A stretch of 64,000 nucleotides of DNA from Phytoamicus setariae (GTDB lineage: Bacteria; Pseudomonadota; Alphaproteobacteria; Rhizobiales; Rhizobiaceae): NCBI RefSeq assembly GCF_016722925.1, contig NZ_JAEQNC010000004.1, forward strand, positions 248,001 through 312,000, written 5' to 3'. A program made the position numbers and the translations under genes. Under the pieces are notes generated by a model. That model was not told the DNA's origin and ran no database searches. It saw nothing but the letters and a program-made list of their open reading frames with translations. Each line of letters begins with the position of its first letter. Within the stretch, counting starts at the first letter, position 1. This document shows, in pieces, positions 1-64,000 of this stretch.

Positions 1-183
1 TTCCTGCACGTTTGAACCCCGTTCCATCACGATACGGCCGAAATCGCCGCGCAGCACTGCACCGGGACCGACATAACAGGCCGGCCCGATGATGACATCG
101 CCGATGACCACCGCGGCGGGGTGCACGAAGGCTGCGGGATCGATGACCGGCACAACGCCGTCATAGGAATAAACCTGCGCCAT
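1..183 (-). CDS. paaY: PaaY, hexapeptide-repeat protein (partial, 3' end off the window)
   Basis: Only the first 61 codons are in the window; the rest lies beyond base 1. The visible N-terminus (MAQVYSYDGVVPVIDP, then HPAAVVIGDVIIGP and LRGDFGRIV) is the opening of the left-handed beta-helix of gamma-carbonic-anhydrase-like proteins and matches the PaaY type. PaaY is a thioesterase of phenylacetate catabolism that hydrolyses dead-end CoA adducts. The ATG sits 4 bases after the stop of the upstream thioesterase gene, so it is probably the last or a late gene of the paa operon. A general gamma-carbonic anhydrase is the alternative, but the paa context argues against it. Confidence 0.85.
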   Translation of the reverse strand, partial: MAQVYSYDGVVPVIDPAAFVHPAAVVIGDVIIGPACYVGPGAVLRGDFGRIVMERGSNVQE

Positions 184-187
184 GGTC

Positions 188-703
188 TCAGGTCCCCTCA
201 TATTCAGCGTCACGCCCGGTTTCAGCGACTGCTTCGAGCCGGTTGGCAAACTCTCGCCGCAACGTCCGACGCAGTTCGGCGGCGCGGTGGCGGCGCTGAT
301 CCAGCATGGTCTCCGGCTGCCACTTCGGCACAGCCACCGGATGACCAGCGCTATCGACAGCCACCATGGTAAAGTAGCACGAATTCGTATGCCGCCGATT
401 GCCCGAACGGATCTCCTCCGCCTCGACCCGGATGCCGACCTCCATCGAGGTACGACCGGCATAGTTGATCGAGGCGCGAAATGTCACCAGTTCCCCGACG
501 TTGATAGGTTCCTTGAAGATCACCTGGTCAACCGACAGAGTGACGGCATATTGCTTGGAGTACCGGGATGCACAGGAAAATGCGACGCGATCGAGCAGGT
601 TCAACAAGGCGCCACCATGCACCTTGCCGCTGAAATTCGCCATGTCTGGCGTCATCAGCACCGTCATTTCAAGACGGCGGGCGTCCTGCTCGGTCGATAC
701 CAT
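188..703 (-). CDS. Hotdog-fold acyl-CoA thioesterase (YciA/BACH-like) in the paa operon
   Basis: A 171-residue protein with one hotdog domain. Residues about 22-45 contain the signature region (NFSGKVHGGALLNLLDRVAF), with the HGG turn and following Asp typical of YciA/BACH acyl-CoA hydrolases. Residues 120-171 form a charged, Arg-rich tail. It is longer than, and unlike, the canonical PaaI thioesterase of about 140 residues. It lies 3 bases after paaZ and 4 bases before paaY, so it is surely co-transcribed. In this setting it probably releases CoA from stalled phenylacetate-pathway thioesters (inference); the substrate range cannot be read from sequence. Confidence 0.8.
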   Translation of the reverse strand: MVSTEQDARRLEMTVLMTPDMANFSGKVHGGALLNLLDRVAFSCASRYSKQYAVTLSVDQVIFKEPINVGELVTFRASINYAGRTSMEVGIRVEAEEIRSGNRRHTNSCYFTMVAVDSAGHPVAVPKWQPETMLDQRRHRAAELRRTLRREFANRLEAVAETGRDAEYEGT

Positions 704-706
704 CGC

Positions 707-2764
707 TTACCCCCAGGTCTTGGCCACCATCGTCAGAACGTCATATTGGGCAACCGTGGCGCCGGTCTGGTTGGTGACGCGGCAATCCCACCGAACTTCA
801 CCGTGCTCGGCTTCTATTCGCGGATTGATGTCCTTGCAGGTCAGCCGGACCTGCAACGTATCGCCAGGATTGACGGGTGTAAGGAAGCGTAGATTGTCGA
901 CACCGTAATTGGCAAGTACCGGACCGGGCGCGGGATCGACAAAAAGGCCGGCCGCAAACGAGACGATCAGGTAGCCGTGCGCCACACGCCCGTCGAAGAA
1001 CGGATTGGCGCGCGCCGCTTCCTCGTCCATGTGGGCATAGAACGTATCGCCGGTAAAATTGGCGAAATGCGCGATGTCATCGAGCGTCACCGTACGTGTC
1101 GCCGTGACCAGCTGGTCGCCGATCTTCAGTTCGGCGAGCGACTTGCGGAACGGATGCCGGCCATCCGAATAGGTGGCCGCGCCCTCCGTCCAGCGACCGG
1201 TCACAGCCGTCAGCAGGGTCGGAGCGCCCTGGATGGCCGTGCGCTGCATATAGTGCTTGACGCCCCGCATGCCGCCGAGTTCTTCGCCACCGCCTGCCCT
1301 GCCCGGGCCGCCATGCACGAGACCAGGCAATGGCGAGCCGTGACCGGTCGAGGTCTTGGCACTCTGACGGTTGCCGATCATCACGCGGCCGTGGAACGGC
1401 GCGAGACCAAGCACGGTCTCCCGTGCAAAATCGGGATCGTTAGTGAACACGGACGACACCAGACTACCCTTGCCGCGGCGGGCAAGTTCAACAGCGTCGT
1501 CCACCGTGTCGTAGGGCATCACCGTGCTGACCGGCCCGAAAGCCTCGACGTCGTGAACAGCCTGCGCCGAACCCGGATTGTCGCAATAGAGAAGCACGGG
1601 GTTGAGGAAGGCGCCGGCAGCAGCATCGCCGGAGACGATTTGCGGCTGGTCCGGATTGCCGGCGACGATTTCGGCTTCCGCGGCGAGATCGCGAATGCGT
1701 GCACGCACCTCGTCACGCTGGGCAAGGCTTGCGAGCGGACCCATGCGGACATTCTCGTCGGCGGGATTGCCGAGCACGGTTTTTCCGAGCCTATCGCCGA
1801 GCGCCTTGATGACCGCGTCACTGAACGCACGCGGAACGAAGACACGACGGATGGCGGTGCATTTCTGCCCTGCCTTGACGGTCATTTCGCGCGCGACTTC
1901 CTTGACGAAGAGATCGAACTCCTCAGTGCCCGGCGCAGCGTCGAGGCCGAGGATGGACGCATTGAGACTATCAGCCTCCATGCTGAAACGAACGGAGTTC
2001 TCTGTGATGGTGGGATGTGTCTTGAGCTTGCGGCCGGTATAGGCCGATCCGGTGAAGGTCACCACATCCTGGCCATCGACATGGTCGAGCAGATCACCGA
2101 CCGAGCCGGAAATCAGCTGTAGCGCGCCTTCGGGCAGAATGCCGCTTTCGATGATCCTGCGCACCATCAGTTCGGTCAGATAGGCCGTCTGGCTGGCGGG
2201 CTTGACGATGGCCGGCATGCCCGCGAGCAACGTCGGCGCAACCTTTTCCAGCATGCCCCAACAGGGAAAGTTGTAGGCATTGATATGCACCGCGACGCCT
2301 TGCAGCGGCGACAGGATATGCTGGGCGGAAAACGTGCCGTCCTTGGAAAGCGCTTCGACATCGCCGTCAAGCAGCACGCGCGTGTTTGGCAGTTCGCGCT
2401 TACCCTTCGAAGCGTAGGAAAGCAGCGTGCCGATGCCCCCTTCGATATCGACCCAGCCGTCGATACGGGTCGCACCTGTTGCCAGCGAAAGCGCGTAGAA
2501 TTCTTCCTTCTGCGCCATCAGCGCCTGGCCAAGTGCCTTCAGCATCGCCGCACGCTCATGAAACGACATACGACGCAGCGCCGGCGCAGCTTTTTGCCGG
2601 CCATATGCGAGCGCCGCCTTGAAGTCGATGCCGGTGGAATCGATCAGCGCCACCGGTGCTCCGGTCGATGCGTCCAGCAGCGGTGCGCCCTCTTTTGCCC
2701 CTGCAGCCCATGTGCCGCACACATAGCTTTCGAGCCGGCGCGGCCGGTTTGCTGAAATGTTCAC
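707..2764 (-). CDS. paaZ: PaaZ, bifunctional oxepin-CoA hydrolase / semialdehyde dehydrogenase
   Basis: The 685-residue length and two-domain architecture match PaaZ. The N-terminal ~520 residues are an aldehyde dehydrogenase with the catalytic Cys in VKAGQKCTAIRR. The C-terminal ~150 residues are a MaoC-type (R)-hydratase domain with GDTFYAHMDEE and GRVAHGY. The enzyme opens the oxepin-CoA ring and oxidises the resulting aldehyde to 3-oxo-5,6-dehydrosuberyl-CoA in the cytoplasm. The start is GTG, chosen because AGGAAGGAATAGGAAC immediately precedes it and the N-terminal domain is complete. It lies 17 bases downstream of the PaaA-like gene and 3 bases upstream of the thioesterase gene. Both active-site regions look intact. 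Confidence 0.95.
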   Translation of the reverse strand: MNISANRPRRLESYVCGTWAAGAKEGAPLLDASTGAPVALIDSTGIDFKAALAYGRQKAAPALRRMSFHERAAMLKALGQALMAQKEEFYALSLATGATRIDGWVDIEGGIGTLLSYASKGKRELPNTRVLLDGDVEALSKDGTFSAQHILSPLQGVAVHINAYNFPCWGMLEKVAPTLLAGMPAIVKPASQTAYLTELMVRRIIESGILPEGALQLISGSVGDLLDHVDGQDVVTFTGSAYTGRKLKTHPTITENSVRFSMEADSLNASILGLDAAPGTEEFDLFVKEVAREMTVKAGQKCTAIRRVFVPRAFSDAVIKALGDRLGKTVLGNPADENVRMGPLASLAQRDEVRARIRDLAAEAEIVAGNPDQPQIVSGDAAAGAFLNPVLLYCDNPGSAQAVHDVEAFGPVSTVMPYDTVDDAVELARRGKGSLVSSVFTNDPDFARETVLGLAPFHGRVMIGNRQSAKTSTGHGSPLPGLVHGGPGRAGGGEELGGMRGVKHYMQRTAIQGAPTLLTAVTGRWTEGAATYSDGRHPFRKSLAELKIGDQLVTATRTVTLDDIAHFANFTGDTFYAHMDEEAARANPFFDGRVAHGYLIVSFAAGLFVDPAPGPVLANYGVDNLRFLTPVNPGDTLQVRLTCKDINPRIEAEHGEVRWDCRVTNQTGATVAQYDVLTMVAKTWG

Positions 2765-2781
2765 GTTCCTATTCCTTCCTG

Positions 2782-3537
2782 TCAGTTCAGGCCGAGCGCA
2801 GCAAGCTGCGCGTCAACCGTTGCCTGCCATTCGGCCAGCAACGTTTCATTGGTTGCGTGGCGTAAGCCGAAGCGCTTGAGCATATCGAAGCGCGCCGAGC
2901 CGGCCAGGCCGAAACTTGCCGCGACGCGCGGCCGCCAGTATTCGATCGATGCGCGCGCTGCCTTGCGGCCATCTTCCGATTTGACGATCTGCTCAAGGCC
3001 GGTGACGCCGAGTTCCATGTGGCGCGTTTCGCGAGGCAGGACTGCCCTGAACACTTCGGCCAGTGGCTGGTAGGAAACCCGCCCCAACTCCCGAAGCTGG
3101 ATGACGCTTGCCGCGCCCATCAGCACGTTCATCACCACGGCATCCACCCAGCCGTCGAGCGGATAATGGAAGACCGACAGGCGCATGTCGCCGCCCTGCC
3201 GCACAGTGCCGATGTCGGCGTCGCGGGCAACGCGTGCCGCCCACGGGTAGTGGACCGCATAACGGCCGGTATCCGCGCCGAACGTACCCATGACATCCAG
3301 CACCTGGCCAGCATGATCGGTCTTCTCCAACACGATCTTCGCCGCCGAGATACGTTCCTGTATTCCTGGCGCATCGTTGATGATGTCGGCAAAACCGGCG
3401 GAACCCGCCAGTTCGCTGTCAACGAAGCTCGCCATCAACCTCAAAAGCTCGCCACGATAGCGCGGTGGCACGTTGGAGGGCGAGGTCAGCATGCCGCCCT
3501 GCGCCAGGTAGTCTTCGATAGACATTGTGTCCACCAT
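2782..3537 (-). CDS. Extra PaaA/PaaC-family ferritin-like protein of the paa operon
   Basis: A 251-residue protein of the phenylacetic-acid-catabolic-protein (PF05138-like) ferritin fold, distinct from the paaA and paaC copies found in the same operon. By eye it aligns with PaaA: SELAG (E42) with PaaA HSEIVG; AAKIVLEKTDH (E71, D74, H75) with [15 protein letters not shown] (D132) with GWLVDGA; and RETRHMELG (E170, H173) with [10 protein letters not shown] carboxylate/His set is therefore largely kept, but the first ExxH is ExxD followed by H. The ATG has a strong GGAGGAG site. It sits between paaE and paaZ (31- and 17-base gaps). Function unknown: possibly an alternative oxygenase subunit, a repair partner or a scaffold. 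Confidence 0.85.
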   Translation of the reverse strand: MVDTMSIEDYLAQGGMLTSPSNVPPRYRGELLRLMASFVDSELAGSAGFADIINDAPGIQERISAAKIVLEKTDHAGQVLDVMGTFGADTGRYAVHYPWAARVARDADIGTVRQGGDMRLSVFHYPLDGWVDAVVMNVLMGAASVIQLRELGRVSYQPLAEVFRAVLPRETRHMELGVTGLEQIVKSEDGRKAARASIEYWRPRVAASFGLAGSARFDMLKRFGLRHATNETLLAEWQATVDAQLAALGLN

Positions 3538-3568
3538 CGGTCTCCTCCTCGGTTCGCTTCAGGCGAGC

Positions 3569-4645
3569 TTATTGGTCGTAGCTGACGACGATCCGATCGG
3601 TCAGCGGGTAGCACTGGCAGGTCAACACGTAGCCCTGCGTGACTTCATAGTCTTCGAGCGCATGGTTGGTTTCCATCTCCACCTCACCCTCGATCACCTT
3701 GGCGCGGCAGGTCGAGCAGACGCCGGCCTTGCAGGCATAGGGTGCGTCCATGCTGTTTTCCAGCGCCGCTTCCAGCAGGCTCTGGCCGTGCTTGGGGAAC
3801 GTGAAGATACGGGTCGCACCATCGAGCGTCACCGTCGCCTGACAGGTAGCGCCCTTGTCGACACCGCCGGCGTTTTCGACCTTGTGGCGGGCGCGGCCCG
3901 GCTGCGAGGACGCGAACAGCTCGAACTTGATCTGCTCGTCGCGAAGGCCGTGTTCGCGGAGCGCACCGGCGATGGCCAGCATCATCGGTTCGGGACCACA
4001 GATGAAGGCGGTGGTGATCGATCCGATGTCTATCCAGCTCTTGAACAGCGCCGCGCATTTGGCCGCATCGACGCGACCGGTGAAGAGGTCGATGTCCTGC
4101 GCCTCGCTCTCCAGCACATGCAGCACGGAAAACCGGCCAAGGTAGGTGTTCTTCAGGTCTTCAAGCTCTTCACGGAACATGATCGAACTGATCTGGCGGT
4201 TGGCATAGACTAAGGTAAACGTCGAACGCGGCTCGCGCGCCAGCGTCGTCTTGATGATCGAAAGAACCGGGGTGATGCCGCTGCCGCCGGCAAAGCCCAG
4301 ATAGTGCTTGGCGACCTCGGGCTCGATCGGGGTGAAGAAGGTGCCCATCGGCGGCATCGCTTCGAGCGTCTCGCCAACCGAAAGCTGTTCGTTGGCCCAG
4401 GTCGAGAAGCAGCCGCCATCGACCCGCTTGATGCCGACCTTCAGTACGCCCTCGTCGCGACCTGCGCAGATCGAATAGGAGCGGCGCAGTTCCTCGCCAT
4501 CGAAATTGCGCCGGAAAGTCAGATACTGGCCCTGGGTGAAATCGAATGTGTCCTGGTCGTCCCGGGAGGGAGCCAGCGTCACCACGACGGCATCGCGCGT
4601 TTCGCGGCGGACGTCGGTCACTTCAAGGGAATGGAAACGTGCCAT
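3569..4645 (-). CDS. paaE: PaaE, phenylacetyl-CoA epoxidase reductase
   Basis: A 358-residue NAD(P)H-dependent reductase that feeds electrons to the PaaABC diiron epoxidase. The N-terminal FAD-binding domain (RRSYSICAG, about residues 54-62) is followed by the NAD(P)-binding domain (GFAGGSGITPVLSI, CGPEPMM). A C-terminal plant-type 2Fe-2S ferredoxin domain has Cys ligands at 305, 310, 313 and 343 (CKAGVCSTC...LTC). The domain order matches PaaE. It is encoded 29 bases downstream of paaD. Nothing unusual is seen. Confidence 0.96.
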   Translation of the reverse strand: MARFHSLEVTDVRRETRDAVVVTLAPSRDDQDTFDFTQGQYLTFRRNFDGEELRRSYSICAGRDEGVLKVGIKRVDGGCFSTWANEQLSVGETLEAMPPMGTFFTPIEPEVAKHYLGFAGGSGITPVLSIIKTTLAREPRSTFTLVYANRQISSIMFREELEDLKNTYLGRFSVLHVLESEAQDIDLFTGRVDAAKCAALFKSWIDIGSITTAFICGPEPMMLAIAGALREHGLRDEQIKFELFASSQPGRARHKVENAGGVDKGATCQATVTLDGATRIFTFPKHGQSLLEAALENSMDAPYACKAGVCSTCRAKVIEGEVEMETNHALEDYEVTQGYVLTCQCYPLTDRIVVSYDQ

Positions 4646-4674
4646 TTATGCGGCCCTCATTCTTTTCGCATCGC

Positions 4675-5199
4675 TCAGATGCATTTGAAATAGTCGAAAG
4701 GTTCGAGGCATTCGGTGCAGCGGTAGCTCGCCTTGCACGGTGTAGAACCGAACTGGCTGATCTTCTCGGTTTTCGTCGAGCCGCAGCGCGGGCATTCGAT
4801 CACAAGGTTTGAAGCGCCCGCCAGGCGATCGATCCGCTTCATCAACACGCCATCGACAGCGGTGCCGTCTATCGGCGGAGCAATGCCGTATTCCTTCAGC
4901 TTCCGCCGGCCCTCGGCACTGATCCAGTCAGTGGTCCAGGCGGGTGAAAGCTGTCGCTTGAGCGTCACCTTCTCCACACCACGCTCGGCCAGTGCCGCCT
5001 CGATGTCGAGATTGATGATGGTGGTAGCGGGACAGCCCGAGTAGGTCGGCGTGACCGTCACAACCAGCGTATCGTCATTCCATTCCACATCGCGAATGAT
5101 GCCGAGATCGGTGAGCGAGATGACTGGAATTTCGGGATCTGGCACTTCGGAAAGCCACTGCCAGACCTCTTGCGTCGAAGGATGCAGCCGAGCCTCCAT
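4675..5199 (-). CDS. paaD: PaaD, MIP18-family maturation protein of the PA-CoA epoxidase
   Basis: A 174-residue protein with an N-terminal DUF59/MIP18 domain (PDPEIPVISLTDLGIIRDV and PTYSGCPAT) and a C-terminal zinc-ribbon-like segment with Cys at 136, 139, 155, 161, 164 and 173. PaaD is needed for the phenylacetyl-CoA epoxidase to be active and is thought to act in iron-sulfur or diiron assembly. It starts 9 bases after the paaC stop, in the canonical paaABCDE order. The generic MIP18 protein of the SUF system lacks this Cys-rich tail, which supports the PaaD call. Confidence 0.95.
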   Translation of the reverse strand: MEARLHPSTQEVWQWLSEVPDPEIPVISLTDLGIIRDVEWNDDTLVVTVTPTYSGCPATTIINLDIEAALAERGVEKVTLKRQLSPAWTTDWISAEGRRKLKEYGIAPPIDGTAVDGVLMKRIDRLAGASNLVIECPRCGSTKTEKISQFGSTPCKASYRCTECLEPFDYFKCI

Positions 5200-5208
5200 G
5201 ACAGTCTC

Positions 5209-5994
5209 CTACCAGGTCGCGCCGGGATAGGCGCGCTGCAGGAATTGCAGATCGGCCAGGATGTAGCCGAGATGCTCGGTGTGGACGCCGCGCTTGCCGC
5301 CCTTGTGCATGAAGCCGTCGGCGGGCTTCTTCAAGGTCGCCTCATCGAGGGCTTCCGAGATGATCTCGTCCCATCCGGCCTTCAGGCTCGAAGGTTCCGG
5401 TGCAAGGCCCGCACTGGCGACAATCATGTCGGCATCATCAGCCATGAACATCTCGCCGGTATAGGGCCAGAGTTCATCCAGCGCCTGCTGCATCCGGCGA
5501 TGGCTTTCAGCCGTGCCATCACCGAGGCGGATGACGAGGTCGCGGCTGCGATCAAGATGATAGGACACTTCCTTCAGCGTCTTTTCAGCGATCTCGGCGA
5601 TCCGGGGATCCGGGGATCCTTTCAGCCCCTTGAGCAGAAGGTAGTGCCACGCATCGAAAAGGAACTGGCGCATCAGCGTCTTGCCGAAATCGCCGTTCGG
5701 GCGTTCGACGAGCAACAGGTTGCGGAACGCATGACCATCGCGCAGAAAGGCAATGTTGTCGGCCGTCCGCCCCTTGCCCTCGACTTCGCCGGCAAGGCCA
5801 AGCCAGAGCTGCGTCTGGCCGATCAGGTCGAGCGCGGTGTTGGAAAGGGCGATATCCTCTTCCAGAGCCGGCGAATGGCCGCACCATTCCGACACGCGGT
5901 GACCGAGGATCAGGGCGTTGTCGCCCAAGCGCAACAGGAATTCGAAGAGAGCGGACCGGTCGATGGCCGCATCGGTCAAGGCCTGGGCGCTCAT
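5209..5994 (-). CDS. paaC: PaaC, structural subunit of phenylacetyl-CoA epoxidase
   Basis: 261 residues starting MSAQALTDAAI. The open frame continues upstream through paaB, but the start is fixed by the TGATG junction, where the paaB stop and paaC ATG share one base at 5994. The protein is helical, with typical PaaC segments such as LGDNALILGHRVSEWCGH, RQFLFDAWHY and EVSYHLDRS. PaaC pairs with PaaA in the (PaaAC)2 core of the ring 1,2-epoxidase and lacks a working diiron site in characterised enzymes. It lies in the canonical order between paaB and paaD. Confidence 0.95.
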   Translation of the reverse strand: MSAQALTDAAIDRSALFEFLLRLGDNALILGHRVSEWCGHSPALEEDIALSNTALDLIGQTQLWLGLAGEVEGKGRTADNIAFLRDGHAFRNLLLVERPNGDFGKTLMRQFLFDAWHYLLLKGLKGSPDPRIAEIAEKTLKEVSYHLDRSRDLVIRLGDGTAESHRRMQQALDELWPYTGEMFMADDADMIVASAGLAPEPSSLKAGWDEIISEALDEATLKKPADGFMHKGGKRGVHTEHLGYILADLQFLQRAYPGATW

Positions 5995-6278
5995 CACATG
6001 TGCCCCACTTCTTCCGGAATGTCGAAGAATGTCGGATGACGATAGACCTTGGAATTCGACGGTTCGAACAGCGGTCCCTTGTCGGACGGCGCGCTGGCCG
6101 TGATGTCGCTCGAGCGTACCACCCAGATGCTCACACCTTCGTTGCGACGGGTGTAGACATCGCGGGCGTTGTTGACTGCCATCTCCGCGTCCGGCGCGTG
6201 CAGGCTGCCGACATGACGATGGTTGAGGCCATGCTGGCCGCGGATAAAGACCTCCCAGAGGGGCCATTCATTGGACAT
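5994..6278 (-). CDS. paaB: PaaB, small subunit of phenylacetyl-CoA epoxidase
   Basis: A 94-residue protein (95 in E. coli) with typical N-terminal WPLWEVFIRG, then LNHRHVGSLHAPDAE, ARDVYTRRNEG and the C-terminal YRHPTFFDIPEEVGHM. PaaB bridges two PaaAC heterodimers in the epoxidase complex. The ATG follows a CAGGGAG ribosome site. It overlaps paaC by one base. It is separated from paaA by 203 bases that hold a palindromic repeat, whereas these two genes are usually nearly contiguous. Confidence 0.96.
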   Translation of the reverse strand: MSNEWPLWEVFIRGQHGLNHRHVGSLHAPDAEMAVNNARDVYTRRNEGVSIWVVRSSDITASAPSDKGPLFEPSNSKVYRHPTFFDIPEEVGHM

Positions 6279-6360
6279 GTTTCACTCCCTGGCTATTGTG
6301 ACAGCGTCATCCACCGTTTCAGATGACGCTCGCGATTTCGCTGCTTCATGTCTGCCGCGC

Positions 6361-6470
6361 GCCCCTCATCTGCCCTGCCGGGCATCTTCTCCCCGAGGGG
6401 AGAAGAGGGAACGTGCCGCTTTTTCCGGCCTCCCCCTCTCCCCTCGGAGAGAGGGTAGGGTGAGGGGGCC
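6361..6470. repeat. RIME-like intergenic palindromic repeat between paaA and paaB
   Basis: A GC-rich mosaic palindrome of about 110 bases. The outer ends are inverted (GCCCCTCA at 6361-6368, TGAGGGGGC near 6461-6469). Two inner hairpins follow: CTTCTCCCCGAGGGGAGAAG at 6385-6404, and the CCTCTCCCCTCGGAGAGAGG segment near 6435-6454. This is the layout of the Rhizobium-specific intergenic mosaic elements (RIME1) that are scattered through rhizobial genomes. In the RNA it would form a stable stem-loop between paaA and paaB and could cause partial termination or stabilise the upstream message. The RIME assignment is from memory of the motif, not from a search. Confidence 0.75.
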
Positions 6471-6481
6471 CTTGCTATTTC

Positions 6482-7486
6482 TTACTCGGCCGCCATGCGG
6501 GCTGCGGCACGGCGGGACTCGGCTTTCTCGGCGTGCGCCACGAGACCGTCACGGAACCATTCGCCATCGCTCCACGCCTTCTTGCGGGCGTCAAGACGTT
6601 CAGCGTTGCATGGACCGTTGCCGGCGATGACGGCGAAGAACTCGCTCCAGTCCGGCTCGCCGAAGTCGTAGCCGCCCTTTTCCTCGTTCCACTTGAGATC
6701 AGGATCGGGAACCGTCAGCCCGAGATATTCGGCCTGCGGCACCGTCTGGTCGACGAACTTCTGGCGCAGTTCGTCATTGGAATTCTGCTTGATCTTCCAT
6801 GCCATCGACTGTGCTGAATGCACAGAAGCGTCATCAGAGGGTCCGAACATCATCAGCGACGGCCACCACCAGCGGTTCAAGGCGTCCTGGACCATCGCCT
6901 TCTGTTCCGGCGTGCCCTTGACCATCTTCATCAGGATGTCGAAGCCCTGGCGCTGATGGAAGCTTTCTTCCTTGCAGATGCGCACCATGGCTCGCGCATA
7001 GGGGCCGTAGGAACAGCGCTGCAGCGGCACCTGGTTCATGATCGCCGCACCATCGACGAGCCAGCCAACCGCGCCGATATCGGCCCAGGTGAGCGTGGGA
7101 TAATTGAAAATCGAAGAGTACTTGGCCTTGCCGGTGTGCAGTTGGTCGTAGAGTTGGTCGCGACTGACACCCAGCGTCTCGGCGGCGCAATAGAGATACA
7201 GGCCATGACCGGCTTCGTCCTGCACCTTGGCGAGCAGGATCGCCTTGCGTTCGAGCGTCGGCGCACGGGTGATCCAGTTGCCTTCCGGCAGCTGTCCGAC
7301 GATTTCCGAATGCGCGTGCTGGCTGATCTGACGCACGAGCGTCTTGCGGTAGCCCTCCGGCATCCACTCCTTGGGCTCGATCTTCTGGCCGGCATCGACG
7401 CGCTCCTGAAAGGCGCGCTCGACCGGATCCATCTCATCAAGCGTCCTGACGCGGGCGGCGTCGGTTTTCACCATCTGCGCATACAT
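6482..7486 (-). CDS. paaA: PaaA, catalytic diiron subunit of phenylacetyl-CoA epoxidase
   Basis: A 334-residue protein closely resembling Paa[56 protein letters not shown] and [11 protein letters not shown]. These carry the Glu and ExxH ligands of the diiron centre that epoxidises the aromatic ring of phenylacetyl-CoA. The ATG lies 24 bases downstream of the thiolase stop, preceded by GGGAG. paaB follows, after a repeat element. All ligand motifs are present, so this is the working catalytic copy; the ferritin-like gene at 2782-3537 is a second, divergent family member. Confidence 0.97.
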
Positions 7487-7510
7487 GATCGGTCTCCCTT
7501 GCTTGGCGTG

Positions 7511-8716
7511 TCAGACGCGTTCGAGAATGATGGCAATGCCCTGGCCGACACCAATGCACATCGTGCAGAGTGCGTAGCGTCCGCCCTGGCGTTGTAACTG
7601 GTAGGCAGCGGTGGTCACGAGCCGCGCGCCGCTCATGCCGAGCGGATGGCCCATGGCGATGGCGCCACCGTTCGGGTTGACGTGCGCGGCATCGTCGGGA
7701 AGGCCGAGTTCGCGCAATGTCGCAAGCGCCTGGGCGGCAAATGCCTCGTTGAGTTCGATGACATCCATCTGGCCGATGGAAAGGCCGGCACGCTCCAGAA
7801 CCCGCCTAGCGGCAGGGGCCGGGCCGATGCCCATGATGCGCGGCTCTACGCCAGCCGCCGCCATCGCGACGATCCGAGCCTTGGGGGTCAAATCTTGAGC
7901 CTTCACGGCCGCCTCGCCGGCAATCAGCAGCGCGGCCGCGCCGTCATTGACGCCCGATGCATTGCCGGCGGTCACACTGAGATCGGGACCATTGACGCCC
8001 CTGAGCTTGGCAAGCTGCTCTGCTGTCGTGCCGGGGCGCGGATGCTCGTCGCGATCGACAATGATCGGATCGCCCTTTTTCTGCGGAACCTTGACCGTCA
8101 CCAGTTCGTCGGCAAACAATCCGGACTCTTGCGCTGCAGCCCAGCGCGCCTGGCTACGGGCCGCGAACGCGTCCTGGTCGGCGCGATTGACGCCGAAATC
8201 AGCAGCAACATTGTCAGCGGTCTGCGGCATGGAATCGACACCGAACTGCGCCTTCATCTTCGGATTGACGAAGCGCCAGCCGATGGTCGTGTCATAGACG
8301 GCATTGGAGCGGGAAAATGCGCTGTCGGCCTTGGGCATGACGAACGGCGCCCGGCTCATGCTCTCTACGCCGCCTGCGATCACCATATCGCAGTCGCCGG
8401 CGCGGATGGCGCGAGCTGCCATGCCGACGGCATCCATGCCAGACCCACAAAGGCGGTTGATCGTGGTCGCGGGAATGGAGACCGGCATGCCGGAAAGCAG
8501 CACGGCCATACGGCCAACATTGCGGTTATCTTCGCCGGCCTGATTGGCGCAACCATAGATCAGGTCATCCACCTTCGACCAGTCAACGCCGGGGTTTCTC
8601 TCCATCAGGGCACTCAAGGGAATGGCGGCGAGGTCGTCGGCGCGAACCGAAGACAGGAGCCCACCATACCGCCCGATAGGGGTCCGCACGGCATCGCAGA
8701 TGAAAGCTTCAGGCAT
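7511..8716 (-). CDS. paaJ: 3-oxoadipyl-CoA / 3-oxo-5,6-dehydrosuberyl-CoA thiolase (PaaJ/PcaF type)
   Basis: A 401-residue thiolase starting [19 protein letters not shown]. The start is set by an AGGAGG site 7 bases upstream; an in-frame extension by 11 residues has no such signal. The nucleophilic Cys is in [11 protein letters not shown], and the active-site His and second Cys are in [10 protein letters not shown] and [10 protein letters not shown]. PaaJ performs the thiolytic steps of phenylacetate breakdown to acetyl-CoA and succinyl-CoA; PcaF of the beta-ketoadipate pathway is nearly the same, and sequence alone does not separate them. Position as first gene of the paa operon favours PaaJ. 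The control region lies just upstream. Confidence 0.88.
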
Positions 8717-8739
8717 GTTCTTCCTCCTGGCCGGCAGCC

Positions 8740-8767
8740 ATATTAGCACATTCGCCGACCGATCGGT
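8740..8767 (-). promoter_or_regulatory. Candidate paa operon promoter overlapped by a perfect palindrome
   Basis: On the minus strand TAATAT (8740-8745) is a good -10 hexamer, about 25 bases upstream of the thiolase start. The palindrome ACCGATCGGT (8758-8767) covers the place where its -35 box would lie. A symmetric site there is what a dimeric repressor, for example of the TetR family, would use. No TetR gene is seen in the window, so the binder is unknown. Confidence 0.4.
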
Positions 8768-8782
8768 TAGCTTTTATCATGG

Positions 8783-8829
8783 CGAACATTACATCGCAAT
8801 AACAAATATCGAGATTTGTGTAATGTTCG
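8783..8829. promoter_or_regulatory. Candidate PaaX operator: 11-base perfect inverted repeat, 25-base spacer
   Basis: CGAACATTACA at 8783-8793 and TGTAATGTTCG at 8819-8829 are exact inverse complements, separated by 25 bases. Long-spaced inverted repeats of this kind are known for the E. coli PaaX operators, where the arms are shorter and the spacer similar. It lies 66-113 bases upstream of the first paa gene and a paaX gene is 1.8 kb away. Assignment to PaaX is inference. Confidence 0.5.
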
Positions 8830-9037
8830 ATTGTCACACCCAGCTAGGGGTATTCCGCCAGCAAGCGTTGCCGATGAGCAATTTCCGCCACAGACAGATT
8901 GACAAGGCGACCCTTGAACCAGGAATGAATTTCGCCTAGATAACCGCCCATCGATCACTTCAACAGGATGTGTGCCCGAATGGATTTCAACCCGACCGCA
9001 ACGCCGATCTGCCTTGCCAACCGGGAAATTCATATCC

Positions 9038-10630
9038 ATGCCTGCATCCATCACTCTCTCCAGTCTTTCGTGGTCCACGCCTGACGGAAAGCTCCTGCTT
9101 TCCAATCTCGATATGAGCTTCGGCGCGGAGCGCACCGGCCTCGTCGGTCGCAACGGAGTTGGAAAAACCACCCTTCTCAAGCTGATAGCCGGAGAACTGA
9201 AACCTCAGTCCGGAACGATTTCTGTTGGCGCCAGTTTTGGAACCCTGCGCCAAAGCGTGCAGGTGCATCAGGGCGAAACCGTCGCGGATCTGTTCCATGC
9301 GACCGAAGCGCTCGCCGTCCTGCGCCGCGCCGAGGCGGGACTGGCGACAGCCGATGAGCTCGTCACCGCTGACTGGACGCTGGAACTCCGCGTCGCGTCC
9401 ACGTTGGCACAGGCCGGTCTGCACGTGCCAGCGGAAACGCAGCTGGCCACTCTCTCGGGCGGACAACGCACGCGAGCCGGTCTGGCAGCGTTGATATTCG
9501 CGGAGCCCGATTTCCTCATACTCGACGAACCAACCAACAATCTTGACCGCGAGGGCCGCATCGCCATCATCGATCTGCTGGCAAACTGGCATGCCGGTGC
9601 AATCATCGTCAGCCATGATCGCGAATTGCTCGAAACAGTCGATGCAATCGTCGAGCTCACTTCGCTCGGCGCGACCCGATACGGCGGCAATTGGAGCCAG
9701 TATCGGGAGCGCAAGGCCTTCGAGCTTGCGGCCGCACAGCGCACCCTGGCCGATGCGGAAAGGCAGGTCGAGAACGCCGCCCGCACTGCGCAGATGACGG
9801 CGGAGCGGAAGGCTCGCAAAGATCGCACGGGCAACAAGAAAGCGGCCAAGGGCGATATGCCGCGCATCCTGGCGGGCGGGCGCAAAGCACGCAGCGAAGA
9901 AACGGCAGGCAACAATTCCCGCCTGGCGGAACGCAAGAGCACACAGGCGCTCGTTGCCGCCACTGCGGCGCGCGAACAGATCGAAGTTCTTCAGCCCCTG
10001 TCGGTCAATCTCGCATCAACCGGGCTTCCCGCGAGCAAGACGGTGCTGAGGGCAAACGCCGTGACCGCAGGTTACCAACCGAACCAGCCAATCGTCCACA
10101 ACCTCTCCTTTGACATCACCGGGCCGGAGCGTGTTGCGGTCACCGGTCCGAACGGCTCGGGCAAGTCGACGCTGCTGGCACTGATCGCAGGTGAGTTGAA
10201 ACCGTGGGTCGGGACGGTCAGCCTCTTGACCACGCTCGCCATGCTCGACCAGCAGGTCGGCATTCTCCAACCTTCGCTTTCCATCAGGGACAACTTCCGC
10301 AGGATAAATCCCGATACCGATGACAATGCCTGCCGGGCCGCCCTCGCCCGGTTCATGTTCCGGGCCGGAGCCGCGCTGCAGACGGTTTCCACGCTAAGCG
10401 GCGGCCAAATGCTGCGGGCGGGCCTTGCCTGCGTTCTGGGTGGATCGACACCGCCGTCTTTCCTGATCCTCGACGAGCCGACAAACCATCTGGATATAGA
10501 CTCGATAGAAACCGTCGAGGCGGGGCTGCGGGCTTATGACGGAGCACTTCTGGTCGTCAGCCATGACGAACCATTTCTGCAAGCAATAGGGATTTCACGC
10601 AGACTCCAGCTACCTGAACCGGCAACATAG
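9038..10630 (+). CDS. ABC-F family ATPase (duplicated ABC domain, no membrane part)
   Basis: A 530-residue protein with two ABC ATPase domains joined by a basic, Ala/Lys/Arg-rich linker (about residues 230-330). Domain 1 has GRNGVGKTT, LSGGQRTRAGLA and FLILDEPTNNLD; domain 2 has GPNGSGKST, LSGGQMLRAGLA and FLILDEPTNHLD. No transmembrane segments are seen. ABC-F proteins act on ribosomes, in translation control or antibiotic protection, rather than in transport. The start MPASITLSSLSW was preferred to an in-frame ATG 66 bases upstream because family N-termini begin near here; neither has a strong ribosome site. It is transcribed divergently from paa and converges on paaX. A role in phenylacetate metabolism is not evident. 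Confidence 0.9.
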   Translation: MPASITLSSLSWSTPDGKLLLSNLDMSFGAERTGLVGRNGVGKTTLLKLIAGELKPQSGTISVGASFGTLRQSVQVHQGETVADLFHATEALAVLRRAEAGLATADELVTADWTLELRVASTLAQAGLHVPAETQLATLSGGQRTRAGLAALIFAEPDFLILDEPTNNLDREGRIAIIDLLANWHAGAIIVSHDRELLETVDAIVELTSLGATRYGGNWSQYRERKAFELAAAQRTLADAERQVENAARTAQMTAERKARKDRTGNKKAAKGDMPRILAGGRKARSEETAGNNSRLAERKSTQALVAATAAREQIEVLQPLSVNLASTGLPASKTVLRANAVTAGYQPNQPIVHNLSFDITGPERVAVTGPNGSGKSTLLALIAGELKPWVGTVSLLTTLAMLDQQVGILQPSLSIRDNFRRINPDTDDNACRAALARFMFRAGAALQTVSTLSGGQMLRAGLACVLGGSTPPSFLILDEPTNHLDIDSIETVEAGLRAYDGALLVVSHDEPFLQAIGISRRLQLPEPAT

Positions 10631-10661
10631 CCCGGACGGCGGCGCGGGCAGCATTGGCTGG

Positions 10662-11546
10662 CTACGGCCCAACTGACCCGAACCGCGCCTGTGTCGCCTC
10701 CGTGACTTTCGGCAACGGACCCGAACCATTGACGAAAGTTTCCGCGACATGCTCGTCGGCCGATCGAGATAACAGCTTGTAAAGACGTTCGAAAAGTTGC
10801 CTTGCTTCGAATCCTGGCCAATCGTCCGGCAGCGCCTCCGGCGGCAGGCGCGGATCACGCAGCACAACGCTGCGGAAACGATGGACAAGAAGCAGCCTGA
10901 TGACCAGGCAGGTTTCCGCGGAGGGCTGCAGATCGTCGGCCAGCAGTGCTTCCACGGGCGCGAACTGTCCAAGGAATTTCTGGTAGGCAGCCGCGTGCGG
11001 CTTCAAATCCCAATATCCGGCAGCAAAAGCCTGCAGTTCGGCATGGTCCGATGCGACTTTGGCCTCGAATATCAGCACCGGCTGAGCGAAGTCAGGCTTG
11101 CGTGGTCCGACCAGCATTTGACTATTCAGCCTGGCATAGCCGGCACGCTCCAGCGCCGGGATCAACTCGCCGCCGGCAGAATCTGGGACGTGGACGAAAT
11201 TCCAGTCCCGCTCGTCGCGATGGGCAAACAGGATCTGTGCAGCATGGGAAAACTCCTTGCCGGCAGCGTCCGAAAGTCGGTAGTAGCTGCGACGCCCGGC
11301 GCGCTCGCCCACGAGTTGTTCCGAGGAGACGAGGCGGGAAACGGCTGTCCTGACGAGGGTGTCGCTGATCCCGACCCGCGCGCAGGTCTCGATAAGGTTA
11401 CCCACCCAGACGACATCGCCCCTTGGATCGACCACATCGCCGTAGATGGTGACGATAAAGCCCGCCGCCTTGAGGGGGCTTTCCAAGACAATACGATCGA
11501 TGAGATCAGCGGCTTCGCGCTCGAAATCGCTACTGTGTGTCGGCAA
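10662..11546 (-). CDS. paaX: PaaX, phenylacetyl-CoA-responsive repressor
   Basis: A 294-residue regulator with the PaaX N-terminal winged helix (VTIYGDVVDPRGDVVWVGNLIE, then RTAVSRLVSS and GRRSYYRLSDAAG at about residues 32-95) and a C-terminal PaaX domain. PaaX represses paa operons and is released by phenylacetyl-CoA. The start is TTG, preceded by AGGAAAGGG at good spacing; no ATG occurs before the DNA-binding domain. It is convergent with the ABC-F gene (31-base gap) and lies 1.9 kb from the paa control region. No copy of the 11-base arm seen upstream of the thiolase was found in front of this gene. Confidence 0.9.
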   Translation of the reverse strand: MPTHSSDFEREAADLIDRIVLESPLKAAGFIVTIYGDVVDPRGDVVWVGNLIETCARVGISDTLVRTAVSRLVSSEQLVGERAGRRSYYRLSDAAGKEFSHAAQILFAHRDERDWNFVHVPDSAGGELIPALERAGYARLNSQMLVGPRKPDFAQPVLIFEAKVASDHAELQAFAAGYWDLKPHAAAYQKFLGQFAPVEALLADDLQPSAETCLVIRLLLVHRFRSVVLRDPRLPPEALPDDWPGFEARQLFERLYKLLSRSADEHVAETFVNGSGPLPKVTEATQARFGSVGP

Positions 11547-11675
11547 TCGGCACCCTTTCCTGTTTACCGACCCATTATCAGAACTGACCGGTGGTTCAAT
11601 CGCCTTGGCGTCATGGCCGGCAGTCGCCGCAGGCGCACTATCAGGACCGGTACATAAATTTCACGTCGATGGCTC

Positions 11676-13871
11676 CTACCTGGCATAATCCTCTGCCCGG
11701 ATCTCGGCCAGTCCGCGAACTGCATCGCGATTGCCGGTCGCCGCCAGCGCCTCAAGAATGGTCAGCGCATCCGCTCGGCGATTGAGTTTCCTGTAGGCAT
11801 AGGCGCGCAGCACGAGCAGATCCGTCCGTTCGGTTTGCAACTGCGCCAGTTGATTGAGATAGACAACGGTCTCGCGATAACGGCCGGCATCGAAAGCATC
11901 CGTCGCGCGATTGCTGAGGATAGCCGTCTGCAGCTCGACCGCCCGTGACAATCTCTGTTTCGCCTTCGTGGCCGACACGGCGGCGTCGTTGACGAGCCCG
12001 GCCCTGAGGTAAGCGAGGCTCTGGCCATAGGCTGCGTCCTCGCGAATCTTTGCCGAAGCGCTGCGCAAGGCAACACCGAATGCGCTTGCTGCTTCCAGCG
12101 GCCGCTTGAGATTCATCAGGCACCAGCCGCGACCAATAGCAACGTCGGGGTGGAGCATTTCGGGGTCGACTGTCGTCCGGCATCCTGCAGCGGGTCGGGC
12201 GGCGCTGACCACGGCGCGGCGGGGACTCTTAGCAATGGGCTCCTCGCTTAGCCTTGATTCCGGCAAGCTTTCCCGGCGCGCATAGTCATCGACCTCGTCG
12301 ATAGCCGTGTCCGCATCGACACGGTTGACCGGTTCGACCCTACTGATCCTGTCGGCTCTCTCGCTTGTTGAATCCGGCAAGGGGATCGTGTCATACGCCG
12401 TCTTCTCTCTCTGCGGTTCCGATACTCTTGCAATGCGCTCTGATCGCCCGGCCCATACATTCTGTATCTGCCTGACCCCTGCCATGTCCTTCAGCTGCAG
12501 CCTTGCAACAGCCAGGCCATAGGCGGCCGGCTCATAGTCCGCCTTCCAGCCAAGCGTCATCCGGAACCATTGAGAAGCCGTCTTCGGCTGGCGAAACGCC
12601 AGCGCATACCAGCCGAACTGCTCGGCTGTTCGCACTTCCTTCTTCTCCGTTACCGCAGCAGCGATGCGCCGCAGCACTTCCTGATCGAGCACCGGGGGTG
12701 GTTCGCCCGCCAGGAGGTTTGCCGTTGCGGCGAAATAGGTGGCGCTCGCTTCCGCCGACGCGTCGCGCCAGCGATACATGACGTTTTCGGCCTCTCGCGC
12801 ATCCTTTCTCGCAATCAAGGTAAGGGCGAGCCCCTGCGCTGCAGACGCGGTGTCTGTGATGTCATGTGCCGTGCGAAAGTAGCGCTCCGCTTCAGCCATG
12901 TCCGAACGCTTTATATAGTGCCAGCCAAGCAGCAGCGCATCCGACGCATTTGCCTGCTTTTCGACGTCCTTCCGCAACAGATCGAGATAGGATTGGGCGA
13001 CGACGAGCTTGTCGTCCTTGCCCCCTTCGGCCACGAAACGGCGGGCGAGATCACCGAGAACGGGTTCGAACTCGGGCTTGCCATCCGGCAATGTCTTCTC
13101 CAGCAACAGCAGCGCCTGCATCTGCTCATAGCCGAGGACCGCAGCCGCTTTCTGGATCGTTGCGATGCGCTCCGGCGTCTTTGTGCAGTTCTTCAGAATA
13201 TAGGTATAGGCATCATCAGCGCGGGCCAGGCGATCGGTTTTGGCAAACGCCTCAGCCACGCGCCAGAGCACATCGACGTCGCTGCAGGTCAAAAGGCTTG
13301 GCGTCTCCGACCCGATCGTTACGACATCGGCATATTGCTTAGCATCCGAGGCGGAGATGAGCGCAAGCCGCTTTTCGGCAACGGCCAGGCGCTCCGTAAG
13401 ATCGGAAGGCGGGGTCCAGCCGGGTTCTCTAACCTGCCTGTCATTGATTGCCTTGTGCAATTCTGCAAACTTGGACTGCGAATAGAGCGCCCACATCGCT
13501 TCGAGTTGCCGATCGCTGTTTTCCGGCACCGCGAGTGGGTCGGCAGGCGGCACCCAATCGGGATAGAGCGCCCGCAGGCGGGCAATCTCGGCTTCCAGCC
13601 GCGCCTTGTCGCCCTTGCTAGCAAAGTAGCGCAGAGCACTTTCATCGACCACGGGCTTCTTCGCCGGTTCGGCCGGTTGCTGGGCAGGCTCGGCCTGCGC
13701 CACGATGCGCTCGCCTTTCGCCACGGCGGTTGATTTGGCGAGCCAACCAGTTGGGTTGCCCATCAGTTCCGAACGGATGAAGTCGGCATTCGACGCCGCG
13801 AGCAGAACGGTGAGCGCGGTTGTGCCGGTAAATGTCAAGATTGTTGACTTCATGTCGTCAAACCAAACCAT
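11676..13871 (-). CDS. TPR-rich protein of the cellulose synthesis cluster
   Basis: A 731-residue protein with an N-terminal hydrophobic segment (about residues 9-27, STILTFTGTTALTVLLAAS), so it is exported or membrane-anchored. A Pro/Ala/Lys stretch (residues about 55-75) follows, and then many degenerate helical TPR-like repeats, e.g. near AERYFRTAHDITD and AASAFGVALRSAS. A charged, Arg/Asp/Glu-rich region (about 480-550) separates two repeat blocks. It is the last of bcsN-bcsA-bcsB-TPR on the minus strand, 260 bases after bcsB. There is no C-terminal beta-barrel, so it is not a full BcsC; it may supply the periplasmic TPR function in this BcsC-less system, like the TPR proteins reported for Agrobacterium-type operons. 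Role inferred from position. Confidence 0.75.
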   Translation of the reverse strand: MVWFDDMKSTILTFTGTTALTVLLAASNADFIRSELMGNPTGWLAKSTAVAKGERIVAQAEPAQQPAEPAKKPVVDESALRYFASKGDKARLEAEIARLRALYPDWVPPADPLAVPENSDRQLEAMWALYSQSKFAELHKAINDRQVREPGWTPPSDLTERLAVAEKRLALISASDAKQYADVVTIGSETPSLLTCSDVDVLWRVAEAFAKTDRLARADDAYTYILKNCTKTPERIATIQKAAAVLGYEQMQALLLLEKTLPDGKPEFEPVLGDLARRFVAEGGKDDKLVVAQSYLDLLRKDVEKQANASDALLLGWHYIKRSDMAEAERYFRTAHDITDTASAAQGLALTLIARKDAREAENVMYRWRDASAEASATYFAATANLLAGEPPPVLDQEVLRRIAAAVTEKKEVRTAEQFGWYALAFRQPKTASQWFRMTLGWKADYEPAAYGLAVARLQLKDMAGVRQIQNVWAGRSERIARVSEPQREKTAYDTIPLPDSTSERADRISRVEPVNRVDADTAIDEVDDYARRESLPESRLSEEPIAKSPRRAVVSAARPAAGCRTTVDPEMLHPDVAIGRGWCLMNLKRPLEAASAFGVALRSASAKIREDAAYGQSLAYLRAGLVNDAAVSATKAKQRLSRAVELQTAILSNRATDAFDAGRYRETVVYLNQLAQLQTERTDLLVLRAYAYRKLNRRADALTILEALAATGNRDAVRGLAEIRAEDYAR

Positions 13872-14131
13872 CCAGGTCGCATGCTCCGATCATCGATCTG
13901 CAGTCCCGGTTTTCTCCCGATATCCCATTGCCAATGCGCGTCTTCCAAAACCAACCTCAGGCCGCCATACTCGAACGGATGCGGCTCAGTCGCACTGGAA
14001 CGGAAGTTCACAACGCGACAACGAACAAACGCAAGGTCCGATCCCTACCAAGCCCGTCTATGGTTAATTATTCGTGAACATATGCTAATGGATAGGCGTA
14101 TTGACGCAAGTGCCCGCACTGGTCGGCATGC

Positions 14132-16450
14132 CTACTTTCCCCTGCCGAAAGAATTCAGAAGCGCCGAAGTGGCGAGACCCAACAGCACGGACGCTCCTGC
14201 AAACAGTACGGCATAGGAAAGGATGTTGGTCGAAAGCCAGTTGGCTGCGATCAGCCGATAATTGAAAAGAGAGAAGGGTTGAGTGGCGATCAGGTAGGAG
14301 CGCACGGCCGCAACCGACTTCACGGTCTTTTCCGCCTTGTCATAGAAGAGGACATGTCCGGACATGTCCTGCCAGCTCTTCTCGTCCGACAGGAAACTCA
14401 TGCCCTGTTGCAACTCGTTGCCGGTCGGAGCGGCAAGCACCATCCAGGTCCCCGTCCCTTCGGGGCTTAGGCCCTGGGCGGCAAGGAAGGTCGACGAATT
14501 GTCCGGCAGGATATCGGTCTCGGCAGCTGGCAAGAACTGCAACGAGCCGAGCGAAATGTCGAAGGTGTCTTTCAACCACTCCTGGACGGCCGTGATCTGC
14601 CCCTGCCAGGTACCGCTGCGAACCCGCGCCTTCCATTCCTCGAACGCTTCCTTGTTGTCCAGTCCGGCGGCGACATCCGCCCCCTGGTTGCCCCATGCGG
14701 TGCGGCTTGCTTCCGAGATGTAGACACGGTTCAAGGCCAGGGTCGGTATCTGCGAAATGGCGCCGACGAAAATCGCATTGCGATCGCCGATGCGGGAGGT
14801 CGACGTCTCGACCATGGCTTTCAGCGGACGTCCCGCAGCAATTGCCAGCTTGCCGAGAAACATCGCGGTCGTCGACAGCGTCTGGCTGTCGACCCGATCC
14901 ATGAACAGTGCGACATCGGTTGAGCCACGGCCATAAGGAAACCCGGTGCCGGCGACAGCTGACAGACTTGGCGACTGCGCGATGCGGGCAAAGTCCGGTA
15001 TCCGGAACTCCGATGTGTTGAAGATGGCAAAACGCGGCCCGCCGGAGGCGGCAGCGCCGGGCACGCATGCAATATCGGGCTTGGCCTTGAGCACTGCCTC
15101 GACTTCAATGCGGTTGGCGCCCGGCTTGAAATGCCGCATCGTTACCCGGATCGGCAGATGGCGGAAGAGTCCGCCGTTGGTGGATGTGATGGGCACCGTC
15201 GAGGCAATATTGCCGTTCACATAGATGTCGATGTGGCTTCCCGGCAAAATCTCATCGGAATAGGCCGCGTCCAGCAGGATGGTGGCCTCACCATACGCAT
15301 TGGCATAGAAGTCCGCTGGCACGCCGATCTCGAAGCCGGTGCGAAACAGCCTGCCGCTGAACTCCGTGGTCGGCACGCCAAGCTTGGCAAAGGTGAGGTT
15401 GCTACGGGCCCGAAGGTATGGCGTGTCGCTGCCGTTCCAAGCCTGTGTCCACAGCACGTCGCGTTGCCGGTCCTCCGGCCGCTCGAGCGGGCTCACCATG
15501 TTTTCAATTGCTGCTTCGACGGTCTGCCAGGTGGGGCCACTGAACACCAGAACCGACTTGCCGCCTTGAGTTTGCTCCACGAACCCCGTGAAGCTGCCAT
15601 TGTCGGCCGATTTCGGCAGCGCCGGCATCAACGGCCGGAGATCTGCTGCGATGCCGACCGCGACGGTCAGTTCCCCAGGGCCGGCTTCCGGGCCAATCGA
15701 AGTGGCAATCGTGAAAGACTGGTTCGGCATCCGCCCAAGCAGCGCCAGTCCCTGGCTCAGGCGCATCAGCGCATCTGTCTGGTTCGGCTGCTGCAGTTTC
15801 GGCGTCACGACCCTGAAATGGGTGCGGCCCATTTTGTCGACCCCTATCGCTTTCACGTCGTCCAGGGTCGTAAGGACCTGAATGGCGTCAGGGTCCAGCG
15901 TCAGGAAAGTCCGTTCAGGAATGATCTCGGACCATAACTCGTAGGTGGACTGCACCGAACAGTCGGTGCGATGCTGCTGGATGCCGCGAAAACTCAGCTT
16001 GTTGATGCCCGGCCTCAACAGCCCGGTCGGCAGCTTGTAGCTGCGTTCGGAAATGCCATTGGGCGACTGCACTGGTTCATCGGCGATCAGCGTATCATTG
16101 ACATAGACCGACAGGCTGGAGGTTTCCGGAGCAACGACGATGGCGTTGCGATAGCCATAGTTCAGGGTTCGCGCCGCAGCCGCCTGCGCGGGGGTGAGGT
16201 AGATCGTCCAGGTCTTGGTGGCGAACTCACCGTTGAGTTTCAGCGACTGGAACGGCAACAGGTAGCGGGGCTTCTGCAAAGGCGCCAAATCGATCTTTGG
16301 TACGATCACCGGCGCGGGGCGATCCTTGGACCCTGTATCGACGGGTTTGCCGTCCGGCCGGTCGATGCTCATGTCGAACGGGTCGCTAAGCGCACCATTC
16401 GAAATCGCCAGAGCCCCCATCAGGGCAAGCAACGGAACGAGCATTCTCAT
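14132..16450 (-). CDS. bcsB: BcsB, periplasmic subunit of cellulose synthase
   Basis: A 772-residue protein starting MRMLVPLLALMGALAISNGA, a signal peptide; the ATG overlaps the bcsA stop in an ATGA quartet. The bulk is the large BcsB periplasmic domain, e.g. PFQSLKLNGEFATKTW, SLSVYVNDTLIADEPVQ and GINKLSFRGIQQHRTDCS. One C-terminal membrane anchor follows (WLSTNILSYAVLFAGASVLL). BcsB guides the nascent glucan through the periplasm and binds BcsA through its anchor helix. In-frame upstream codons lie inside bcsA and are not used. Confidence 0.95.
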   Translation of the reverse strand: MRMLVPLLALMGALAISNGALSDPFDMSIDRPDGKPVDTGSKDRPAPVIVPKIDLAPLQKPRYLLPFQSLKLNGEFATKTWTIYLTPAQAAAARTLNYGYRNAIVVAPETSSLSVYVNDTLIADEPVQSPNGISERSYKLPTGLLRPGINKLSFRGIQQHRTDCSVQSTYELWSEIIPERTFLTLDPDAIQVLTTLDDVKAIGVDKMGRTHFRVVTPKLQQPNQTDALMRLSQGLALLGRMPNQSFTIATSIGPEAGPGELTVAVGIAADLRPLMPALPKSADNGSFTGFVEQTQGGKSVLVFSGPTWQTVEAAIENMVSPLERPEDRQRDVLWTQAWNGSDTPYLRARSNLTFAKLGVPTTEFSGRLFRTGFEIGVPADFYANAYGEATILLDAAYSDEILPGSHIDIYVNGNIASTVPITSTNGGLFRHLPIRVTMRHFKPGANRIEVEAVLKAKPDIACVPGAAASGGPRFAIFNTSEFRIPDFARIAQSPSLSAVAGTGFPYGRGSTDVALFMDRVDSQTLSTTAMFLGKLAIAAGRPLKAMVETSTSRIGDRNAIFVGAISQIPTLALNRVYISEASRTAWGNQGADVAAGLDNKEAFEEWKARVRSGTWQGQITAVQEWLKDTFDISLGSLQFLPAAETDILPDNSSTFLAAQGLSPEGTGTWMVLAAPTGNELQQGMSFLSDEKSWQDMSGHVLFYDKAEKTVKSVAAVRSYLIATQPFSLFNYRLIAANWLSTNILSYAVLFAGASVLLGLATSALLNSFGRGK

Positions 16451-18615
16451 TGCTGCGCCTCCGGACGGGTACGGATCCCCTTGACGAGATAGATCAGCCC
16501 CCGGCTCGTCTGGTAGAACGCCAGGCCCAGGAACCACAATGTTCCTTTCAACAGGCCGGGATTATAGCGTCGCGCCAACTGGAAATCGCTCCACTGGTTG
16601 GAGTTGGCGAAGATCAGGTCAGCGACCAGATAATGATGGCGGGCGGCAGTCGGCACGAAACGGCAACCGATCGAGGCGACATCGCCGCTATCCTGCAGGT
16701 TTCGGATCGCGACCGGCAATTCTTCCTCAACCTCCGATCCACTCGACTTGAACCGGATAGCGCCCATTGTGTCGATAGCCACACCATGCGTCTCGAACTG
16801 GAACGCCTGGATGCGGGCACCTTGCGCGGAAACGTTTTCGATCGAGGCGGGGTAATGCTGGCCGTCGACGACGAAATCGCAACGCCGGCTGATTTTCACC
16901 CGGCGCGTGGCGGTCTTTTCGCCTCGCTCGGAGACCACGCCCAGGGCGCAGCCGGCCAGAATGAGATTGAGCAGGTTCCAGCCGCCCACCACGAGTGTCA
17001 CATCAGCCTTGTAGGGCTCGGCATAGAAGCGGTAGATGCTGACGATCAACCCGACGAACAGGACGCCGAAGATCACGAAGAAAGGCCGGGCAATCTCCGA
17101 CAGCCTGCTGACCAGCACGGATTCGTCCTTTGCCGTCACCTTGAAGGTCGGCTTGCGTGGATTGAGAATGACTGACACGACAGCGGGCAGCAAATGGACC
17201 GTCTGCACATATTCGTAGAGCTCCGAGATCCACGGCCAGCGAAACGAGCCATAGAGATAGTTCTGCATCATCAGGTTCACGAGCATGTAGGCCAGCGTAT
17301 AGCCAAGGAACTCGCCGCCCGACGCGGTAAAGATCTGCAGATCGAAGAACAGATAGAACAGCGGGGCGATGAGGAACATCGTCCGGGGAAACGGAAACAG
17401 CCAGAACAGCGTCGAGGACATGTAGCAGAGCCGCTGAGCGATGGTCAGTCCGCCCTTAAACAAGGGGAAGCGGAACCGGAGGATCTGCATCATTCCCTGT
17501 GCCCAGCGGCTGCGCTGGCCGATAAAGCTGGCAAATGTTGCCGGCTGCAATCCGGCGATCAGCGGCTTGTCGACATAGACGCTGTTCCAGCCGCGCGAAT
17601 GCAAGGCGAGTGCCGTCTCGCAGTCCTCGGTAATCGAAAGGCCGCTGAAGCCATCGGTCTCCTGCAGTGCCTTGCGGCTGAGGACCGCAGCAGACCCGCA
17701 GAAGAAAGCCGCGTTCCACTTGTCCAGGCCGCGCTGGATGATGCCATAGAACATTTCGTTCTCGCTCGGCATCTTCTCGAAGGTCTGCAGATTGCGCTCG
17801 ACGGGATCGGGATTGAGGAAGAAGTGCGGCGTCTGCACGAGAAACAGCTTCGGATCGTCTTCGAAGTAGCCGACGGTTTCTTTCAAGAAATCGCGAGCAG
17901 GCGCGTGGTCCGCATCGAAAACAGCAATGAGATCGCCATCGGAATACTGCATGCCATTGTTGAGATTTCCGGCCTTGGCATGTTCGTTGCGCGCCCGCGT
18001 CAGATAACGGACGTCGAGATCGCGGCATAGAGCCTGGAGTTCCTCATGGCGCAACGTTGCGGCGCGGCTCTCCAGCACCTTGTCGGAATTGCGTTTCTGG
18101 GCCGTGGAGCCATCGTCGAGCAGCCACACGACCAGCTTGTCGGCTGGGTAGTCCATGCCCTTCGCCGCTGCCAGCGTATTGGCCAGCAGAGCCGCATCCT
18201 CATTGTAGCTCGGAACGAACACATCGACCTTCGGGAAATGCTTGAGATCAGCGGCGCGCGACGACCTCTGCGGCAATGGCTTGGCAACCACGAAAAGGCT
18301 CAGCGCCAGCATCGCGACGCTATACATCTCCGCCAGATAGAGCAGAAAGCCAGGTATGAAATTTTCGAGCTGGTTGAGCGGTGGCAGCGTGCTGGTCGTA
18401 CGCCAGTAGACATACCGCAATACCACCGCTGTACCGAAAGCAAGGGCGATCAGTCGCCATATCTCCTGGGCGCGAAGGATCTTGATGATGGCCATGAGCG
18501 TGACGACTGTGATGCTGGCGATCAGCTGCGTCTGCAGATTAATCGGCAGCGTGATGACAGCCAGAATGCCGAGCGAGATCAAAGCCCAAATAAAAACTAC
18601 TCTGATCCTGCCCAT
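16447..18615 (-). CDS. bcsA: BcsA, catalytic cellulose synthase (UDP-forming) with PilZ domain
   Basis: A 722-residue GT2 glycosyltransferase. Multiple membrane helices flank a cytosolic catalytic domain with DDG at 167-169, DAD (DxD) at 234-236, the TED motif at 329-331 and QRSRW at 367-371. A C-terminal PilZ domain has RRVKISRR at 571-578 and NVSAQG (N/DxSxxG) at 594-599, the two c-di-GMP contact motifs. The enzyme polymerises UDP-glucose into beta-1,4-glucan at the inner membrane and should be switched on by c-di-GMP. The length is close to that of Agrobacterium CelA rather than the longer E. coli BcsA. It lies 97 bases after bcsN. Confidence 0.96.
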   Translation of the reverse strand: MGRIRVVFIWALISLGILAVITLPINLQTQLIASITVVTLMAIIKILRAQEIWRLIALAFGTAVVLRYVYWRTTSTLPPLNQLENFIPGFLLYLAEMYSVAMLALSLFVVAKPLPQRSSRAADLKHFPKVDVFVPSYNEDAALLANTLAAAKGMDYPADKLVVWLLDDGSTAQKRNSDKVLESRAATLRHEELQALCRDLDVRYLTRARNEHAKAGNLNNGMQYSDGDLIAVFDADHAPARDFLKETVGYFEDDPKLFLVQTPHFFLNPDPVERNLQTFEKMPSENEMFYGIIQRGLDKWNAAFFCGSAAVLSRKALQETDGFSGLSITEDCETALALHSRGWNSVYVDKPLIAGLQPATFASFIGQRSRWAQGMMQILRFRFPLFKGGLTIAQRLCYMSSTLFWLFPFPRTMFLIAPLFYLFFDLQIFTASGGEFLGYTLAYMLVNLMMQNYLYGSFRWPWISELYEYVQTVHLLPAVVSVILNPRKPTFKVTAKDESVLVSRLSEIARPFFVIFGVLFVGLIVSIYRFYAEPYKADVTLVVGGWNLLNLILAGCALGVVSERGEKTATRRVKISRRCDFVVDGQHYPASIENVSAQGARIQAFQFETHGVAIDTMGAIRFKSSGSEVEEELPVAIRNLQDSGDVASIGCRFVPTAARHHYLVADLIFANSNQWSDFQLARRYNPGLLKGTLWFLGLAFYQTSRGLIYLVKGIRTRPEAQQ

Positions 18616-18712
18616 TTACCTTGTCCCTCGCCCTCATAGCGTTCGACTCTAACAACTAGCCCCTGTGTCTTAAGGAAGAATTAGCCTTAGTTGCCCCGAT
18701 ACTCGGGACGTC

Positions 18713-19741
18713 TCAGTTACACTCGCCATCGCAGCCGGGGGCCGGAACGACGACTTTGGCGCCAATAGATGTGTCTTGCGTGGCCGGCATCACTTCGCCG
18801 AGATCAGGGGCAGGCACATCGACGATGCTCTTGGCAGCGTCTTCCTCGCGTTGCTGCACCACCGCATCCGATTGCAGCCGTGCGACGCGCGGCCGACGCG
18901 GAACCGGGCGCGGCACGACGCTTTGTTCGCCAGCCGAAATTTCCGCCTCCCTCGGATAGATCGGACTGCCTTCCGAGCCCATATCTGCATCTATGGATCT
19001 CGGGCTGCCATACGGGTTCCATTGTACCGACGCGAAACTGCCGGTCAGCGTATAGCCGTACATGACCGAGAGCAGGTCCTTTTCGCTGCTGCCGCTTTCG
19101 CACAGTCTCAAGCGAATCTGGAACGCTCCGCTGTTGCGGAAATTCGAGCGTTCTCCTTCGGGACTGCGCAACTGTTGCCAGCCATAGATGCAGCTGTCCC
19201 CGGACGCGCTGTTGCCGAAGGCGTATCCGAAAGGACCGTAATTGTTGCGCAGGAACAATCCGGACATATGCATCGGGACGCCGGGCATCGCTGCCCTGAT
19301 TTCGCGCCCCAGATCCGAGGTCAGCAAGGAGCGATAGGCGAGTGACTTCTGCCCGGCCGTACCAGCATCCATCGGCCCATACATCTTGACCAACAGCGAA
19401 TTCTGGCCGGGCGTCGCCGCCGACGTAGACAAGACGACCTCTTGTTCCACGGCATTGGAATAGCGGGTCTCGATGACGCTGACGATGGAAGGCCCGCCGG
19501 GCGCCGGCAGGATCATCGCCTGGCTCGGATCGACCGTGGCCGCACGGGTAATCACCGTGCCACCCTTCGGTGTTGTGCAGCTTGAAACCATAGATGAAAA
19601 CAGCACAAGCGCCACCAGGGACTTCGCCCCTACCTGCAGCGCGACCCTGGACTGGCGCAGCCTCCTGGCAAATGAGGCGCGAATCATTGGCTCAGTTGTC
19701 ATACCGCATGCATACTGGAATAGCCGTCGTTGGTGTATCAC
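18713..19741 (-). CDS. bcsN: BcsN, alphaproteobacterial cellulose biosynthesis lipoprotein
   Basis: A protein of up to 342 residues with an N-terminal hydrophobic stretch ending in a lipobox-like site (LFSSMVSSCTTPKGG; Cys about residue 55), so probably a lipoprotein. The central region (SNAVEQEVVLSTSAATPGQN, SGDSCIYGWQQL, FQIRLRLCESG) fits the BcsN family, found upstream of bcsA in rhizobial cellulose operons; its molecular role is unknown. The longest frame begins at a GTG; internal ATGs at 19702 or 19687 would leave a more normal signal peptide and are equally possible. The C-terminal ~90 residues are basic and low in complexity. First gene of the cellulose operon. Confidence 0.82.
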   Translation of the reverse strand: MIHQRRLFQYACGMTTEPMIRASFARRLRQSRVALQVGAKSLVALVLFSSMVSSCTTPKGGTVITRAATVDPSQAMILPAPGGPSIVSVIETRYSNAVEQEVVLSTSAATPGQNSLLVKMYGPMDAGTAGQKSLAYRSLLTSDLGREIRAAMPGVPMHMSGLFLRNNYGPFGYAFGNSASGDSCIYGWQQLRSPEGERSNFRNSGAFQIRLRLCESGSSEKDLLSVMYGYTLTGSFASVQWNPYGSPRSIDADMGSEGSPIYPREAEISAGEQSVVPRPVPRRPRVARLQSDAVVQQREEDAAKSIVDVPAPDLGEVMPATQDTSIGAKVVVPAPGCDGECN

Positions 19742-20088
19742 GTTTCACTTATCCACACCCGACAACAAAGATAGACAGGCCCTGCAAGGGGCTATTTGCC
19801 AAGACTTGCGCGAAACTTGCCATAGCCCTGCATCAGGACGCCCAATCGATCGGAGCGCGCGAATTCTACCAGGGTTTTCAAGACAGAAAGTCATCAGAGC
19901 GGCCATCAGCCATACGGCAGCCTGCGCCACCTGAGTGCCAGCAATCAGCACAGTCCGCCAAGCCTTCGAACGCCCGCGAACTGCAGATTTTTTCCTTACC
20001 CCAATTGACCGAAATCAAAAATCATAGTTTGATTAAATCAATTTGATTGACTTCAAAAAATCAAAAGCAAATGGGGAACTATAGCATC
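19742..20088. other. Divergent intergenic region between bcsN and the oligosaccharide operon
   Basis: 347 bases between two divergent operons. The bcsN side shows nothing clear. The side next to the substrate-binding protein gene is AT-rich and carries five TTTGATT/AATCAAA half-sites at 20013-20065. An open frame starting at a TTG (20047) runs into the binding-protein gene but passes through these sites and lacks a ribosome site. Confidence 0.6.
20013..20065. promoter_or_regulatory. Cluster of TTTGATT/AATCAAA half-sites (candidate ROK operator)
   Basis: Half-sites: AATCAAA 20013-20019, TTTGATT 20028-20034, AATCAA 20036-20041, TTTGATT 20042-20048 and AATCAAA 20059-20065. They form a perfect palindrome TTGATTAAATCAA (20029-20041) plus longer-spaced inverted repeats. 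This lies just upstream of the first gene of an operon whose far end faces a ROK repressor gene. AT-rich palindromes are typical ROK (NagC/XylR-type) targets. The link to this ROK protein is inference. Confidence 0.5.
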
Positions 20089-21783
20089 ATGAAAACAATG
20101 CGTTACCTCGAATTCACTCGCCGCTCCATGCTCCTGGCAGCGACAACTCTCGGAGCCTCTCTGGCCTATGCCGGCGCATTTGGCCTCGCAGCCAGAGCAG
20201 AGGCCGTGCTCTCGATGCATATCGAGGAGCAGACCAGCTGGGTCCGGAATTTCAACCCCTTCGATCTTGGCGGGCGGCGCCAGAGCACGATGGATTTCGT
20301 CTATGAACCTCTGGTCATTTTCAATGCCGATGACGGCGGCAAGCCGGTCTATCGTCTCGCGACCGGGTTTAAGTTTTCCGACGACCTGAAGTCCATCACC
20401 TACACGATGCGCCCCGGCGTAAAATGGTCCGATGGCAAGCCGCTCACCTCAGCCGACGTAAAGTATACGATCGAGCTGATGCTCAAGAATCCCGCGGTCG
20501 ATATCGTAGGGGTGGGCGATACGATTGCCTCGGTGGAAGCGCCCTCGCCCGAGGAAATCAAGATCAACCTCAAGGACGTCAATTCCGAGTTTCCGGAATC
20601 GCTTGCCGATCTGCCTGTCGTGCCGGAACATATCTGGAAGGATGTGGCCGATCCGATCGCCTTCAAGAACGAAAATCCGGTCGGATCCGGGCCAATGACG
20701 GAAATCCGCCGTTTCACGCCGCAGGTCTACGAGCAGTGCCGCAATCCCAATTACTGGGACGCCGCTTCCCTGCATGTCGATTGCCTCAAGCTACCGCAAA
20801 TTGCCGGCAACGACCAGATGCTGGCTCTGCTGCCCGAGGGGTCGATGGACTGGATCGGATCCTTTATTCCGCAAATCGACAAGACCTTCGTGGCGCTGGA
20901 CCCGGAACATAACGGCTACTGGCAGCCGCCGGCCGAAACCGTGGCATTCATGATGAACCTGAAGAGCTCGGACCCGGCCAAGGCGGAAGCCTTCGACGAT
21001 CTGAATTTCCGTCGCGCCTTCAGCCTTGCCATGGACCGCACATCGATGGTCGATGTCGCAGGCTTCGGCTATCCCAAGGCAAATCTCCACGCAAGCGGCC
21101 TGCCCCCGCGTTTCGAAGCCTGGCGCGACAAGGCAGCCGAAGGCGCCAAGGACGAGTGGATGGCCTATGATGTGGACAAGGCCAACAAGATCCTTGATGA
21201 CGCAGGCTACAAGAAGGGCGACGATGGCTTAAGGACCACTCCAACTGGCAAGCCGCTCGCCTTCACCCTCATCATTCCAAATGGCTGGACCGATTGGATC
21301 GACACAGCTCAGATCGCCGCGGAAGGATTGCGCGCCGCCGGCCTGAACGCATCCGTGGGAACACCGGAATACGAACAGTGGCAAAAGCAGTTGCTTGAGG
21401 GCAGCTTCGATGTCGCCCTGAACTCGCGCGCCGACGGCTCCACGCCGTTTCGCGGATACTATCAAACGATGTCAACCGCATTCGCAGGCCGCATCACCGG
21501 CGCCGCAAGCCGCTATTCGAACCCCAAGCTGGACGAAGCCTTCAACGCTTACCGCAAGGCGACCACCGATGAGGATCGCAAGAAGCTCTTCGGTGAGATC
21601 CAGGTGATCGTCGCCGACGACTTGCCGATGGTGCCGGTGTTCAACGGCCCCACATGGTATCAATACTCCACCAAGCGCTTCACCGGTTGGGTGACCGCCA
21701 AGGAACCTGTCATGAATCCCGAGGACCATGACAATAACCGCATGCGCCTGGTACATCTTCTGCGTCTGAAGCCCGTGCAATAA
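20089..21783 (+). CDS. Family 5 (Dpp/Opp-type) substrate-binding protein of an oligosaccharide importer
   Basis: A 564-residue periplasmic binding protein. The N-terminal signal has a twin-arginine pattern (FTRRSMLLAATTLGAS) and an AARAEA cleavage region, so it may be Tat-exported. Mature segments such as SDDLKSITYTMRPGVKWSDG and ADVKYTIELM are the hallmark of SBP family 5. The start chosen is ATG AAA ACA ATG at 20089, with GGGGAA about 10 bases upstream; in-frame codons at 20047 (TTG) and 20071 are less likely. First gene of a seven-gene operon with two permeases, two ATPases, an acetyltransferase and a GH20 hexosaminidase, so the ligand is probably a GlcNAc-containing oligomer rather than a peptide (inference). 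Confidence 0.88.
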   Translation: MKTMRYLEFTRRSMLLAATTLGASLAYAGAFGLAARAEAVLSMHIEEQTSWVRNFNPFDLGGRRQSTMDFVYEPLVIFNADDGGKPVYRLATGFKFSDDLKSITYTMRPGVKWSDGKPLTSADVKYTIELMLKNPAVDIVGVGDTIASVEAPSPEEIKINLKDVNSEFPESLADLPVVPEHIWKDVADPIAFKNENPVGSGPMTEIRRFTPQVYEQCRNPNYWDAASLHVDCLKLPQIAGNDQMLALLPEGSMDWIGSFIPQIDKTFVALDPEHNGYWQPPAETVAFMMNLKSSDPAKAEAFDDLNFRRAFSLAMDRTSMVDVAGFGYPKANLHASGLPPRFEAWRDKAAEGAKDEWMAYDVDKANKILDDAGYKKGDDGLRTTPTGKPLAFTLIIPNGWTDWIDTAQIAAEGLRAAGLNASVGTPEYEQWQKQLLEGSFDVALNSRADGSTPFRGYYQTMSTAFAGRITGAASRYSNPKLDEAFNAYRKATTDEDRKKLFGEIQVIVADDLPMVPVFNGPTWYQYSTKRFTGWVTAKEPVMNPEDHDNNRMRLVHLLRLKPVQ

Positions 21784-21808
21784 GCTCGCGGTCGAAGGAA
21801 CCAACGGG

Positions 21809-22792
21809 ATGTATATTTCGCCCCGACGCCTCGGCGTCTACGCGGTCGCGCTTGTCTTTGCGATCGTGATGAACTTCACGGTTCCCCGGCTTATGCCGGG
21901 GACTCCGGTAGATGCCATGATCGCGCAGCTCGGATCGCGTGCCACGCCCGCGGCCATCGAAGCGATAAAAGCGCGGTTCGGCGCGGTCGACGCCCCGGTC
22001 ACGACGCAGTTCATCGACTATCTCAAGGGACTGGCGACGCTCGATCTCGGTGTCTCGGTCAAGTATTACCCGCAGACCGTCGTCGAGGTCCTCAGTCGCT
22101 CGGCGCTCTGGACGGTTTTTCTGGTGCTCACCGCCATCATATTCTCGCTGGTGGTCGGGGTGACGCTGGGCGCGATCGCCGCTTGGCGGCGCGGCGGCCG
22201 TTTCGACACGTTTGTTTCGCCTCTCTCCGTCGTGATGATCGCGGTGCCACCGGTGATCATCGCACTGACCACGCTGTTCATCTTCGGAGTCTCGCTCCGC
22301 TGGTTTCCGGTCGGCTACGCCTATGATCCGAGCCTGGACCCCGGTCTGAACTTTGCATTCATCGGCAGCGTGTTCTTTCATGCCATCATGCCGGTCCTGA
22401 CCCTTTCTCCCTATCTGATCGGCGAGTTCCAGACCACGATGCGCTCGTCGATGATCTCCGTGCTCGGCGAGGACTATGTCACCATGGGCCGGGCAAAGGG
22501 TCTGAAAGCCATCACGGTCATGTTCGGATACGGCGCGAGAAATGCGATGTTGCCGGTGCTGACGAACCTTGCATTGATGCTTGGTGCTGTCTTCGGCGGG
22601 TCGATCGTCACCGAGATCGTCTTCAATTATCCCGGTCTCGGCCTGACGCTGTTCACCGCCAGCGTTGCGCGTGACTACCCCGTCATTCAGGGACAGCTTC
22701 TGCTGATGACGCTCGCCACGCTCGGAGCCAACCTTCTCGTCGACATGATCTACGGTTTTGTCGACCCCAGATTGCGGGATGCTGCCACATGA
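21809..22792 (+). CDS. Dpp/Opp-type ABC permease, first subunit
   Basis: A 327-residue inner-membrane permease of the DppB/OppB type. The N-terminal helix is followed by FTVPRLMPGTPVDAMI, close to the usual R-L-x-P-G-D-P element. The EAA-type loop is near GEDYVTMGRAKGLKAITVMFGYGARNA in the C-terminal third. About six hydrophobic helices are seen. The ATG is 25 bases after the binding-protein stop. It overlaps the next permease by 4 bases (ATGA), so the two are translationally coupled and presumably form the heterodimeric channel. Confidence 0.93.
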   Translation: MYISPRRLGVYAVALVFAIVMNFTVPRLMPGTPVDAMIAQLGSRATPAAIEAIKARFGAVDAPVTTQFIDYLKGLATLDLGVSVKYYPQTVVEVLSRSALWTVFLVLTAIIFSLVVGVTLGAIAAWRRGGRFDTFVSPLSVVMIAVPPVIIALTTLFIFGVSLRWFPVGYAYDPSLDPGLNFAFIGSVFFHAIMPVLTLSPYLIGEFQTTMRSSMISVLGEDYVTMGRAKGLKAITVMFGYGARNAMLPVLTNLALMLGAVFGGSIVTEIVFNYPGLGLTLFTASVARDYPVIQGQLLLMTLATLGANLLVDMIYGFVDPRLRDAAT

Positions 22793-23691
22793 CGTCCGGT
22801 CTCAGAATTCTCCTACAGCAGAAGAAGGCAGTTGCGGGGCTAGTAATCATCGCCGCACTTTGCCTCATGGCAATCTTCGCGCCGATCATCGCGCCCGGGG
22901 CGCCTGCCGCGCGTGTCGGACGGTCACATCAGCCGCCGACGATCGAGCACGTGTTCGGCACGACGAAAATGGGGCGCGATGTCTACACCCAGTTTGTCTG
23001 GGGCTCACGCACCTCCATATCGATCGGATTCGTCACCGGCATTGCGATCACGGTGCTTGGCACGGCGATCGGTTTGACTGCCGGTTATATCGGCGGGCGC
23101 ACCGATGCCCTGCTCGACCTCGCGACCAACGCCGTACTGGTGATACCGAATATCCCGCTACTGATATTGCTGGCCTCGTTTGCCGGCACGGTGGGACCGC
23201 TCTCGATCATGACGATCATCGCCCTGACCTCGTGGCCGTGGGGTGCCCGCATGACGCGGTCGCAGACGCTGGCGCTGCGCAATCGCGATTTCGTCACTGC
23301 CGCGCAAATGATCGGCGAACCGCGCTGGCGGATCATCTTCGTCGAGCTGCTGCCGAACCTGCTGCCGCTGATCGGCATCAATCTGGTCGGCAGCATCATC
23401 TATGCCATCGTCGCACAGACCACCCTCGAATATCTGGGCTTCGGCGATCCATTGCAGGTCAGTTGGGGAACGATGCTCTACAACGCCCAGAATTCGTCGG
23501 CGATCATCCTCGGCGCATGGTGGGATATCGGCGCACCCGCGGCCGGCATCGCCCTGATCGGCCTCGGCCTGGCATTGGTCAACTTCACCTTCGACGAGAT
23601 CGCCAATCCGCAATTGCGCTCGGGCCCAGCCCTGAGCCGTTGGCTCAGCCTCAACAGCGCACGCAACCGCAGCCTGGGGACGGCGCAATGA
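22789..23691 (+). CDS. Dpp/Opp-type ABC permease, second subunit
   Basis: A 300-residue permease of the DppC/OppC type: one N-terminal helix, a short periplasmic stretch ending GTTKMGRDVYTQFVWGSRTS (the conserved G-T-D-x-x-G-R-D-V region), then five further helices. The EAA-type loop is ALRNRDFVTAAQMIGEPRWR. ATGA overlaps join it to both the preceding permease and the following ATPase gene. Confidence 0.93.
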   Translation: MTSGLRILLQQKKAVAGLVIIAALCLMAIFAPIIAPGAPAARVGRSHQPPTIEHVFGTTKMGRDVYTQFVWGSRTSISIGFVTGIAITVLGTAIGLTAGYIGGRTDALLDLATNAVLVIPNIPLLILLASFAGTVGPLSIMTIIALTSWPWGARMTRSQTLALRNRDFVTAAQMIGEPRWRIIFVELLPNLLPLIGINLVGSIIYAIVAQTTLEYLGFGDPLQVSWGTMLYNAQNSSAIILGAWWDIGAPAAGIALIGLGLALVNFTFDEIANPQLRSGPALSRWLSLNSARNRSLGTAQ

Positions 23692-24503
23692 GCAACAATC
23701 TGCTTCAGATCCGCAACCTGGATGTCGATTACCTCCTGGACAAGGGGGCATTCCGGGCCGTCAAGAATGTCTCTTTCGATATCGGTCGCGGCGAGCTGTT
23801 CGGCCTTGCCGGCGAATCCGGTTGCGGCAAGAGCACGATCGCTTACGCCATTACGCGACTCTCCAAGCCACCCGCCTGGGTCGCAGGAGGCGAAATCATC
23901 CTGGATGGACAGAACCTGCTGAAACTGCCGGAAGGCGAGATGCAGAAAATTCGCTGGCGACGCGTCGGCATGGTGTTCCAGAGCGCAATGAACTCGCTAA
24001 ACCCGCTGATGCGCGTCGAGGCACAATTTCACGATGTGCTCCACAGGCACACCGGCTGCTCGCGCAGCCAGTCGCGCGAGACCGCCGAGGCGATGTTCAA
24101 GCTAGTCGGCATCCCCGTCAACCGGGTCGCGGACTATCCGCATCAGTTCAGCGGCGGCATGCGCCAGCGCATCGTCATCGCGATCTGCCTGGCGCTCAGA
24201 CCCGAACTGATCATCATGGACGAACCGACAACAGCACTCGACGTCGTCGTCCAACGCGAAATCCTCGAGCAGGTTATCGACCTGCAGCGAACTTATGGTT
24301 TCTCCGTCCTGTTCATAACCCACGACCTTCACCTGATGGCACAGCTCTGCCATCGGATCGGGGTGATGCTGAAAGGCGAGTTGGTGGAAGTCGGAGACGT
24401 CAGGCAAGTGAGCCAATCGCCAGCGCACGACTATACCCGCAAGCTCTGGAATGCCATTCCCCAGCTTCCCTCCCGTTCGCATATGACGGGAGAACCTGCA
24501 TGA
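23688..24503 (+). CDS. Dpp/Opp-type ABC ATPase, first subunit
   Basis: A 271-residue ATPase. The open frame extends far upstream through the permease gene, but the start is fixed at MSNNLLQIRNLD by the ATGA overlap at 23688. Walker A is GESGCGKST (about residues 41-49), the signature FSGGMRQR and Walker B LIIMDEPTTALD. It is shorter than typical DppD (about 320-330) because little of the C-terminal oligopeptide-transporter extension is present. It overlaps the second ATPase gene by 4 bases. Confidence 0.93.
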   Translation: MSNNLLQIRNLDVDYLLDKGAFRAVKNVSFDIGRGELFGLAGESGCGKSTIAYAITRLSKPPAWVAGGEIILDGQNLLKLPEGEMQKIRWRRVGMVFQSAMNSLNPLMRVEAQFHDVLHRHTGCSRSQSRETAEAMFKLVGIPVNRVADYPHQFSGGMRQRIVIAICLALRPELIIMDEPTTALDVVVQREILEQVIDLQRTYGFSVLFITHDLHLMAQLCHRIGVMLKGELVEVGDVRQVSQSPAHDYTRKLWNAIPQLPSRSHMTGEPA

Positions 24504-25432
24504 GCATCGCTCCACACTTTCCGGTCGTTGCCTCCGAGGCGGTCATCCAGCTTGAGGACATCGAGCGTCGCTTCGGCCCGATCCAGGCTTTGCGCGGCAT
24601 TTCGCTCTCGCTCGGTGCCGGCCGGGCGCTTGCTCTTGTCGGCGAATCCGGCTGCGGCAAGACCACCTGCGCCCGCATCATCGCCCGGATGGATCATCCC
24701 ACCGCCGGCCAGCTTCGGTTCCGGGGCCGTGATTTCACAACGATCCGAACCAAAGGCGACGAGCTGGGCTATCGTCGCGAAGTGCAAATGGTGTTTCAGG
24801 ATCCCTTCTCCTCGCTCAACCCGGTCTTTTCGATCGAGCATCATTTGTCCAGACCGATCAAACTGCACCGGCACGCCGAGGGAAAGGTCGCAATCGCAGC
24901 GGCAGTCTCCAGGCTGCTCGCCGATGTCGGTCTGGATCCCGACGTCACGATGCGAAAGTTTCCCCATGAACTTTCAGGCGGCCAGCGCCAGCGCGTCAAC
25001 ATCGCCCGCGCGCTCGCGGTACAGCCCAGCGTCCTTGTCGCCGACGAACCGACGTCGATGCTCGATGTGTCGATCAGAATGGGAATCTTGGAACTGCTCG
25101 CGCGCATTAAGCGCGAAAACAGGCTGGCCCTGCTCTACATCACCCACGACATAGCAACGGCCGCGCATGTCGCCGAGGAAATCGTCGTCATGTTCGCGGG
25201 CCAGATGGTGGAGTGGGGCGATACCAATGCCGTCATCGGCGATGCCCGCCATCCCTACACGCAGTTGCTACTGTCAGCCGTCCCCGATGGCAGTCGTCCA
25301 TTCGTCATCGGCGAAAGCGCGCGTTTCCTGGAACGGGCCGAAAAGGTCAGGGCGCTGAGCAGACCAACATCGACAAGGGTCGAACAGGTCGGAGACAACC
25401 ATTTCGTCCGCGCGCTTGCGGCACCGAACTGA
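24500..25432 (+). CDS. Dpp/Opp-type ABC ATPase, second subunit
   Basis: A 310-residue DppF/OppF-type ATPase. Walker A is GESGCGKTT, the Q-loop is in VQMVFQDPFSSLNP, the signature is LSGGQRQRVNIARAL and Walker B is VLVADEPTSMLD. The C-terminal part has the usual HPYTQLLLSAVP element. The start is fixed by the ATGA overlap at 24500. With the upstream ATPase it should form the heterodimeric motor of the importer. Confidence 0.94.
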   Translation: MSIAPHFPVVASEAVIQLEDIERRFGPIQALRGISLSLGAGRALALVGESGCGKTTCARIIARMDHPTAGQLRFRGRDFTTIRTKGDELGYRREVQMVFQDPFSSLNPVFSIEHHLSRPIKLHRHAEGKVAIAAAVSRLLADVGLDPDVTMRKFPHELSGGQRQRVNIARALAVQPSVLVADEPTSMLDVSIRMGILELLARIKRENRLALLYITHDIATAAHVAEEIVVMFAGQMVEWGDTNAVIGDARHPYTQLLLSAVPDGSRPFVIGESARFLERAEKVRALSRPTSTRVEQVGDNHFVRALAAPN

Positions 25433-25444
25433 AGGAGACTACCA

Positions 25445-25915
25445 TTGGATTATCTCGTCAATCTCTCGCTTTTGAGCCCCGACGCCAATCTTGCGGACAA
25501 GATGAACAATGCCGGCGTTACGATCCGGCGTCCGTTGGCGCCCGAAGCAAAGCTCGTCACAGGATGGGTCGCTGAAAAATTCGGTGACGGATGGGCAAGC
25601 GAAACGGCCGTTGCGCTCACACGCCAGCCGCCGACATGTTTCATTGCCACACGCGATCAGAGGCTGGTCGGTTTTGCCTGCCACGAATCCATCGCGCGCG
25701 GCTTCTTCGGGCCGACCGGCGTGGAGGAGGAATCGCGCGGCCTCGGCATCGGCCACGCCCTGCTTCTCGCTTCGCTCTTCGATCTGAAAACCATGGGCTA
25801 CGGATACGCCATCATCGGCGATGTCGGACCTTCAGGCTTCTATGAGAAGACGGTCGGCGCCACGCCCATCCCGAATTCCGCACCGGGCATCTATGCCGGG
25901 ATGCTCAAAGTCTAA
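25445..25915 (+). CDS. GNAT-family N-acetyltransferase in the hexosaminidase operon
   Basis: A 156-residue protein with one GNAT fold. The acetyl-CoA-binding motif A is EEESRGLGIGHALLLASL (about residues 96-113), followed by YAIIGDVGPSGFYEKTVGA, which carries a late Tyr often used in catalysis. The start is TTG at 25445, supported by AAGGAG 7 bases upstream. It lies between the second ATPase and the GH20 gene (12- and 26-base gaps). A role acetylating glucosamine or a chito-oligosaccharide amine is suggested by context only; the substrate is unknown. Confidence 0.8.
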   Translation: MDYLVNLSLLSPDANLADKMNNAGVTIRRPLAPEAKLVTGWVAEKFGDGWASETAVALTRQPPTCFIATRDQRLVGFACHESIARGFFGPTGVEEESRGLGIGHALLLASLFDLKTMGYGYAIIGDVGPSGFYEKTVGATPIPNSAPGIYAGMLKV

Positions 25916-25941
25916 TTCCGCATCAGAAACAAGAGAATATC

Positions 25942-27957
25942 ATGCCGACAACGCGCCCATCCGCCTTGCAGCTCGAAACGTCGTGGCAACCTGCCGCAAA
26001 CGGCAGCCCGCCAGCCTACACGCTCAGCCTGAAAAACCGTTCATCGCGGCCCCTTTCCCGTTTCAGGCTCTGCGTCAGCGGCCCCGGCCGCGTCGATCCT
26101 TCGGTAGAGATCGACGGCGGAACGGTCGGCGAAAGGCTTTCCAATTTCACCGCGTTTCTTCCGCCAGAAGGCTTCGAACTTGCCACGGGCGCAACCTGGA
26201 CGGTTTCGGTCCATGCGCTCAGCTGGCCGCTCAGCCACTGGACGGATGGCGCAAACAGCGCCTATGTCGAATTCGATGATGGCAGCACGCTCTCGCTGCC
26301 TGTGTCGCCGACCCGGCTCATCGGCAACAACGCCCCGCTCAAACGTGGCGTGGAAGCCTATCCCGTACCCGACGTGCCGCCGGCGCCGGTCTCGATCGTT
26401 CCATGGCCCAATCACGTTTCGGTATCCGGGCGCCGCCCAACGCCCGCAGGCTTCGCGCTGACCGCGACCGATCCGAAGGCCGTCGCTGCCGCTGGAGCCT
26501 TCACTGATTTGGTCGATCTGCTGTTTGCGGTGGAAGGCATGGTGCGCCCGTCATCGGAAGGCGGCATGCCGGTGGCGCTTCGGGTCAAAAACGGTCTTGC
26601 ATCCGAGGCCTATGAAATGGATTTCTCGGAAGCCGGGATATCGATATCGGCCAGCACGCAAACCGGACTGTTCTACGGTCTCGTGACACTCGGCCAGATA
26701 TGGCGGGGCGTGCGCCTTCACCCGCATGCCTTCAAGTTTCCGCTGGAGGGCCAGATCCGGGACGAACCCGCTATGGGGTGGCGCGGTCTTCACCTCGACG
26801 TCGCCCGCCAGTTCTACGCCAGCGGCGAAATCCGTAAACTGCTGGCGATCCTCGCATGGAACAAACTCAACCGCTTTCACTGGCATCTGTCCGATGACGA
26901 AGCCTGGCGGGTCGAGATTGATGCCTATCCTGCGCTGACGGAAATTGGGGCCTGGAGAGGCCATGGACTCCCCGTCCCGCCGCTGCTCGGATCCGGACCC
27001 GAGCGCAGCGGCGGCTATTACACCAAGGCCACCGTCCGCGAAATCGTGGCATTCGCGAAGGATCTCGGCATTGAAATCGTCCCCGAAATCGACGTCCCGG
27101 GACATTGCTTTGCAATGCAGCAGGCGCTCCCGGAGCTTCGCGATCCTGCGGAAATCGGCAGCTATTATTCCGTCCAGGGATTTCCAGACAATTGCATCAA
27201 CCCAGCCCGCGAAAAGACCTATGAAGTGCTCGAAACGATCTTCAGGGAGTTGATCGAGCTGTTTCCGTTCAAGACCATCCATGTCGGCGCCGACGAGGTG
27301 CCCCTCGGCGCCTGGTCGGGATCGCCTCAAGCGCTGGCTCGACTTGCCCAACTCGGCGGGCCAGCGATGGCGGAAGCCCACAGCAAGCGCTTGAACGTCA
27401 TCACCAACACCCATGGCGCCGACGATATCAACGGATCCGGCACAGCGGTCCTGCAGGCTCTTTTCCTGGAGAGGATACAGAAATTCCTGGCCAGCCAAGG
27501 CTGCGTCACTGGTGGCTGGGAAGAAGCCGCACATGGCAATGTCATCGACAAGTCAGCATCTTATCTCTGCGGGTGGCGCAATGTCGAAGTGTCGGCTGCA
27601 CTTGCGGATGAAGGATACGAGATGGTCGTCTGCCCCGGCCAGGCCTATTATCTCGACATGGCAAACAGTCCGGACTGGGACGAGCCGGGGGCAAGCTGGG
27701 CCGGCTGGTCTGCCCCGGAAATGACCTACAATTTCGACCCGGTAGCAGGCTGGAGCGACGCACAGAAGCAAAAACTGCGTGGCGTACAGGCCTGTATCTG
27801 GTCCGAGGCGATGACGGATCGCGCCGTCTTCGACCGACTGGTTTTTCCACGCCTCTCGGCGGTTGCCGAGACCGCCTGGACAAGGCCGGAAAGCAAATCA
27901 TGGGAGCGCTTCAAGGCTTTCGCCGGGTTGATGCCAGTTCTCTATGATTATCCGTGA
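25942..27957 (+). CDS. GH20 beta-N-acetylhexosaminidase
   Basis: A 671-residue protein with an N-terminal beta-rich region (1-150), a GH20b-like alpha/beta domain and a (beta/alpha)8 catalytic barrel from about residue 270 (MGWRGLHLDVARQF, NRFHWHLSDDEAWR). The catalytic pair is in IHVGADEVPLGAW (Asp451-Glu452), as in family GH20. There is no signal peptide, so it acts in the cytoplasm on imported oligomers, removing terminal beta-linked GlcNAc or GalNAc. It is the last gene of the importer operon and ends 5 bases before the end of the convergent ROK gene. Confidence 0.92.
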   Translation: MPTTRPSALQLETSWQPAANGSPPAYTLSLKNRSSRPLSRFRLCVSGPGRVDPSVEIDGGTVGERLSNFTAFLPPEGFELATGATWTVSVHALSWPLSHWTDGANSAYVEFDDGSTLSLPVSPTRLIGNNAPLKRGVEAYPVPDVPPAPVSIVPWPNHVSVSGRRPTPAGFALTATDPKAVAAAGAFTDLVDLLFAVEGMVRPSSEGGMPVALRVKNGLASEAYEMDFSEAGISISASTQTGLFYGLVTLGQIWRGVRLHPHAFKFPLEGQIRDEPAMGWRGLHLDVARQFYASGEIRKLLAILAWNKLNRFHWHLSDDEAWRVEIDAYPALTEIGAWRGHGLPVPPLLGSGPERSGGYYTKATVREIVAFAKDLGIEIVPEIDVPGHCFAMQQALPELRDPAEIGSYYSVQGFPDNCINPAREKTYEVLETIFRELIELFPFKTIHVGADEVPLGAWSGSPQALARLAQLGGPAMAEAHSKRLNVITNTHGADDINGSGTAVLQALFLERIQKFLASQGCVTGGWEEAAHGNVIDKSASYLCGWRNVEVSAALADEGYEMVVCPGQAYYLDMANSPDWDEPGASWAGWSAPEMTYNFDPVAGWSDAQKQKLRGVQACIWSEAMTDRAVFDRLVFPRLSAVAETAWTRPESKSWERFKAFAGLMPVLYDYP

Positions 27958-27962
27958 AGCTA

Positions 27963-29159
27963 TCAGCCGACAGGCTTTTGCAACACATCGAATTGGGGAT
28001 TTGTCTCTGAAAAGACCGGCAATGCCGCGGCGCCCAAAATCGCCGTATCGTTGCCGGTGGCGCCTATCATGATCCGCGGGATGTTCCGCTCAGCCGATGG
28101 GTTGACGGGATCGTAGAGCGGTTCCAGGCGTTGTACGAGGCGTTCTAGGATCGACGACGGCATCTGCCCCCCGAGAACCACGGTCTGCGGATCGAAAGCC
28201 AGTTCCAAAAAATCGATCACCTGCCGCATCGGCTCGACTGCGGCATCCAGCCATCGGTCGATTGCTTCTCCGCCATTTTCGACGAGTGCATCCAGTTCGG
28301 CCTGCGTGTGCTCGTCCGGATCGCGAATGTCGAGATACTCGTAGGCCGCGCCAAGGGAAATGTACCGGTCGAGGCATCCGCGCTTACCGCAGCGGCACGC
28401 CAAGCCATTCGGCACGACGATGATATGGCCGATCTCACCCGCATTGTTGCGGCTGCCCCGGTAAAGATGGCCGTCCAGGAACATGCCGGCCCCGATGCCC
28501 CCGCCCAGAAACAGGTAGACGAAGCTGTTCAGCCCACGGGCCACGCCATAGAGGCGTTCTCCGATCGCCGCAGCCGTTGCGTCATTCTCCACCAGCACGG
28601 GCACGCCAACCAGATTGTGCAGTTCCGGTGCAACCGGAAAATCCTGCCATCCGGGAAGTGCGATCGGCGTGAGGGACGTAACCCCTTCCGTTGCGTAGCG
28701 CCCAGCCATGGCGATGCCGACACCAAGAAGTCGTTGACGGTCGAAGCGATAGCTGCGCTGCAGTTCCTCGGTGATCTCAGCCAGAATGGGCATTGCCTCC
28801 GCCGGGGTCGGCCGATCGATCGCACGCCGGATTCTCGCCCGTACGGTCCCCGAAAGGTCGGTCAGCACGCCTGCCGCATGATGGCGCTCCAGCTCCAGCC
28901 CGATCGAATAGGCCCCGCTCGGATTGATCGAATAAGGCGTAATGGGTTGCCCGCGCGCCACCTTCTGCGGCGCATCCGCTTTCAGGAGCTTTGAACTGGC
29001 GAGTTCCTCGACGATGTTGGACACGGTCTGCGTCGTCAGCGCCGTCAGCCGGGCAATTGCCGCGCGCGACAAAGGTCCGTTCGTTCTGATCGCTTCGATC
29101 ACGACACGTCTGTTGTGGGATTTCGCCTGTTCGAGATTCGTACCTGAAATCGACTTCAT
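27963..29159 (-). CDS. ROK-family transcriptional regulator (NagC/Mlc-like)
   Basis: A 398-residue protein. The N-terminal winged helix (NRRVVIEAIRTNGPLSRAAI, LTTQTVSNIVEEL, about residues 16-60) is followed by a ROK sugar-kinase-like domain. ENDATAAAIGE, EIGHIIVVPNG and the zinc motif CRCGKRGCLD are all present. ROK regulators release DNA on binding a sugar or sugar phosphate. It is convergent with the hexosaminidase operon (5-base gap), so it most likely controls that operon; a matching array of AT-rich half-sites precedes the binding-protein gene. Confidence 0.9.
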   Translation of the reverse strand: MKSISGTNLEQAKSHNRRVVIEAIRTNGPLSRAAIARLTALTTQTVSNIVEELASSKLLKADAPQKVARGQPITPYSINPSGAYSIGLELERHHAAGVLTDLSGTVRARIRRAIDRPTPAEAMPILAEITEELQRSYRFDRQRLLGVGIAMAGRYATEGVTSLTPIALPGWQDFPVAPELHNLVGVPVLVENDATAAAIGERLYGVARGLNSFVYLFLGGGIGAGMFLDGHLYRGSRNNAGEIGHIIVVPNGLACRCGKRGCLDRYISLGAAYEYLDIRDPDEHTQAELDALVENGGEAIDRWLDAAVEPMRQVIDFLELAFDPQTVVLGGQMPSSILERLVQRLEPLYDPVNPSAERNIPRIMIGATGNDTAILGAAALPVFSETNPQFDVLQKPVG

Positions 29160-29304
29160 GTTTCGGCTTATACAACATATGGGCTTGCGCAGGAATCTGC
29201 GCTTCTGCTGCTTACCGCATACGGGGTTATGGCCGGGATAGCCAGCAGATTGCGCTGAACGACTGCCGGGGAGACTTGGTCTCGTAGGAACTGCGCCCGG
29301 CCTA

Positions 29305-30252
29305 TCACATTCCGGCCGAAGCCAGACGTTTGAGCGCTTCCTCGACCGTTACGCGCCGATAGGTTTCGGACACCAGACCGTTTTGCCTGAGGGCGACACG
29401 TCTTTGCTCGACAAGACGACGCTCTTGCTCGCTGACATCGTTGGAACGCAGCCGCAGCCAGTCGACATAGGACGTATCGAGCTCCTTCACTGGCCGCTCG
29501 GACACCGGTCTAGTCGCGGCAAGACGCTCTTCCGAGAACGGTTTCAACGCCTGGGTCGGATTATGCTCCGTGCGACGGTCATTGCCCGAAATAACGAGAT
29601 CTGCCTCTGCGACTCTTCCACTTGCGCTGTAGACGAACGCGGATGCGATGCGGTCGTAGGCCGCGTCTTCCTCTTTGGGGCGATGGACGACTTGCCGCAT
29701 CGGACGGTCCGGAACGGCGATCCGCGTGATCCCCCGGTCGTTGATCGCATCGAGGACTTCGCGGTGATCTGTCGTCTCCAGAATAACCTCGCGCCGCGCG
29801 GGCCAGAAGTCGTAAGGCGCATGCGCCCCTCGCCCTCGCCCGACATGGAATGCGTATATTTCAGGATAGACCGTGAGTTCCTTGCGGCGACTGGGCTTCG
29901 CATCGTAGAAGGCCATCATCGCGATCTGCAGCAAATGCGTTGCTCCAATTCCGCCAAACGCCTCATCGATCACAACACCGAAACGATCGTATGGATGGAA
30001 ATCCGGAAAAACATCGGCAATCGAAGCGGGACGTCCGTCTAGTTCGATATCGAACATATCGGATTTCAGCAGAGTAGCGACATGCATGGGCAACATCTCG
30101 TGATTGGCAGCTTGCTGTCCGACTTTGGCAAGGTGAGGCGCCGATGTCCATACCTCCCCTTTCGTCCGCTCGCGGACGCATAGGACCGGCCGCCCGACGC
30201 GGAAATAACGTGACGGCGCTACCGCCTCGCTTGCCGCTTCAGGACCCGGCAC
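29305..30252 (-). CDS. Unrecognised soluble protein at the end of the oxidase cluster
   Basis: A 315-residue protein that I do not recognise. No signal peptide or membrane segment is seen. Visible features: an N-terminal strand-rich part (SRYFRVGRPVLCVRERTKGE), a central HPYDRFGVVIDEAFGGIGAT and AFHVGRGRGAHAPYDFWPA, and a C-terminal ~100 residues very rich in Arg, Glu and Asp, probably helical. The start is GTG at 30252, overlapping the subunit IV gene by 14 bases, which suggests translational coupling; a later ATG would lose well-formed coding sequence. Its place after the oxidase genes hints at a role with the oxidase, but this is only positional. Confidence 0.65.
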   Translation of the reverse strand: MPGPEAASEAVAPSRYFRVGRPVLCVRERTKGEVWTSAPHLAKVGQQAANHEMLPMHVATLLKSDMFDIELDGRPASIADVFPDFHPYDRFGVVIDEAFGGIGATHLLQIAMMAFYDAKPSRRKELTVYPEIYAFHVGRGRGAHAPYDFWPARREVILETTDHREVLDAINDRGITRIAVPDRPMRQVVHRPKEEDAAYDRIASAFVYSASGRVAEADLVISGNDRRTEHNPTQALKPFSEERLAATRPVSERPVKELDTSYVDWLRLRSNDVSEQERRLVEQRRVALRQNGLVSETYRRVTVEEALKRLASAGM

Positions 30253-30562
30253 CCAGAAACGCCAGGCGCGTGAAGATCGTGTAGTGCGCCTCCGACACCA
30301 TCATGGCAACGAACACCAGTACCAGCACCGGCGGCACCACGATGGCGTAGACCAGTGCCAACCGTTCCCATGCCATATGCATGAAGACGGCGACGATCAA
30401 CCCGGCCTTCAGCAGCATGAAGGTGATGATCAGGAACCACCTGAGCAATCCCTGGATGGCAAAATAGTCGACCATGTAGGAAAAGGCGCTAAGTACGAAC
30501 AGCAGCCCCCAGACCAGCAGGTAGAGCCGGATCGGATGTTGTTGCGTGGCAGTTTGTGACAT
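30239..30562 (-). CDS. Cytochrome c oxidase subunit IV (bacterial type)
   Basis: A 107-residue membrane protein with three hydrophobic helices (about residues 12-32, 38-60 and 68-90) and the motif LKAGLIVAVFMHMAWE, typical of bacterial oxidase subunit IV (PF03626-like). It stabilises the heme-copper oxidase rather than catalysing. It lies 8 bases after the subunit III gene and overlaps the following gene by 14 bases. Confidence 0.88.
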   Translation of the reverse strand: MSQTATQQHPIRLYLLVWGLLFVLSAFSYMVDYFAIQGLLRWFLIITFMLLKAGLIVAVFMHMAWERLALVYAIVVPPVLVLVFVAMMVSEAHYTIFTRLAFLGAGS

Positions 30563-30570
30563 CGCTCACC

Positions 30571-31293
30571 TCACCAGAGATAGAAGAACGCGAAAATGAA
30601 CACCCAGACCAGATCGACGAAGTGCCAGTAGAGGCCCATGATCTCGACGGCCTCGTAGTTGCCCTTCCTGCTGGTAAAGAAGCCCCGCCTCTCCGTGTCG
30701 TAGTCGCCTCGCCAGACTTTGCGGGCAACAATCAGCAGGAAGATGACGCCGAATGTCACATGGGTCCCGTGAAAGCCGGTGATCATGAAGAAGGTCGAAC
30801 CGAATTGCGCCGCTCCCCACGGGTTTTCCCAAGGTCGCACGCCTTCCGAAATCAGCTTGCTCCATTCAAAGGCCTGCATGCCGACGAATGTCGCGCCGAG
30901 AAGCGCGGTCAGCAGCATCAGGACAGCGGTTACGCCGCGCTGTCGGCGATAGCCGAAATTGACGGCCATCGCCATTGTGCCGCTGCTGCTGATGAGGACG
31001 AAGGTCATGATGGCGATCAGGATCAGCGGGATTTCCTCGCCTCCGATGGTCAGCGCAAACACTTCGCTGGGATTTGGCCAGGGCACGACGGTCGACATGC
31101 GCGCCGTCATGTAGGCCAGCAGGAAACAGCCGAAAATGAACGTGTCGCTGAGCAGAAAGATCCACATCATCGCCTTGCCCCAGGAGACGTTCTTGAACGC
31201 CCGCTGGTCGGATGACAGGTCGGCCGCGACGCCCGCCAGTCCCGGAGGACGCGCCAGGGGTTCGGCGGCATGTGTTTCAGCAATGTGCGACAT
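30571..31293 (-). CDS. coxP: Heme-copper oxidase subunit III (second tandem copy)
   Basis: A 240-residue protein with about six to seven membrane helices. WIFLLSDTFIFGCFLLAY, MQAFEWSKLI, TGFHGTHVTFGVIFL and LYWHFVDLVWVFIFAFFYLW are standard subunit III signatures, including the FHG and WHFVDxVW elements. It follows another subunit III-like gene by 12 bases. The layout II-I-III-III matches coxMNOP of Bradyrhizobium, hence the symbol, which is by analogy. Confidence 0.85.
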   Translation of the reverse strand: MSHIAETHAAEPLARPPGLAGVAADLSSDQRAFKNVSWGKAMMWIFLLSDTFIFGCFLLAYMTARMSTVVPWPNPSEVFALTIGGEEIPLILIAIMTFVLISSSGTMAMAVNFGYRRQRGVTAVLMLLTALLGATFVGMQAFEWSKLISEGVRPWENPWGAAQFGSTFFMITGFHGTHVTFGVIFLLIVARKVWRGDYDTERRGFFTSRKGNYEAVEIMGLYWHFVDLVWVFIFAFFYLW

Positions 31294-31305
31294 CAGCGAA
31301 ACTCC

Positions 31306-32010
31306 CTAGGAAAGCAAGCCGCGACACAGATCGGCGAAGTCGTTAGCCCAGCCGGCAAACAAGGCCAGAAGCACCAGCCAGACGAAAAGCATGAAATGCC
31401 AGTAGATGGCGCAGAGATCCACGCTGAGCGCCAGTGTCTCAGGAGACCTGCCGCTTTGGGCGCGGACAATCGTGCGTCCCAGAACGACAAGGCCGCCAAG
31501 TATGTGCAGCCCATGCAGCCCGGTGATCAGATAGAAGAAGCTGTTGGCCGGATTTTCGGCAAGCACATAGCCCGCTTCCGTGAGCTGCCACCATGCGAAG
31601 ACCTGCCCGACGAGAAAGAGGACGGCCGTCAATGCCGCGAACATAAGCGCGATGTTGACGCTTCCCCGGCTGTCGCTACGGGTTTCGATCTTGGCCCATT
31701 GCAACGCGGCACCGCTTGCGACAAGCACAGCGGTATTCACCCACACCACCTTGGGGAGTGGCAGCCCCCACCAGTCGCTGGCACCCATCCGCATCAGATA
31801 GGCGCTGATGAACAGCGCAAAGAGGGCCCCGACAACGGCGAGGAAGACGCCGAGCCCAATCTTGGCGGCGCCCAGCGGGGATCCCTGCAGGCGCGGCAGA
31901 TCCCCCGCCTGCCCCGTTTCCAGCCAGGGCTTGGATGTCAGCCGCTGCCGGGCCATCCACCAGACGACGATTAAGGCGACGCCCGCCAGGAAGATCAGGA
32001 TCGCGCTCAA
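31306..32010 (-). CDS. coxO: Heme-copper oxidase subunit III-like protein (first tandem copy)
   Basis: A 234-residue membrane protein with about six to seven helices. GLHGLHILGGLVVLGRTIV and YWHFMLFVWLVLLALF show subunit III ancestry, but the N-terminal helices are divergent from the neighbouring copy. It overlaps the subunit I stop by 4 bases (ATGA). A split role for the two copies (different helices of one subunit III, or a heterodimer) cannot be decided from sequence. Confidence 0.83.
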   Translation of the reverse strand: MSAILIFLAGVALIVVWWMARQRLTSKPWLETGQAGDLPRLQGSPLGAAKIGLGVFLAVVGALFALFISAYLMRMGASDWWGLPLPKVVWVNTAVLVASGAALQWAKIETRSDSRGSVNIALMFAALTAVLFLVGQVFAWWQLTEAGYVLAENPANSFFYLITGLHGLHILGGLVVLGRTIVRAQSGRSPETLALSVDLCAIYWHFMLFVWLVLLALFAGWANDFADLCRGLLS

Positions 32011-33785
32011 GCCGACACTCCTCCGGGATAGCCGACGGCGGCCGGCTGGTTCTGCGGGATGAAGTCTTCCTTCGCGCCAGGCACGCTGTAATCATAGGGC
32101 CAGCGATAGACCACGGGCAGTTCCTTGCCCCAGTTGCCGTGCACCGGCGGTGTCTGCGGTGTTTGCCATTCCAGGGTCGTCGCGCGCCACGGATTGCCTC
32201 CGGCCAGCCGACCTCTGCTGAGGCTCCAGGCCAGGTTGAACAGGAACAGCAACTGCGCCGCACCAACGACAAGCGCAGCGATCGTAATGAATTCGTTCAG
32301 GCTATGCGCCGATGGCGGAATGAAGGCTGTTTCGCCCAGCTCGTAATAGCGGCGTGGCACCCCCAGCAGCCCAAGATAATGCATCGGAAAGAAGATCGCA
32401 TAGGCTCCAAGGAAGGTGACCCAGAAATGCACCTGCCCCATCGCCTGGTTCAGCATCCGCCCTGTCACTTTCGGATACCAGTGGTAGATGGCGCCAAAAA
32501 TCACCAGGATCGGCGCGACCCCCATGACCATGTGAAAATGCGCGACGACGAACATGGTGTCGGACAGCGGCACGTCGACCACGACATTGCCCAGAAACAG
32601 GCCTGTGAGCCCGCCATTGAGGAAGGTGACGATGAACGCGAGGGCAAACAGCATCGGCAGCGTCAGGTGGATGTCGCCCCGCCAAAGGGTCAGCACCCAA
32701 TTGTAGACCTTGATCGCGGTGGGCACGGCAATGATCAGCGTTGTGGTCGCGAAGAAGAAGCCGAAGTTCGGGTTCATGCCGCTCACATACATGTGATGCG
32801 CCCAGACCACGAAGCTCAGCGCCGCGATGATGAGGATCGCCCAGACCATCATGCGGTAACCGAAGATGTTCTTGCGCGCATGCGTGCTGATCAAGTCCGA
32901 CACGATCCCGAAGGCGGGAAGCGCCACGATGTAGACTTCGGGATGACCAAAGAACCAGAAGAGATGCTGGAAGAGGATTGGACTGCCGCCGCCCTGCTTC
33001 AGTTGCTCTCCCATTTCGACGATTGCCGGCATGAAGAAACTCGTGCCCAGCAACCGGTCGAACAGCATCATCACACAGGCGACAAACAGGGCCGGAAAGG
33101 CCAGCAGCGCCATGACCGTGGCCGTGAAGATGCCCCACACGGTCAGCGGCATGCGCATCAGCGTCATGCCACGCGCCCGCCCCTGCAGCACCGTGACGAC
33201 ATAGTTCAGGCCGCCCATGGTGAAGCCAATGATGAACAGGATCAGCGACGACAACATCACGATGATGCCCCAGTCGCGGCCGCCCGGTGTTCCCGAAAGA
33301 AGTGCCTGCGGGGGATACAACGTCCAGCCCGCGCCGGTGGGACCTCCGGGCGCAAAAAAGCCGGCGACCAGCACCAGCACCGCCAGCAGGTAGAGCCAGT
33401 AGCTCAGCATGTTCGCATAGGGAAAAACCATGTCGCGGGCACCCACCATCAAGGGAATGAGGTAGTTGCCGAAGCCGCCGAGAAACAGCGCAGTCAGCAG
33501 GTAGATCACCATGATCATGCCGTGCATGGTGATGAACTGATAGTAATGCTCGGCATCGATGAAGTCGAAAGAGCCAGGAAATCCGAGTTGCAACCGCATC
33601 AGCCAGGACAGGACCAGAGCCACGACACCGATGGCAATCGCGGTCAGCGAGTACTGGATGGCGATCACCTTCGCGTCCTGGCTGAAGACATACTTCGTCC
33701 ACCAGCTTTTCGGATGGTACAGTTCCACATCCTCGACTTCTGCCGGACCGATGACTTGCCCGGAGATGGTTTTGATGTCGACCAT
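32007..33785 (-). CDS. coxN: Cytochrome c oxidase subunit I (A1-type heme-copper oxidase)
   Basis: A 592-residue protein with the twelve-helix core. Heme and copper ligands visible: His88 (ITMHGMIM), His281 with the cross-link Tyr285 in GHPEVY, His330/His331 (WAHHMY) and His416/His418 (VAHFHMV). Glu283 in the PEVY motif and Lys359 (TAIKVYNW) are the D- and K-channel residues of A1 oxidases. It reduces O2 to water and pumps protons in the inner membrane. It lies downstream of the subunit II gene and overlaps the next gene by 4 bases. Confidence 0.96.
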   Translation of the reverse strand: MVDIKTISGQVIGPAEVEDVELYHPKSWWTKYVFSQDAKVIAIQYSLTAIAIGVVALVLSWLMRLQLGFPGSFDFIDAEHYYQFITMHGMIMVIYLLTALFLGGFGNYLIPLMVGARDMVFPYANMLSYWLYLLAVLVLVAGFFAPGGPTGAGWTLYPPQALLSGTPGGRDWGIIVMLSSLILFIIGFTMGGLNYVVTVLQGRARGMTLMRMPLTVWGIFTATVMALLAFPALFVACVMMLFDRLLGTSFFMPAIVEMGEQLKQGGGSPILFQHLFWFFGHPEVYIVALPAFGIVSDLISTHARKNIFGYRMMVWAILIIAALSFVVWAHHMYVSGMNPNFGFFFATTTLIIAVPTAIKVYNWVLTLWRGDIHLTLPMLFALAFIVTFLNGGLTGLFLGNVVVDVPLSDTMFVVAHFHMVMGVAPILVIFGAIYHWYPKVTGRMLNQAMGQVHFWVTFLGAYAIFFPMHYLGLLGVPRRYYELGETAFIPPSAHSLNEFITIAALVVGAAQLLFLFNLAWSLSRGRLAGGNPWRATTLEWQTPQTPPVHGNWGKELPVVYRWPYDYSVPGAKEDFIPQNQPAAVGYPGGVSA

Positions 33786-33842
33786 TGCACTCCTCCCGAT
33801 CCGACGCTGTCTTCCCGGCTGTGCCCTGCTTCAATTCGCCGG

Positions 33843-34646
33843 TTACTCTGCCGCCGCTGCCGTCATTTGCGTGAAAGTCTGCTGCTCATTCAGCCATGCC
33901 TGATATGCGGCCTCGTCGTCGACCACGACCGTTGCCCGCATCTGCGAATGCGCGACGCCACAGAGCTCCGCGCACAAAACCTCGAAGGTGCCTGTCCGCG
34001 TCGGCGTGAACCAGTAATAGGTGACGCTCCCAGGGATCATGTCCATCTTGGCGCGGAATTCCGGCACATAGAAATCGTGCAGCACATCGATGGACCGCAA
34101 CAGGATGTGCACGGGCTTGCCGACCGGAAGATGAAGTTCTCCACTCTGGACGATGAGATCATCGAGCCCGGCTTTATCGCCAGCCGCAACACCGAGGGGA
34201 TTGTCTGAAGTGACCGCCCTCGTGTCGGCGCGCCCGAGCTTTCCGTCTTTTCCGGGTAGTCGGAAGCTCCACAGCCATTGCTGGCCGACAACCTCTACGG
34301 CCGCAGCATCCTGGGGCACGGTGACGTACTGCTTCCACACCATCAGGCCCGGCGCCAGCATCGCGGCAACGCCGATTGCGGTTCCGATGGCCAGCCACGA
34401 TTCCAGCCGCCGGCTCTCCGGCTGGTAGGCCGCCACATTGCCCGGGCGATGACGGAAGCGCCAGACGCAATAGGCCATGAAGGAAACGACGAGCGTGAAG
34501 ACAAGGCCGGTGATCCAGAAGGTGATGGTGATCGTGTCGTCGATGTAGTTCCAGTTCGACGCAATTGGCGTCCACCACCAAGGGCTCAGCAGGTGGAACG
34601 TAATGGAAGCCACCACAATCAGAACGAGAATCAGCACTACGGCCAT
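33843..34646 (-). CDS. coxM: Cytochrome c oxidase subunit II with CuA site
   Basis: A 267-residue protein. There are three hydrophobic stretches near the N-terminus (about 3-20, 41-60 and 85-104) and then a periplasmic cupredoxin domain. The CuA ligands are complete: His190 (VLHDFYVPEF), Cys225, Glu227, Cys229, His233 and Met236 (CAELCGVAHSQM). It accepts electrons from cytochrome c. First oxidase gene, 213 bases after a cytochrome c gene on the same strand and 57 bases before subunit I. Confidence 0.95.
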   Translation of the reverse strand: MAVVLILVLIVVASITFHLLSPWWWTPIASNWNYIDDTITITFWITGLVFTLVVSFMAYCVWRFRHRPGNVAAYQPESRRLESWLAIGTAIGVAAMLAPGLMVWKQYVTVPQDAAAVEVVGQQWLWSFRLPGKDGKLGRADTRAVTSDNPLGVAAGDKAGLDDLIVQSGELHLPVGKPVHILLRSIDVLHDFYVPEFRAKMDMIPGSVTYYWFTPTRTGTFEVLCAELCGVAHSQMRATVVVDDEAAYQAWLNEQQTFTQMTAAAAE

Positions 34647-34859
34647 TTCCTGCCCCTCACCCAGCCGCGGGCCTAACCCCGCGATCCGTCTAGAGAATTT
34701 TTAGCATTATCTCATAAACTGATCATGCCCGCAATTACCGCAAAAGTGATCCCCTTGATGGGTACAACGTCACATGAGTCGATCACACCGAACGACGTGC
34801 AGCTTCCCGTTGCTCCGCACATCCATTTAAGACTTGCGAGCATGGCGGCTTTGGCCTCG

Positions 34860-35264
34860 CTACTGCGAGTACTGTTTGAGATACGTGACCAGATTGGCGA
34901 TATCAGTGTCGTCCTTGAGCCCTGGAAACGCCATCTTGGTGCCCTTCACCTTCGCTCTGGGATTATGCAGATAGTCACGCAGCGTGGCTTCGTCCCAGAC
35001 AAGCCCGCCAGCCCCCGCCTCTTTCATGGCCGTCGAGTAGCTGAAATCCGGATGTGTTCCGGCCGTTCGACCGAACACATGGTTCAACGATGGCCCGACC
35101 TTGTTCTTGTCGGTATCGACGACATGACAGACGGCGCATTTCTTGAAGACGACCGCGCCCGCTTCGGCGTCGCCTTCCTGGGCGACCGCGCCATGTGGCA
35201 GGGCAATGGCAAGAGGCAGACTGATCAGAGCAATGCGATACCACATGGCAATCCTCATTCTCAT
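34860..35264 (-). CDS. Class I c-type cytochrome, probable electron donor to the oxidase
   Basis: A 134-residue exported cytochrome. Signal peptide about residues 1-28 (IALISLPLAIALPHGAVAQ), heme motif CAVCH at 43-47 and axial Met111 in GTKMAFPGLK. The overall pattern (GDAEAGAVVFKKCAVCH, VGPSLNHVFGR) is that of cytochrome c2/c550-type proteins of alphaproteobacteria. It is upstream of and on the same strand as the subunit II gene, so it probably serves this oxidase. Confidence 0.92.
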   Translation of the reverse strand: MRMRIAMWYRIALISLPLAIALPHGAVAQEGDAEAGAVVFKKCAVCHVVDTDKNKVGPSLNHVFGRTAGTHPDFSYSTAMKEAGAGGLVWDEATLRDYLHNPRAKVKGTKMAFPGLKDDTDIANLVTYLKQYSQ

Positions 35265-35396
35265 CGAGCGAGATCAAAACCACAACCGGTGCAACCGGCC
35301 TCCATGCTTATCAAACTTTGTCGGCCTTGTCGCGCTTTGCCTTGCTCCACCCGGTTGCGCTTATGTGGGGAGCCGCCTTAACCCAGAAGGATCATG

Positions 35397-37016
35397 TCAA
35401 CCCGCACGGATCATCTCGGCAGCCTTTTCCGCGATCATGATGACGGGCGAATTGGTGTTGCCGGAAACGATGGTGGGCATGATCGAGGCATCGACCACCC
35501 GCAGCCCGGAAAGACCGTGAACGCGCAACTGTGCATCGACCACCGAGAGGTTGTCGCTGCCCATCTTGCAGGTACCGACCGGATGGAAAATCGTCGTGGC
35601 GATGTCGCCTGCCCTTTGGATGAGTTGCTCGTCGGACTGGTATTCCCTGCCCGGCAACATCTCCTGCGGCTTGAAACGGCTGACGGCCTTTTGGGTCATA
35701 AGCTGGCGCGCATGCCGGATCGAACGCGCCGCGATCATCCTGTCTCCCGGCGTGGAAAGATAGTGCGGCCGGATTTCGGGCGCGACCGAAATGTCCCTGG
35801 TCGTAGCATGCACCGTGCCCCGGCTCTCGGGTCGGAGATTGCAGACTGACACGGTAACGGCGGGATACTTGTGCAACGGCTCGCCGAGGCGATCCGTGCT
35901 CAGCGGCTGCACGTGATATTCCAGATCGGCGGTCGCCACCGATGGATCGCTTTTGGCGAAGATGCCGAGCTGGCTGGGCGCCATCGACAACGGGCCAGAG
36001 CGGCGCAACGCATATTCCAGGCCCATGCCCGCCCGGGTGATGAGGTTGTGATAGAGCTGGTTCAGGGTTTTGGCGCCTTCGATCTTGAAGACCGTGCGGA
36101 TCTGAAGATGGTCCTGCAGATTTTCGCCGACGCCAGGCAGATCGTGCAGGACGCCGATGCCGAGCGAGGACAGCAGCGCGCCATTGCCGACGCCGGAAAG
36201 CTCGAGAATTTTTGGCGAGTTGATCGCGCCTGCCGAGAGGATGACCTCTCCCCTCGCTTTGGCAATCGACGGCCGGCCGTTGCGCCGGAATCGAACGCCG
36301 CTCACCCGCTTGCCATCGAACTCCAGCCGTTCGGTCTCCGCTCCGGTCAACACACGGAGGTTGGCCCTGTCCATGGCCGGGCGCAGGAAGGCCTTGGTGG
36401 TGTTCCACCTGATGCCCCCCTTCTGATTGACCTCGAAATAGCCTGAGCCCTCGTTGTCGCCATCGTTGAAGTCGTCGGTCTTGGGGATGCCCATTTGCTC
36501 AGCCGCATCGCGGAAAGCATCAAGGATTGGCCATGACAGCCGTTGTTTTTCCACCCGCCACTCGCCGCCCGCACCGTGCATGTCGGATTTGCCGCGGTAG
36601 TTGTCTTCCGATTTGAGGAAATAGGGCAGCACGTCGTCCCAGCCCCAGCCGCCATTGCCCGCCTGCCGCCAGCCGTCGTAATCGGCGGCCTGGCCGCGCA
36701 TGTAGATCATGCCGTTGATCGACGAGCAGCCGCCCAGCACCTTGCCGCGCGGATAGTTGAGCGACCGGCCATTCAGCCCGGCCTCCGAAGCCGTCTTCAT
36801 CATCCAGTCGGTGCGTGGATTACCCATGCAGTAGAGATAACCGATCGGGATGTGGATCCAGTGGTAATTGTCCCTGCCTCCGGCTTCGAGCAGCAGCACC
36901 CGGTTCTTCGGATCGGCCGAAAGCCGGTTGGCAAGCACGCAGCCCGCCGAGCCCGCACCCACGACGATGTAATCGTAGGTGCCCTCGTCTGCTGCATTTT
37001 CATCGACGGTGTTCAC
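35397..37016 (-). CDS. GMC-family FAD oxidoreductase (choline/alcohol dehydrogenase-like)
   Basis: A 539-residue flavoprotein. The FAD-binding motif is VVGAGSAGCVLANRLS (about residues 18-33), with GMC signatures YPRGKVLGGCSSINGMIYMRG and GAINSPKILELSGVGNG. The catalytic His is in FHPVGTCKMG and the partner Asn in NTNSPV near the C-terminus. It overlaps the FGGY kinase gene by 4 bases (ATGA), so it belongs to the polyol operon as its last gene. It probably oxidises an alcohol or aldehyde of the pathway; BetA-type choline dehydrogenase is unlikely in this setting. Confidence 0.9.
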   Translation of the reverse strand: MNTVDENAADEGTYDYIVVGAGSAGCVLANRLSADPKNRVLLLEAGGRDNYHWIHIPIGYLYCMGNPRTDWMMKTASEAGLNGRSLNYPRGKVLGGCSSINGMIYMRGQAADYDGWRQAGNGGWGWDDVLPYFLKSEDNYRGKSDMHGAGGEWRVEKQRLSWPILDAFRDAAEQMGIPKTDDFNDGDNEGSGYFEVNQKGGIRWNTTKAFLRPAMDRANLRVLTGAETERLEFDGKRVSGVRFRRNGRPSIAKARGEVILSAGAINSPKILELSGVGNGALLSSLGIGVLHDLPGVGENLQDHLQIRTVFKIEGAKTLNQLYHNLITRAGMGLEYALRRSGPLSMAPSQLGIFAKSDPSVATADLEYHVQPLSTDRLGEPLHKYPAVTVSVCNLRPESRGTVHATTRDISVAPEIRPHYLSTPGDRMIAARSIRHARQLMTQKAVSRFKPQEMLPGREYQSDEQLIQRAGDIATTIFHPVGTCKMGSDNLSVVDAQLRVHGLSGLRVVDASIMPTIVSGNTNSPVIMIAEKAAEMIRAG

Positions 37017-38524
37017 GCTGCTGCTCCCAGGGCCGCCATGCGCTTCCAGATCGGCGTCATGGCATCGGATATGTCGCGATAGATGCGGTAGCGCTGCTCG
37101 TAGAGATCGGCAAGCGCGGGGTTGGGCGTATAATGGCGTTCGACCGTCACCATCGATGCAGCGCCCTCCGCGAAATCCCTGAACAGGCCGACACCGGTTC
37201 CGGCTGCGATCGCGGCACCCAGCGCACCCGTCTCTTTCGAACGGGCAATCGAAACAGGCACGCCGAGCACGTCGGTGAATATCTGCGGCCAGACCTTGCT
37301 GCGCGAGCCACCGCCCGAGAGAACGGCCTCGTCGAAACGTACGCCCGCCGCCCTGAGCTTCTCGATATGCCAGCGGTGACCGAACACCACTCCTTCCAGC
37401 ACCGCCCGCATCAGATGCGCCTTAGTGTGCCAGCCGGCGACGCCATGGAAACCCGCCCGTGCATTGCCGTCGGTCTGGGCACCATAGAGGAACGGGTGGT
37501 AGAACGGTGCCGCAAGCTGCGGCTCGACGGAGGCTGCAAGCTCGCAGCAGAGATCGAAGGGCGACACGCCTTCCTCGCAATCGGCAAAGAACTCGCGCAC
37601 CATCCATTCGAGATTGGCAGCCGACGTGGCGCTGTTTTCCATGGCCATGTAACGGGTGCGGTCAAAGCTTGACGACATGAAGATCGGTGCTTCGAGCTCT
37701 GGCCGATCCGTTATCACCTGGTTGATGCTCCAGGTGCCGGCAATGATCGAGGCGGCCCCTGTTCGGGTCACCCCGGAGCCGACTGCCGAGGCGATAACAT
37801 CGAACAGCCCGCCCACGACAGGCGTACCCGCAGCCAGGCCGGTCAGCGCGGCGGCGGTCTGTGTGACACGGCCGGCGATCTCGTCGCTTTCCACCAGCCG
37901 CGGCAGAAGATCCATGCAGTCACCGAGACCATAGGCCTCCATCAGCCGCTGGTCGTAGCGCCGTTCGACGACATTCAACAACCCGCAACCGATCATGTCG
38001 GAGACTTCGCTGATCCGCTCGCCGGTCAACCGGTTGGTGATGAAATCCTTGCACAGCAGCACCGTGCCGATCCGGGCGAATTGTTCCGGATCGTGGCGCT
38101 TCAACCAGGCAAGCAGCGTCGGCGTCTGCGACGGCCACGGCCGCTGCTGGCAAATCGGATAGGCGATATCGCCAACCCCTGCCGCCTCCAGCTCGTCGGC
38201 GAGCTGCGAGGCGCGCGTATCGAGAGACTGGATGGCGATCAGCGGTTCGCCCGCCTTGTCCAGGGCATAGAGACCGTTGCCGTGGCCGGCACAGCCGATC
38301 GCGGCGATTTCGTCGGCCGCGATACCGGATTTCTCGATGCAGGCGCGGATGACCGTCTGGGCATTTGCCCAGAGCTCGCCCAGCCCACGCTCGACATGAC
38401 CGGGCTTCGGCATCCGGCTATGGCCTTCCTCCGCGACATAGGCCAGTTCCCGGCCGCCAAGGTCGAAGATCACGGCTTTGATAACGGTGTTGCCGGCATC
38501 GAGGCCGAGCAGGTACTTACCCAT
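37013..38524 (-). CDS. FGGY-family carbohydrate kinase (LyxK/EryA-like)
   Basis: A 503-residue kinase starting MGKYLLGLDAGNTVIKAVIF; the start is set by GGGAGGGG just upstream, although the frame is open for 27 more codons. It has the phosphate-1 loop (GLDAGNTVIKA), GTPVVGGLFDVIASAVGSGV, and the C-terminal VLSGGGSRSKVWPQIFTDVLG of the FGGY family. It resembles E. coli LyxK (L-xylulose kinase) and fits the kinase slot of erythritol (EryA) operons. The substrate is probably a small polyol or ketose. It lies 31 bases after the aldolase gene and overlaps the GMC gene by 4 bases. Confidence 0.88.
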   Translation of the reverse strand: MGKYLLGLDAGNTVIKAVIFDLGGRELAYVAEEGHSRMPKPGHVERGLGELWANAQTVIRACIEKSGIAADEIAAIGCAGHGNGLYALDKAGEPLIAIQSLDTRASQLADELEAAGVGDIAYPICQQRPWPSQTPTLLAWLKRHDPEQFARIGTVLLCKDFITNRLTGERISEVSDMIGCGLLNVVERRYDQRLMEAYGLGDCMDLLPRLVESDEIAGRVTQTAAALTGLAAGTPVVGGLFDVIASAVGSGVTRTGAASIIAGTWSINQVITDRPELEAPIFMSSSFDRTRYMAMENSATSAANLEWMVREFFADCEEGVSPFDLCCELAASVEPQLAAPFYHPFLYGAQTDGNARAGFHGVAGWHTKAHLMRAVLEGVVFGHRWHIEKLRAAGVRFDEAVLSGGGSRSKVWPQIFTDVLGVPVSIARSKETGALGAAIAAGTGVGLFRDFAEGAASMVTVERHYTPNPALADLYEQRYRIYRDISDAMTPIWKRMAALGAAA

Positions 38525-38555
38525 GCGGAACCCCTCCCAAGGTTCGAATATACAA

Positions 38556-39398
38556 TTATCCCTGCTCATACACCGAGTAGGCATCCGCGCCGCTGGCGTC
38601 GTCATGGATGATGGCCATCAGCCCCCTCACGACAGCGCTCGGATTGGCGTGCTGGTAGATGTTGCGGCCATAGACCATGCCCTTCGCACCCTGCTTCATC
38701 AGCGCCGCCGACTTGTCGAACACGACACGCAGATCCTCCTTGCCGCCACCGCGCACTAGAACCGGGCATCGCGCCGCCTCGACCACCTTATGGAAATCTT
38801 CCGCATTGTCGGTCGGGTCGGCCTTGATGATATCCGCCCCCATTTCACGCGCAAGCCGGGTCAGCGTGACGATCTTTTCGCAATCGCCGTCGACCATGTA
38901 GCCACCCTTCTCGGTAACCGGCTGCATGACGAGCGGTTCAATCATCAGCGGCATGCCGTATTTGTCGCAATCGGCGCGAACGCGTGCAATGTTCTGGACG
39001 CACTGTTTGAACAGTTCCGGCTCGTCCGGCAGCATGAACAGATTGACGACGACGCAGGCTGCATCCATGGCCAGCGCGCCGATCAGCGGCTCGGCTTCGT
39101 TCTGCAGCACGGCCCACATGTGGCTATGGCGGATCTTGTTGTAGGGATTGCCCATGTCGATGCGCATCACCAGCGCCGGCTTGTCCTTGCCGGCGATGTC
39201 CTGCAGCAGGTCGGCCTGGCCGAAATTCATCTGGATCGCATCGGGGCCGGCATCCACCAGTGCCTTGACCACGCCTTCGACATTCTCAAGCCCATTGAGG
39301 AAGGTCGGTTCGTTGCAGACACCGTGGTCGATTGCGACATCGAGGCAGCGGCCACCGCCGAACAGCCGGTTCATCCGGACTTTGCTGTTGTTTCGCAT
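38556..39398 (-). CDS. Class I (DhnA/LsrF-type) aldolase
   Basis: A 280-residue TIM barrel of the DhnA-type class I aldolase family: CLDVAIDHGV near the N-terminus, the likely Schiff-base Lys in ADIIKADPTDN (about residues 200-210) and the phosphate-binding loop CPVLVRGGGK. Such enzymes cleave or transfer phosphorylated keto-sugars, usually giving dihydroxyacetone phosphate. The ATG with AGGAG six bases upstream is clear and lies 28 bases inside the end of the GlpD-like gene. LsrF of autoinducer-2 catabolism is in the same family, but the rest of an lsr system is absent. Confidence 0.85.
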   Translation of the reverse strand: MRNNSKVRMNRLFGGGRCLDVAIDHGVCNEPTFLNGLENVEGVVKALVDAGPDAIQMNFGQADLLQDIAGKDKPALVMRIDMGNPYNKIRHSHMWAVLQNEAEPLIGALAMDAACVVVNLFMLPDEPELFKQCVQNIARVRADCDKYGMPLMIEPLVMQPVTEKGGYMVDGDCEKIVTLTRLAREMGADIIKADPTDNAEDFHKVVEAARCPVLVRGGGKEDLRVVFDKSAALMKQGAKGMVYGRNIYQHANPSAVVRGLMAIIHDDASGADAYSVYEQG

Positions 39399-41113
39399 GG
39401 GATACTCCTGTCTGTGTTCCTTAAGTGTAGTGTCTGTTCGCTGACGCCGTGGCGCTCGGCAAGCAGGATGAGAAAACGTTTGTGCTCCGCGAGCCTGCGG
39501 CCCAGATCCCAGCCGCGTTCGGCGGCAAGGAGGTCGAGCGCCGCATCGGCCATCGCCAGCGAAAGCTGGCCGGAAATGGCCAGCGTCGTCCGACGAAGCA
39601 GAAGATCGTCGAGATGCTCAACACCTTCGCTGCGGATGAGGAAGAGCATTTCGCGGGTGGTGTAGTCGGCGTCCGGCAGCGCCGCGTCCGCCTGCCGGGC
39701 AATGAATTCCGCCACCTGTGTCGCAGCGGTTCCATAGCGCTCGAACAGTTGTTCGATCCGGGTTGAAGCCAGGCCGGTCGTCGCCGCGAGCGCTGCAATC
39801 CAGCTTTTCCGACTGGTAGGGAATTCGCGGCCGCCGCCGATCTGTCTGTCCTTGGTGTCGATACGGCGCGATTTCCCCAGACGTTTCAGCGTCATGTCGG
39901 CCGCGAGTTCGCCGAAGGACCGGAAGGTCGTCCATTTGCCCCCGATCATGCAAAGCACCGGCGGAGTTCCATCGGCTTCGACGAACGTACAAAAGTGATC
40001 GCGCGGAATGCGCCCGGTAAAGCTGTCGTTGCTGGCCGGCAACGGCCGGACGCCGGCAAACTGGAAGACGATATCCTCGGGCGCAATACGGATGTGCGGC
40101 AGCACGAAAGCGAGCGATTGCAGGATATAGTCCCGCTCGTCGGCTTCGCAGCGCACCGTGCCGGGATCGTCGACGCGAATATCGGTCGAGCCAACCAGAA
40201 CCTTGCCGAGATAGGGAAACAGGATGCAGATGCGCCCGTCCTCGTTTTCATAGTAAAGCATATGCCCGCCGAGCGCGGCCATCAGCTCGGCATTGTCGAT
40301 CATCAGGTGCGAGCCCTTGGTGCCGCCCATCAGCGGCCGCGCCGGTTTTTCGGCAAGGATCTGGCGATTGGTCAGATCGATCCAGCCTCCAGTTGCGTTG
40401 ATGACGATCTGCGGTTCGATTGGCGTGGTGCGACCGAGCACGGCATCATGGAGCATGAGCGACCCGTCAGCCTGCCGCGTGACCTCCGCATAGTTCAGCG
40501 CGCGGGCATGCAGTCCGGCGGTCAAGCCATCGTCAAGGAGTTCCATGCCCAACCGTTCCGGATGGCTGACCTGCGCATCGTAGTAGGTCGCCGAGGCGAT
40601 GAGATCGGGGTTTATCGCCGGCCACTTCGCCAGCGTCTTGCGCTTGCCGCGAAAGGTGTGCTTCGGCATCATGGCCCGGGTGCGGGTGAAGAAATCGTAG
40701 ATCGCCAGCCCGGTCTTGATGACCACCGCGCCGCGTCGGCTCGGTCGGCGCCCCAGCCCGAGAAATCGCACGGCGCCATTGGCTATGCCCGAAAAGGCAT
40801 CGAAGACCGGCACCGTCGTCGGTAGCGGCGAGACGTAGTGCGGGGCATTGGCGAGCAACCGGTCGCGCTCCTCAAGCGATTCCCGAACCAACTTGAATTC
40901 ACCGTTTTCAAGGTAGCGCAAGCCGCCATGCACCATGCGCGAAAGTGCGGCGCTGGCGCCGGAACAGTAATCGTTCCGCTCGACCAGCAGCACGTCGATG
41001 CCCTGCAGTGCCAGCTCGCGGAACACGCTGATGCCGTTGATGCCGCCGCCGATAACCAACACTTCTGCCTTCGGGCGTCTTGCGAGCCCGTTGAATATCT
41101 CTTCGCGATTCAT
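39371..41113 (-). CDS. GlpD/EryB-like FAD-dependent polyol-phosphate dehydrogenase
   Basis: A 580-residue protein starting MNREEIFNGLARR. FAD motif VLVIGGGINGISVFRELA (about residues 18-35), then SGASAALSRMVHGGLRYLE, the hallmark of GlpD-type glycerol-3-phosphate dehydrogenases, and a C-terminal GlpD cap domain. In erythritol operons the equivalent EryB oxidises erythritol 4-phosphate. Here it sits between an aldo-keto reductase and an aldolase gene, so the substrate is likely another polyol phosphate. The start was preferred to one 14 codons upstream, which would run into the reductase gene's end. Its 3' end overlaps the aldolase gene by 28 bases. Confidence 0.87.
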   Translation of the reverse strand: MNREEIFNGLARRPKAEVLVIGGGINGISVFRELALQGIDVLLVERNDYCSGASAALSRMVHGGLRYLENGEFKLVRESLEERDRLLANAPHYVSPLPTTVPVFDAFSGIANGAVRFLGLGRRPSRRGAVVIKTGLAIYDFFTRTRAMMPKHTFRGKRKTLAKWPAINPDLIASATYYDAQVSHPERLGMELLDDGLTAGLHARALNYAEVTRQADGSLMLHDAVLGRTTPIEPQIVINATGGWIDLTNRQILAEKPARPLMGGTKGSHLMIDNAELMAALGGHMLYYENEDGRICILFPYLGKVLVGSTDIRVDDPGTVRCEADERDYILQSLAFVLPHIRIAPEDIVFQFAGVRPLPASNDSFTGRIPRDHFCTFVEADGTPPVLCMIGGKWTTFRSFGELAADMTLKRLGKSRRIDTKDRQIGGGREFPTSRKSWIAALAATTGLASTRIEQLFERYGTAATQVAEFIARQADAALPDADYTTREMLFLIRSEGVEHLDDLLLRRTTLAISGQLSLAMADAALDLLAAERGWDLGRRLAEHKRFLILLAERHGVSEQTLHLRNTDRSIPCETTAKSG

Positions 41114-41130
41114 TGGTGCCTGTTTCCCCG

Positions 41131-42126
41131 TCACCCGTCGATGACGGATAGCCATGAGGCTATGGCCGCATCGATGGTGGAAATCTCTTCGCTCGAAAGC
41201 CTTATGGTTCCGGCGCGCGCATTATCGCGCGCCTGTGCCGGATTGCGCGCGCCGCACAGCGCAAACGTCACGCCGGGTTGGCCAAGCGTCCAGGCAATGA
41301 CCACCTGTGCGATTGTTGCGCCATGCGCTTCGACGACCGCCTGAATGGCCTGAGCAAACCCCGCAACCTTCCGGCGGTTTTCGACCGAAAAGCGCGGATT
41401 GTCCTTGCGCTGGTCGTCACCGCTGAAAACCCGCTCAGGCCCGATCATGCCCGATAGCAAGCCAAGCGCCAGCGACGAATAGCTGAGCGTTGCAATGCCA
41501 TTCGCACGCGTCAAGGGCAGCAGGTCCGCTTCGATTCCGCGATCGATCATGCTGAAGCGTTCCTGGATCGCGTTCAGCCCGCCAACATCGATATAGGCCT
41601 TGAGATCCTCGGTGCTGACATTGCTGGCGCCGATTGCCCGGATCTTGCCGGCCTTCTTCAGATCATGAAGCGCTTCCATCGTCTCGGCGACCGGCGTCGT
41701 CGGATCCTGCCAATGGGTAATGTAGAGATCGATGTAATCGGTCTTGAGCCGGCTCAGGCTTTCGTCGACCTCATGAAAGATCGCGTCGCGCCCGAGAAAG
41801 CGATGTACCGGCTTGCCGTCCTGATCGAAGAAGTGCCGGCCTTTCTGCGTGTGCCAGACCAGACCGCATTTGGTGGCGATGACGGCCTTGTCGCGGCGAC
41901 CAATGAGCGCCTTGCCGACGATTTCCTCGGCGCGGCCGAGGCCATAGGCCGGCGCCGTGTCGATCAAGGTTACGCCCTCGTCGAGCGAAGCCTGGATGGC
42001 GGCGATCGATTCCGCCTCGTCCGTGCCGCCCCACATCCAGCCGCCGATCGCCCAGGTGCCCAGGCCGACCGCCGATGCGTTCACTCCGGATGCGCCGATC
42101 GCGCGCGTAATCTGCGTTGCTGTCAT
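41131..42126 (-). CDS. Aldo-keto reductase
   Basis: A 331-residue (beta/alpha)8 NADPH-dependent reductase. The catalytic tetrad positions are seen in LIDTAPAYGLGRAEEIVGKAL (Asp, Tyr), VIATKCGLV (Lys) and IDLYITHWQDP (His). The start overlaps the SorC regulator stop by 4 bases and the end is 17 bases before the GlpD-like gene. It could reduce a short aldehyde released by the operon's aldolase or oxidise a sugar to a polyol; direction unknown. Confidence 0.9.
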   Translation of the reverse strand: MTATQITRAIGASGVNASAVGLGTWAIGGWMWGGTDEAESIAAIQASLDEGVTLIDTAPAYGLGRAEEIVGKALIGRRDKAVIATKCGLVWHTQKGRHFFDQDGKPVHRFLGRDAIFHEVDESLSRLKTDYIDLYITHWQDPTTPVAETMEALHDLKKAGKIRAIGASNVSTEDLKAYIDVGGLNAIQERFSMIDRGIEADLLPLTRANGIATLSYSSLALGLLSGMIGPERVFSGDDQRKDNPRFSVENRRKVAGFAQAIQAVVEAHGATIAQVVIAWTLGQPGVTFALCGARNPAQARDNARAGTIRLSSEEISTIDAAIASWLSVIDG

Positions 42127-43139
42127 GCGCCAATTCCTTCTGCATTCGCAATTTCAATAATTTTCGCGCCCGTGGCTTCGTCCGTCACCAGCGTATCGAG
42201 GTGGCCGCCGCGCATGACGCTGAGGATCGGCCCAGCCTTGTTCGGGCCGCTGGCAATACCGATCTTGGTCGGGATCTGCGCGAATTCCTCAAGCGTCAGC
42301 GACACCAGCGACCGGTTGAGCGCGTAGTCACAGACCTGTCCCTGCTTGTCGAGAAGATGCGCGAGCAACTCGCAATAGGCCCCCGACTGCTCGATCGCGG
42401 CACGATCCATCCCGGAAGACGGATGCAGGTCGTAGTAACTGGAATCGTCAGACAGGATCGAGCCGATGCCGACCACGGCGATCTTGGCCTCGCGTGCCTT
42501 GCGAAAGACATCGGCCACCGAACGCATTCCGATCAGCATCGCCTGCTGGCCGGCATCGTCGGCAAACAGCGGCGCGTGGATCTGGTAGGATTTGCCGCCG
42601 AGCCGTTCAGCCATCAGGGCAGAGACGTGATTGACGTCGGTGTAGTGCTTTCCCTGCACGCAGCCGGTCGCCGGGATCACCTCGACATTGAAGCCGTGCG
42701 GCCCATGCAGGCCGGCAACAACGGCGCTCACGCCCTTGCCGCCGGTGATGCAGATCGTGTCACCATCGGCGATCAGCTCCAGCAGCAGCCGTCCGGCGGC
42801 CTCGCCGACCGCCTGTAAGGCTGTCTGCGGATTGTCGGAAACCGTCGGCACCACCACGGCGCGGGAAATCCCGCCAAGCGCCAGCAACTGCTCCTCCATG
42901 TCGACGAGCGGCTCCATCGGCGACTTGATCTTGATCTCGACCAGGCCGAGCTGACGGCCGCGCTTGATCAGCCGGTTGACCGTCGCATGCGAGATGCCGA
43001 GCCGGTCGGCGATCTGCGCCTGGGTCAGTCCCTCGAGAAAATGCATGACCAGCGCCTGGTGCATCTGGCGGGCGATGACCGCCTCCTCGCGCGGAATGCT
43101 GACGACTTTGGATTTGGGTCTGGCGATGGCCATGGTCAT
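42123..43139 (-). CDS. SorC-family transcriptional regulator (EryD-like)
   Basis: A 338-residue regulator. The open frame runs far upstream through the permease gene, but the start is fixed at MTMAIARPKSK by a 4-base ATGA overlap with the permease stop. N-terminal helix-turn-helix LTQAQIADRLGISHATVNRLI (about residues 36-56), then a SorC sugar-binding domain with GGKGVSAVVAGL and ATGCVQG. EryD of erythritol operons belongs to this family. It is encoded within the operon it presumably represses, so it would respond to the pathway's sugar phosphate. Confidence 0.9.
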   Translation of the reverse strand: MTMAIARPKSKVVSIPREEAVIARQMHQALVMHFLEGLTQAQIADRLGISHATVNRLIKRGRQLGLVEIKIKSPMEPLVDMEEQLLALGGISRAVVVPTVSDNPQTALQAVGEAAGRLLLELIADGDTICITGGKGVSAVVAGLHGPHGFNVEVIPATGCVQGKHYTDVNHVSALMAERLGGKSYQIHAPLFADDAGQQAMLIGMRSVADVFRKAREAKIAVVGIGSILSDDSSYYDLHPSSGMDRAAIEQSGAYCELLAHLLDKQGQVCDYALNRSLVSLTLEEFAQIPTKIGIASGPNKAGPILSVMRGGHLDTLVTDEATGAKIIEIANAEGIGA

Positions 43140-44125
43140 GCCTTGCGCTTGTGGAGATAGTGATCGACGGAGACTGCGGCGAGCAATATGCAACCTTTGA
43201 TCATGTCCTGCCAATAGACGGATACGTCGAGCAGGATAAGCGATGACGACACGACGGACAGCAGCGCGATGCCGAGGATCGCGCCGAAAATAGTGCCCGA
43301 TCCGCCATTGAGCGACGCCCCGCCGATGACGGCCGCGGCAATGATGTTGAGCTCCATGCCGACGCCGAAGGTGGGCGTGGCCGAGCCGAAGCGCGACATG
43401 TAGATCACGCCTGCCACGCCGGCGAGCGTCGAGCACATGACGGTGACCCAGAACTTCACATGGTTGGTCTTGATGCCGGAATAGAGCGCGGCCTTTTCGT
43501 TGCTGCCGGTGTAGAACACCTTGCGGAACGCGGTGGCCCGACGCAGCAGGAAGTCGAAGATCACGACGACGGCGAAGAAGATCAGGATCACATAGGGAAT
43601 GCCATAGATCGAGCCCTGCCCGACCGCCTTGAACGACGGCGGCAGCGTAAACAGCGAAATCGGCGTGCCCTTGGTCACGGCCAGGCAAAGCCCGCGAACG
43701 ATGACCATGGCCGCCAACGAGGTGATGAAGTGATTGAGACCGACCACGGTGACGAAGAAGCCCATGATCGCCCCGATCACCGCGCTCATCAGGATACCGA
43801 GCAGCGACGACGTCCACGGATCCAGCCCCAGCATGAACATCGAGCCGGCAAACACCATCGCGAAGCACACGACCGATCCGACCGCCAGATCGATGCCGCC
43901 GACGATCAGCAGCACCGTCATGCCGACCACCACGATGCCTTCGACGGAGAAGGACATCAGCATCGCTCGGAAATTGCCGAGCGTCAGGAAATGCGGCGAG
44001 GCAAACGTCATCACCACGCAAAGCGCCAGGATGATCGCAACCAACCCCGCCTCGCGCATCGAGCCCACCCGTTTCCACGTCGCAACGCGCCGCTCGGATT
44101 GTGCCGTCATCGTATCGACCGCCAT
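43136..44125 (-). CDS. CUT2 (RbsC-like) sugar ABC permease
   Basis: A 329-residue permease starting MAVDTMTAQSERR; a GGGAGGAG site precedes this ATG, while the upstream in-frame extension overlaps the ATPase gene. Eight or more hydrophobic helices. Conserved CUT2 elements: GMTVLLIVGGIDLAVGS and IGGASLNGGSGTIFGAILG. A single permease is present, so the channel is a homodimer. It overlaps the SorC gene by 4 bases. Confidence 0.93.
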   Translation of the reverse strand: MAVDTMTAQSERRVATWKRVGSMREAGLVAIILALCVVMTFASPHFLTLGNFRAMLMSFSVEGIVVVGMTVLLIVGGIDLAVGSVVCFAMVFAGSMFMLGLDPWTSSLLGILMSAVIGAIMGFFVTVVGLNHFITSLAAMVIVRGLCLAVTKGTPISLFTLPPSFKAVGQGSIYGIPYVILIFFAVVVIFDFLLRRATAFRKVFYTGSNEKAALYSGIKTNHVKFWVTVMCSTLAGVAGVIYMSRFGSATPTFGVGMELNIIAAAVIGGASLNGGSGTIFGAILGIALLSVVSSSLILLDVSVYWQDMIKGCILLAAVSVDHYLHKRKA

Positions 44126-44153
44126 GTCTTCTCCTCCCGTATTCCTAACTGTC

Positions 44154-45686
<1,533 letters not shown>

Positions 45687-45745
45687 CGCCCACTCCTTCG
45701 CGTCTTCAAGGGGCGCATTTGCGCGCCCCTCGTACTTGGCTGCTA

Positions 45746-46774
45746 TTATTCCTCGATGCCCTTGGTGCCGCGACGCTTGAGGTACTTGTCCCAATAGAAG
45801 TCGTCGGCATTTTCCGCCGTGACAATCGACAGGCCGTTATCGACCACCGGAATGCTCATCGCGTTGAAGCCCGAGCGCTTGGCGTCGTTCATTGGATCGA
45901 TCAGTTCCGGATGCTTGGCAAGCCACAGCAGCATGAAGCCCATGTAACCCTGCATGCCCTGGTTCGGATTGATCGAGCCGAACACTTCGCCGGCCTTGAT
46001 CATGTCGAGGATGTTGGCGTTGACGTCGGCGCACATGACCAGAACCTTACCGCCGTTTTCCTTGCTGGCCTGAGCCGCGCCGATGGCCGAGTTGGCTTCC
46101 GGCATGAACACGGCGTTCAGGTTGGGATTGGCCTGAATGAGGCTCGACAGGGCCTGATAGGCCTTGGTCGGGTCCTGGTTGGAGGCGGCACGGCCGACCA
46201 GCTTCATGTCAGGATACTTTTCCTGCATCCGGGCAACGAAAGCGGCGATGCGCTTGTCGTGATTGTCCTGGCCCGGATTTTCGAGCACCGCATACTCGCC
46301 CTTGCCGCCCAGCTTGGTGGCGATCGCATCAGCGGCGTAAGTGCCTTCGCGGGTGTTGTCCGAAGTGATGAAGGAGATGCGCTTGGAGAGCGGCGCGTCA
46401 GCCGCGAAAGTCACGACCGCCGTGCCCTGATCGATAGCACGATTGATCGGCTCGATGAACGGATCGGAATTCATCGGATGGACGAGGATGCCGGCCGGGT
46501 TCTGGGCAAGCGCCTGATCGAACGAAGCGATCTGCTTGTTGACGTCATATTCCGGCGTGCCGGTATAGGCGGTTTCGCAGCCCATTTGCTGGCCGGCCTG
46601 CTTGAACATTTCATAGACCGGGAACCAGTATTCGACGCCCGAGACCATGACGTTCATGACGTATTTCTCGCCGGGCTTGCACTTGAACGGGCTGTCGGCG
46701 GCGAGAGCCGCACCCGACATGAATGTCGCCGATGCCAGAACGGCCAAAGCGGTTGTGCTGAAAAATTTGCGCAA
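45746..46774 (-). CDS. CUT2-type periplasmic sugar-binding protein
   Basis: A 342-residue binding protein of the ribose-binding (peripla_BP_4) family. The proposed start is TTG at 46774, right after GAGGAGG, giving a clean signal peptide ([18 protein letters not shown] then SGAALAAD). An ATG at 46843 in frame would add 23 unlikely residues. Typical segments: [40 protein letters not shown] and [20 protein letters not shown]. It is the first gene of the nine-gene operon and defines the imported substrate, probably a small polyol or sugar. Confidence 0.88.
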
Positions 46775-46880
46775 AGTTCCTCCTCGAGGCCGAAGCCCCT
46801 CCCAAAAAAGCCCGTGGCGCCTGAAAAGGCTGCCTTTGATCATGTGGATCCGGCGCTCCTCCTCGAGCCCCGGTGAGAGG

Positions 46881-46909
46881 ACATAAACACACCGAAAATA
46901 TCCCGTCAA
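46881..46909 (-). promoter_or_regulatory. Candidate sigma70-type promoter of the polyol operon
   Basis: On the minus strand TTGACG (46904-46909) and TTATGT (46881-46886) are separated by 17 bases, a good -35/-10 arrangement. It is about 105 bases upstream of the proposed TTG start of the binding-protein gene. Confidence 0.45.
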
Positions 46910-46924
46910 TATAATTCATGCCGA

Positions 46925-46936
46925 GAAATATATTTC
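46925..46936. promoter_or_regulatory. Perfect AT-rich palindrome upstream of the promoter (candidate SorC operator)
   Basis: GAAATATATTTC is its own reverse complement and lies 15 bases upstream of the candidate -35 box. A regulator of the operon, such as the SorC protein encoded in it, could bind here. Assignment by position only. Confidence 0.35.
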
Positions 46937-47241
46937 ACAAACTAGCAGCATTCAATGACGTCGGGAAAGCTGCGGCACCAACTCGGGTAAGGGTATAGTT
47001 GTCAGTGGAATGATGCTGCCCGGATGGATCTCCCCAATCCTAGTCGCCTGGCGAGGTTCGGCAAGGAAGCGAATGGCATTTTCGACTTGCGTGGGACCAG
47101 CGCCCCATCACTCGCCAACGCATCCACGCAGCTTGACTGAAAGTCTTTAGCTGAAAAGGCTGTAGGTTCACCCGAAACTGCGGAGCACTTCGTAAATTGC
47201 GTTGCGAAAGTCGTCAACGAACTGGAAATCTCGGGCTAGGA

Positions 47242-47316
47242 TGGTGGGCGTGACAGGGATCGAACCTGTGACCCCTTCGGTGTGAACGAAGTGCTCTCCC
47301 GCTGAGCTACACGCCC
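47242..47316 (-). tRNA. tRNA-Val (anticodon CAC)
   Basis: Read on the minus strand: acceptor stem GGGCGTG (47310-47316) pairs with CACGCCC, the D arm is TAGCTCAGCGGGAGAGCA, the anticodon stem CTTCG/CGAAG encloses loop TTCACAC with anticodon CAC, and the T arm is ACAGGTTCGATCCCTGT. The 3' CCA is encoded (47242-47244). Anticodon CAC reads the Val codon GUG. No integrase or att-like duplication is seen next to it. Confidence 0.97.
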
Positions 47317-47469
47317 ATCCCTTTGAAAAACAACGACAAACCATTGCTCTTCATCTGCGGTGCCATGCCACTAGCAGCTTTCGCCAATCAATGCAAGCGC
47401 CGCATTTGAAAATGACAGGCGAGATGCGGGTGGCCGGGATCGTCCTCGATAACAGCCACCTGCAAGATG

Positions 47470-48498
47470 TCAGCTTTCGAAGCCGGTCAGCACGCCCACG
47501 GCGTTGACGCCGATATCGGCCACCGCATAGCCGCCTTCCATGACGAACAGCGTCGGCAGGCCGAGCTTGGCGATACGCGCGCCGATCTTGGGGAAATCCT
47601 CGGTTTTCAGCTTGAACTTGGAGATCGGATCTTTTTCGAACGTGTCGACGCCGAGCGAAACGACCACCACGTCGGGCGCATAGTCCTCGAGTTTCTTGCA
47701 GCCATCATCGAGTGCAGCACTCCAGGTTTCCCAGCTCGTGCCCCAGCGCATCGGATAGTTGATGTTGAACCCCTCACCGGCGCCCGCCCCCTTCTCGTCG
47801 GCATGACCGAGGAAGTAGGGATATTCCTGCATCGGATCGGCATGCAGGTTGATCACCTGCACGTCTGCGCGCTGGTAGAAGATCTCCTGGGTACCGTTGC
47901 CATGGTGATAGTCGACATCGAGGATCGCGACACGCTTGGCGCCTTGGTCGAGGAACCATTGGGCGGCGACGGCGGCATTGTTGATGTAGCAATAGCCCGC
48001 CATGAAGGCGGCACCCGCATGATGGCCCGGCGGTCGGCAGAGCGCAAAGGCGGTCCGCTCGCCGCCATGCACGAGGCCGGCAGCCGTCAAGGCAACATCA
48101 TGCGACGACTTGATTGCATCCCAGCTGCCTTCGACGATGCCGCAGCCACCATCGAAGGAATAGTAGCCGAGCTGGCCGTCGATGAACTCCGGCACCACGT
48201 CGCCGCGCAGTCCGCGCGTTGGCCAGGTGAACGGGATGGCGGTTCCATCGCGCCCTTCCGCCTTCCAGCGTGCGTAAATGGTCGGCAGGAAATCGAGATA
48301 GGCCTTGCTGTGCACCTTGGCGGCGGTGGACAAGTCATGCTCGACCGGATCGATCACCGGGCCAAGCTTCACCTCTGTCAGGCGGTTCATGATGAACTCG
48401 GCCCGGGACGGCATTTCGAAAGCCGGTACGATGGCACCGGCGACAAGCTCCATGTTGCCGGAATGACCGAGGTGGCGGGGAGAAAATACAGTTTTCAT
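47470..48498 (-). CDS. Acetylpolyamine amidohydrolase (histone deacetylase family)
   Basis: A 342-residue zinc hydrolase starting MKTVFSPRHLGHSG; an in-frame TTG 5 codons upstream is less likely. Histone-deacetylase-fold motifs: CRPPGHHAGAAFMAGYCYINN (catalytic His pair), LDVDYHHGNGTQEIF (zinc ligands Asp and His), GVDTFEKDP (third zinc ligand) and MEGGY. In bacteria such enzymes deacetylate acetylputrescine and related polyamines. It follows the polyamine-type importer genes on the same strand, 67 bases after the binding-protein gene, so it probably processes imported acetylated polyamines. Confidence 0.9.
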   Translation of the reverse strand: MKTVFSPRHLGHSGNMELVAGAIVPAFEMPSRAEFIMNRLTEVKLGPVIDPVEHDLSTAAKVHSKAYLDFLPTIYARWKAEGRDGTAIPFTWPTRGLRGDVVPEFIDGQLGYYSFDGGCGIVEGSWDAIKSSHDVALTAAGLVHGGERTAFALCRPPGHHAGAAFMAGYCYINNAAVAAQWFLDQGAKRVAILDVDYHHGNGTQEIFYQRADVQVINLHADPMQEYPYFLGHADEKGAGAGEGFNINYPMRWGTSWETWSAALDDGCKKLEDYAPDVVVVSLGVDTFEKDPISKFKLKTEDFPKIGARIAKLGLPTLFVMEGGYAVADIGVNAVGVLTGFES

Positions 48499-48565
48499 GA
48501 TGTACTGCCGCAATTGAAAAGGAAAAGGCCGCCCCGCATGGTGTGCGGAGCGGCCCGGTCACAGA

Positions 48566-49600
48566 TTACTTCTGCAGTTCGGTCCAGATCTTGGTGTAGA
48601 TTTCCTGGGTTGCCGGTTCGCAAAGCCGCATGAACTCGGCCTTGGACTTCATGTCCTCAGGCACGTTGAGTTCCGGCGCGCCCTTCATCTCGGCAGGCAT
48701 GAATGGCTCGGAACCCTCGATGCCGTTGGCGTAGCGGGCAAATGCCGAAATCATCGCCGCATTTTCCGGATCCATGATGAAGTTCTGGAAAAGCTTGGCG
48801 TTCTCGACATTCTTGGCGTCCTTCAGCACCACCGCATTGTCGGACCAGTAGGTGAAGCCTTCCTTGGCATAGCCGTAGTGGATCGACGGCTTCTGCAGAC
48901 GCTGGCGCAGCACCGAGCCGTTCCAGTCGGTGGAGGCGGCGATGTCACCGGCGAGCATCTTGTCGATGACCGCATATTCCATCGAGATCCAGTTGGGCTT
49001 GGCGTTGACAAGCGCATCGCGTGCCTTCTTCAGCACGGCCTTGTCGTCCGTGCACCAGTCACCACCGACATACTTGATGGCTGCATAAATCACGTCGTTC
49101 ATTTCCGGTACGACGTTGATCTTGCCCTTGAGTTCGTCGGGCGTATCGAACACCAAGCCCCAGGTGTTGATGTCGCCCTTGTAGACGTCGGAGTTCACTG
49201 TCACGCCGACCGTGCCCCACTGCCACGGAACCGAGTACTTGCGGCCCGGATCGAAATCGGGATTGGCCCATTCCTTGGCAATGTTCTTGCCATTTTCCAT
49301 CTGGGCAGGATTGGTTTCGAGCAACAGCCCCTCAGAGATCCAGATCGGCAGATGGCTCTGCGACGGCATCACGACGTCGAAGCCGGAGCCGCCTTGGCGC
49401 ACCTTGGCAAGCGCCGTCTCGTTGGAATCGTAGTCCGTCACCGTGACCTTCACGTCATAGGCTTTTTCGAACTTCTTGATCATGTCGGGGCTGGTGTAAT
49501 TGCCCCAGTTATAGATGTGCAGTTCGCCTGCCGCATGGGCAAAGCTGACGGATGCAAGTAGCATCGCACCCGCCGTCAGGATTGTCCTACTGTTGTTCAT
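48566..49600 (-). CDS. Polyamine-type (PotD/PotF-like) periplasmic binding protein
   Basis: A 344-residue exported protein with signal peptide MNNSRTILTAGAMLLASVSF and cleavage after AHA. The mature N-terminus ELHIYNWGNYTSPDMIKKFE is characteristic of the PotD/PotF group, and later SVPWQWGTVGVTVN fits the same family. It lies 19 bases after the second permease gene and before the acetylpolyamine amidohydrolase gene. The ligand is presumably a polyamine or acetylated polyamine. Confidence 0.92.
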   Translation of the reverse strand: MNNSRTILTAGAMLLASVSFAHAAGELHIYNWGNYTSPDMIKKFEKAYDVKVTVTDYDSNETALAKVRQGGSGFDVVMPSQSHLPIWISEGLLLETNPAQMENGKNIAKEWANPDFDPGRKYSVPWQWGTVGVTVNSDVYKGDINTWGLVFDTPDELKGKINVVPEMNDVIYAAIKYVGGDWCTDDKAVLKKARDALVNAKPNWISMEYAVIDKMLAGDIAASTDWNGSVLRQRLQKPSIHYGYAKEGFTYWSDNAVVLKDAKNVENAKLFQNFIMDPENAAMISAFARYANGIEGSEPFMPAEMKGAPELNVPEDMKSKAEFMRLCEPATQEIYTKIWTELQK

Positions 49601-49619
49601 TATGGTTCCCTTTCCGCTT

Positions 49620-50420
49620 TTATTGAGCGCGTTTCTGATTGATGAAGAAGAAGATCGTCACCGCCGCGATGGACAGCAGCAGGAAGACGGCCGAGATCGC
49701 ATTGATTTCCGGCGTCGTCGAACGGCGGATTTGCCCGAGCATGTAGGTCGGCAGCGTATCCTGGCCACCGGACTTGACGAATTCGGTGATCACCACGTCG
49801 TCGAGCGAGATGACGAATGCCAGCATGAAGCCGGCAATGACACCGGGCCATAGCAGCGGCAGCGTCACATAGCGGAATGCCTTGATCGGCGTTGCGTAAA
49901 GATCCGCAGCCGCCTTTTCGAGCGTCAGGTCCATGCTTTCCAGCCGCGCCCGGATTGGCAGGTAGGCGAAGGGAATGCAGAATGCCGTATGCGCCGCAAT
50001 CAGATAGCCAAGGCCGGTATAGCCGGTCCAGATCTTCACCCGCGAGAAGAAGATCAGCAACGCCACCGCGGTGACGATTTCCGGCACCATCAAAGGCAGG
50101 TTGAGGAACGCATACTTTGCCGTCATCCCCCGATAGGCCGCGGTTCTCGTCGTGGCAAGCGCCGCCAGCGTCGCGGCGAATGTGGCTATGACGGCAGCGG
50201 TTACGGCGATCTTCAGCGAATTGATCGAGGCATCAATCACCTCGCTGTTTTGCGCCGCCTTGCCGAACCAGCGAAACGAAAACCCCTGCAATGTCGATAG
50301 GCTCTCGCCGGCATTGAAGGCATAGACGACCAGCACCGCGATCGGCAGATAAAGTGCGAAGAACGAGATCATCGCGATGGTGGTGAAGCCGCGCTGGCGA
50401 CGAACGCTGAAGCTAGCCAT
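49620..50420 (-). CDS. Polyamine-type ABC permease (PotC/PotI-like)
   Basis: A 266-residue permease with six hydrophobic helices and the EAA-loop LEKAAADLYATPIKAFRYVTLP. The start MASFSVRRQRG is chosen because CGGAGG lies just upstream; earlier in-frame codons would overlap the first permease more deeply. The overlap with that gene is 8 bases. Confidence 0.92.
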   Translation of the reverse strand: MASFSVRRQRGFTTIAMISFFALYLPIAVLVVYAFNAGESLSTLQGFSFRWFGKAAQNSEVIDASINSLKIAVTAAVIATFAATLAALATTRTAAYRGMTAKYAFLNLPLMVPEIVTAVALLIFFSRVKIWTGYTGLGYLIAAHTAFCIPFAYLPIRARLESMDLTLEKAAADLYATPIKAFRYVTLPLLWPGVIAGFMLAFVISLDDVVITEFVKSGGQDTLPTYMLGQIRRSTTPEINAISAVFLLLSIAAVTIFFFINQKRAQ

Positions 50421-51333
50421 GGGCGCGTCCTCCGGAACTGGCATTGCGCACATAGGCGAGCAGCGCCACCATCACGATCAGCATCAGCGCGATCGACAGA
50501 GACGATCCCAGCGGCCAGTTTCTGCCCTGCCCAAACTGAAGTTCGATCAGGTTACCGATCATCATGTTTTTGCCGCCGCCAAGCACCGACGGCGTCACAT
50601 AGGCGCCGAGCGAGGGGATGAAGACGAGGATCGAGCCCGCAATCATGCCGGGCTTGACGAGCGGAATGATGACATTGGTCAACACCTTGAATGGCGTGGC
50701 ATAGAGGTCATAGCCCGCTTCCACCAGCCGGAAGTCAATCTTCTCCATGCTGGCGTAAAGCGGCAGCACCATCAGCGGCAGATAGACGTAGATCATCCCG
50801 ATCAGGATGGCGCCATCGGTAAACAGCATCTGGATCGGCGTATCGATCAGGCCAAACTTCATGCCCAGCGTGTTGATGACGCCCTCGTTGCGGATCACCT
50901 GCATGACAGCGAAAGTGCGGATGAGAAGATTGGTCCAGAAGGGGATAGTGACCAGAAACAGCCAGAGTTCGCGGCTGCCGGCCGGGCGCGTCGCAATGAA
51001 ATAGGCGGTGGGGAAACCGAAAACGAGGGTCGCGACCGTCGTGATCAGCGACAACTTCACCGAGCGGATGAAGATCGTCATATTCGCATCGGCGAAGGTC
51101 AGCGTATCGTCGAAGATATCGCGTTCCATCAACACCCCGAACCAGCCATCGGTCGAGAATTTCCACACCACGTCGCCATAAGGCCCCGGTGTCAGAAAGG
51201 AATAGACAAGTACGATCAGCAGCGGCCCGACGGCCGCCAGCAGAATGATCAAAAGGGCAGGAAGCGACAGGAGCCAGCGATTGCGGATGTCGCGCCTCTG
51301 TTCATTTTCGATGAGTGCGCTTTCACCTGCCAT
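50413..51333 (-). CDS. Polyamine-type ABC permease (PotB/PotH-like)
   Basis: A 306-residue permease: N-terminal cytoplasmic segment, six helices, and the EAA-type loop LVEAGYDLYATPFKVLTNVIIP. PGPYGDVVWKFSTDGW in the first periplasmic stretch fits the PotB/PotH group. It starts 1 base after the ATPase stop and overlaps the second permease gene by 8 bases. Confidence 0.93.
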   Translation of the reverse strand: MAGESALIENEQRRDIRNRWLLSLPALLIILLAAVGPLLIVLVYSFLTPGPYGDVVWKFSTDGWFGVLMERDIFDDTLTFADANMTIFIRSVKLSLITTVATLVFGFPTAYFIATRPAGSRELWLFLVTIPFWTNLLIRTFAVMQVIRNEGVINTLGMKFGLIDTPIQMLFTDGAILIGMIYVYLPLMVLPLYASMEKIDFRLVEAGYDLYATPFKVLTNVIIPLVKPGMIAGSILVFIPSLGAYVTPSVLGGGKNMMIGNLIELQFGQGRNWPLGSSLSIALMLIVMVALLAYVRNASSGGRAHG

Positions 51334-51334
51334 G

Positions 51335-52429
<1,095 letters not shown>

Positions 52430-52548
52430 AAAGCTTTGCCCACCATCCAGTTGTATCCCGGCTCCCTCATGGGCCGGGCGTCCCCGCCCCGCTAACCTGC
52501 CCGTTATTTTAATGTTTTCGGAACAGGCCCTTCAACAGAGGCCGGGCT

Positions 52549-52577
52549 AGATGATCACAGCGAAACAAAATTGACAA
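52549..52577 (-). promoter_or_regulatory. Weak candidate promoter for the polyamine importer operon
   Basis: On the minus strand TTGTCA (52572-52577) and TCATCT (52549-52554) are 17 bases apart, about 120 bases upstream of the ATPase start. The -10 box is poor; this is the best pair I see in the 207-base gap. Confidence 0.25.
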
Positions 52578-52636
52578 CGGGGATTCGGAGTGCAGTCACG
52601 GAATTTTTCCGCAACTGCACAACCGTTACGCGACCA

Positions 52637-54310
52637 TCAGGCCTGATAGGTAACGCGGCCCGCGCAAACCACGACGGCCGGCCGAATCTCGGCGATCCGA
52701 TCCATAGCCTGATCCTCGATCGAACTGTCGAGCAGCGTCAGATCGGCAAAATAACCCTTGCGGATCATTCCCTTACAGCCTTCCTTGAACTCGGCATAGG
52801 CGCCCTCGCTGGTATAGGCAGCAATCGCCTCCTCCAGCGAGAAGCTCTGGTCGGGATCGCTCTCCGCCCACTTCTTGCGTGTCACAGCCGCCTGAATTCC
52901 ATGCAGCGGATCGATGGGCGACACGGGCCAGTCCGAGGCAAAGGGAATATGCGCGCCGGCGTTCTTGAGCGTCCGCCAGGCATAGGCATAGGGCCAACGC
53001 TCCCGGCCGATCATCGATACGGTCGGTTCGAGCGGCAGGCCCATCGCACCCGGCGGATGCGGAGGCTGCATGGAGGCGATGATCCCCATTTCGCCGAACC
53101 GGCTGATATCGTCGGGATGTACGACCTCGATATGCTCGATGCGGTGTCGGCTGTCCCTTTTGCCGTTCGCCTTCTCGGCCGCCTCGACACCGTCGAGCAC
53201 GGCGCGCACCGCGCCATCGCCGATCGCATGCACGGCCACCTGCAGCCCGCGCCGGTCGATTTCGACCACCGCCGCCTTCATTTCCTGGGCAGTAAACAGG
53301 CTTGGACCACCCAGGCTGTCGGGCTTGTTGGCATAAGGCTCGACCATGACTGCCGTCCAGCTTTCCAAGACGCCGTCATAGAACATCTTGACGACGCCGG
53401 AACTCAGGAATTCGGACTTGTAGGTCGCCGCCATGTCGGATGCCTTTTCCAGCATGCTAAGGGGCATGAAATTCTTGAGATGGAACGGGATCTGCACGCG
53501 GCACGGAAGGAAGCCATCACGCTTCTCTATCTCCGCCAGCAACTGCAGCTGATAGAGGTTTCCATCCATGCATTGCAGCGAGGTGAAGCCATGACGGGCG
53601 CAATAATCCAGCCCGCGCCGCATCACCAGGATGTCCTTCTCCCACTCCGCCCCCACCGGATAGGGATCGGGCTCGCCACCGGTTGACAGTCCCAGCCTGT
53701 AACGGTCGAAGCCGGAGGCCGCGAACACCGGGCCGAATGCCTCCATTTCACGCAATTCACCGGTTGCCAGCCCATCCTCACCCATGACGACTTCGTTGCC
53801 CGGACCAAGCTTGCGGCCATGCATCAGCCCGGCCAGTTCAAGCGCCTTGGTGTTGGCCCAGACGGTGTGGTGGTCGTAGGCGACGATGGCAAACGGTCGG
53901 TCTGCGATGATCCGGTCGAGATGTTGACGGGTCAGCCGTTCACCGGCACCCATGATGGTGTAATCGGCGCCCTGCGCGTAAAGCACGGTTTCCTCAGGCC
54001 TTGCTGCGGCATAAGCCAGCGCCTTTTCCTTCAGCGCTTCGAAGCCAAACACGCCGCCCAATTGCAGGTGATCGAGCTCGGCAGACCCCGAGAACAGATG
54101 CAGGTGGTTTTCGGAAAAACCCGGAATCAGCGTGCTGCCCTTGGCATCGATCACTTGCGCGTCCGCGCCAGCAAGTGCCTGCATTTCGCCATTGGTGCCG
54201 ACACCGACGATCCTGCCGCCCTCGGCATATACGGCTTCCGCACGCGGGCTGTCCGGGTCCATCGTCAGAACCTTGGCATTGAGAATAAGAAGTGGTTTGA
54301 GGTTGGACAT
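52637..54310 (-). CDS. YtcJ-like metal-dependent amidohydrolase
   Basis: A 557-residue protein of the amidohydrolase superfamily (Amidohydro_3). Metal-site elements are FSENHLHLFSGS near residue 66, VAHAIGDGAVRAVLDGV, HRIEHIEVVHPDDI and the late FASDWPVSPIDP. The family includes YtcJ and many exoenzymes with unknown amide substrates. No signal peptide. It follows the PuuA-like gene by 21 bases on the same strand, so it is probably co-transcribed with it; hydrolysis of an N-acyl or gamma-glutamyl polyamine is a reasonable but unproven guess. Confidence 0.85.
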   Translation of the reverse strand: MSNLKPLLILNAKVLTMDPDSPRAEAVYAEGGRIVGVGTNGEMQALAGADAQVIDAKGSTLIPGFSENHLHLFSGSAELDHLQLGGVFGFEALKEKALAYAAARPEETVLYAQGADYTIMGAGERLTRQHLDRIIADRPFAIVAYDHHTVWANTKALELAGLMHGRKLGPGNEVVMGEDGLATGELREMEAFGPVFAASGFDRYRLGLSTGGEPDPYPVGAEWEKDILVMRRGLDYCARHGFTSLQCMDGNLYQLQLLAEIEKRDGFLPCRVQIPFHLKNFMPLSMLEKASDMAATYKSEFLSSGVVKMFYDGVLESWTAVMVEPYANKPDSLGGPSLFTAQEMKAAVVEIDRRGLQVAVHAIGDGAVRAVLDGVEAAEKANGKRDSRHRIEHIEVVHPDDISRFGEMGIIASMQPPHPPGAMGLPLEPTVSMIGRERWPYAYAWRTLKNAGAHIPFASDWPVSPIDPLHGIQAAVTRKKWAESDPDQSFSLEEAIAAYTSEGAYAEFKEGCKGMIRKGYFADLTLLDSSIEDQAMDRIAEIRPAVVVCAGRVTYQA

Positions 54311-54331
54311 TGGGTACTCCAGATATGCAAA

Positions 54332-55690
54332 CTAGATGCGCGGCAGATAGGCTTTGTAGTCGAAGTCCGAGACCGTCCTCAGATAGGTGATGGCTTCCTT
54401 ACGTTTCGTGTCGGCATAGAGCTTCTGGTATTGCTTGCCGAAGATATCGCCGATGAACGCGGATGCCGCGAAATCCTCGACTGCCGTCAGGAAGTCATGC
54501 GTAAGCCGATCGCATTTTTCAGGCCGCGACGTGGGCGTCGTGACCGGACCGGGATCGAGCGTTTCCTCTATGCCGAGCAGCATGCCGCCGAGGATTGCCG
54601 TCAGCAGGAAGTACGGATTGGCGTCGGCGCCGGCAACGCGGTGTTCGACGCGTGCGCCCGGCCCGTCCTTTTCCGGGATGCGGATCGCGGTGCCGCGGTT
54701 TCCGTAGCCCCAGTCGACATCCACAGGCGCAAACGACCCCGGCTGGAAGCGCCGGTAGGAATTGGCGAATGGCGCAAAGATGAGTTGCGCCTCGCGCATT
54801 GTCTTGAGCATGCCGGCGGTCACAGAGCGCAACAGCACATCGTCGCCACCCTTGGCATCCAGCACGTTGTTGCCGTCCCTGTCGATCAGGCTCGCATGCA
54901 CATGCAGGCCGGACCCCGCCTGGTCTGAATAAGGCTTGGCCATGCAGGTGGACTTCAGGCCGAACTTGCGCGCCGCCTGCTCGACCACCCGCTTGAGATA
55001 GATGCAATCGTCGGCAGCCGACAAAGCGTCAGGCTTGTGGTTGAGATTGACCTCGTATTGCCCTGGCCCGAATTCGGCGATCGTTGCATCCGCCGGCAGG
55101 TTCATTGCTTCGCAATAGGCACGCACGAGATCGAGATAGGGCTGCATGTTGTCGACCGCGTCCATCTCGTAGAGCTGGAAGCCGTTCGGCTCACCCTTGC
55201 AGGTCAGGATCGAGGGCGGCACGGGAATGCCGGTCTCGCGCGATGAGCCGTCCATCACATAGAATTCGAGTTCGGTGGCCACGACCGGCGTCAGTCCCTT
55301 CGCCTCAAAGCGCTTGAGCAGGGCGGCCAACATGCCGCGCGGATCGCAGAAATGCGGCTCCCCTTCCAGCGTGTGCATCGTGGCCAGCACCTGGCTTGAA
55401 CCAGCAGGCGCCCAAGGAATGGCCACATGCGATTTTTTGTCCGGGATCACGGCACCGTCCGGATCGCCGAGCGTCAGCGAAATTCCGGTGAGATCGTCGT
55501 TGTCGTCGCCCCAGATATCCAGAGATTGCGTCGAGGCCGGCAGCCGCACGGCGCCCTGCCAGACCTTCTTTTCGCCTTCCAGCGGGATCTGTTTTCCGCG
55601 TAGTCTCCCATTCATGTCAGCCAGCAGGATTTCAATTCGCGGCGGGGTGGAGACGTCCGCAAGTAATGCAGCCGGTTTCTTGTCATTCAT
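54332..55690 (-). CDS. Glutamine-synthetase-family ligase (gamma-glutamylputrescine synthetase type)
   Basis: A 452-residue type I glutamine synthetase fold. Metal and substrate regions: TELEFYVMDG (Glu ligands), FGPGQYEVNLNHKPDAL, CMAKPYSDQAGSGLHVHASL and NSYRRFQPGSFAP. Sequence and context (polyamine importer, SpuC-type aminotransferase) point to PuuA/SpuI-like ligases that join glutamate to a polyamine rather than to ammonia. True GlnA would be longer at the C-terminus with an adenylylation Tyr, which I do not see. It is divergent from the aminotransferase gene. Confidence 0.85.
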   Translation of the reverse strand: MNDKKPAALLADVSTPPRIEILLADMNGRLRGKQIPLEGEKKVWQGAVRLPASTQSLDIWGDDNDDLTGISLTLGDPDGAVIPDKKSHVAIPWAPAGSSQVLATMHTLEGEPHFCDPRGMLAALLKRFEAKGLTPVVATELEFYVMDGSSRETGIPVPPSILTCKGEPNGFQLYEMDAVDNMQPYLDLVRAYCEAMNLPADATIAEFGPGQYEVNLNHKPDALSAADDCIYLKRVVEQAARKFGLKSTCMAKPYSDQAGSGLHVHASLIDRDGNNVLDAKGGDDVLLRSVTAGMLKTMREAQLIFAPFANSYRRFQPGSFAPVDVDWGYGNRGTAIRIPEKDGPGARVEHRVAGADANPYFLLTAILGGMLLGIEETLDPGPVTTPTSRPEKCDRLTHDFLTAVEDFAASAFIGDIFGKQYQKLYADTKRKEAITYLRTVSDFDYKAYLPRI

Positions 55691-55892
55691 GATGGGAATT
55701 GGCCTCGCTGGAAGTAACTAGAAGGGATTTGCGGACTCAAAACGGCAAAAGGCTTGCCAAAATCGCCCGACAAGGCCATTTTCGTAGCTGATAACACGCC
55801 GCCTTTCAATCAGGCAAAAGCACAGCATGCAACAACCTGCGATAAGACCATCGCCGGACAAGCATACTGTGGAACAGGGGAAACGAGAAAAA

Positions 55893-57254
55893 ATGACTAC
55901 ACCGAATGCCGTATTGTCCAATCTTGGCGCCATCGACGCCGCTCATCACATTCATCCCTTCTCCGACATGAAGAAGCTGAATGCGGCCGGCACGCGTATC
56001 ATCCAGCGTGGCGAGGGCTCACATATCTTTGACAATCACGGCAAGAAGTATCTCGACGCCTTTGCCGGCCTGTGGTGCGTCAACATCGGCTACGGCCGTC
56101 GCGAAATCGCCGACGCCGTTTTTGCGCAGATGAACGAATTGCCCTACTACAACTGTTTCTTCGGCACCACGACGCCGCCGACCACGTTGCTGGCCGAAAA
56201 GATCGTTGCCCATGCCGGACCGAATATCAACCACGTCTTCTTCACCAATTCCGGTTCCGAGGCGACTGACACCTGGTTCCGCATGGCGCGTGTCTACTGG
56301 GCCCATCTCGGCAAACCGACCAAGACGATGGTGATCGGCCGCAGAAATGGCTATCACGGCTCGACCGTGGCCGGCGCCAGCCTCGGCGGCATGAAATACA
56401 TGCATGAGCAGGGCGCGCTGCCGATCGAGGGCATCCATCATATCGGCCAGCCCTACTGGTATGCCGAGGGCGGAGATCTCACACCGGCCGAATTCGGCCT
56501 CAAGGTCGCGCGCGAACTCGAAGCCAAGATCGACGAGCTGGGCGAAGACAATGTCGCCGCTTTCGTCGCCGAGCCGATCCAGGGCGCCGGCGGCGTGATC
56601 GTGCCGCCGGAAACCTATTGGCCCGAGATCAAGCGCATCTGTGCCGCCCGTAACATCCTGCTGGTTGCCGACGAAGTGATCTGCGGATTCGGCCGCACCG
56701 GCAGCTGGTTCGGCCATCAGCATTTCGGTTTCGAGCCGGACCTCGCGCCTGTGGCCAAGGGCCTGTCTTCAGGTTACCTGCCGGTCGGCGGTGTGCTGGT
56801 CAGCGACAGGGTTGCCAAGGTCATCACGTCCACCGACTTCAACCACGGCTACACCTACTCCGGCCATCCGGTCTGCGCAGTGGCGGCTATCGAGAACCTG
56901 CGCATTCTCGAAGAGGAAAAGCTCGTCGAGCGCGTCCGCGACGATATCGGCCCGTATTTCGCCAAGTCCTGGTCGAGCCTTCTCGATCACGACATGATCG
57001 GTGAAGCCCAGTCCGTCGGCCTGATGGGCGGCCTGCAGATGGCCTTCGACAAGAAGACCCGCCAGCGGTTTGAAAAACCCGACGATGTCGGCACCTGGGT
57101 GCGCAACAAGTGCATCGAGGCCGGCCTGATCATGCGCGCCACCGGCGACCGCATGCTCGCCTCCCCGCCGCTGATCATCACCCACGAGGAAGTGGATTTC
57201 ATGACGAGCACGCTGCGCACAGCGCTCGACGCGGCGTGGAAAGAACTGAAATAA
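55893..57254 (+). CDS. spuC: Class III aminotransferase (putrescine/polyamine-pyruvate, SpuC type)
   Basis: A 453-residue PLP enzyme starting MTTPNAVLSNLGAIDAAHHI; AGGGG lies upstream of this ATG, and the frame open for 22 codons before it looks non-coding. PLP-binding elements: FFTNSGSEATDTWFRMAR, RNGYHGSTVAGAS, ADEVICGFGRTG and the Schiff-base Lys in VAKGLSSGYLPVGG. The N-terminal LGAIDAAHHIHPFSDMKKL matches SpuC-like putrescine aminotransferases. It is divergent from the glutamate-polyamine ligase gene. beta-Alanine or other omega-amine substrates are possible. Confidence 0.88.
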   Translation: MTTPNAVLSNLGAIDAAHHIHPFSDMKKLNAAGTRIIQRGEGSHIFDNHGKKYLDAFAGLWCVNIGYGRREIADAVFAQMNELPYYNCFFGTTTPPTTLLAEKIVAHAGPNINHVFFTNSGSEATDTWFRMARVYWAHLGKPTKTMVIGRRNGYHGSTVAGASLGGMKYMHEQGALPIEGIHHIGQPYWYAEGGDLTPAEFGLKVARELEAKIDELGEDNVAAFVAEPIQGAGGVIVPPETYWPEIKRICAARNILLVADEVICGFGRTGSWFGHQHFGFEPDLAPVAKGLSSGYLPVGGVLVSDRVAKVITSTDFNHGYTYSGHPVCAVAAIENLRILEEEKLVERVRDDIGPYFAKSWSSLLDHDMIGEAQSVGLMGGLQMAFDKKTRQRFEKPDDVGTWVRNKCIEAGLIMRATGDRMLASPPLIITHEEVDFMTSTLRTALDAAWKELK

Positions 57255-57310
57255 GACTGTCATAGTCGCAGTTTAATAAGCTCCCCCATGGGCTTCTTGA
57301 TAGCTTTTAT

Positions 57311-57345
57311 CGAACGATCCGGCGCATATCGCGCCGGATCGTTCG
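57311..57345. terminator. Perfect 15-bp hairpin after the aminotransferase gene
   Basis: CGAACGATCCGGCGC (57311-57325) and GCGCCGGATCGTTCG (57331-57345) are exact inverse complements around a 5-base loop. It lies 57 bases after the aminotransferase stop and 40 bases before the phosphodiesterase start. There is no T-run, so it may be a REP-like or message-protecting element rather than a classic terminator. A related hairpin lies at 58248-58283. Confidence 0.6.
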
Positions 57346-57384
57346 CAGTCCTACGATTATCGAATTGCCGCCTGGGAGCCTCGC

Positions 57385-58191
57385 ATGAAATTTATTCACT
57401 TTACCGACCTGCACCTCGTTGCGCCGGGCGCAAAACTCTGGGGTCTCGACCCCTCGGCAAATCTTCGTGCATGTCTTGACGATATTGCAAAGCATCACCC
57501 GGACGCAGAATTTTGCGCCATCACCGGCGACCTGACTGAACGGGGCGACACGGAAGTCTACAGCTTTCTGTCACAGACGCTCGCCGCCTTTGCGCTGCCA
57601 ACCCACGTCATCCTCGGCAACCACGACGACCGCGACAACTTCAAGACCGCCAATCCGGACCATCCAGTAGACCATGCTGGTTTTGTCCAGCATGCGATCG
57701 AGAAGGACGGGCGCGTGTTCCTGTTTCTCGATACGCTCAAGGGCCCACCCTCGTCGGCCGGACTCTATGACGCGCCACGCCGGGAGTGGCTGAAATCCGA
57801 GCTGGAAAAGGCTGCGGGCAAGCCGGTCTATCTGTTCATGCATCATCCGCCGTTTGCCATCGCCCATCCCCTGATGGACCTGATCATGCTTGATGATCCG
57901 GAAGATTTCGCCGCCCTGCTGAAGGGCCACGATGTCAGGCACATCTTCTTCGGCCACGGCCATCGCGCCGTCAGCGGCACCTGGCGCGGCATCAGCTTCT
58001 CGGCGCTGCCGTCGCTCAACCACCAGCTACCGCTTGTCGGCGGATCGGTGCAGACGGTCTATAGTGTCGAACCGCTGGCCTATTCGGTCGTCCACATCAC
58101 CGATGACGGCATCATCATCCACAACGACGCCTTCCTCGACCGGCAACCGGCGGCGATGGCAGCCGATGCCGAACGCGGCAATTGGTATTGA
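57385..58191 (+). CDS. Calcineurin-like metallophosphodiesterase (GpdQ/CpdA type)
   Basis: A 268-residue cytoplasmic dinuclear metallohydrolase with all standard motifs in order: FTDLHLV (D-x-H), TGDLTERGD (G-D), LGNHDDRDNF (G-N-H-D), FMHHPPFAI (H) and FGHGHRAVSG (G-H-x-H). It resembles the glycerophosphodiesterase GpdQ along its length and lacks obvious extra domains. Substrate could be a glycerophosphodiester or cyclic nucleotide. It stands alone between two hairpins, next to a convergent GlcD-like gene, so its link to the polyamine genes is doubtful. Confidence 0.9.
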   Translation: MKFIHFTDLHLVAPGAKLWGLDPSANLRACLDDIAKHHPDAEFCAITGDLTERGDTEVYSFLSQTLAAFALPTHVILGNHDDRDNFKTANPDHPVDHAGFVQHAIEKDGRVFLFLDTLKGPPSSAGLYDAPRREWLKSELEKAAGKPVYLFMHHPPFAIAHPLMDLIMLDDPEDFAALLKGHDVRHIFFGHGHRAVSGTWRGISFSALPSLNHQLPLVGGSVQTVYSVEPLAYSVVHITDDGIIIHNDAFLDRQPAAMAADAERGNWY

Positions 58192-58247
58192 ATCACCATG
58201 GGCCTTGATGGACCGGGGAGCCGATGCGGCTTCGGCGTTCGAACGCT

Positions 58248-58283
58248 AACGATCATCCGGCACTATTGCGCCGGATGATCGTT
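58248..58283. terminator. Hairpin between the convergent phosphodiesterase and GlcD-like genes
   Basis: AACGATCATCCGGC (58248-58261) pairs exactly with GCCGGATGATCGTT (58270-58283) around an 8-base loop. Its position between two convergent genes fits a bidirectional terminator, though no T-run is seen. It shares the AACGATC and CCGGC blocks with the hairpin at 57311-57345. Confidence 0.6.
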
Positions 58284-58299
58284 CTTGCGATACCGTCAT

Positions 58300-59661
58300 T
58301 CAAGCGACCGGCAGAACCTTTCCGGGATTCATGATCCCGTTCGGATCCAGCGCCGCCTTGATCCGCCGCATCAAGTCCAGCTCCTCGGCACTGCGCGAAT
58401 AGGGCAAATAGTCACGTTTCAAGGTGCCGATGCCATGCTCGGCCGAGATCGAACCCTGATACTGGCGGACATGCTCGTAGACCACGGTATCGATGCGATG
58501 CTCGGTAGCTTCGTCGATCTCTCCTGCCGACGCACAAAGGTGGATATTGCTGTCGGCGACGTGACCGAAGACCGACACATGGATGCCAGGAAACTCCTGC
58601 TCCAGCGACGCGGTCACCTCGGTGGCAAATTGATCAAGCACTCCGATCGGCAGGCTGACGTCGAAGTTGATCAGCCGCGGCAGGCTGTCGAATGTCGCGC
58701 CTTCGCGGACCTTCCAGAACCGTTCGCGATCCTTTTCGGATTGGGCGATCAGCGCATCCGATATCAGCTCCTTCTCGAACATTTCGCCGAGAAACGCTTC
58801 GAAAGCCTCGTCGCTGCCGCCGGATTGCTCGATGATGACAGTGAAGGGATAGTCCGCCTCGAAGAAGCTCAACCCTTCGCCTTCGCGGCTGAAACGGAAG
58901 TAGGCTTCCCACATCAGTTCGAACGCTGAAAGTCCGCTCAAACCCTTGCGCGCTTCGTGCAACAGCGCAAGCACATCCTCGAAGCGGTTCAAACCGCACA
59001 AGGCCGTTGCCCGCCCATCCGGCAGTGGCTTCAGCTTCAGCACGGCGCGGGTGATGATGCCGAGCGTGCCCTCCGAGCCGATAAACAACTGCTTGAGGTC
59101 ATAGCCGGTATTGTTCTTCTGCATGCGGTTGAGCGAGGAAATCACCGTGCCATCGGCCAGCACTGCCTCCAGCCCCAGCACGTTGTCGCGGGTGACGCCA
59201 TGGGTGATGACCCGGATGCCGCCGGCATTGGTGGAAAGATTGCCGCCGATCTGGCAGGAACCGCGCGCTCCGAGATCGATCGGCAACAGGAAGCCAGCCT
59301 CTTCGGCCGCCTTTTGCGCGACTTCCAGCACGGTTCCGGCAAAAGCCGTCATCGTACCGGCAGCGGCATCGATATCCTCGATACCCGCGAGACGATCGAG
59401 CGAGATCACCACATCGCCGGAACGCGGGTTTGCCCCGCCGGCCAGCCCGGTCATGCCGCCTTGCGGCACGACCGCCTGCCCATGCGCATTGCAGATCCGA
59501 AGCGCGGTCGCCACCTGCTGGACGGTCGTCGGTCGGATGACCGCAAGCGGCAGGTGCTTGCCCGACAAACTCTGGTCGCTGCGCGACTTCTCGGGAATCC
59601 GGTCGCCGGCAAGCACGATCGCTTCGCCAAGCTCCGCAGTTAGGGCGTTAACCACAGTCAC
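58300..59661 (-). CDS. FAD-linked 2-hydroxyacid dehydrogenase (GlcD-like)
   Basis: A 453-residue vanillyl-alcohol-oxidase-fold flavoprotein. The FAD domain has VVPQGGMTGLAGGANPRSGD and LSTNAGGIRVITHGVTRDNVLG; the C-terminal cap has VFGHVADSNIHL and SISAEHGIGTLKRDYL. The family (GlcD, D-lactate and D-2-hydroxyglutarate dehydrogenases) oxidises D-2-hydroxyacids. The start is GTG at 59661, sharing a GTGA overlap with the stop of the upstream FMN-dependent gene; the open frame before it is inside that gene. It is the last gene of the four-gene operon. Confidence 0.9.
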   Translation of the reverse strand: MTVVNALTAELGEAIVLAGDRIPEKSRSDQSLSGKHLPLAVIRPTTVQQVATALRICNAHGQAVVPQGGMTGLAGGANPRSGDVVISLDRLAGIEDIDAAAGTMTAFAGTVLEVAQKAAEEAGFLLPIDLGARGSCQIGGNLSTNAGGIRVITHGVTRDNVLGLEAVLADGTVISSLNRMQKNNTGYDLKQLFIGSEGTLGIITRAVLKLKPLPDGRATALCGLNRFEDVLALLHEARKGLSGLSAFELMWEAYFRFSREGEGLSFFEADYPFTVIIEQSGGSDEAFEAFLGEMFEKELISDALIAQSEKDRERFWKVREGATFDSLPRLINFDVSLPIGVLDQFATEVTASLEQEFPGIHVSVFGHVADSNIHLCASAGEIDEATEHRIDTVVYEHVRQYQGSISAEHGIGTLKRDYLPYSRSAEELDLMRRIKAALDPNGIMNPGKVLPVA

Positions 59662-60842
59662 GGCTTGATAACTCCAAATGGATTGACATGCAGGAACTCT
59701 GCAAGATCGCTGAGCCGCTCGCAACCCATCTGCGCCATGGTCAGCGTCAACTCCTGCTTCAATACGTCGATCAGGTGCGCGGGGCCGGGATCGCCGATCG
59801 CGGCGGAGGCAAAGATGAACGGGCGGCCCATAAACACATAGTCGGCGCCGAGCGCGAGCATCCGGGCAACATCGAGGCCGGAACGCACGCCCCCATCGAC
59901 CATGACGATCGCATCCTTGCCGAGACGCTGGCGAATTGCCGGCAACATCGAGACGGAGGATGGCGCCGCATCGAGCTGACGGCCGCCATGATTGGAAACC
60001 ACGATGCCATCGGCGCCGAGCGCAACGTAGGCTGCGGCCTCCTCCGGATCGAGAACGCCCTTGACCACGATCTTGCCGGGCCATTGGTCGCGAATGCGCT
60101 TGAAGCGCTCGGAAGTGATGTGACCGGCCAGCAGCCCGCCGAGGAACTCTCCGAACTCCTTGATCGACAGGCCTTTCGGCGCATAGGGCTCAAGGTTTTC
60201 AAAGTGCGGAATACCGTGCTTCGCCAACCGCGCCAGCCAGTGCGGCCGCGCCAGCATGTGCAGTCCCGTCCGCAATCCCAGTTCGGGCGGCACCGACAGG
60301 CCGTTGCGGATGTCGCGGTCCCGGCGGGTGGAGGATGGAATATCGACCGTGACCACAAGCACATCGTAGCCGGTGCGCTTGGCCCGGTCGATCATGTCGG
60401 CTTCGATCTTGGCATCGTTGGGCGCGTAGAGCTGGAACCAGCCGACCGGCCCGGAATGCACCTTCATCTTTTCCAGGCTCTGGGTCGCATGTGTCGACAG
60501 CACATGCACGACGTTGTGGGTCCGCGCCGCCTTGGCGATCGGCGGCTCACAACCAGGCCACTGCAATCCGGCCAGCCCCACAGGCGCGACCCCGAAAGGA
60601 GCCGCGTACTGCTGGCCGAAGATTTTGGTGGAAATATCCGGTGCGCCCGCGTCGCTGAGGTAGCGGGGCATGAACTGCACCTGCTGGAGATCGTCGGCAT
60701 TGCGCCGGACATTTTCCTCCAGGCCGATGCCGCCGGTCATGTATTCCCATGCGAAGCCCGGTATGCGCCACCGGGCTTTCGCTTTCATGTAGGGGATCGA
60801 TGGAAACCGCTTTGGTATTTTAGCCAGTGATCCGCCGTGCAT
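59658..60842 (-). CDS. FMN-dependent L-2-hydroxyacid dehydrogenase (LldD/glycolate-oxidase family)
   Basis: A 394-residue (beta/alpha)8 flavoprotein. Family signatures: FGVAPVGLAGLQWPG, VVTVDIPSSTRRDRDIRNG, IVVKGVLDPEEAAAYVALGA and the active-site His-x-x-Arg in VVSNHGGRQLDAAPSS, followed by MVDGGVRSGLDVARMLALGA. It oxidises an L-2-hydroxyacid to the keto acid. The ATG has AAGAGGAAAG upstream and lies 20 bases after the DDAH-like gene. It is coupled to the GlcD-like gene by a GTGA overlap. Confidence 0.91.
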   Translation of the reverse strand: MHGGSLAKIPKRFPSIPYMKAKARWRIPGFAWEYMTGGIGLEENVRRNADDLQQVQFMPRYLSDAGAPDISTKIFGQQYAAPFGVAPVGLAGLQWPGCEPPIAKAARTHNVVHVLSTHATQSLEKMKVHSGPVGWFQLYAPNDAKIEADMIDRAKRTGYDVLVVTVDIPSSTRRDRDIRNGLSVPPELGLRTGLHMLARPHWLARLAKHGIPHFENLEPYAPKGLSIKEFGEFLGGLLAGHITSERFKRIRDQWPGKIVVKGVLDPEEAAAYVALGADGIVVSNHGGRQLDAAPSSVSMLPAIRQRLGKDAIVMVDGGVRSGLDVARMLALGADYVFMGRPFIFASAAIGDPGPAHLIDVLKQELTLTMAQMGCERLSDLAEFLHVNPFGVIKP

Positions 60843-60862
60843 GCACTTTCCTCTTGATGCCT

Positions 60863-61786
60863 TTATGCCGCCTCGCGGCGCAGCGCCTGCGCCATGCAGT
60901 GGATGCCGCCGCCGGTCTTGGAGATTTCGGCGGTATCGACAGCCGCAACCTCGAAACCGCGTGCCTTCAGCTGTTCGATCAGCGTCTTGCTTGCGGTCGG
61001 CGCGATGATCTTGCTGTTGCCGAGCGACATGAAATTGCAGCCCAACGCCATCGTATCCTGGAACGGAACGTTGACGATATCGTGCCCCTTGCCCTTCAGC
61101 CAGGTTACGATTGCCGGATCGGTGCAGTCAAGGCAGACGGCCGTCAGCTTGTCGGCAATCGGCACCACCATCAGGTCGATATGCACATAATATTCATCGA
61201 TGAAGGCAAGCCGTGTTTCCCAGCCTTCCTTGTCGAACCATTCCTTGACCTGGCGGGCGCCGTCTTCATTGGTGCGGGCGCCACCGCAGCCGATCAACAC
61301 CACGCCATCCTCGATAACGTTGAAATCGCCGCCTTCGAAGGTTCCGGCGGTGACCATGTCGTAGATCGGAATGCCGAGCTTTTCAAAGGTGCGGATCGCC
61401 GCGTAGTTTTCGCCACGGCGCCAGGGCTGCGACATGGCGGTGATGATCATGCCATAGGGCGTCATGACGGCGGAATCGCGCGAATAGACCTGCATCGGCA
61501 GTTCGGGCGTCGGCTCATGCCAATGCACACGCACGCCGAAATGCTCATAAGCCGAGACAAGTTCCTTGTGCTGGGCTTGTGCAGTCTGGATGTTGCAGGG
61601 ATTTTCCCTGAGGTGCTTGCGCGACAGCGATGAGGTGGCGAGATGGCGCAGATAAGCCGGCGAGCCGAGCAGGACGTCGGTCAGCTTGTCGGTCTCATTG
61701 GCGAAACCCCAATGCTTCAGGCGTTCGGTCTTGCCCTTGAGGTTGCGGCGCTGCAGGGAAAACGGTTCATTGAAAGTCGTCGTCAT
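60863..61786 (-). CDS. Amidinotransferase/DDAH-superfamily hydrolase
   Basis: A 307-residue guanidino-group-modifying enzyme. Key elements: SRDSAVMTPYGMIIT, GTFEGGDFNVIEDGVV (substrate-binding Glu and Asp), DEYYVHIDLMVVP (catalytic His) and the C-terminal nucleophile in TGGGIHCMAQALRRE. This superfamily includes dimethylargininase, arginine deiminase and amidinotransferases, so the substrate should carry a guanidine or similar group. The start MTTTFNEPF is chosen for its GGAGA site; the frame is open 12 codons further. It lies 17 bases after the M20 hydrolase gene. Confidence 0.87.
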   Translation of the reverse strand: MTTTFNEPFSLQRRNLKGKTERLKHWGFANETDKLTDVLLGSPAYLRHLATSSLSRKHLRENPCNIQTAQAQHKELVSAYEHFGVRVHWHEPTPELPMQVYSRDSAVMTPYGMIITAMSQPWRRGENYAAIRTFEKLGIPIYDMVTAGTFEGGDFNVIEDGVVLIGCGGARTNEDGARQVKEWFDKEGWETRLAFIDEYYVHIDLMVVPIADKLTAVCLDCTDPAIVTWLKGKGHDIVNVPFQDTMALGCNFMSLGNSKIIAPTASKTLIEQLKARGFEVAAVDTAEISKTGGGIHCMAQALRREAA

Positions 61787-61803
61787 CGAGATATCTCCAA
61801 CGT

Positions 61804-63375
61804 TTAGAATGAGGGAATCCACCAGTCGCGACCACGCGGCGTGGTCACATATTCAGGCCAGCGGAAGTTGATCGGCGGGTCGTAATCGCAAAGCGGCGCA
61901 ATCCATTTGCTTCCACCCACACCGCCGCCGGTCCGGGTCTTGAACTCGTCCATCGCCGCGTTGCGGGCAACTTCATCCTCGAGCAGGCGCAATGCCGACG
62001 AAGCCAAAACCTTGGCGGCCGTCGTCACCATCGGGTCGATGGTCGCAGGAATACCGCCGAGCGCATTCATTACCCAGTTGGGGTAACGATAGCCCGAAGG
62101 GGCCTTGAGCGCCGGACGGGCGATGTAGAAACGGGCCAGCGGTGCATGCCAGGACATGTCGGTATAGTCGTCCGATGTCGAGTTGCGCTGCGACGGCGGC
62201 AGATCATTCCGCAGAATCGCCTCGGCGGCTTCCGGGTCGATCAACCGCTCGAGCTCGTCGATGAACGGATTGTCCATCGGTTCAAGGCCGAGATTGGTCT
62301 GGATCTCGCGGGCGACGGAACGAGCCCTCTCATCCCAGGTCGGCGCGCCGACGTCGCGCATCGAATCCCACACGACATTGGCCATGGCGTGATTGGCAAG
62401 GCCGGGACGCGACTTGCACACCCAGTGGCGTTCCCAGCGGCAACCGGTCATGTCGGCAGCGGCCTGGGCATTGCGGTCGAACACCGCCGTCACCTGCTCG
62501 GCCATCTCGATCGTCGGCACACGCATCATGTACTGGATTTCGGCGAGACCGGCCGGCAGATTGTCTGCCGTCGCCTGCCCTGCCGTCAGGAAGGCTTCGC
62601 TGATCGACCAGCCGCCCTGGTGCGGCAGCATGGAATCGCGCAGCGCCTTGGAAGCATTGTACATTGTCATTAACGCATCGTTGGCGCCTGGCGCCCGCAC
62701 GGCGGAATGCGACTGCGGGATCGGCGCACCGTCGTGACGGCCCCAATTCTCAGGCTGATCACAGATGAACCGGTAGATCATCGAATAGGCCGCGCCGCAA
62801 TGTGTCTCCCAGCGGACAGTATTGCACATCGGCAGCATGTAGAACGGATGAAACGACAGCATTGCATCCAGCCCGTCATAATACCCCTTGGCGGCATGGA
62901 TCGGCTTGGAGCCGCGCACCTTTTCCGCTGGCTCACCGGTGAAGCGCAACGTGCCCTTGATGCCATGGTGCTCCATGGCTGCCTTGGTGGCGAGCAGCCC
63001 GCCAAGGCCGGCCAGCCCTAGCCCGGAATGCGGATCCGTATGCCCGCCGGCATGTATGGAAAGACCTTTGCGCGGCTCGCTTTTCGTGGACGCTGCCTGG
63101 CAATTGCCGGGCACCGCATCATATTCCGCATACATGCCGATCGAAGGGCCGGCACCATTGGTCCAGTGCGCGGCAAAAGCGGTCGGCATACCGGCCGAGC
63201 CTTCCTCCACGGAAAAACCGTTCGCACGCAATGTCTTCACATACCAGTCGGCCGATTGGTATTCGCGCCAGGCGGTTTCGCCGAAATCGAAAATCTTGGC
63301 GGTCCAATCGGACAGATCCTGCCGGATGCTGTCGACATGGTTGCTGGCAAAAACCTGCGCGGCCGAATGGGACAT
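61804..63375 (-). CDS. M20-family amidohydrolase (AbgB-like)
   Basis: A 523-residue metallopeptidase-fold protein. YAEYDAVPG, SIHAGGHTDPHSGLGLAG (metal-site His/Asp region), FTGEPAEKVRGSKPIH (catalytic Glu) and the C-terminal TGGGVGGSKWIAPLCDY are features of the AbgB/aminoacylase branch of M20. These enzymes hydrolyse N-acyl amino acids or similar amides in the cytoplasm. It is the first gene of the operon with the DDAH-like and the two 2-hydroxyacid dehydrogenase genes, divergent from the LysR gene. Confidence 0.88.
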   Translation of the reverse strand: MSHSAAQVFASNHVDSIRQDLSDWTAKIFDFGETAWREYQSADWYVKTLRANGFSVEEGSAGMPTAFAAHWTNGAGPSIGMYAEYDAVPGNCQAASTKSEPRKGLSIHAGGHTDPHSGLGLAGLGGLLATKAAMEHHGIKGTLRFTGEPAEKVRGSKPIHAAKGYYDGLDAMLSFHPFYMLPMCNTVRWETHCGAAYSMIYRFICDQPENWGRHDGAPIPQSHSAVRAPGANDALMTMYNASKALRDSMLPHQGGWSISEAFLTAGQATADNLPAGLAEIQYMMRVPTIEMAEQVTAVFDRNAQAAADMTGCRWERHWVCKSRPGLANHAMANVVWDSMRDVGAPTWDERARSVAREIQTNLGLEPMDNPFIDELERLIDPEAAEAILRNDLPPSQRNSTSDDYTDMSWHAPLARFYIARPALKAPSGYRYPNWVMNALGGIPATIDPMVTTAAKVLASSALRLLEDEVARNAAMDEFKTRTGGGVGGSKWIAPLCDYDPPINFRWPEYVTTPRGRDWWIPSF

Positions 63376-63510
63376 TGCAATTCTCCTTTATGCGGCCAGT
63401 GAAACCCAGTTCGAAAATTTGAAAAAGTGAAATATTTTCCACGGACCGGCAAATTTTGTTCACCATTGCCCAATTTGTGGGTAGGGTTTGCAGCCTTGGG
63501 GGAGCAGACA
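63376..63510. promoter_or_regulatory. Divergent promoter region between the M20 operon and the LysR gene
   Basis: 135 bases, AT-rich in the middle. TTCGAAAATTTGAA (63410-63423) is an imperfect inverted repeat with the T-N11-A spacing expected of a LysR-type site. GGGGGAGC lies just before the LysR start. No confident -10/-35 pair was picked. Confidence 0.45.
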
Positions 63511-64000
63511 ATGAAACATATCCCGTCGACACAGTCGCTGAGGGCGCTCGACAGTTTTGCGCGCCACGGCTCCGTGTGGAAGGCAGCCGATGAACTGCAT
63601 CTGACCCGCAGCGCCGTCAGCCACCAGCTACGGCTGCTGGAGCGTGACCTGGGCTTTCAATTGCTCAACCGGGTCGGCACCAAAGTCGAATTGACCGAAC
63701 AGGGATTGGGATATGCGCTCGACATTCGCCGGGCACTCAATACGATCTCCGGCTCGGCGGTTCGTCACTCCAATCGCGGCCTCACGGGCACCGTCAATGT
63801 TTGCTGCTCTCCCGGTTTCGCCTCAAGCTGGCTTTGCGCGCGCATAGCCAGCTTTCAGGAGGCCCATCCCGACGTACGGCTGATGATCCAGACGCCACAC
63901 CGGCTGGACGACGTCAGCAATCCCGATGTCGACGTCTTCATTGCATTCGGCACCGGCTACTGGCCGGACATGCAGGTGGAACTGCTGGTGGAGGTCGAGT
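63511..64000 (+). CDS. LysR-family regulator (partial, 3' end off the window)
   Basis: The first 163 codons of a LysR-type activator start with MKHIPSTQSLRALDSFARHG after a GGGGGAGC site. The helix-turn-helix is SVWKAADELHLTRSAVSHQL (about residues 21-40), followed by the linker helix LERDLGFQLLNRVGTKVELTE and the start of the effector domain (GLTGTVNVCCSPGFASSW). The GcvA-like branch is suggested by the N-terminus. Divergent placement implies that it controls the M20/DDAH/hydroxyacid operon. The effector-binding half lies beyond base 64000. Confidence 0.93.
   Translation, partial: MKHIPSTQSLRALDSFARHGSVWKAADELHLTRSAVSHQLRLLERDLGFQLLNRVGTKVELTEQGLGYALDIRRALNTISGSAVRHSNRGLTGTVNVCCSPGFASSWLCARIASFQEAHPDVRLMIQTPHRLDDVSNPDVDVFIAFGTGYWPDMQVELLVEVE

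What the first reader, a model, noticed from the sequence alone, without database searches (positions are those of the whole stretch)
35397..46774. Possible new polyol pathway: kinase, GlpD-like oxidation, then aldolase
Seen: one nine-gene operon with 4-base overlaps encodes an RbsABC-type importer, SorC regulator, aldo-keto reductase, GlpD/EryB-like dehydrogenase, DhnA-type aldolase, FGGY kinase and GMC oxidoreductase. Known: erythritol operons share the transporter, SorC, kinase and GlpD-like parts but use isomerases/epimerases, not an aldolase. Inferred: a polyol is phosphorylated at C1, oxidised at C2 to a ketose 1-phosphate, then split into dihydroxyacetone phosphate and a short aldehyde handled by the AKR or GMC enzyme.
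Basis: partly seen in the sequence, partly recalled or inferred. Interest (0 to 1): 0.72.

Follow-up and report, generated by a model that had tools for sequence, protein, structure and literature searches.

The report
Unassigned polyol operon with aldolase step
A soil bacterium carries a widely conserved nine-gene operon that most likely imports an unidentified sugar alcohol, phosphorylates it, oxidises it and cuts it in two with an aldolase; I found no paper naming its substrate, although the same operon sits in well-studied nitrogen-fixing bacteria.

Summary
In detail: nine same-strand genes at 35397-46774 (CUT2 importer, SorC, AKR, GlpD-like dehydrogenase, DhnA-type aldolase, FGGY kinase, GMC). 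The same operon is on Rhizobium and Sinorhizobium replicons. The kinase-GlpD-aldolase trio accompanies the binding protein in 7 of 7 loci of a class sample and 12 of 15 of a second family's sample; two of the other three carry a non-orthologous trio, one lacks the aldolase. In Sagittula the aldolase is replaced by an LsrF ortholog plus a RhaD-type protein; in G733 kinase and GlpD are replaced. AKR and GMC are optional. The aldolase keeps the Schiff-base lysine, general-base Asp and phosphate site but not LsrF's Asp251. It is neither an Ery nor an Lsr operon. New here: a palindrome TGAAATATATTTCA before the binding-protein gene in 122 of 125 distinct loci, missing from the two that lack SorC. 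The substrate is unknown, nothing is shown biochemically, and Sagittula's LsrF is unexplained. Verdict: new variant of a known kind of pathway.

The parts
46924..46937 (-). Predicted SorC operator, TGAAATATATTTCT here (family consensus TGAAATATATTTCA)
   Evidence: 13-base core exact; 0.01 matches expected per window at up to 1 mismatch; at most 3 mismatches in 122 of 125 distinct loci, 112 of them 144-190 bases before the SBP start; symmetric variant TGAATTATAATTCA; absent in L245/L246, which lack SorC. Binding not shown.
45746..46774 (-). CUT2 periplasmic binding protein (SBP), TTG start
   Evidence: PF13407; closest solved chains 6sw4, 7x0g, 3g1w; 70-76% identical in Sagittula, Photobacterium and G733.
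44154..45686 (-). CUT2 ATP-binding subunit, RbsA type
   Evidence: PF00005 twice; start.
43136..44125 (-). CUT2 permease, RbsC type (start 44125 or 44164)
   Evidence: PF02653; starts.
42123..43139 (-). SorC-family regulator with sugar-binding domain
   Evidence: PF04198; start.
41131..42126 (-). Aldo-keto reductase, GSP69/IolS/YdjG kin; accessory
   Evidence: PF00248, YdjG model 274 bits of 550, PDB 1pz1; in 4 of 7 and 14 of 15 SBP-picked loci.
39371..41155 (-). GlpD-like FAD dehydrogenase (start 41155 or 41113); predicted polyol-phosphate oxidation
   Evidence: PF01266+PF16901; below the GlpD equivalog cut-offs; GlpD segments aligned.
38556..39398 (-). DhnA-type class I aldolase; predicted ketose-1-phosphate cleavage
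   Evidence: PF01791; D24, H25, E154, K192, G217-G219, R245; closest solved MJ0400 and LsrF.
37013..38524 (-). FGGY kinase (start 38524; longer frame to 38605)
   Evidence: PF00370/PF02782; core clade of 10 rows, support 99/97; 35% to LyxK, 30% to LsrK, 27% to XylB of E. coli.
35397..37016 (-). GMC oxidoreductase, choline-dehydrogenase-like; accessory
   Evidence: PF00732/PF05199; 562 bits of 605 for choline dehydrogenase; in 2 of 7 and 10 of 15 SBP-picked loci.

Best explanation
A SorC-regulated catabolic operon. The CUT2 importer brings in an unidentified polyol-like compound (inferred). The FGGY kinase phosphorylates a terminal hydroxyl (inferred from family). The GlpD-like flavoenzyme oxidises the neighbouring carbon, presumably passing electrons to quinone, giving a ketose 1-phosphate (inferred). 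The DhnA-type class I aldolase, through Lys192, splits this into DHAP and an aldehyde (inferred; the catalytic residues are shown). AKR reduces, or GMC and others oxidise, the aldehyde or a precursor; they are optional (inferred). SorC binds TGAAATATATTTCA upstream of the first gene and is released by the compound or an intermediate (site shown by conservation; binding and effector inferred).
For: Tight linkage: FGGY, GlpD and ALD in 28 of 28 order loci (ALD-picked), 7 of 7 class loci and 12 of 15 loci of the family of G697 (both SBP-picked); where the trio is present it is on one strand within 4.3 kb. Replacement with the set of steps kept: G733 keeps SBP (76%), AKR (59%) and ALD (71%) but has FGGY 32% and GlpD 41%; L245/L246 keep SBP (64-67%), AKR (60-65%) and in one case GMC, with another FGGY (28-29% to the window's), another GlpD-like gene (33-34% to the nearest reference) and another DhnA protein (28%); Sagittula keeps SBP (74%), GlpD (50%) and FGGY (46%) but has in the aldolase slot LsrF plus a class II aldolase whose best models are RhaD-type fusions (372 bits to PRK08324, cut-off 639; 238 to TIGR02632, cut-off 568). 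Aldolase residues: Schiff-base Lys, general-base Asp and phosphate site in 8 of 8 core aldolases examined, roles from PMC2728841 (passages read). The nearest kinase+GlpD pair outside this operon type (FGGY 35-39%, GlpD 43-46%) sits behind erythritol-type transporters next to EryA-type kinases in 8 of 8 loci seen, which argues for polyol phosphates as substrates. A related aldolase clade (about 50%) sits with a PfkB kinase and, in some loci, a D-lyxose-isomerase-like gene (identified by reading): again a sugar kinase plus DhnA.
Against: No substrate, product or phenotype is known. Among E. coli kinases compared, the window kinase is closest to LyxK, a ketose kinase. Sagittula carries a genuine LsrF (72% to E. 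coli) beside the class II aldolase, which plain aldol cleavage does not explain. One locus (L243) has the operon without an aldolase, though its genome holds a second, complete copy (L251). The RhaD-type protein is far below the model cut-offs, so its activity is a guess. The replacement argument rests on four loci.
Confidence: 0.6

Rival explanations
1. Deoxy-ketose/thiolase route: the kinase makes a 1-deoxyketose 5-phosphate (e.g. DXP), GlpD oxidises C4 beside the phosphate to 3-hydroxy-2,4-pentanedione 5-phosphate, the known LsrF substrate, and the DhnA protein releases acetyl-CoA and DHAP.
For: The chemistry fits exactly (own reasoning). Sagittula's version of the operon has an LsrF ortholog, 499 bits against a cut-off of 297 and 72% to E. 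coli LsrF. The kinase has LsrK, XylB and LyxK among its relatives.
Against: The window aldolase scores 102 bits against LsrF's cut-off 297, lacks Asp251 (Val242) and has Glu154 where LsrF has Val, as do all 8 core members examined. Sagittula is the only locus seen with a genuine LsrF in this place.
Confidence: 0.08
2. Tetritol operon: a threitol or erythritol isomer is turned into erythrulose phosphate, then cleaved or passed to Ery isomerases.
For: The nearest kinase and GlpD kin outside this operon type lie behind ery-type transporters; in L220 such a pair is followed by a DhnA protein.
Against: The window SBP is only 27% identical to the ery-locus SBP; aldol cleavage of a tetrulose 1-phosphate would give formaldehyde; no EryC in this genome (control 110); G209 carries both an ery locus and this operon, so erythritol itself is unlikely.
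Confidence: 0.15
3. The imported compound is an aldose or ketose; AKR or GMC converts it first, and the kinase acts on a ketose as LyxK does.
For: LyxK is the closest of the E. coli kinases compared and GlpK lies far off in the tree; SBP kin include arabinose-binding 6sw4.
Against: AKR and GMC are absent from several loci that keep the rest; a ketose 1-phosphate would not need GlpD-type oxidation before aldol cleavage.
Confidence: 0.12
4. AI-2 (Lsr-like) uptake and processing.
For: Same families throughout: CUT2, SorC/LsrR, LsrK-like FGGY, LsrF-like DhnA.
Against: LsrK 232 of 528, LsrF 102 of 297, LsrB 60 of 384, LsrR 129 of 486 bits; one permease gene where the E. coli lsr operon has LsrC and LsrD; GlpD has no role there.
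Confidence: 0.03

Closest known systems
Erythritol catabolic loci of rhizobia (eryABCD, eryEFG; PMC3599248, section 10 and one passage read)
   Same: CUT2 importer (in the eryEFG kind), FGGY kinase, GlpD-like polyol-phosphate dehydrogenase, SorC/DeoR-type regulator.
   Different: EryA-type 28-29% and EryB-type 27-28% to the window proteins; EryC absent from this genome; the window operon has a DhnA aldolase, AKR and GMC.
Second kinase-GlpD pair behind eryEFG-type transporters (R. ruizarguesonis TA1 pTA1_1, L180)
   Same: Closest kin of FGGY (39%) and GlpD (43%) outside this operon type, adjacent to each other.
   Different: No DhnA-type gene in the fetched stretch of any of the 8 ery loci seen; DeoR regulator in several; products may enter the Ery route. 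The paper searches made listed no description of this pair.
L-fucose and L-rhamnose pathways (FucK/FucA, RhaB/RhaD; recalled, gene sets seen)
   Same: FGGY kinase then ketose-1-phosphate aldolase giving DHAP and an aldehyde that is reduced or oxidised.
   Different: There an isomerase makes the ketose before phosphorylation and the aldolase is class II; here GlpD-type oxidation would follow phosphorylation and the aldolase is class I.
Lsr (AI-2) system
   Same: CUT2 importer, SorC regulator, FGGY kinase, DhnA-fold enzyme.
   Different: All scores far below the Lsr cut-offs; LsrF's Asp251 missing; GlpD added.

Membership tests
Erythritol (Ery) pathway | EryA-type kinase | tested here: not met
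   29% at best in the whole genome, that hit being this kinase; separate clade. The EryA query was assigned by gene order in L180.
Erythritol (Ery) pathway | EryC isomerase | tested here: not met
   No match in the own genome; the same query found one in 4 of 5 other genomes.
Erythritol (Ery) pathway | TpiB/RpiB isomerases | not tested
   None in the operon; the rest of the genome was not searched for them.
Lsr (AI-2) system | LsrK, LsrF, LsrB, LsrR equivalogs | tested here: not met
   All below the NCBIfam cut-offs.
Lsr (AI-2) system | LsrF active-site Asp251 | tested here: not met
   Val242 in the window protein and in 8 of 8 core members examined, the window included.
Class I DhnA/DeoC-LacD aldolases (PF01791) | Schiff-base Lys, general-base Asp, phosphate site | tested here: met
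   K192, D24, H25, G217-G218, R245 (roles from PMC2728841).
Class I DhnA/DeoC-LacD aldolases (PF01791) | Tyr proton donor of T. tenax FBPA and ADH synthase | tested here: not met
   Leu156 there; Glu154 two residues before, at the T. tenax Trp144 column. LsrF lacks the Tyr too.
Fuc/Rha-type ketose-1-phosphate pathways | Activity: kinase product cleaved to DHAP and aldehyde | not testable with these tools
   Needs enzyme assays.
CUT2 sugar/polyol importers | PF13407 SBP, duplicated ATPase, PF02653 permease | tested here: met
SorC-family regulation of the operon | Conserved palindrome upstream that follows presence of SorC | tested here: met
   122 of 125 distinct loci with at most 3 mismatches; absent in L245/L246 and in G733, where no SorC gene was found in the stretch.

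The most novel reading that the evidence does not exclude
The operon family eats a methyl-branched or 1-deoxy C5 compound left over from isoprenoid metabolism (1-deoxyxylulose or a 2-C-methyl tetritol). Kinase and GlpD-type oxidation yield either the LsrF substrate 3-hydroxy-2,4-pentanedione 5-phosphate (acetyl-CoA plus DHAP, thiolase form, as Sagittula's LsrF suggests) or a branched ketose 1-phosphate (hydroxyacetone plus DHAP, aldolase form). The SBP would allow it: it has Ala-Ala where its closest solved relatives carry Asp-Ser or Asp-Thr.
Probability: 0.07. Interest if true: 0.85.

Novelty: new variant of a known kind. Interest (0 to 1): 0.62.

Why it matters
The operon sits on plasmids of model legume symbionts (R. 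johnstonii 3841 pRL12; S. meliloti Rm41 pSymB), and 145 plasmid records hold at least 80% of its DNA in one place. Sugar-alcohol use is known to affect competition for symbiosis (PMC10433430, introduction passage). Kinase, GlpD-type oxidation and class I aldolase would be a third way into polyols beside dehydrogenase-first and Ery-type routes, sending part of the carbon straight to DHAP. The swap events predict the step each enzyme does, and the operator gives a handle on the inducer.

Tried and rejected
AI-2/Lsr identity: rejected on scores and residues. Normal erythritol route: rejected for this genome as far as EryA and EryC go. Judged by listed titles and abstract openings (one search listed 10 of 60 papers, 15 of 41), none describes this operon; five searches gave no paper. 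Passages searched in PMC3454389, PMC8751395 and PMC10433430 gave no substrate, and PMC4961836 held none of the six terms; passages of PMC11005471 and PMC3245297 did not bear on it. I could not map the operon to old pRL12 or SMb gene numbers. Substrate by SBP pocket: only a hint, because which RbsB residues contact ribose is recalled. Structure prediction was not possible. L243's 'EryB' neighbour proved, on reading, to be a glycerol GlpD beside a GlpK. In the kinase tree several long branches (G738, G733, YgcE, RhaB) are unsafe; only the core clade and the ery-side clade are used. One search counted 126 of 130 loci with the palindrome; a recheck dropped one contig-edge artefact (L176) and four duplicate loci, giving 122 of 125.
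Full report
What is there. The window is part of a 5.6 Mb, 37-contig genome. The nine genes stand on the minus strand from 46774 to 35397 in the order SBP, RbsA, RbsC, SorC, AKR, GlpD, ALD, FGGY, GMC. Three of eight junctions are 4-base overlaps. A tRNA-Val gene lies upstream at 47242-47316; cytochrome c and cytochrome oxidase-like genes lie downstream (read from translations). None of the five enzymes passes an NCBIfam cut-off: the kinase has 262 of 380 bits for XylB and 232 of 528 for LsrK; GlpD 252 of 360; ALD 137 of 241 for the ADH-synthase subfamily and 102 of 297 for LsrF; GMC 562 of 605 for choline dehydrogenase; AKR 274 of 550 for YdjG.

How widespread. The aldolase was searched in 397 genomes of the order: 81 match at E up to 0.001. 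All 28 non-self hits of 69% identity or more were fetched with up to 20 kb. FGGY, GlpD and ALD stand together on one strand in 28 of 28; AKR in 27, GMC in 25, the orthologous importer in 23. The five others have a different CUT2 importer with two permeases in front of the same enzymes. These 80 are 77-89% identical aldolases, and at least four repeat loci of the order sample, so they are not independent. The operon is on R. johnstonii 3841 pRL12 (RL_RS36690-36730), R. leguminosarum WSM1325 pR132501 and S. meliloti Rm41 pSymB; in R. leguminosarum 248 pRle248e the GMC frame is not annotated but matches in two pieces.

Test that does not start from the aldolase. I searched with the binding protein. 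In 385 genomes of the class, 7 non-self genomes matched at E up to 1e-80 and 7 of 7 carry the trio; AKR is in 4, GMC in 2. In 374 genomes of the family of G697 (Paracoccus-like by 72-86% identical ery-locus proteins), 15 places in 14 genomes matched the Sagittula binding protein at E up to 1e-90; 12 of 15 carry the orthologous trio. Of the other three, L245 and L246 carry upstream a GlpD-like gene (33-34% to the nearest reference used), a DhnA protein (28%) and an FGGY kinase (33-34% to the nearest reference, 28-29% to the window's), then SBP (64-67%), importer, AKR and, in L245, GMC; L246 also has a GlcD-like FAD oxidase. L243 has everything but the aldolase and lies beside a glycerol kinase/dehydrogenase pair; its genome has a second operon with the aldolase (L251).

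Replacements. In G733, a genome of another class, SBP (76%), importer, AKR (59%) and ALD (71%) are kept, while kinase (32%) and GlpD (41% to ours, up to 48% to the ery-side GlpD) come from other lineages. In Sagittula sp. MA-2 the SBP (74%), SorC (45%), GlpD (50%) and FGGY (46%) are kept but the aldolase gene is replaced by an LsrF ortholog and a 397-residue class II aldolase whose best models are RhaD-type aldolase/dehydrogenase fusions. Photobacterium sp. GJ3, a gammaproteobacterium, has SBP, importer, SorC, AKR, GlpD, ALD and FGGY. So the same binding protein travels with an FGGY kinase, a GlpD-like enzyme and an aldolase-family protein, whichever lineage supplies them, in the SBP-picked loci and in these three, with L243 the one exception. 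This is the strongest evidence for one pathway with these three steps.

Which step the aldolase does. With the residue roles given in the LsrF structure paper (PMC2728841, passages read), the window enzyme keeps the Schiff-base lysine (K192), the general-base aspartate (D24) and the phosphate site (H25, glycines 217-218, R245). LsrF's proposed Asp251 is Val242, and Glu154 stands where LsrF has Val; both hold for 8 of 8 core members examined, and Glu154 also for the 7 other non-LsrF members aligned. In T. tenax FBPA the Glu154 column is Trp144 in 1ojx and Glu in 1w8s; that 1w8s is an engineered W144E/Y146F mutant imitating classical class I aldolases is recalled. The residues fit aldol cleavage better than the LsrF thiolase reaction. 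GlpD's 'AGxRPL' and 'GGKxTxxR' segments, which in E. coli GlpD contact the substrate (recalled), are kept.

The polyol inference. The window kinase falls in a clade of 10 core rows (support 99/97) apart from EryA-type kinases, XylB, LsrK and GlpK; the ery-side kinases form another clade (99/99), and E. coli LyxK is unresolved near both. BLAST identities are 35% LyxK, 30% LsrK, 27% XylB and 28-29% EryA-type. Outside this operon type the closest kin of FGGY and GlpD are a kinase-GlpD pair behind ery-type transporters. I saw 8 such loci (L180-L182, L186, L217-L219, L222): an EryA-type kinase is in 8 of 8 (57-73% to the one of L180, besides L180 itself), an EryB-type dehydrogenase in 7, a DhnA-type gene in none. 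EryA and EryB were assigned by me in L180 from gene order and PMC3599248. A ninth locus (L220), with no EryA- or EryB-type gene in the stretch beyond the pair itself, has a DhnA gene directly after the pair. I read this as the pair making a ketose phosphate that goes to Ery isomerases where they exist and to an aldolase where they do not. This supports polyol phosphates as GlpD substrates, but it is indirect.

Operator. An AT-rich palindrome, TGAAATATATTTCA, lies before the SBP start. The window copy (46924-46937, one mismatch in 14 bases) has a 13-base exact core; 0.01 matches were expected in the window. Among loci with an SBP of at least 50% identity, 126 of 130 have it with at most 3 mismatches. 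After removing four duplicates and one contig-edge artefact it is 122 of 125, 55 of them exact; 112 of the 122 lie 144-190 bases before the start, 98 of these at 155-170, and ten lie elsewhere. Mononucleotide shuffles reach 3 mismatches in 22 of 2600 and never fewer. One group carries TGAATTATAATTCA, changed symmetrically in both arms. The three failures are L244 (4 mismatches) and L245 and L246, the two loci of the set without SorC. G733, where no SorC gene was seen in the stretch, lacks it too (6 mismatches at best). I take it as the SorC operator; binding is not shown.

Not erythritol, not AI-2. No EryC match in this genome, while the same query finds one in 4 of 5 other genomes; the fifth (G187) also has the operon. 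The best EryA-type match is this kinase itself at 29%; the only other GlpD found is next to glycerol-type genes as read from translations. G209 has both an ery locus and this operon. Lsr scores are far below cut-off and the only LsrF-like protein found in the genome is this aldolase.

What remains open. The substrate, the phosphorylated carbon, the aldehyde, and the roles of AKR, GMC and the zinc-type dehydrogenase seen in some loci. The binding protein's solved relatives 6sw4 (arabinose-binding), 7x0g and 3g1w carry Asp-Ser, and 2qvc Asp-Thr, where all 12 aligned members of this family have Ala-Ala; that this is a sugar-contacting position is recalled from RbsB. Sagittula's LsrF is unexplained under the main reading and keeps the thiolase variant alive.

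Noticed in passing
L180 9992-13307 and L181, L182, L186, L217-L219, L222: A second FGGY kinase and GlpD-like pair sits behind erythritol-type transporters next to EryA-type genes; in L180 it is 29-31% identical to the EryA- and EryB-type proteins compared. The searches made listed no description of it.
   Followed up: partly
L220 7992-12162: In G666 such a pair is followed directly by a DhnA-family protein, with no other EryA- or EryB-type gene in the fetched stretch.
   Followed up: partly
L068-L074: Aldolases about 50% identical to the window's sit with a Gfo/Idh/MocA dehydrogenase, a PfkB kinase and, in some, a D-lyxose-isomerase-like gene or Zn-ADH: another apparent sugar-kinase plus DhnA cluster (read from translations, partly cut from view).
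   Followed up: partly
L077 7759-10309, L078 9620-12177: DhnA-family protein beside DhaK/DhaL-like dihydroxyacetone kinase genes (read from translations).
   Followed up: no
L184 12229-14309: Sagittula sp. MA-2: genuine LsrF plus a lone RhaD-type class II aldolase in a GlpD/FGGY operon.
   Followed up: partly
L259 12925-14334: GlcD-like FAD-linked oxidase (168 bits, cut-off 568) inserted in the variant operon, perhaps oxidising a 2-hydroxy acid from the aldehyde product; L258 3919-5418 looks alike on reading.
   Followed up: partly
L171 10861-12388, L177 10866-12372: FGGY matches in two pieces in two Mesorhizobium loci, possibly disrupted kinase genes or sequence errors.
   Followed up: no
window 34860-35264: A cytochrome c-like gene starts about 130 bases after GMC on the same strand, ahead of cytochrome oxidase-like genes; it could accept electrons from GMC or be coincidence (read from the translation).
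   Followed up: no
window 47470-52429: Upstream of the tRNA-Val: acetylpolyamine amidohydrolase-like gene and a polyamine-type ABC transporter (read from translations).
   Followed up: no
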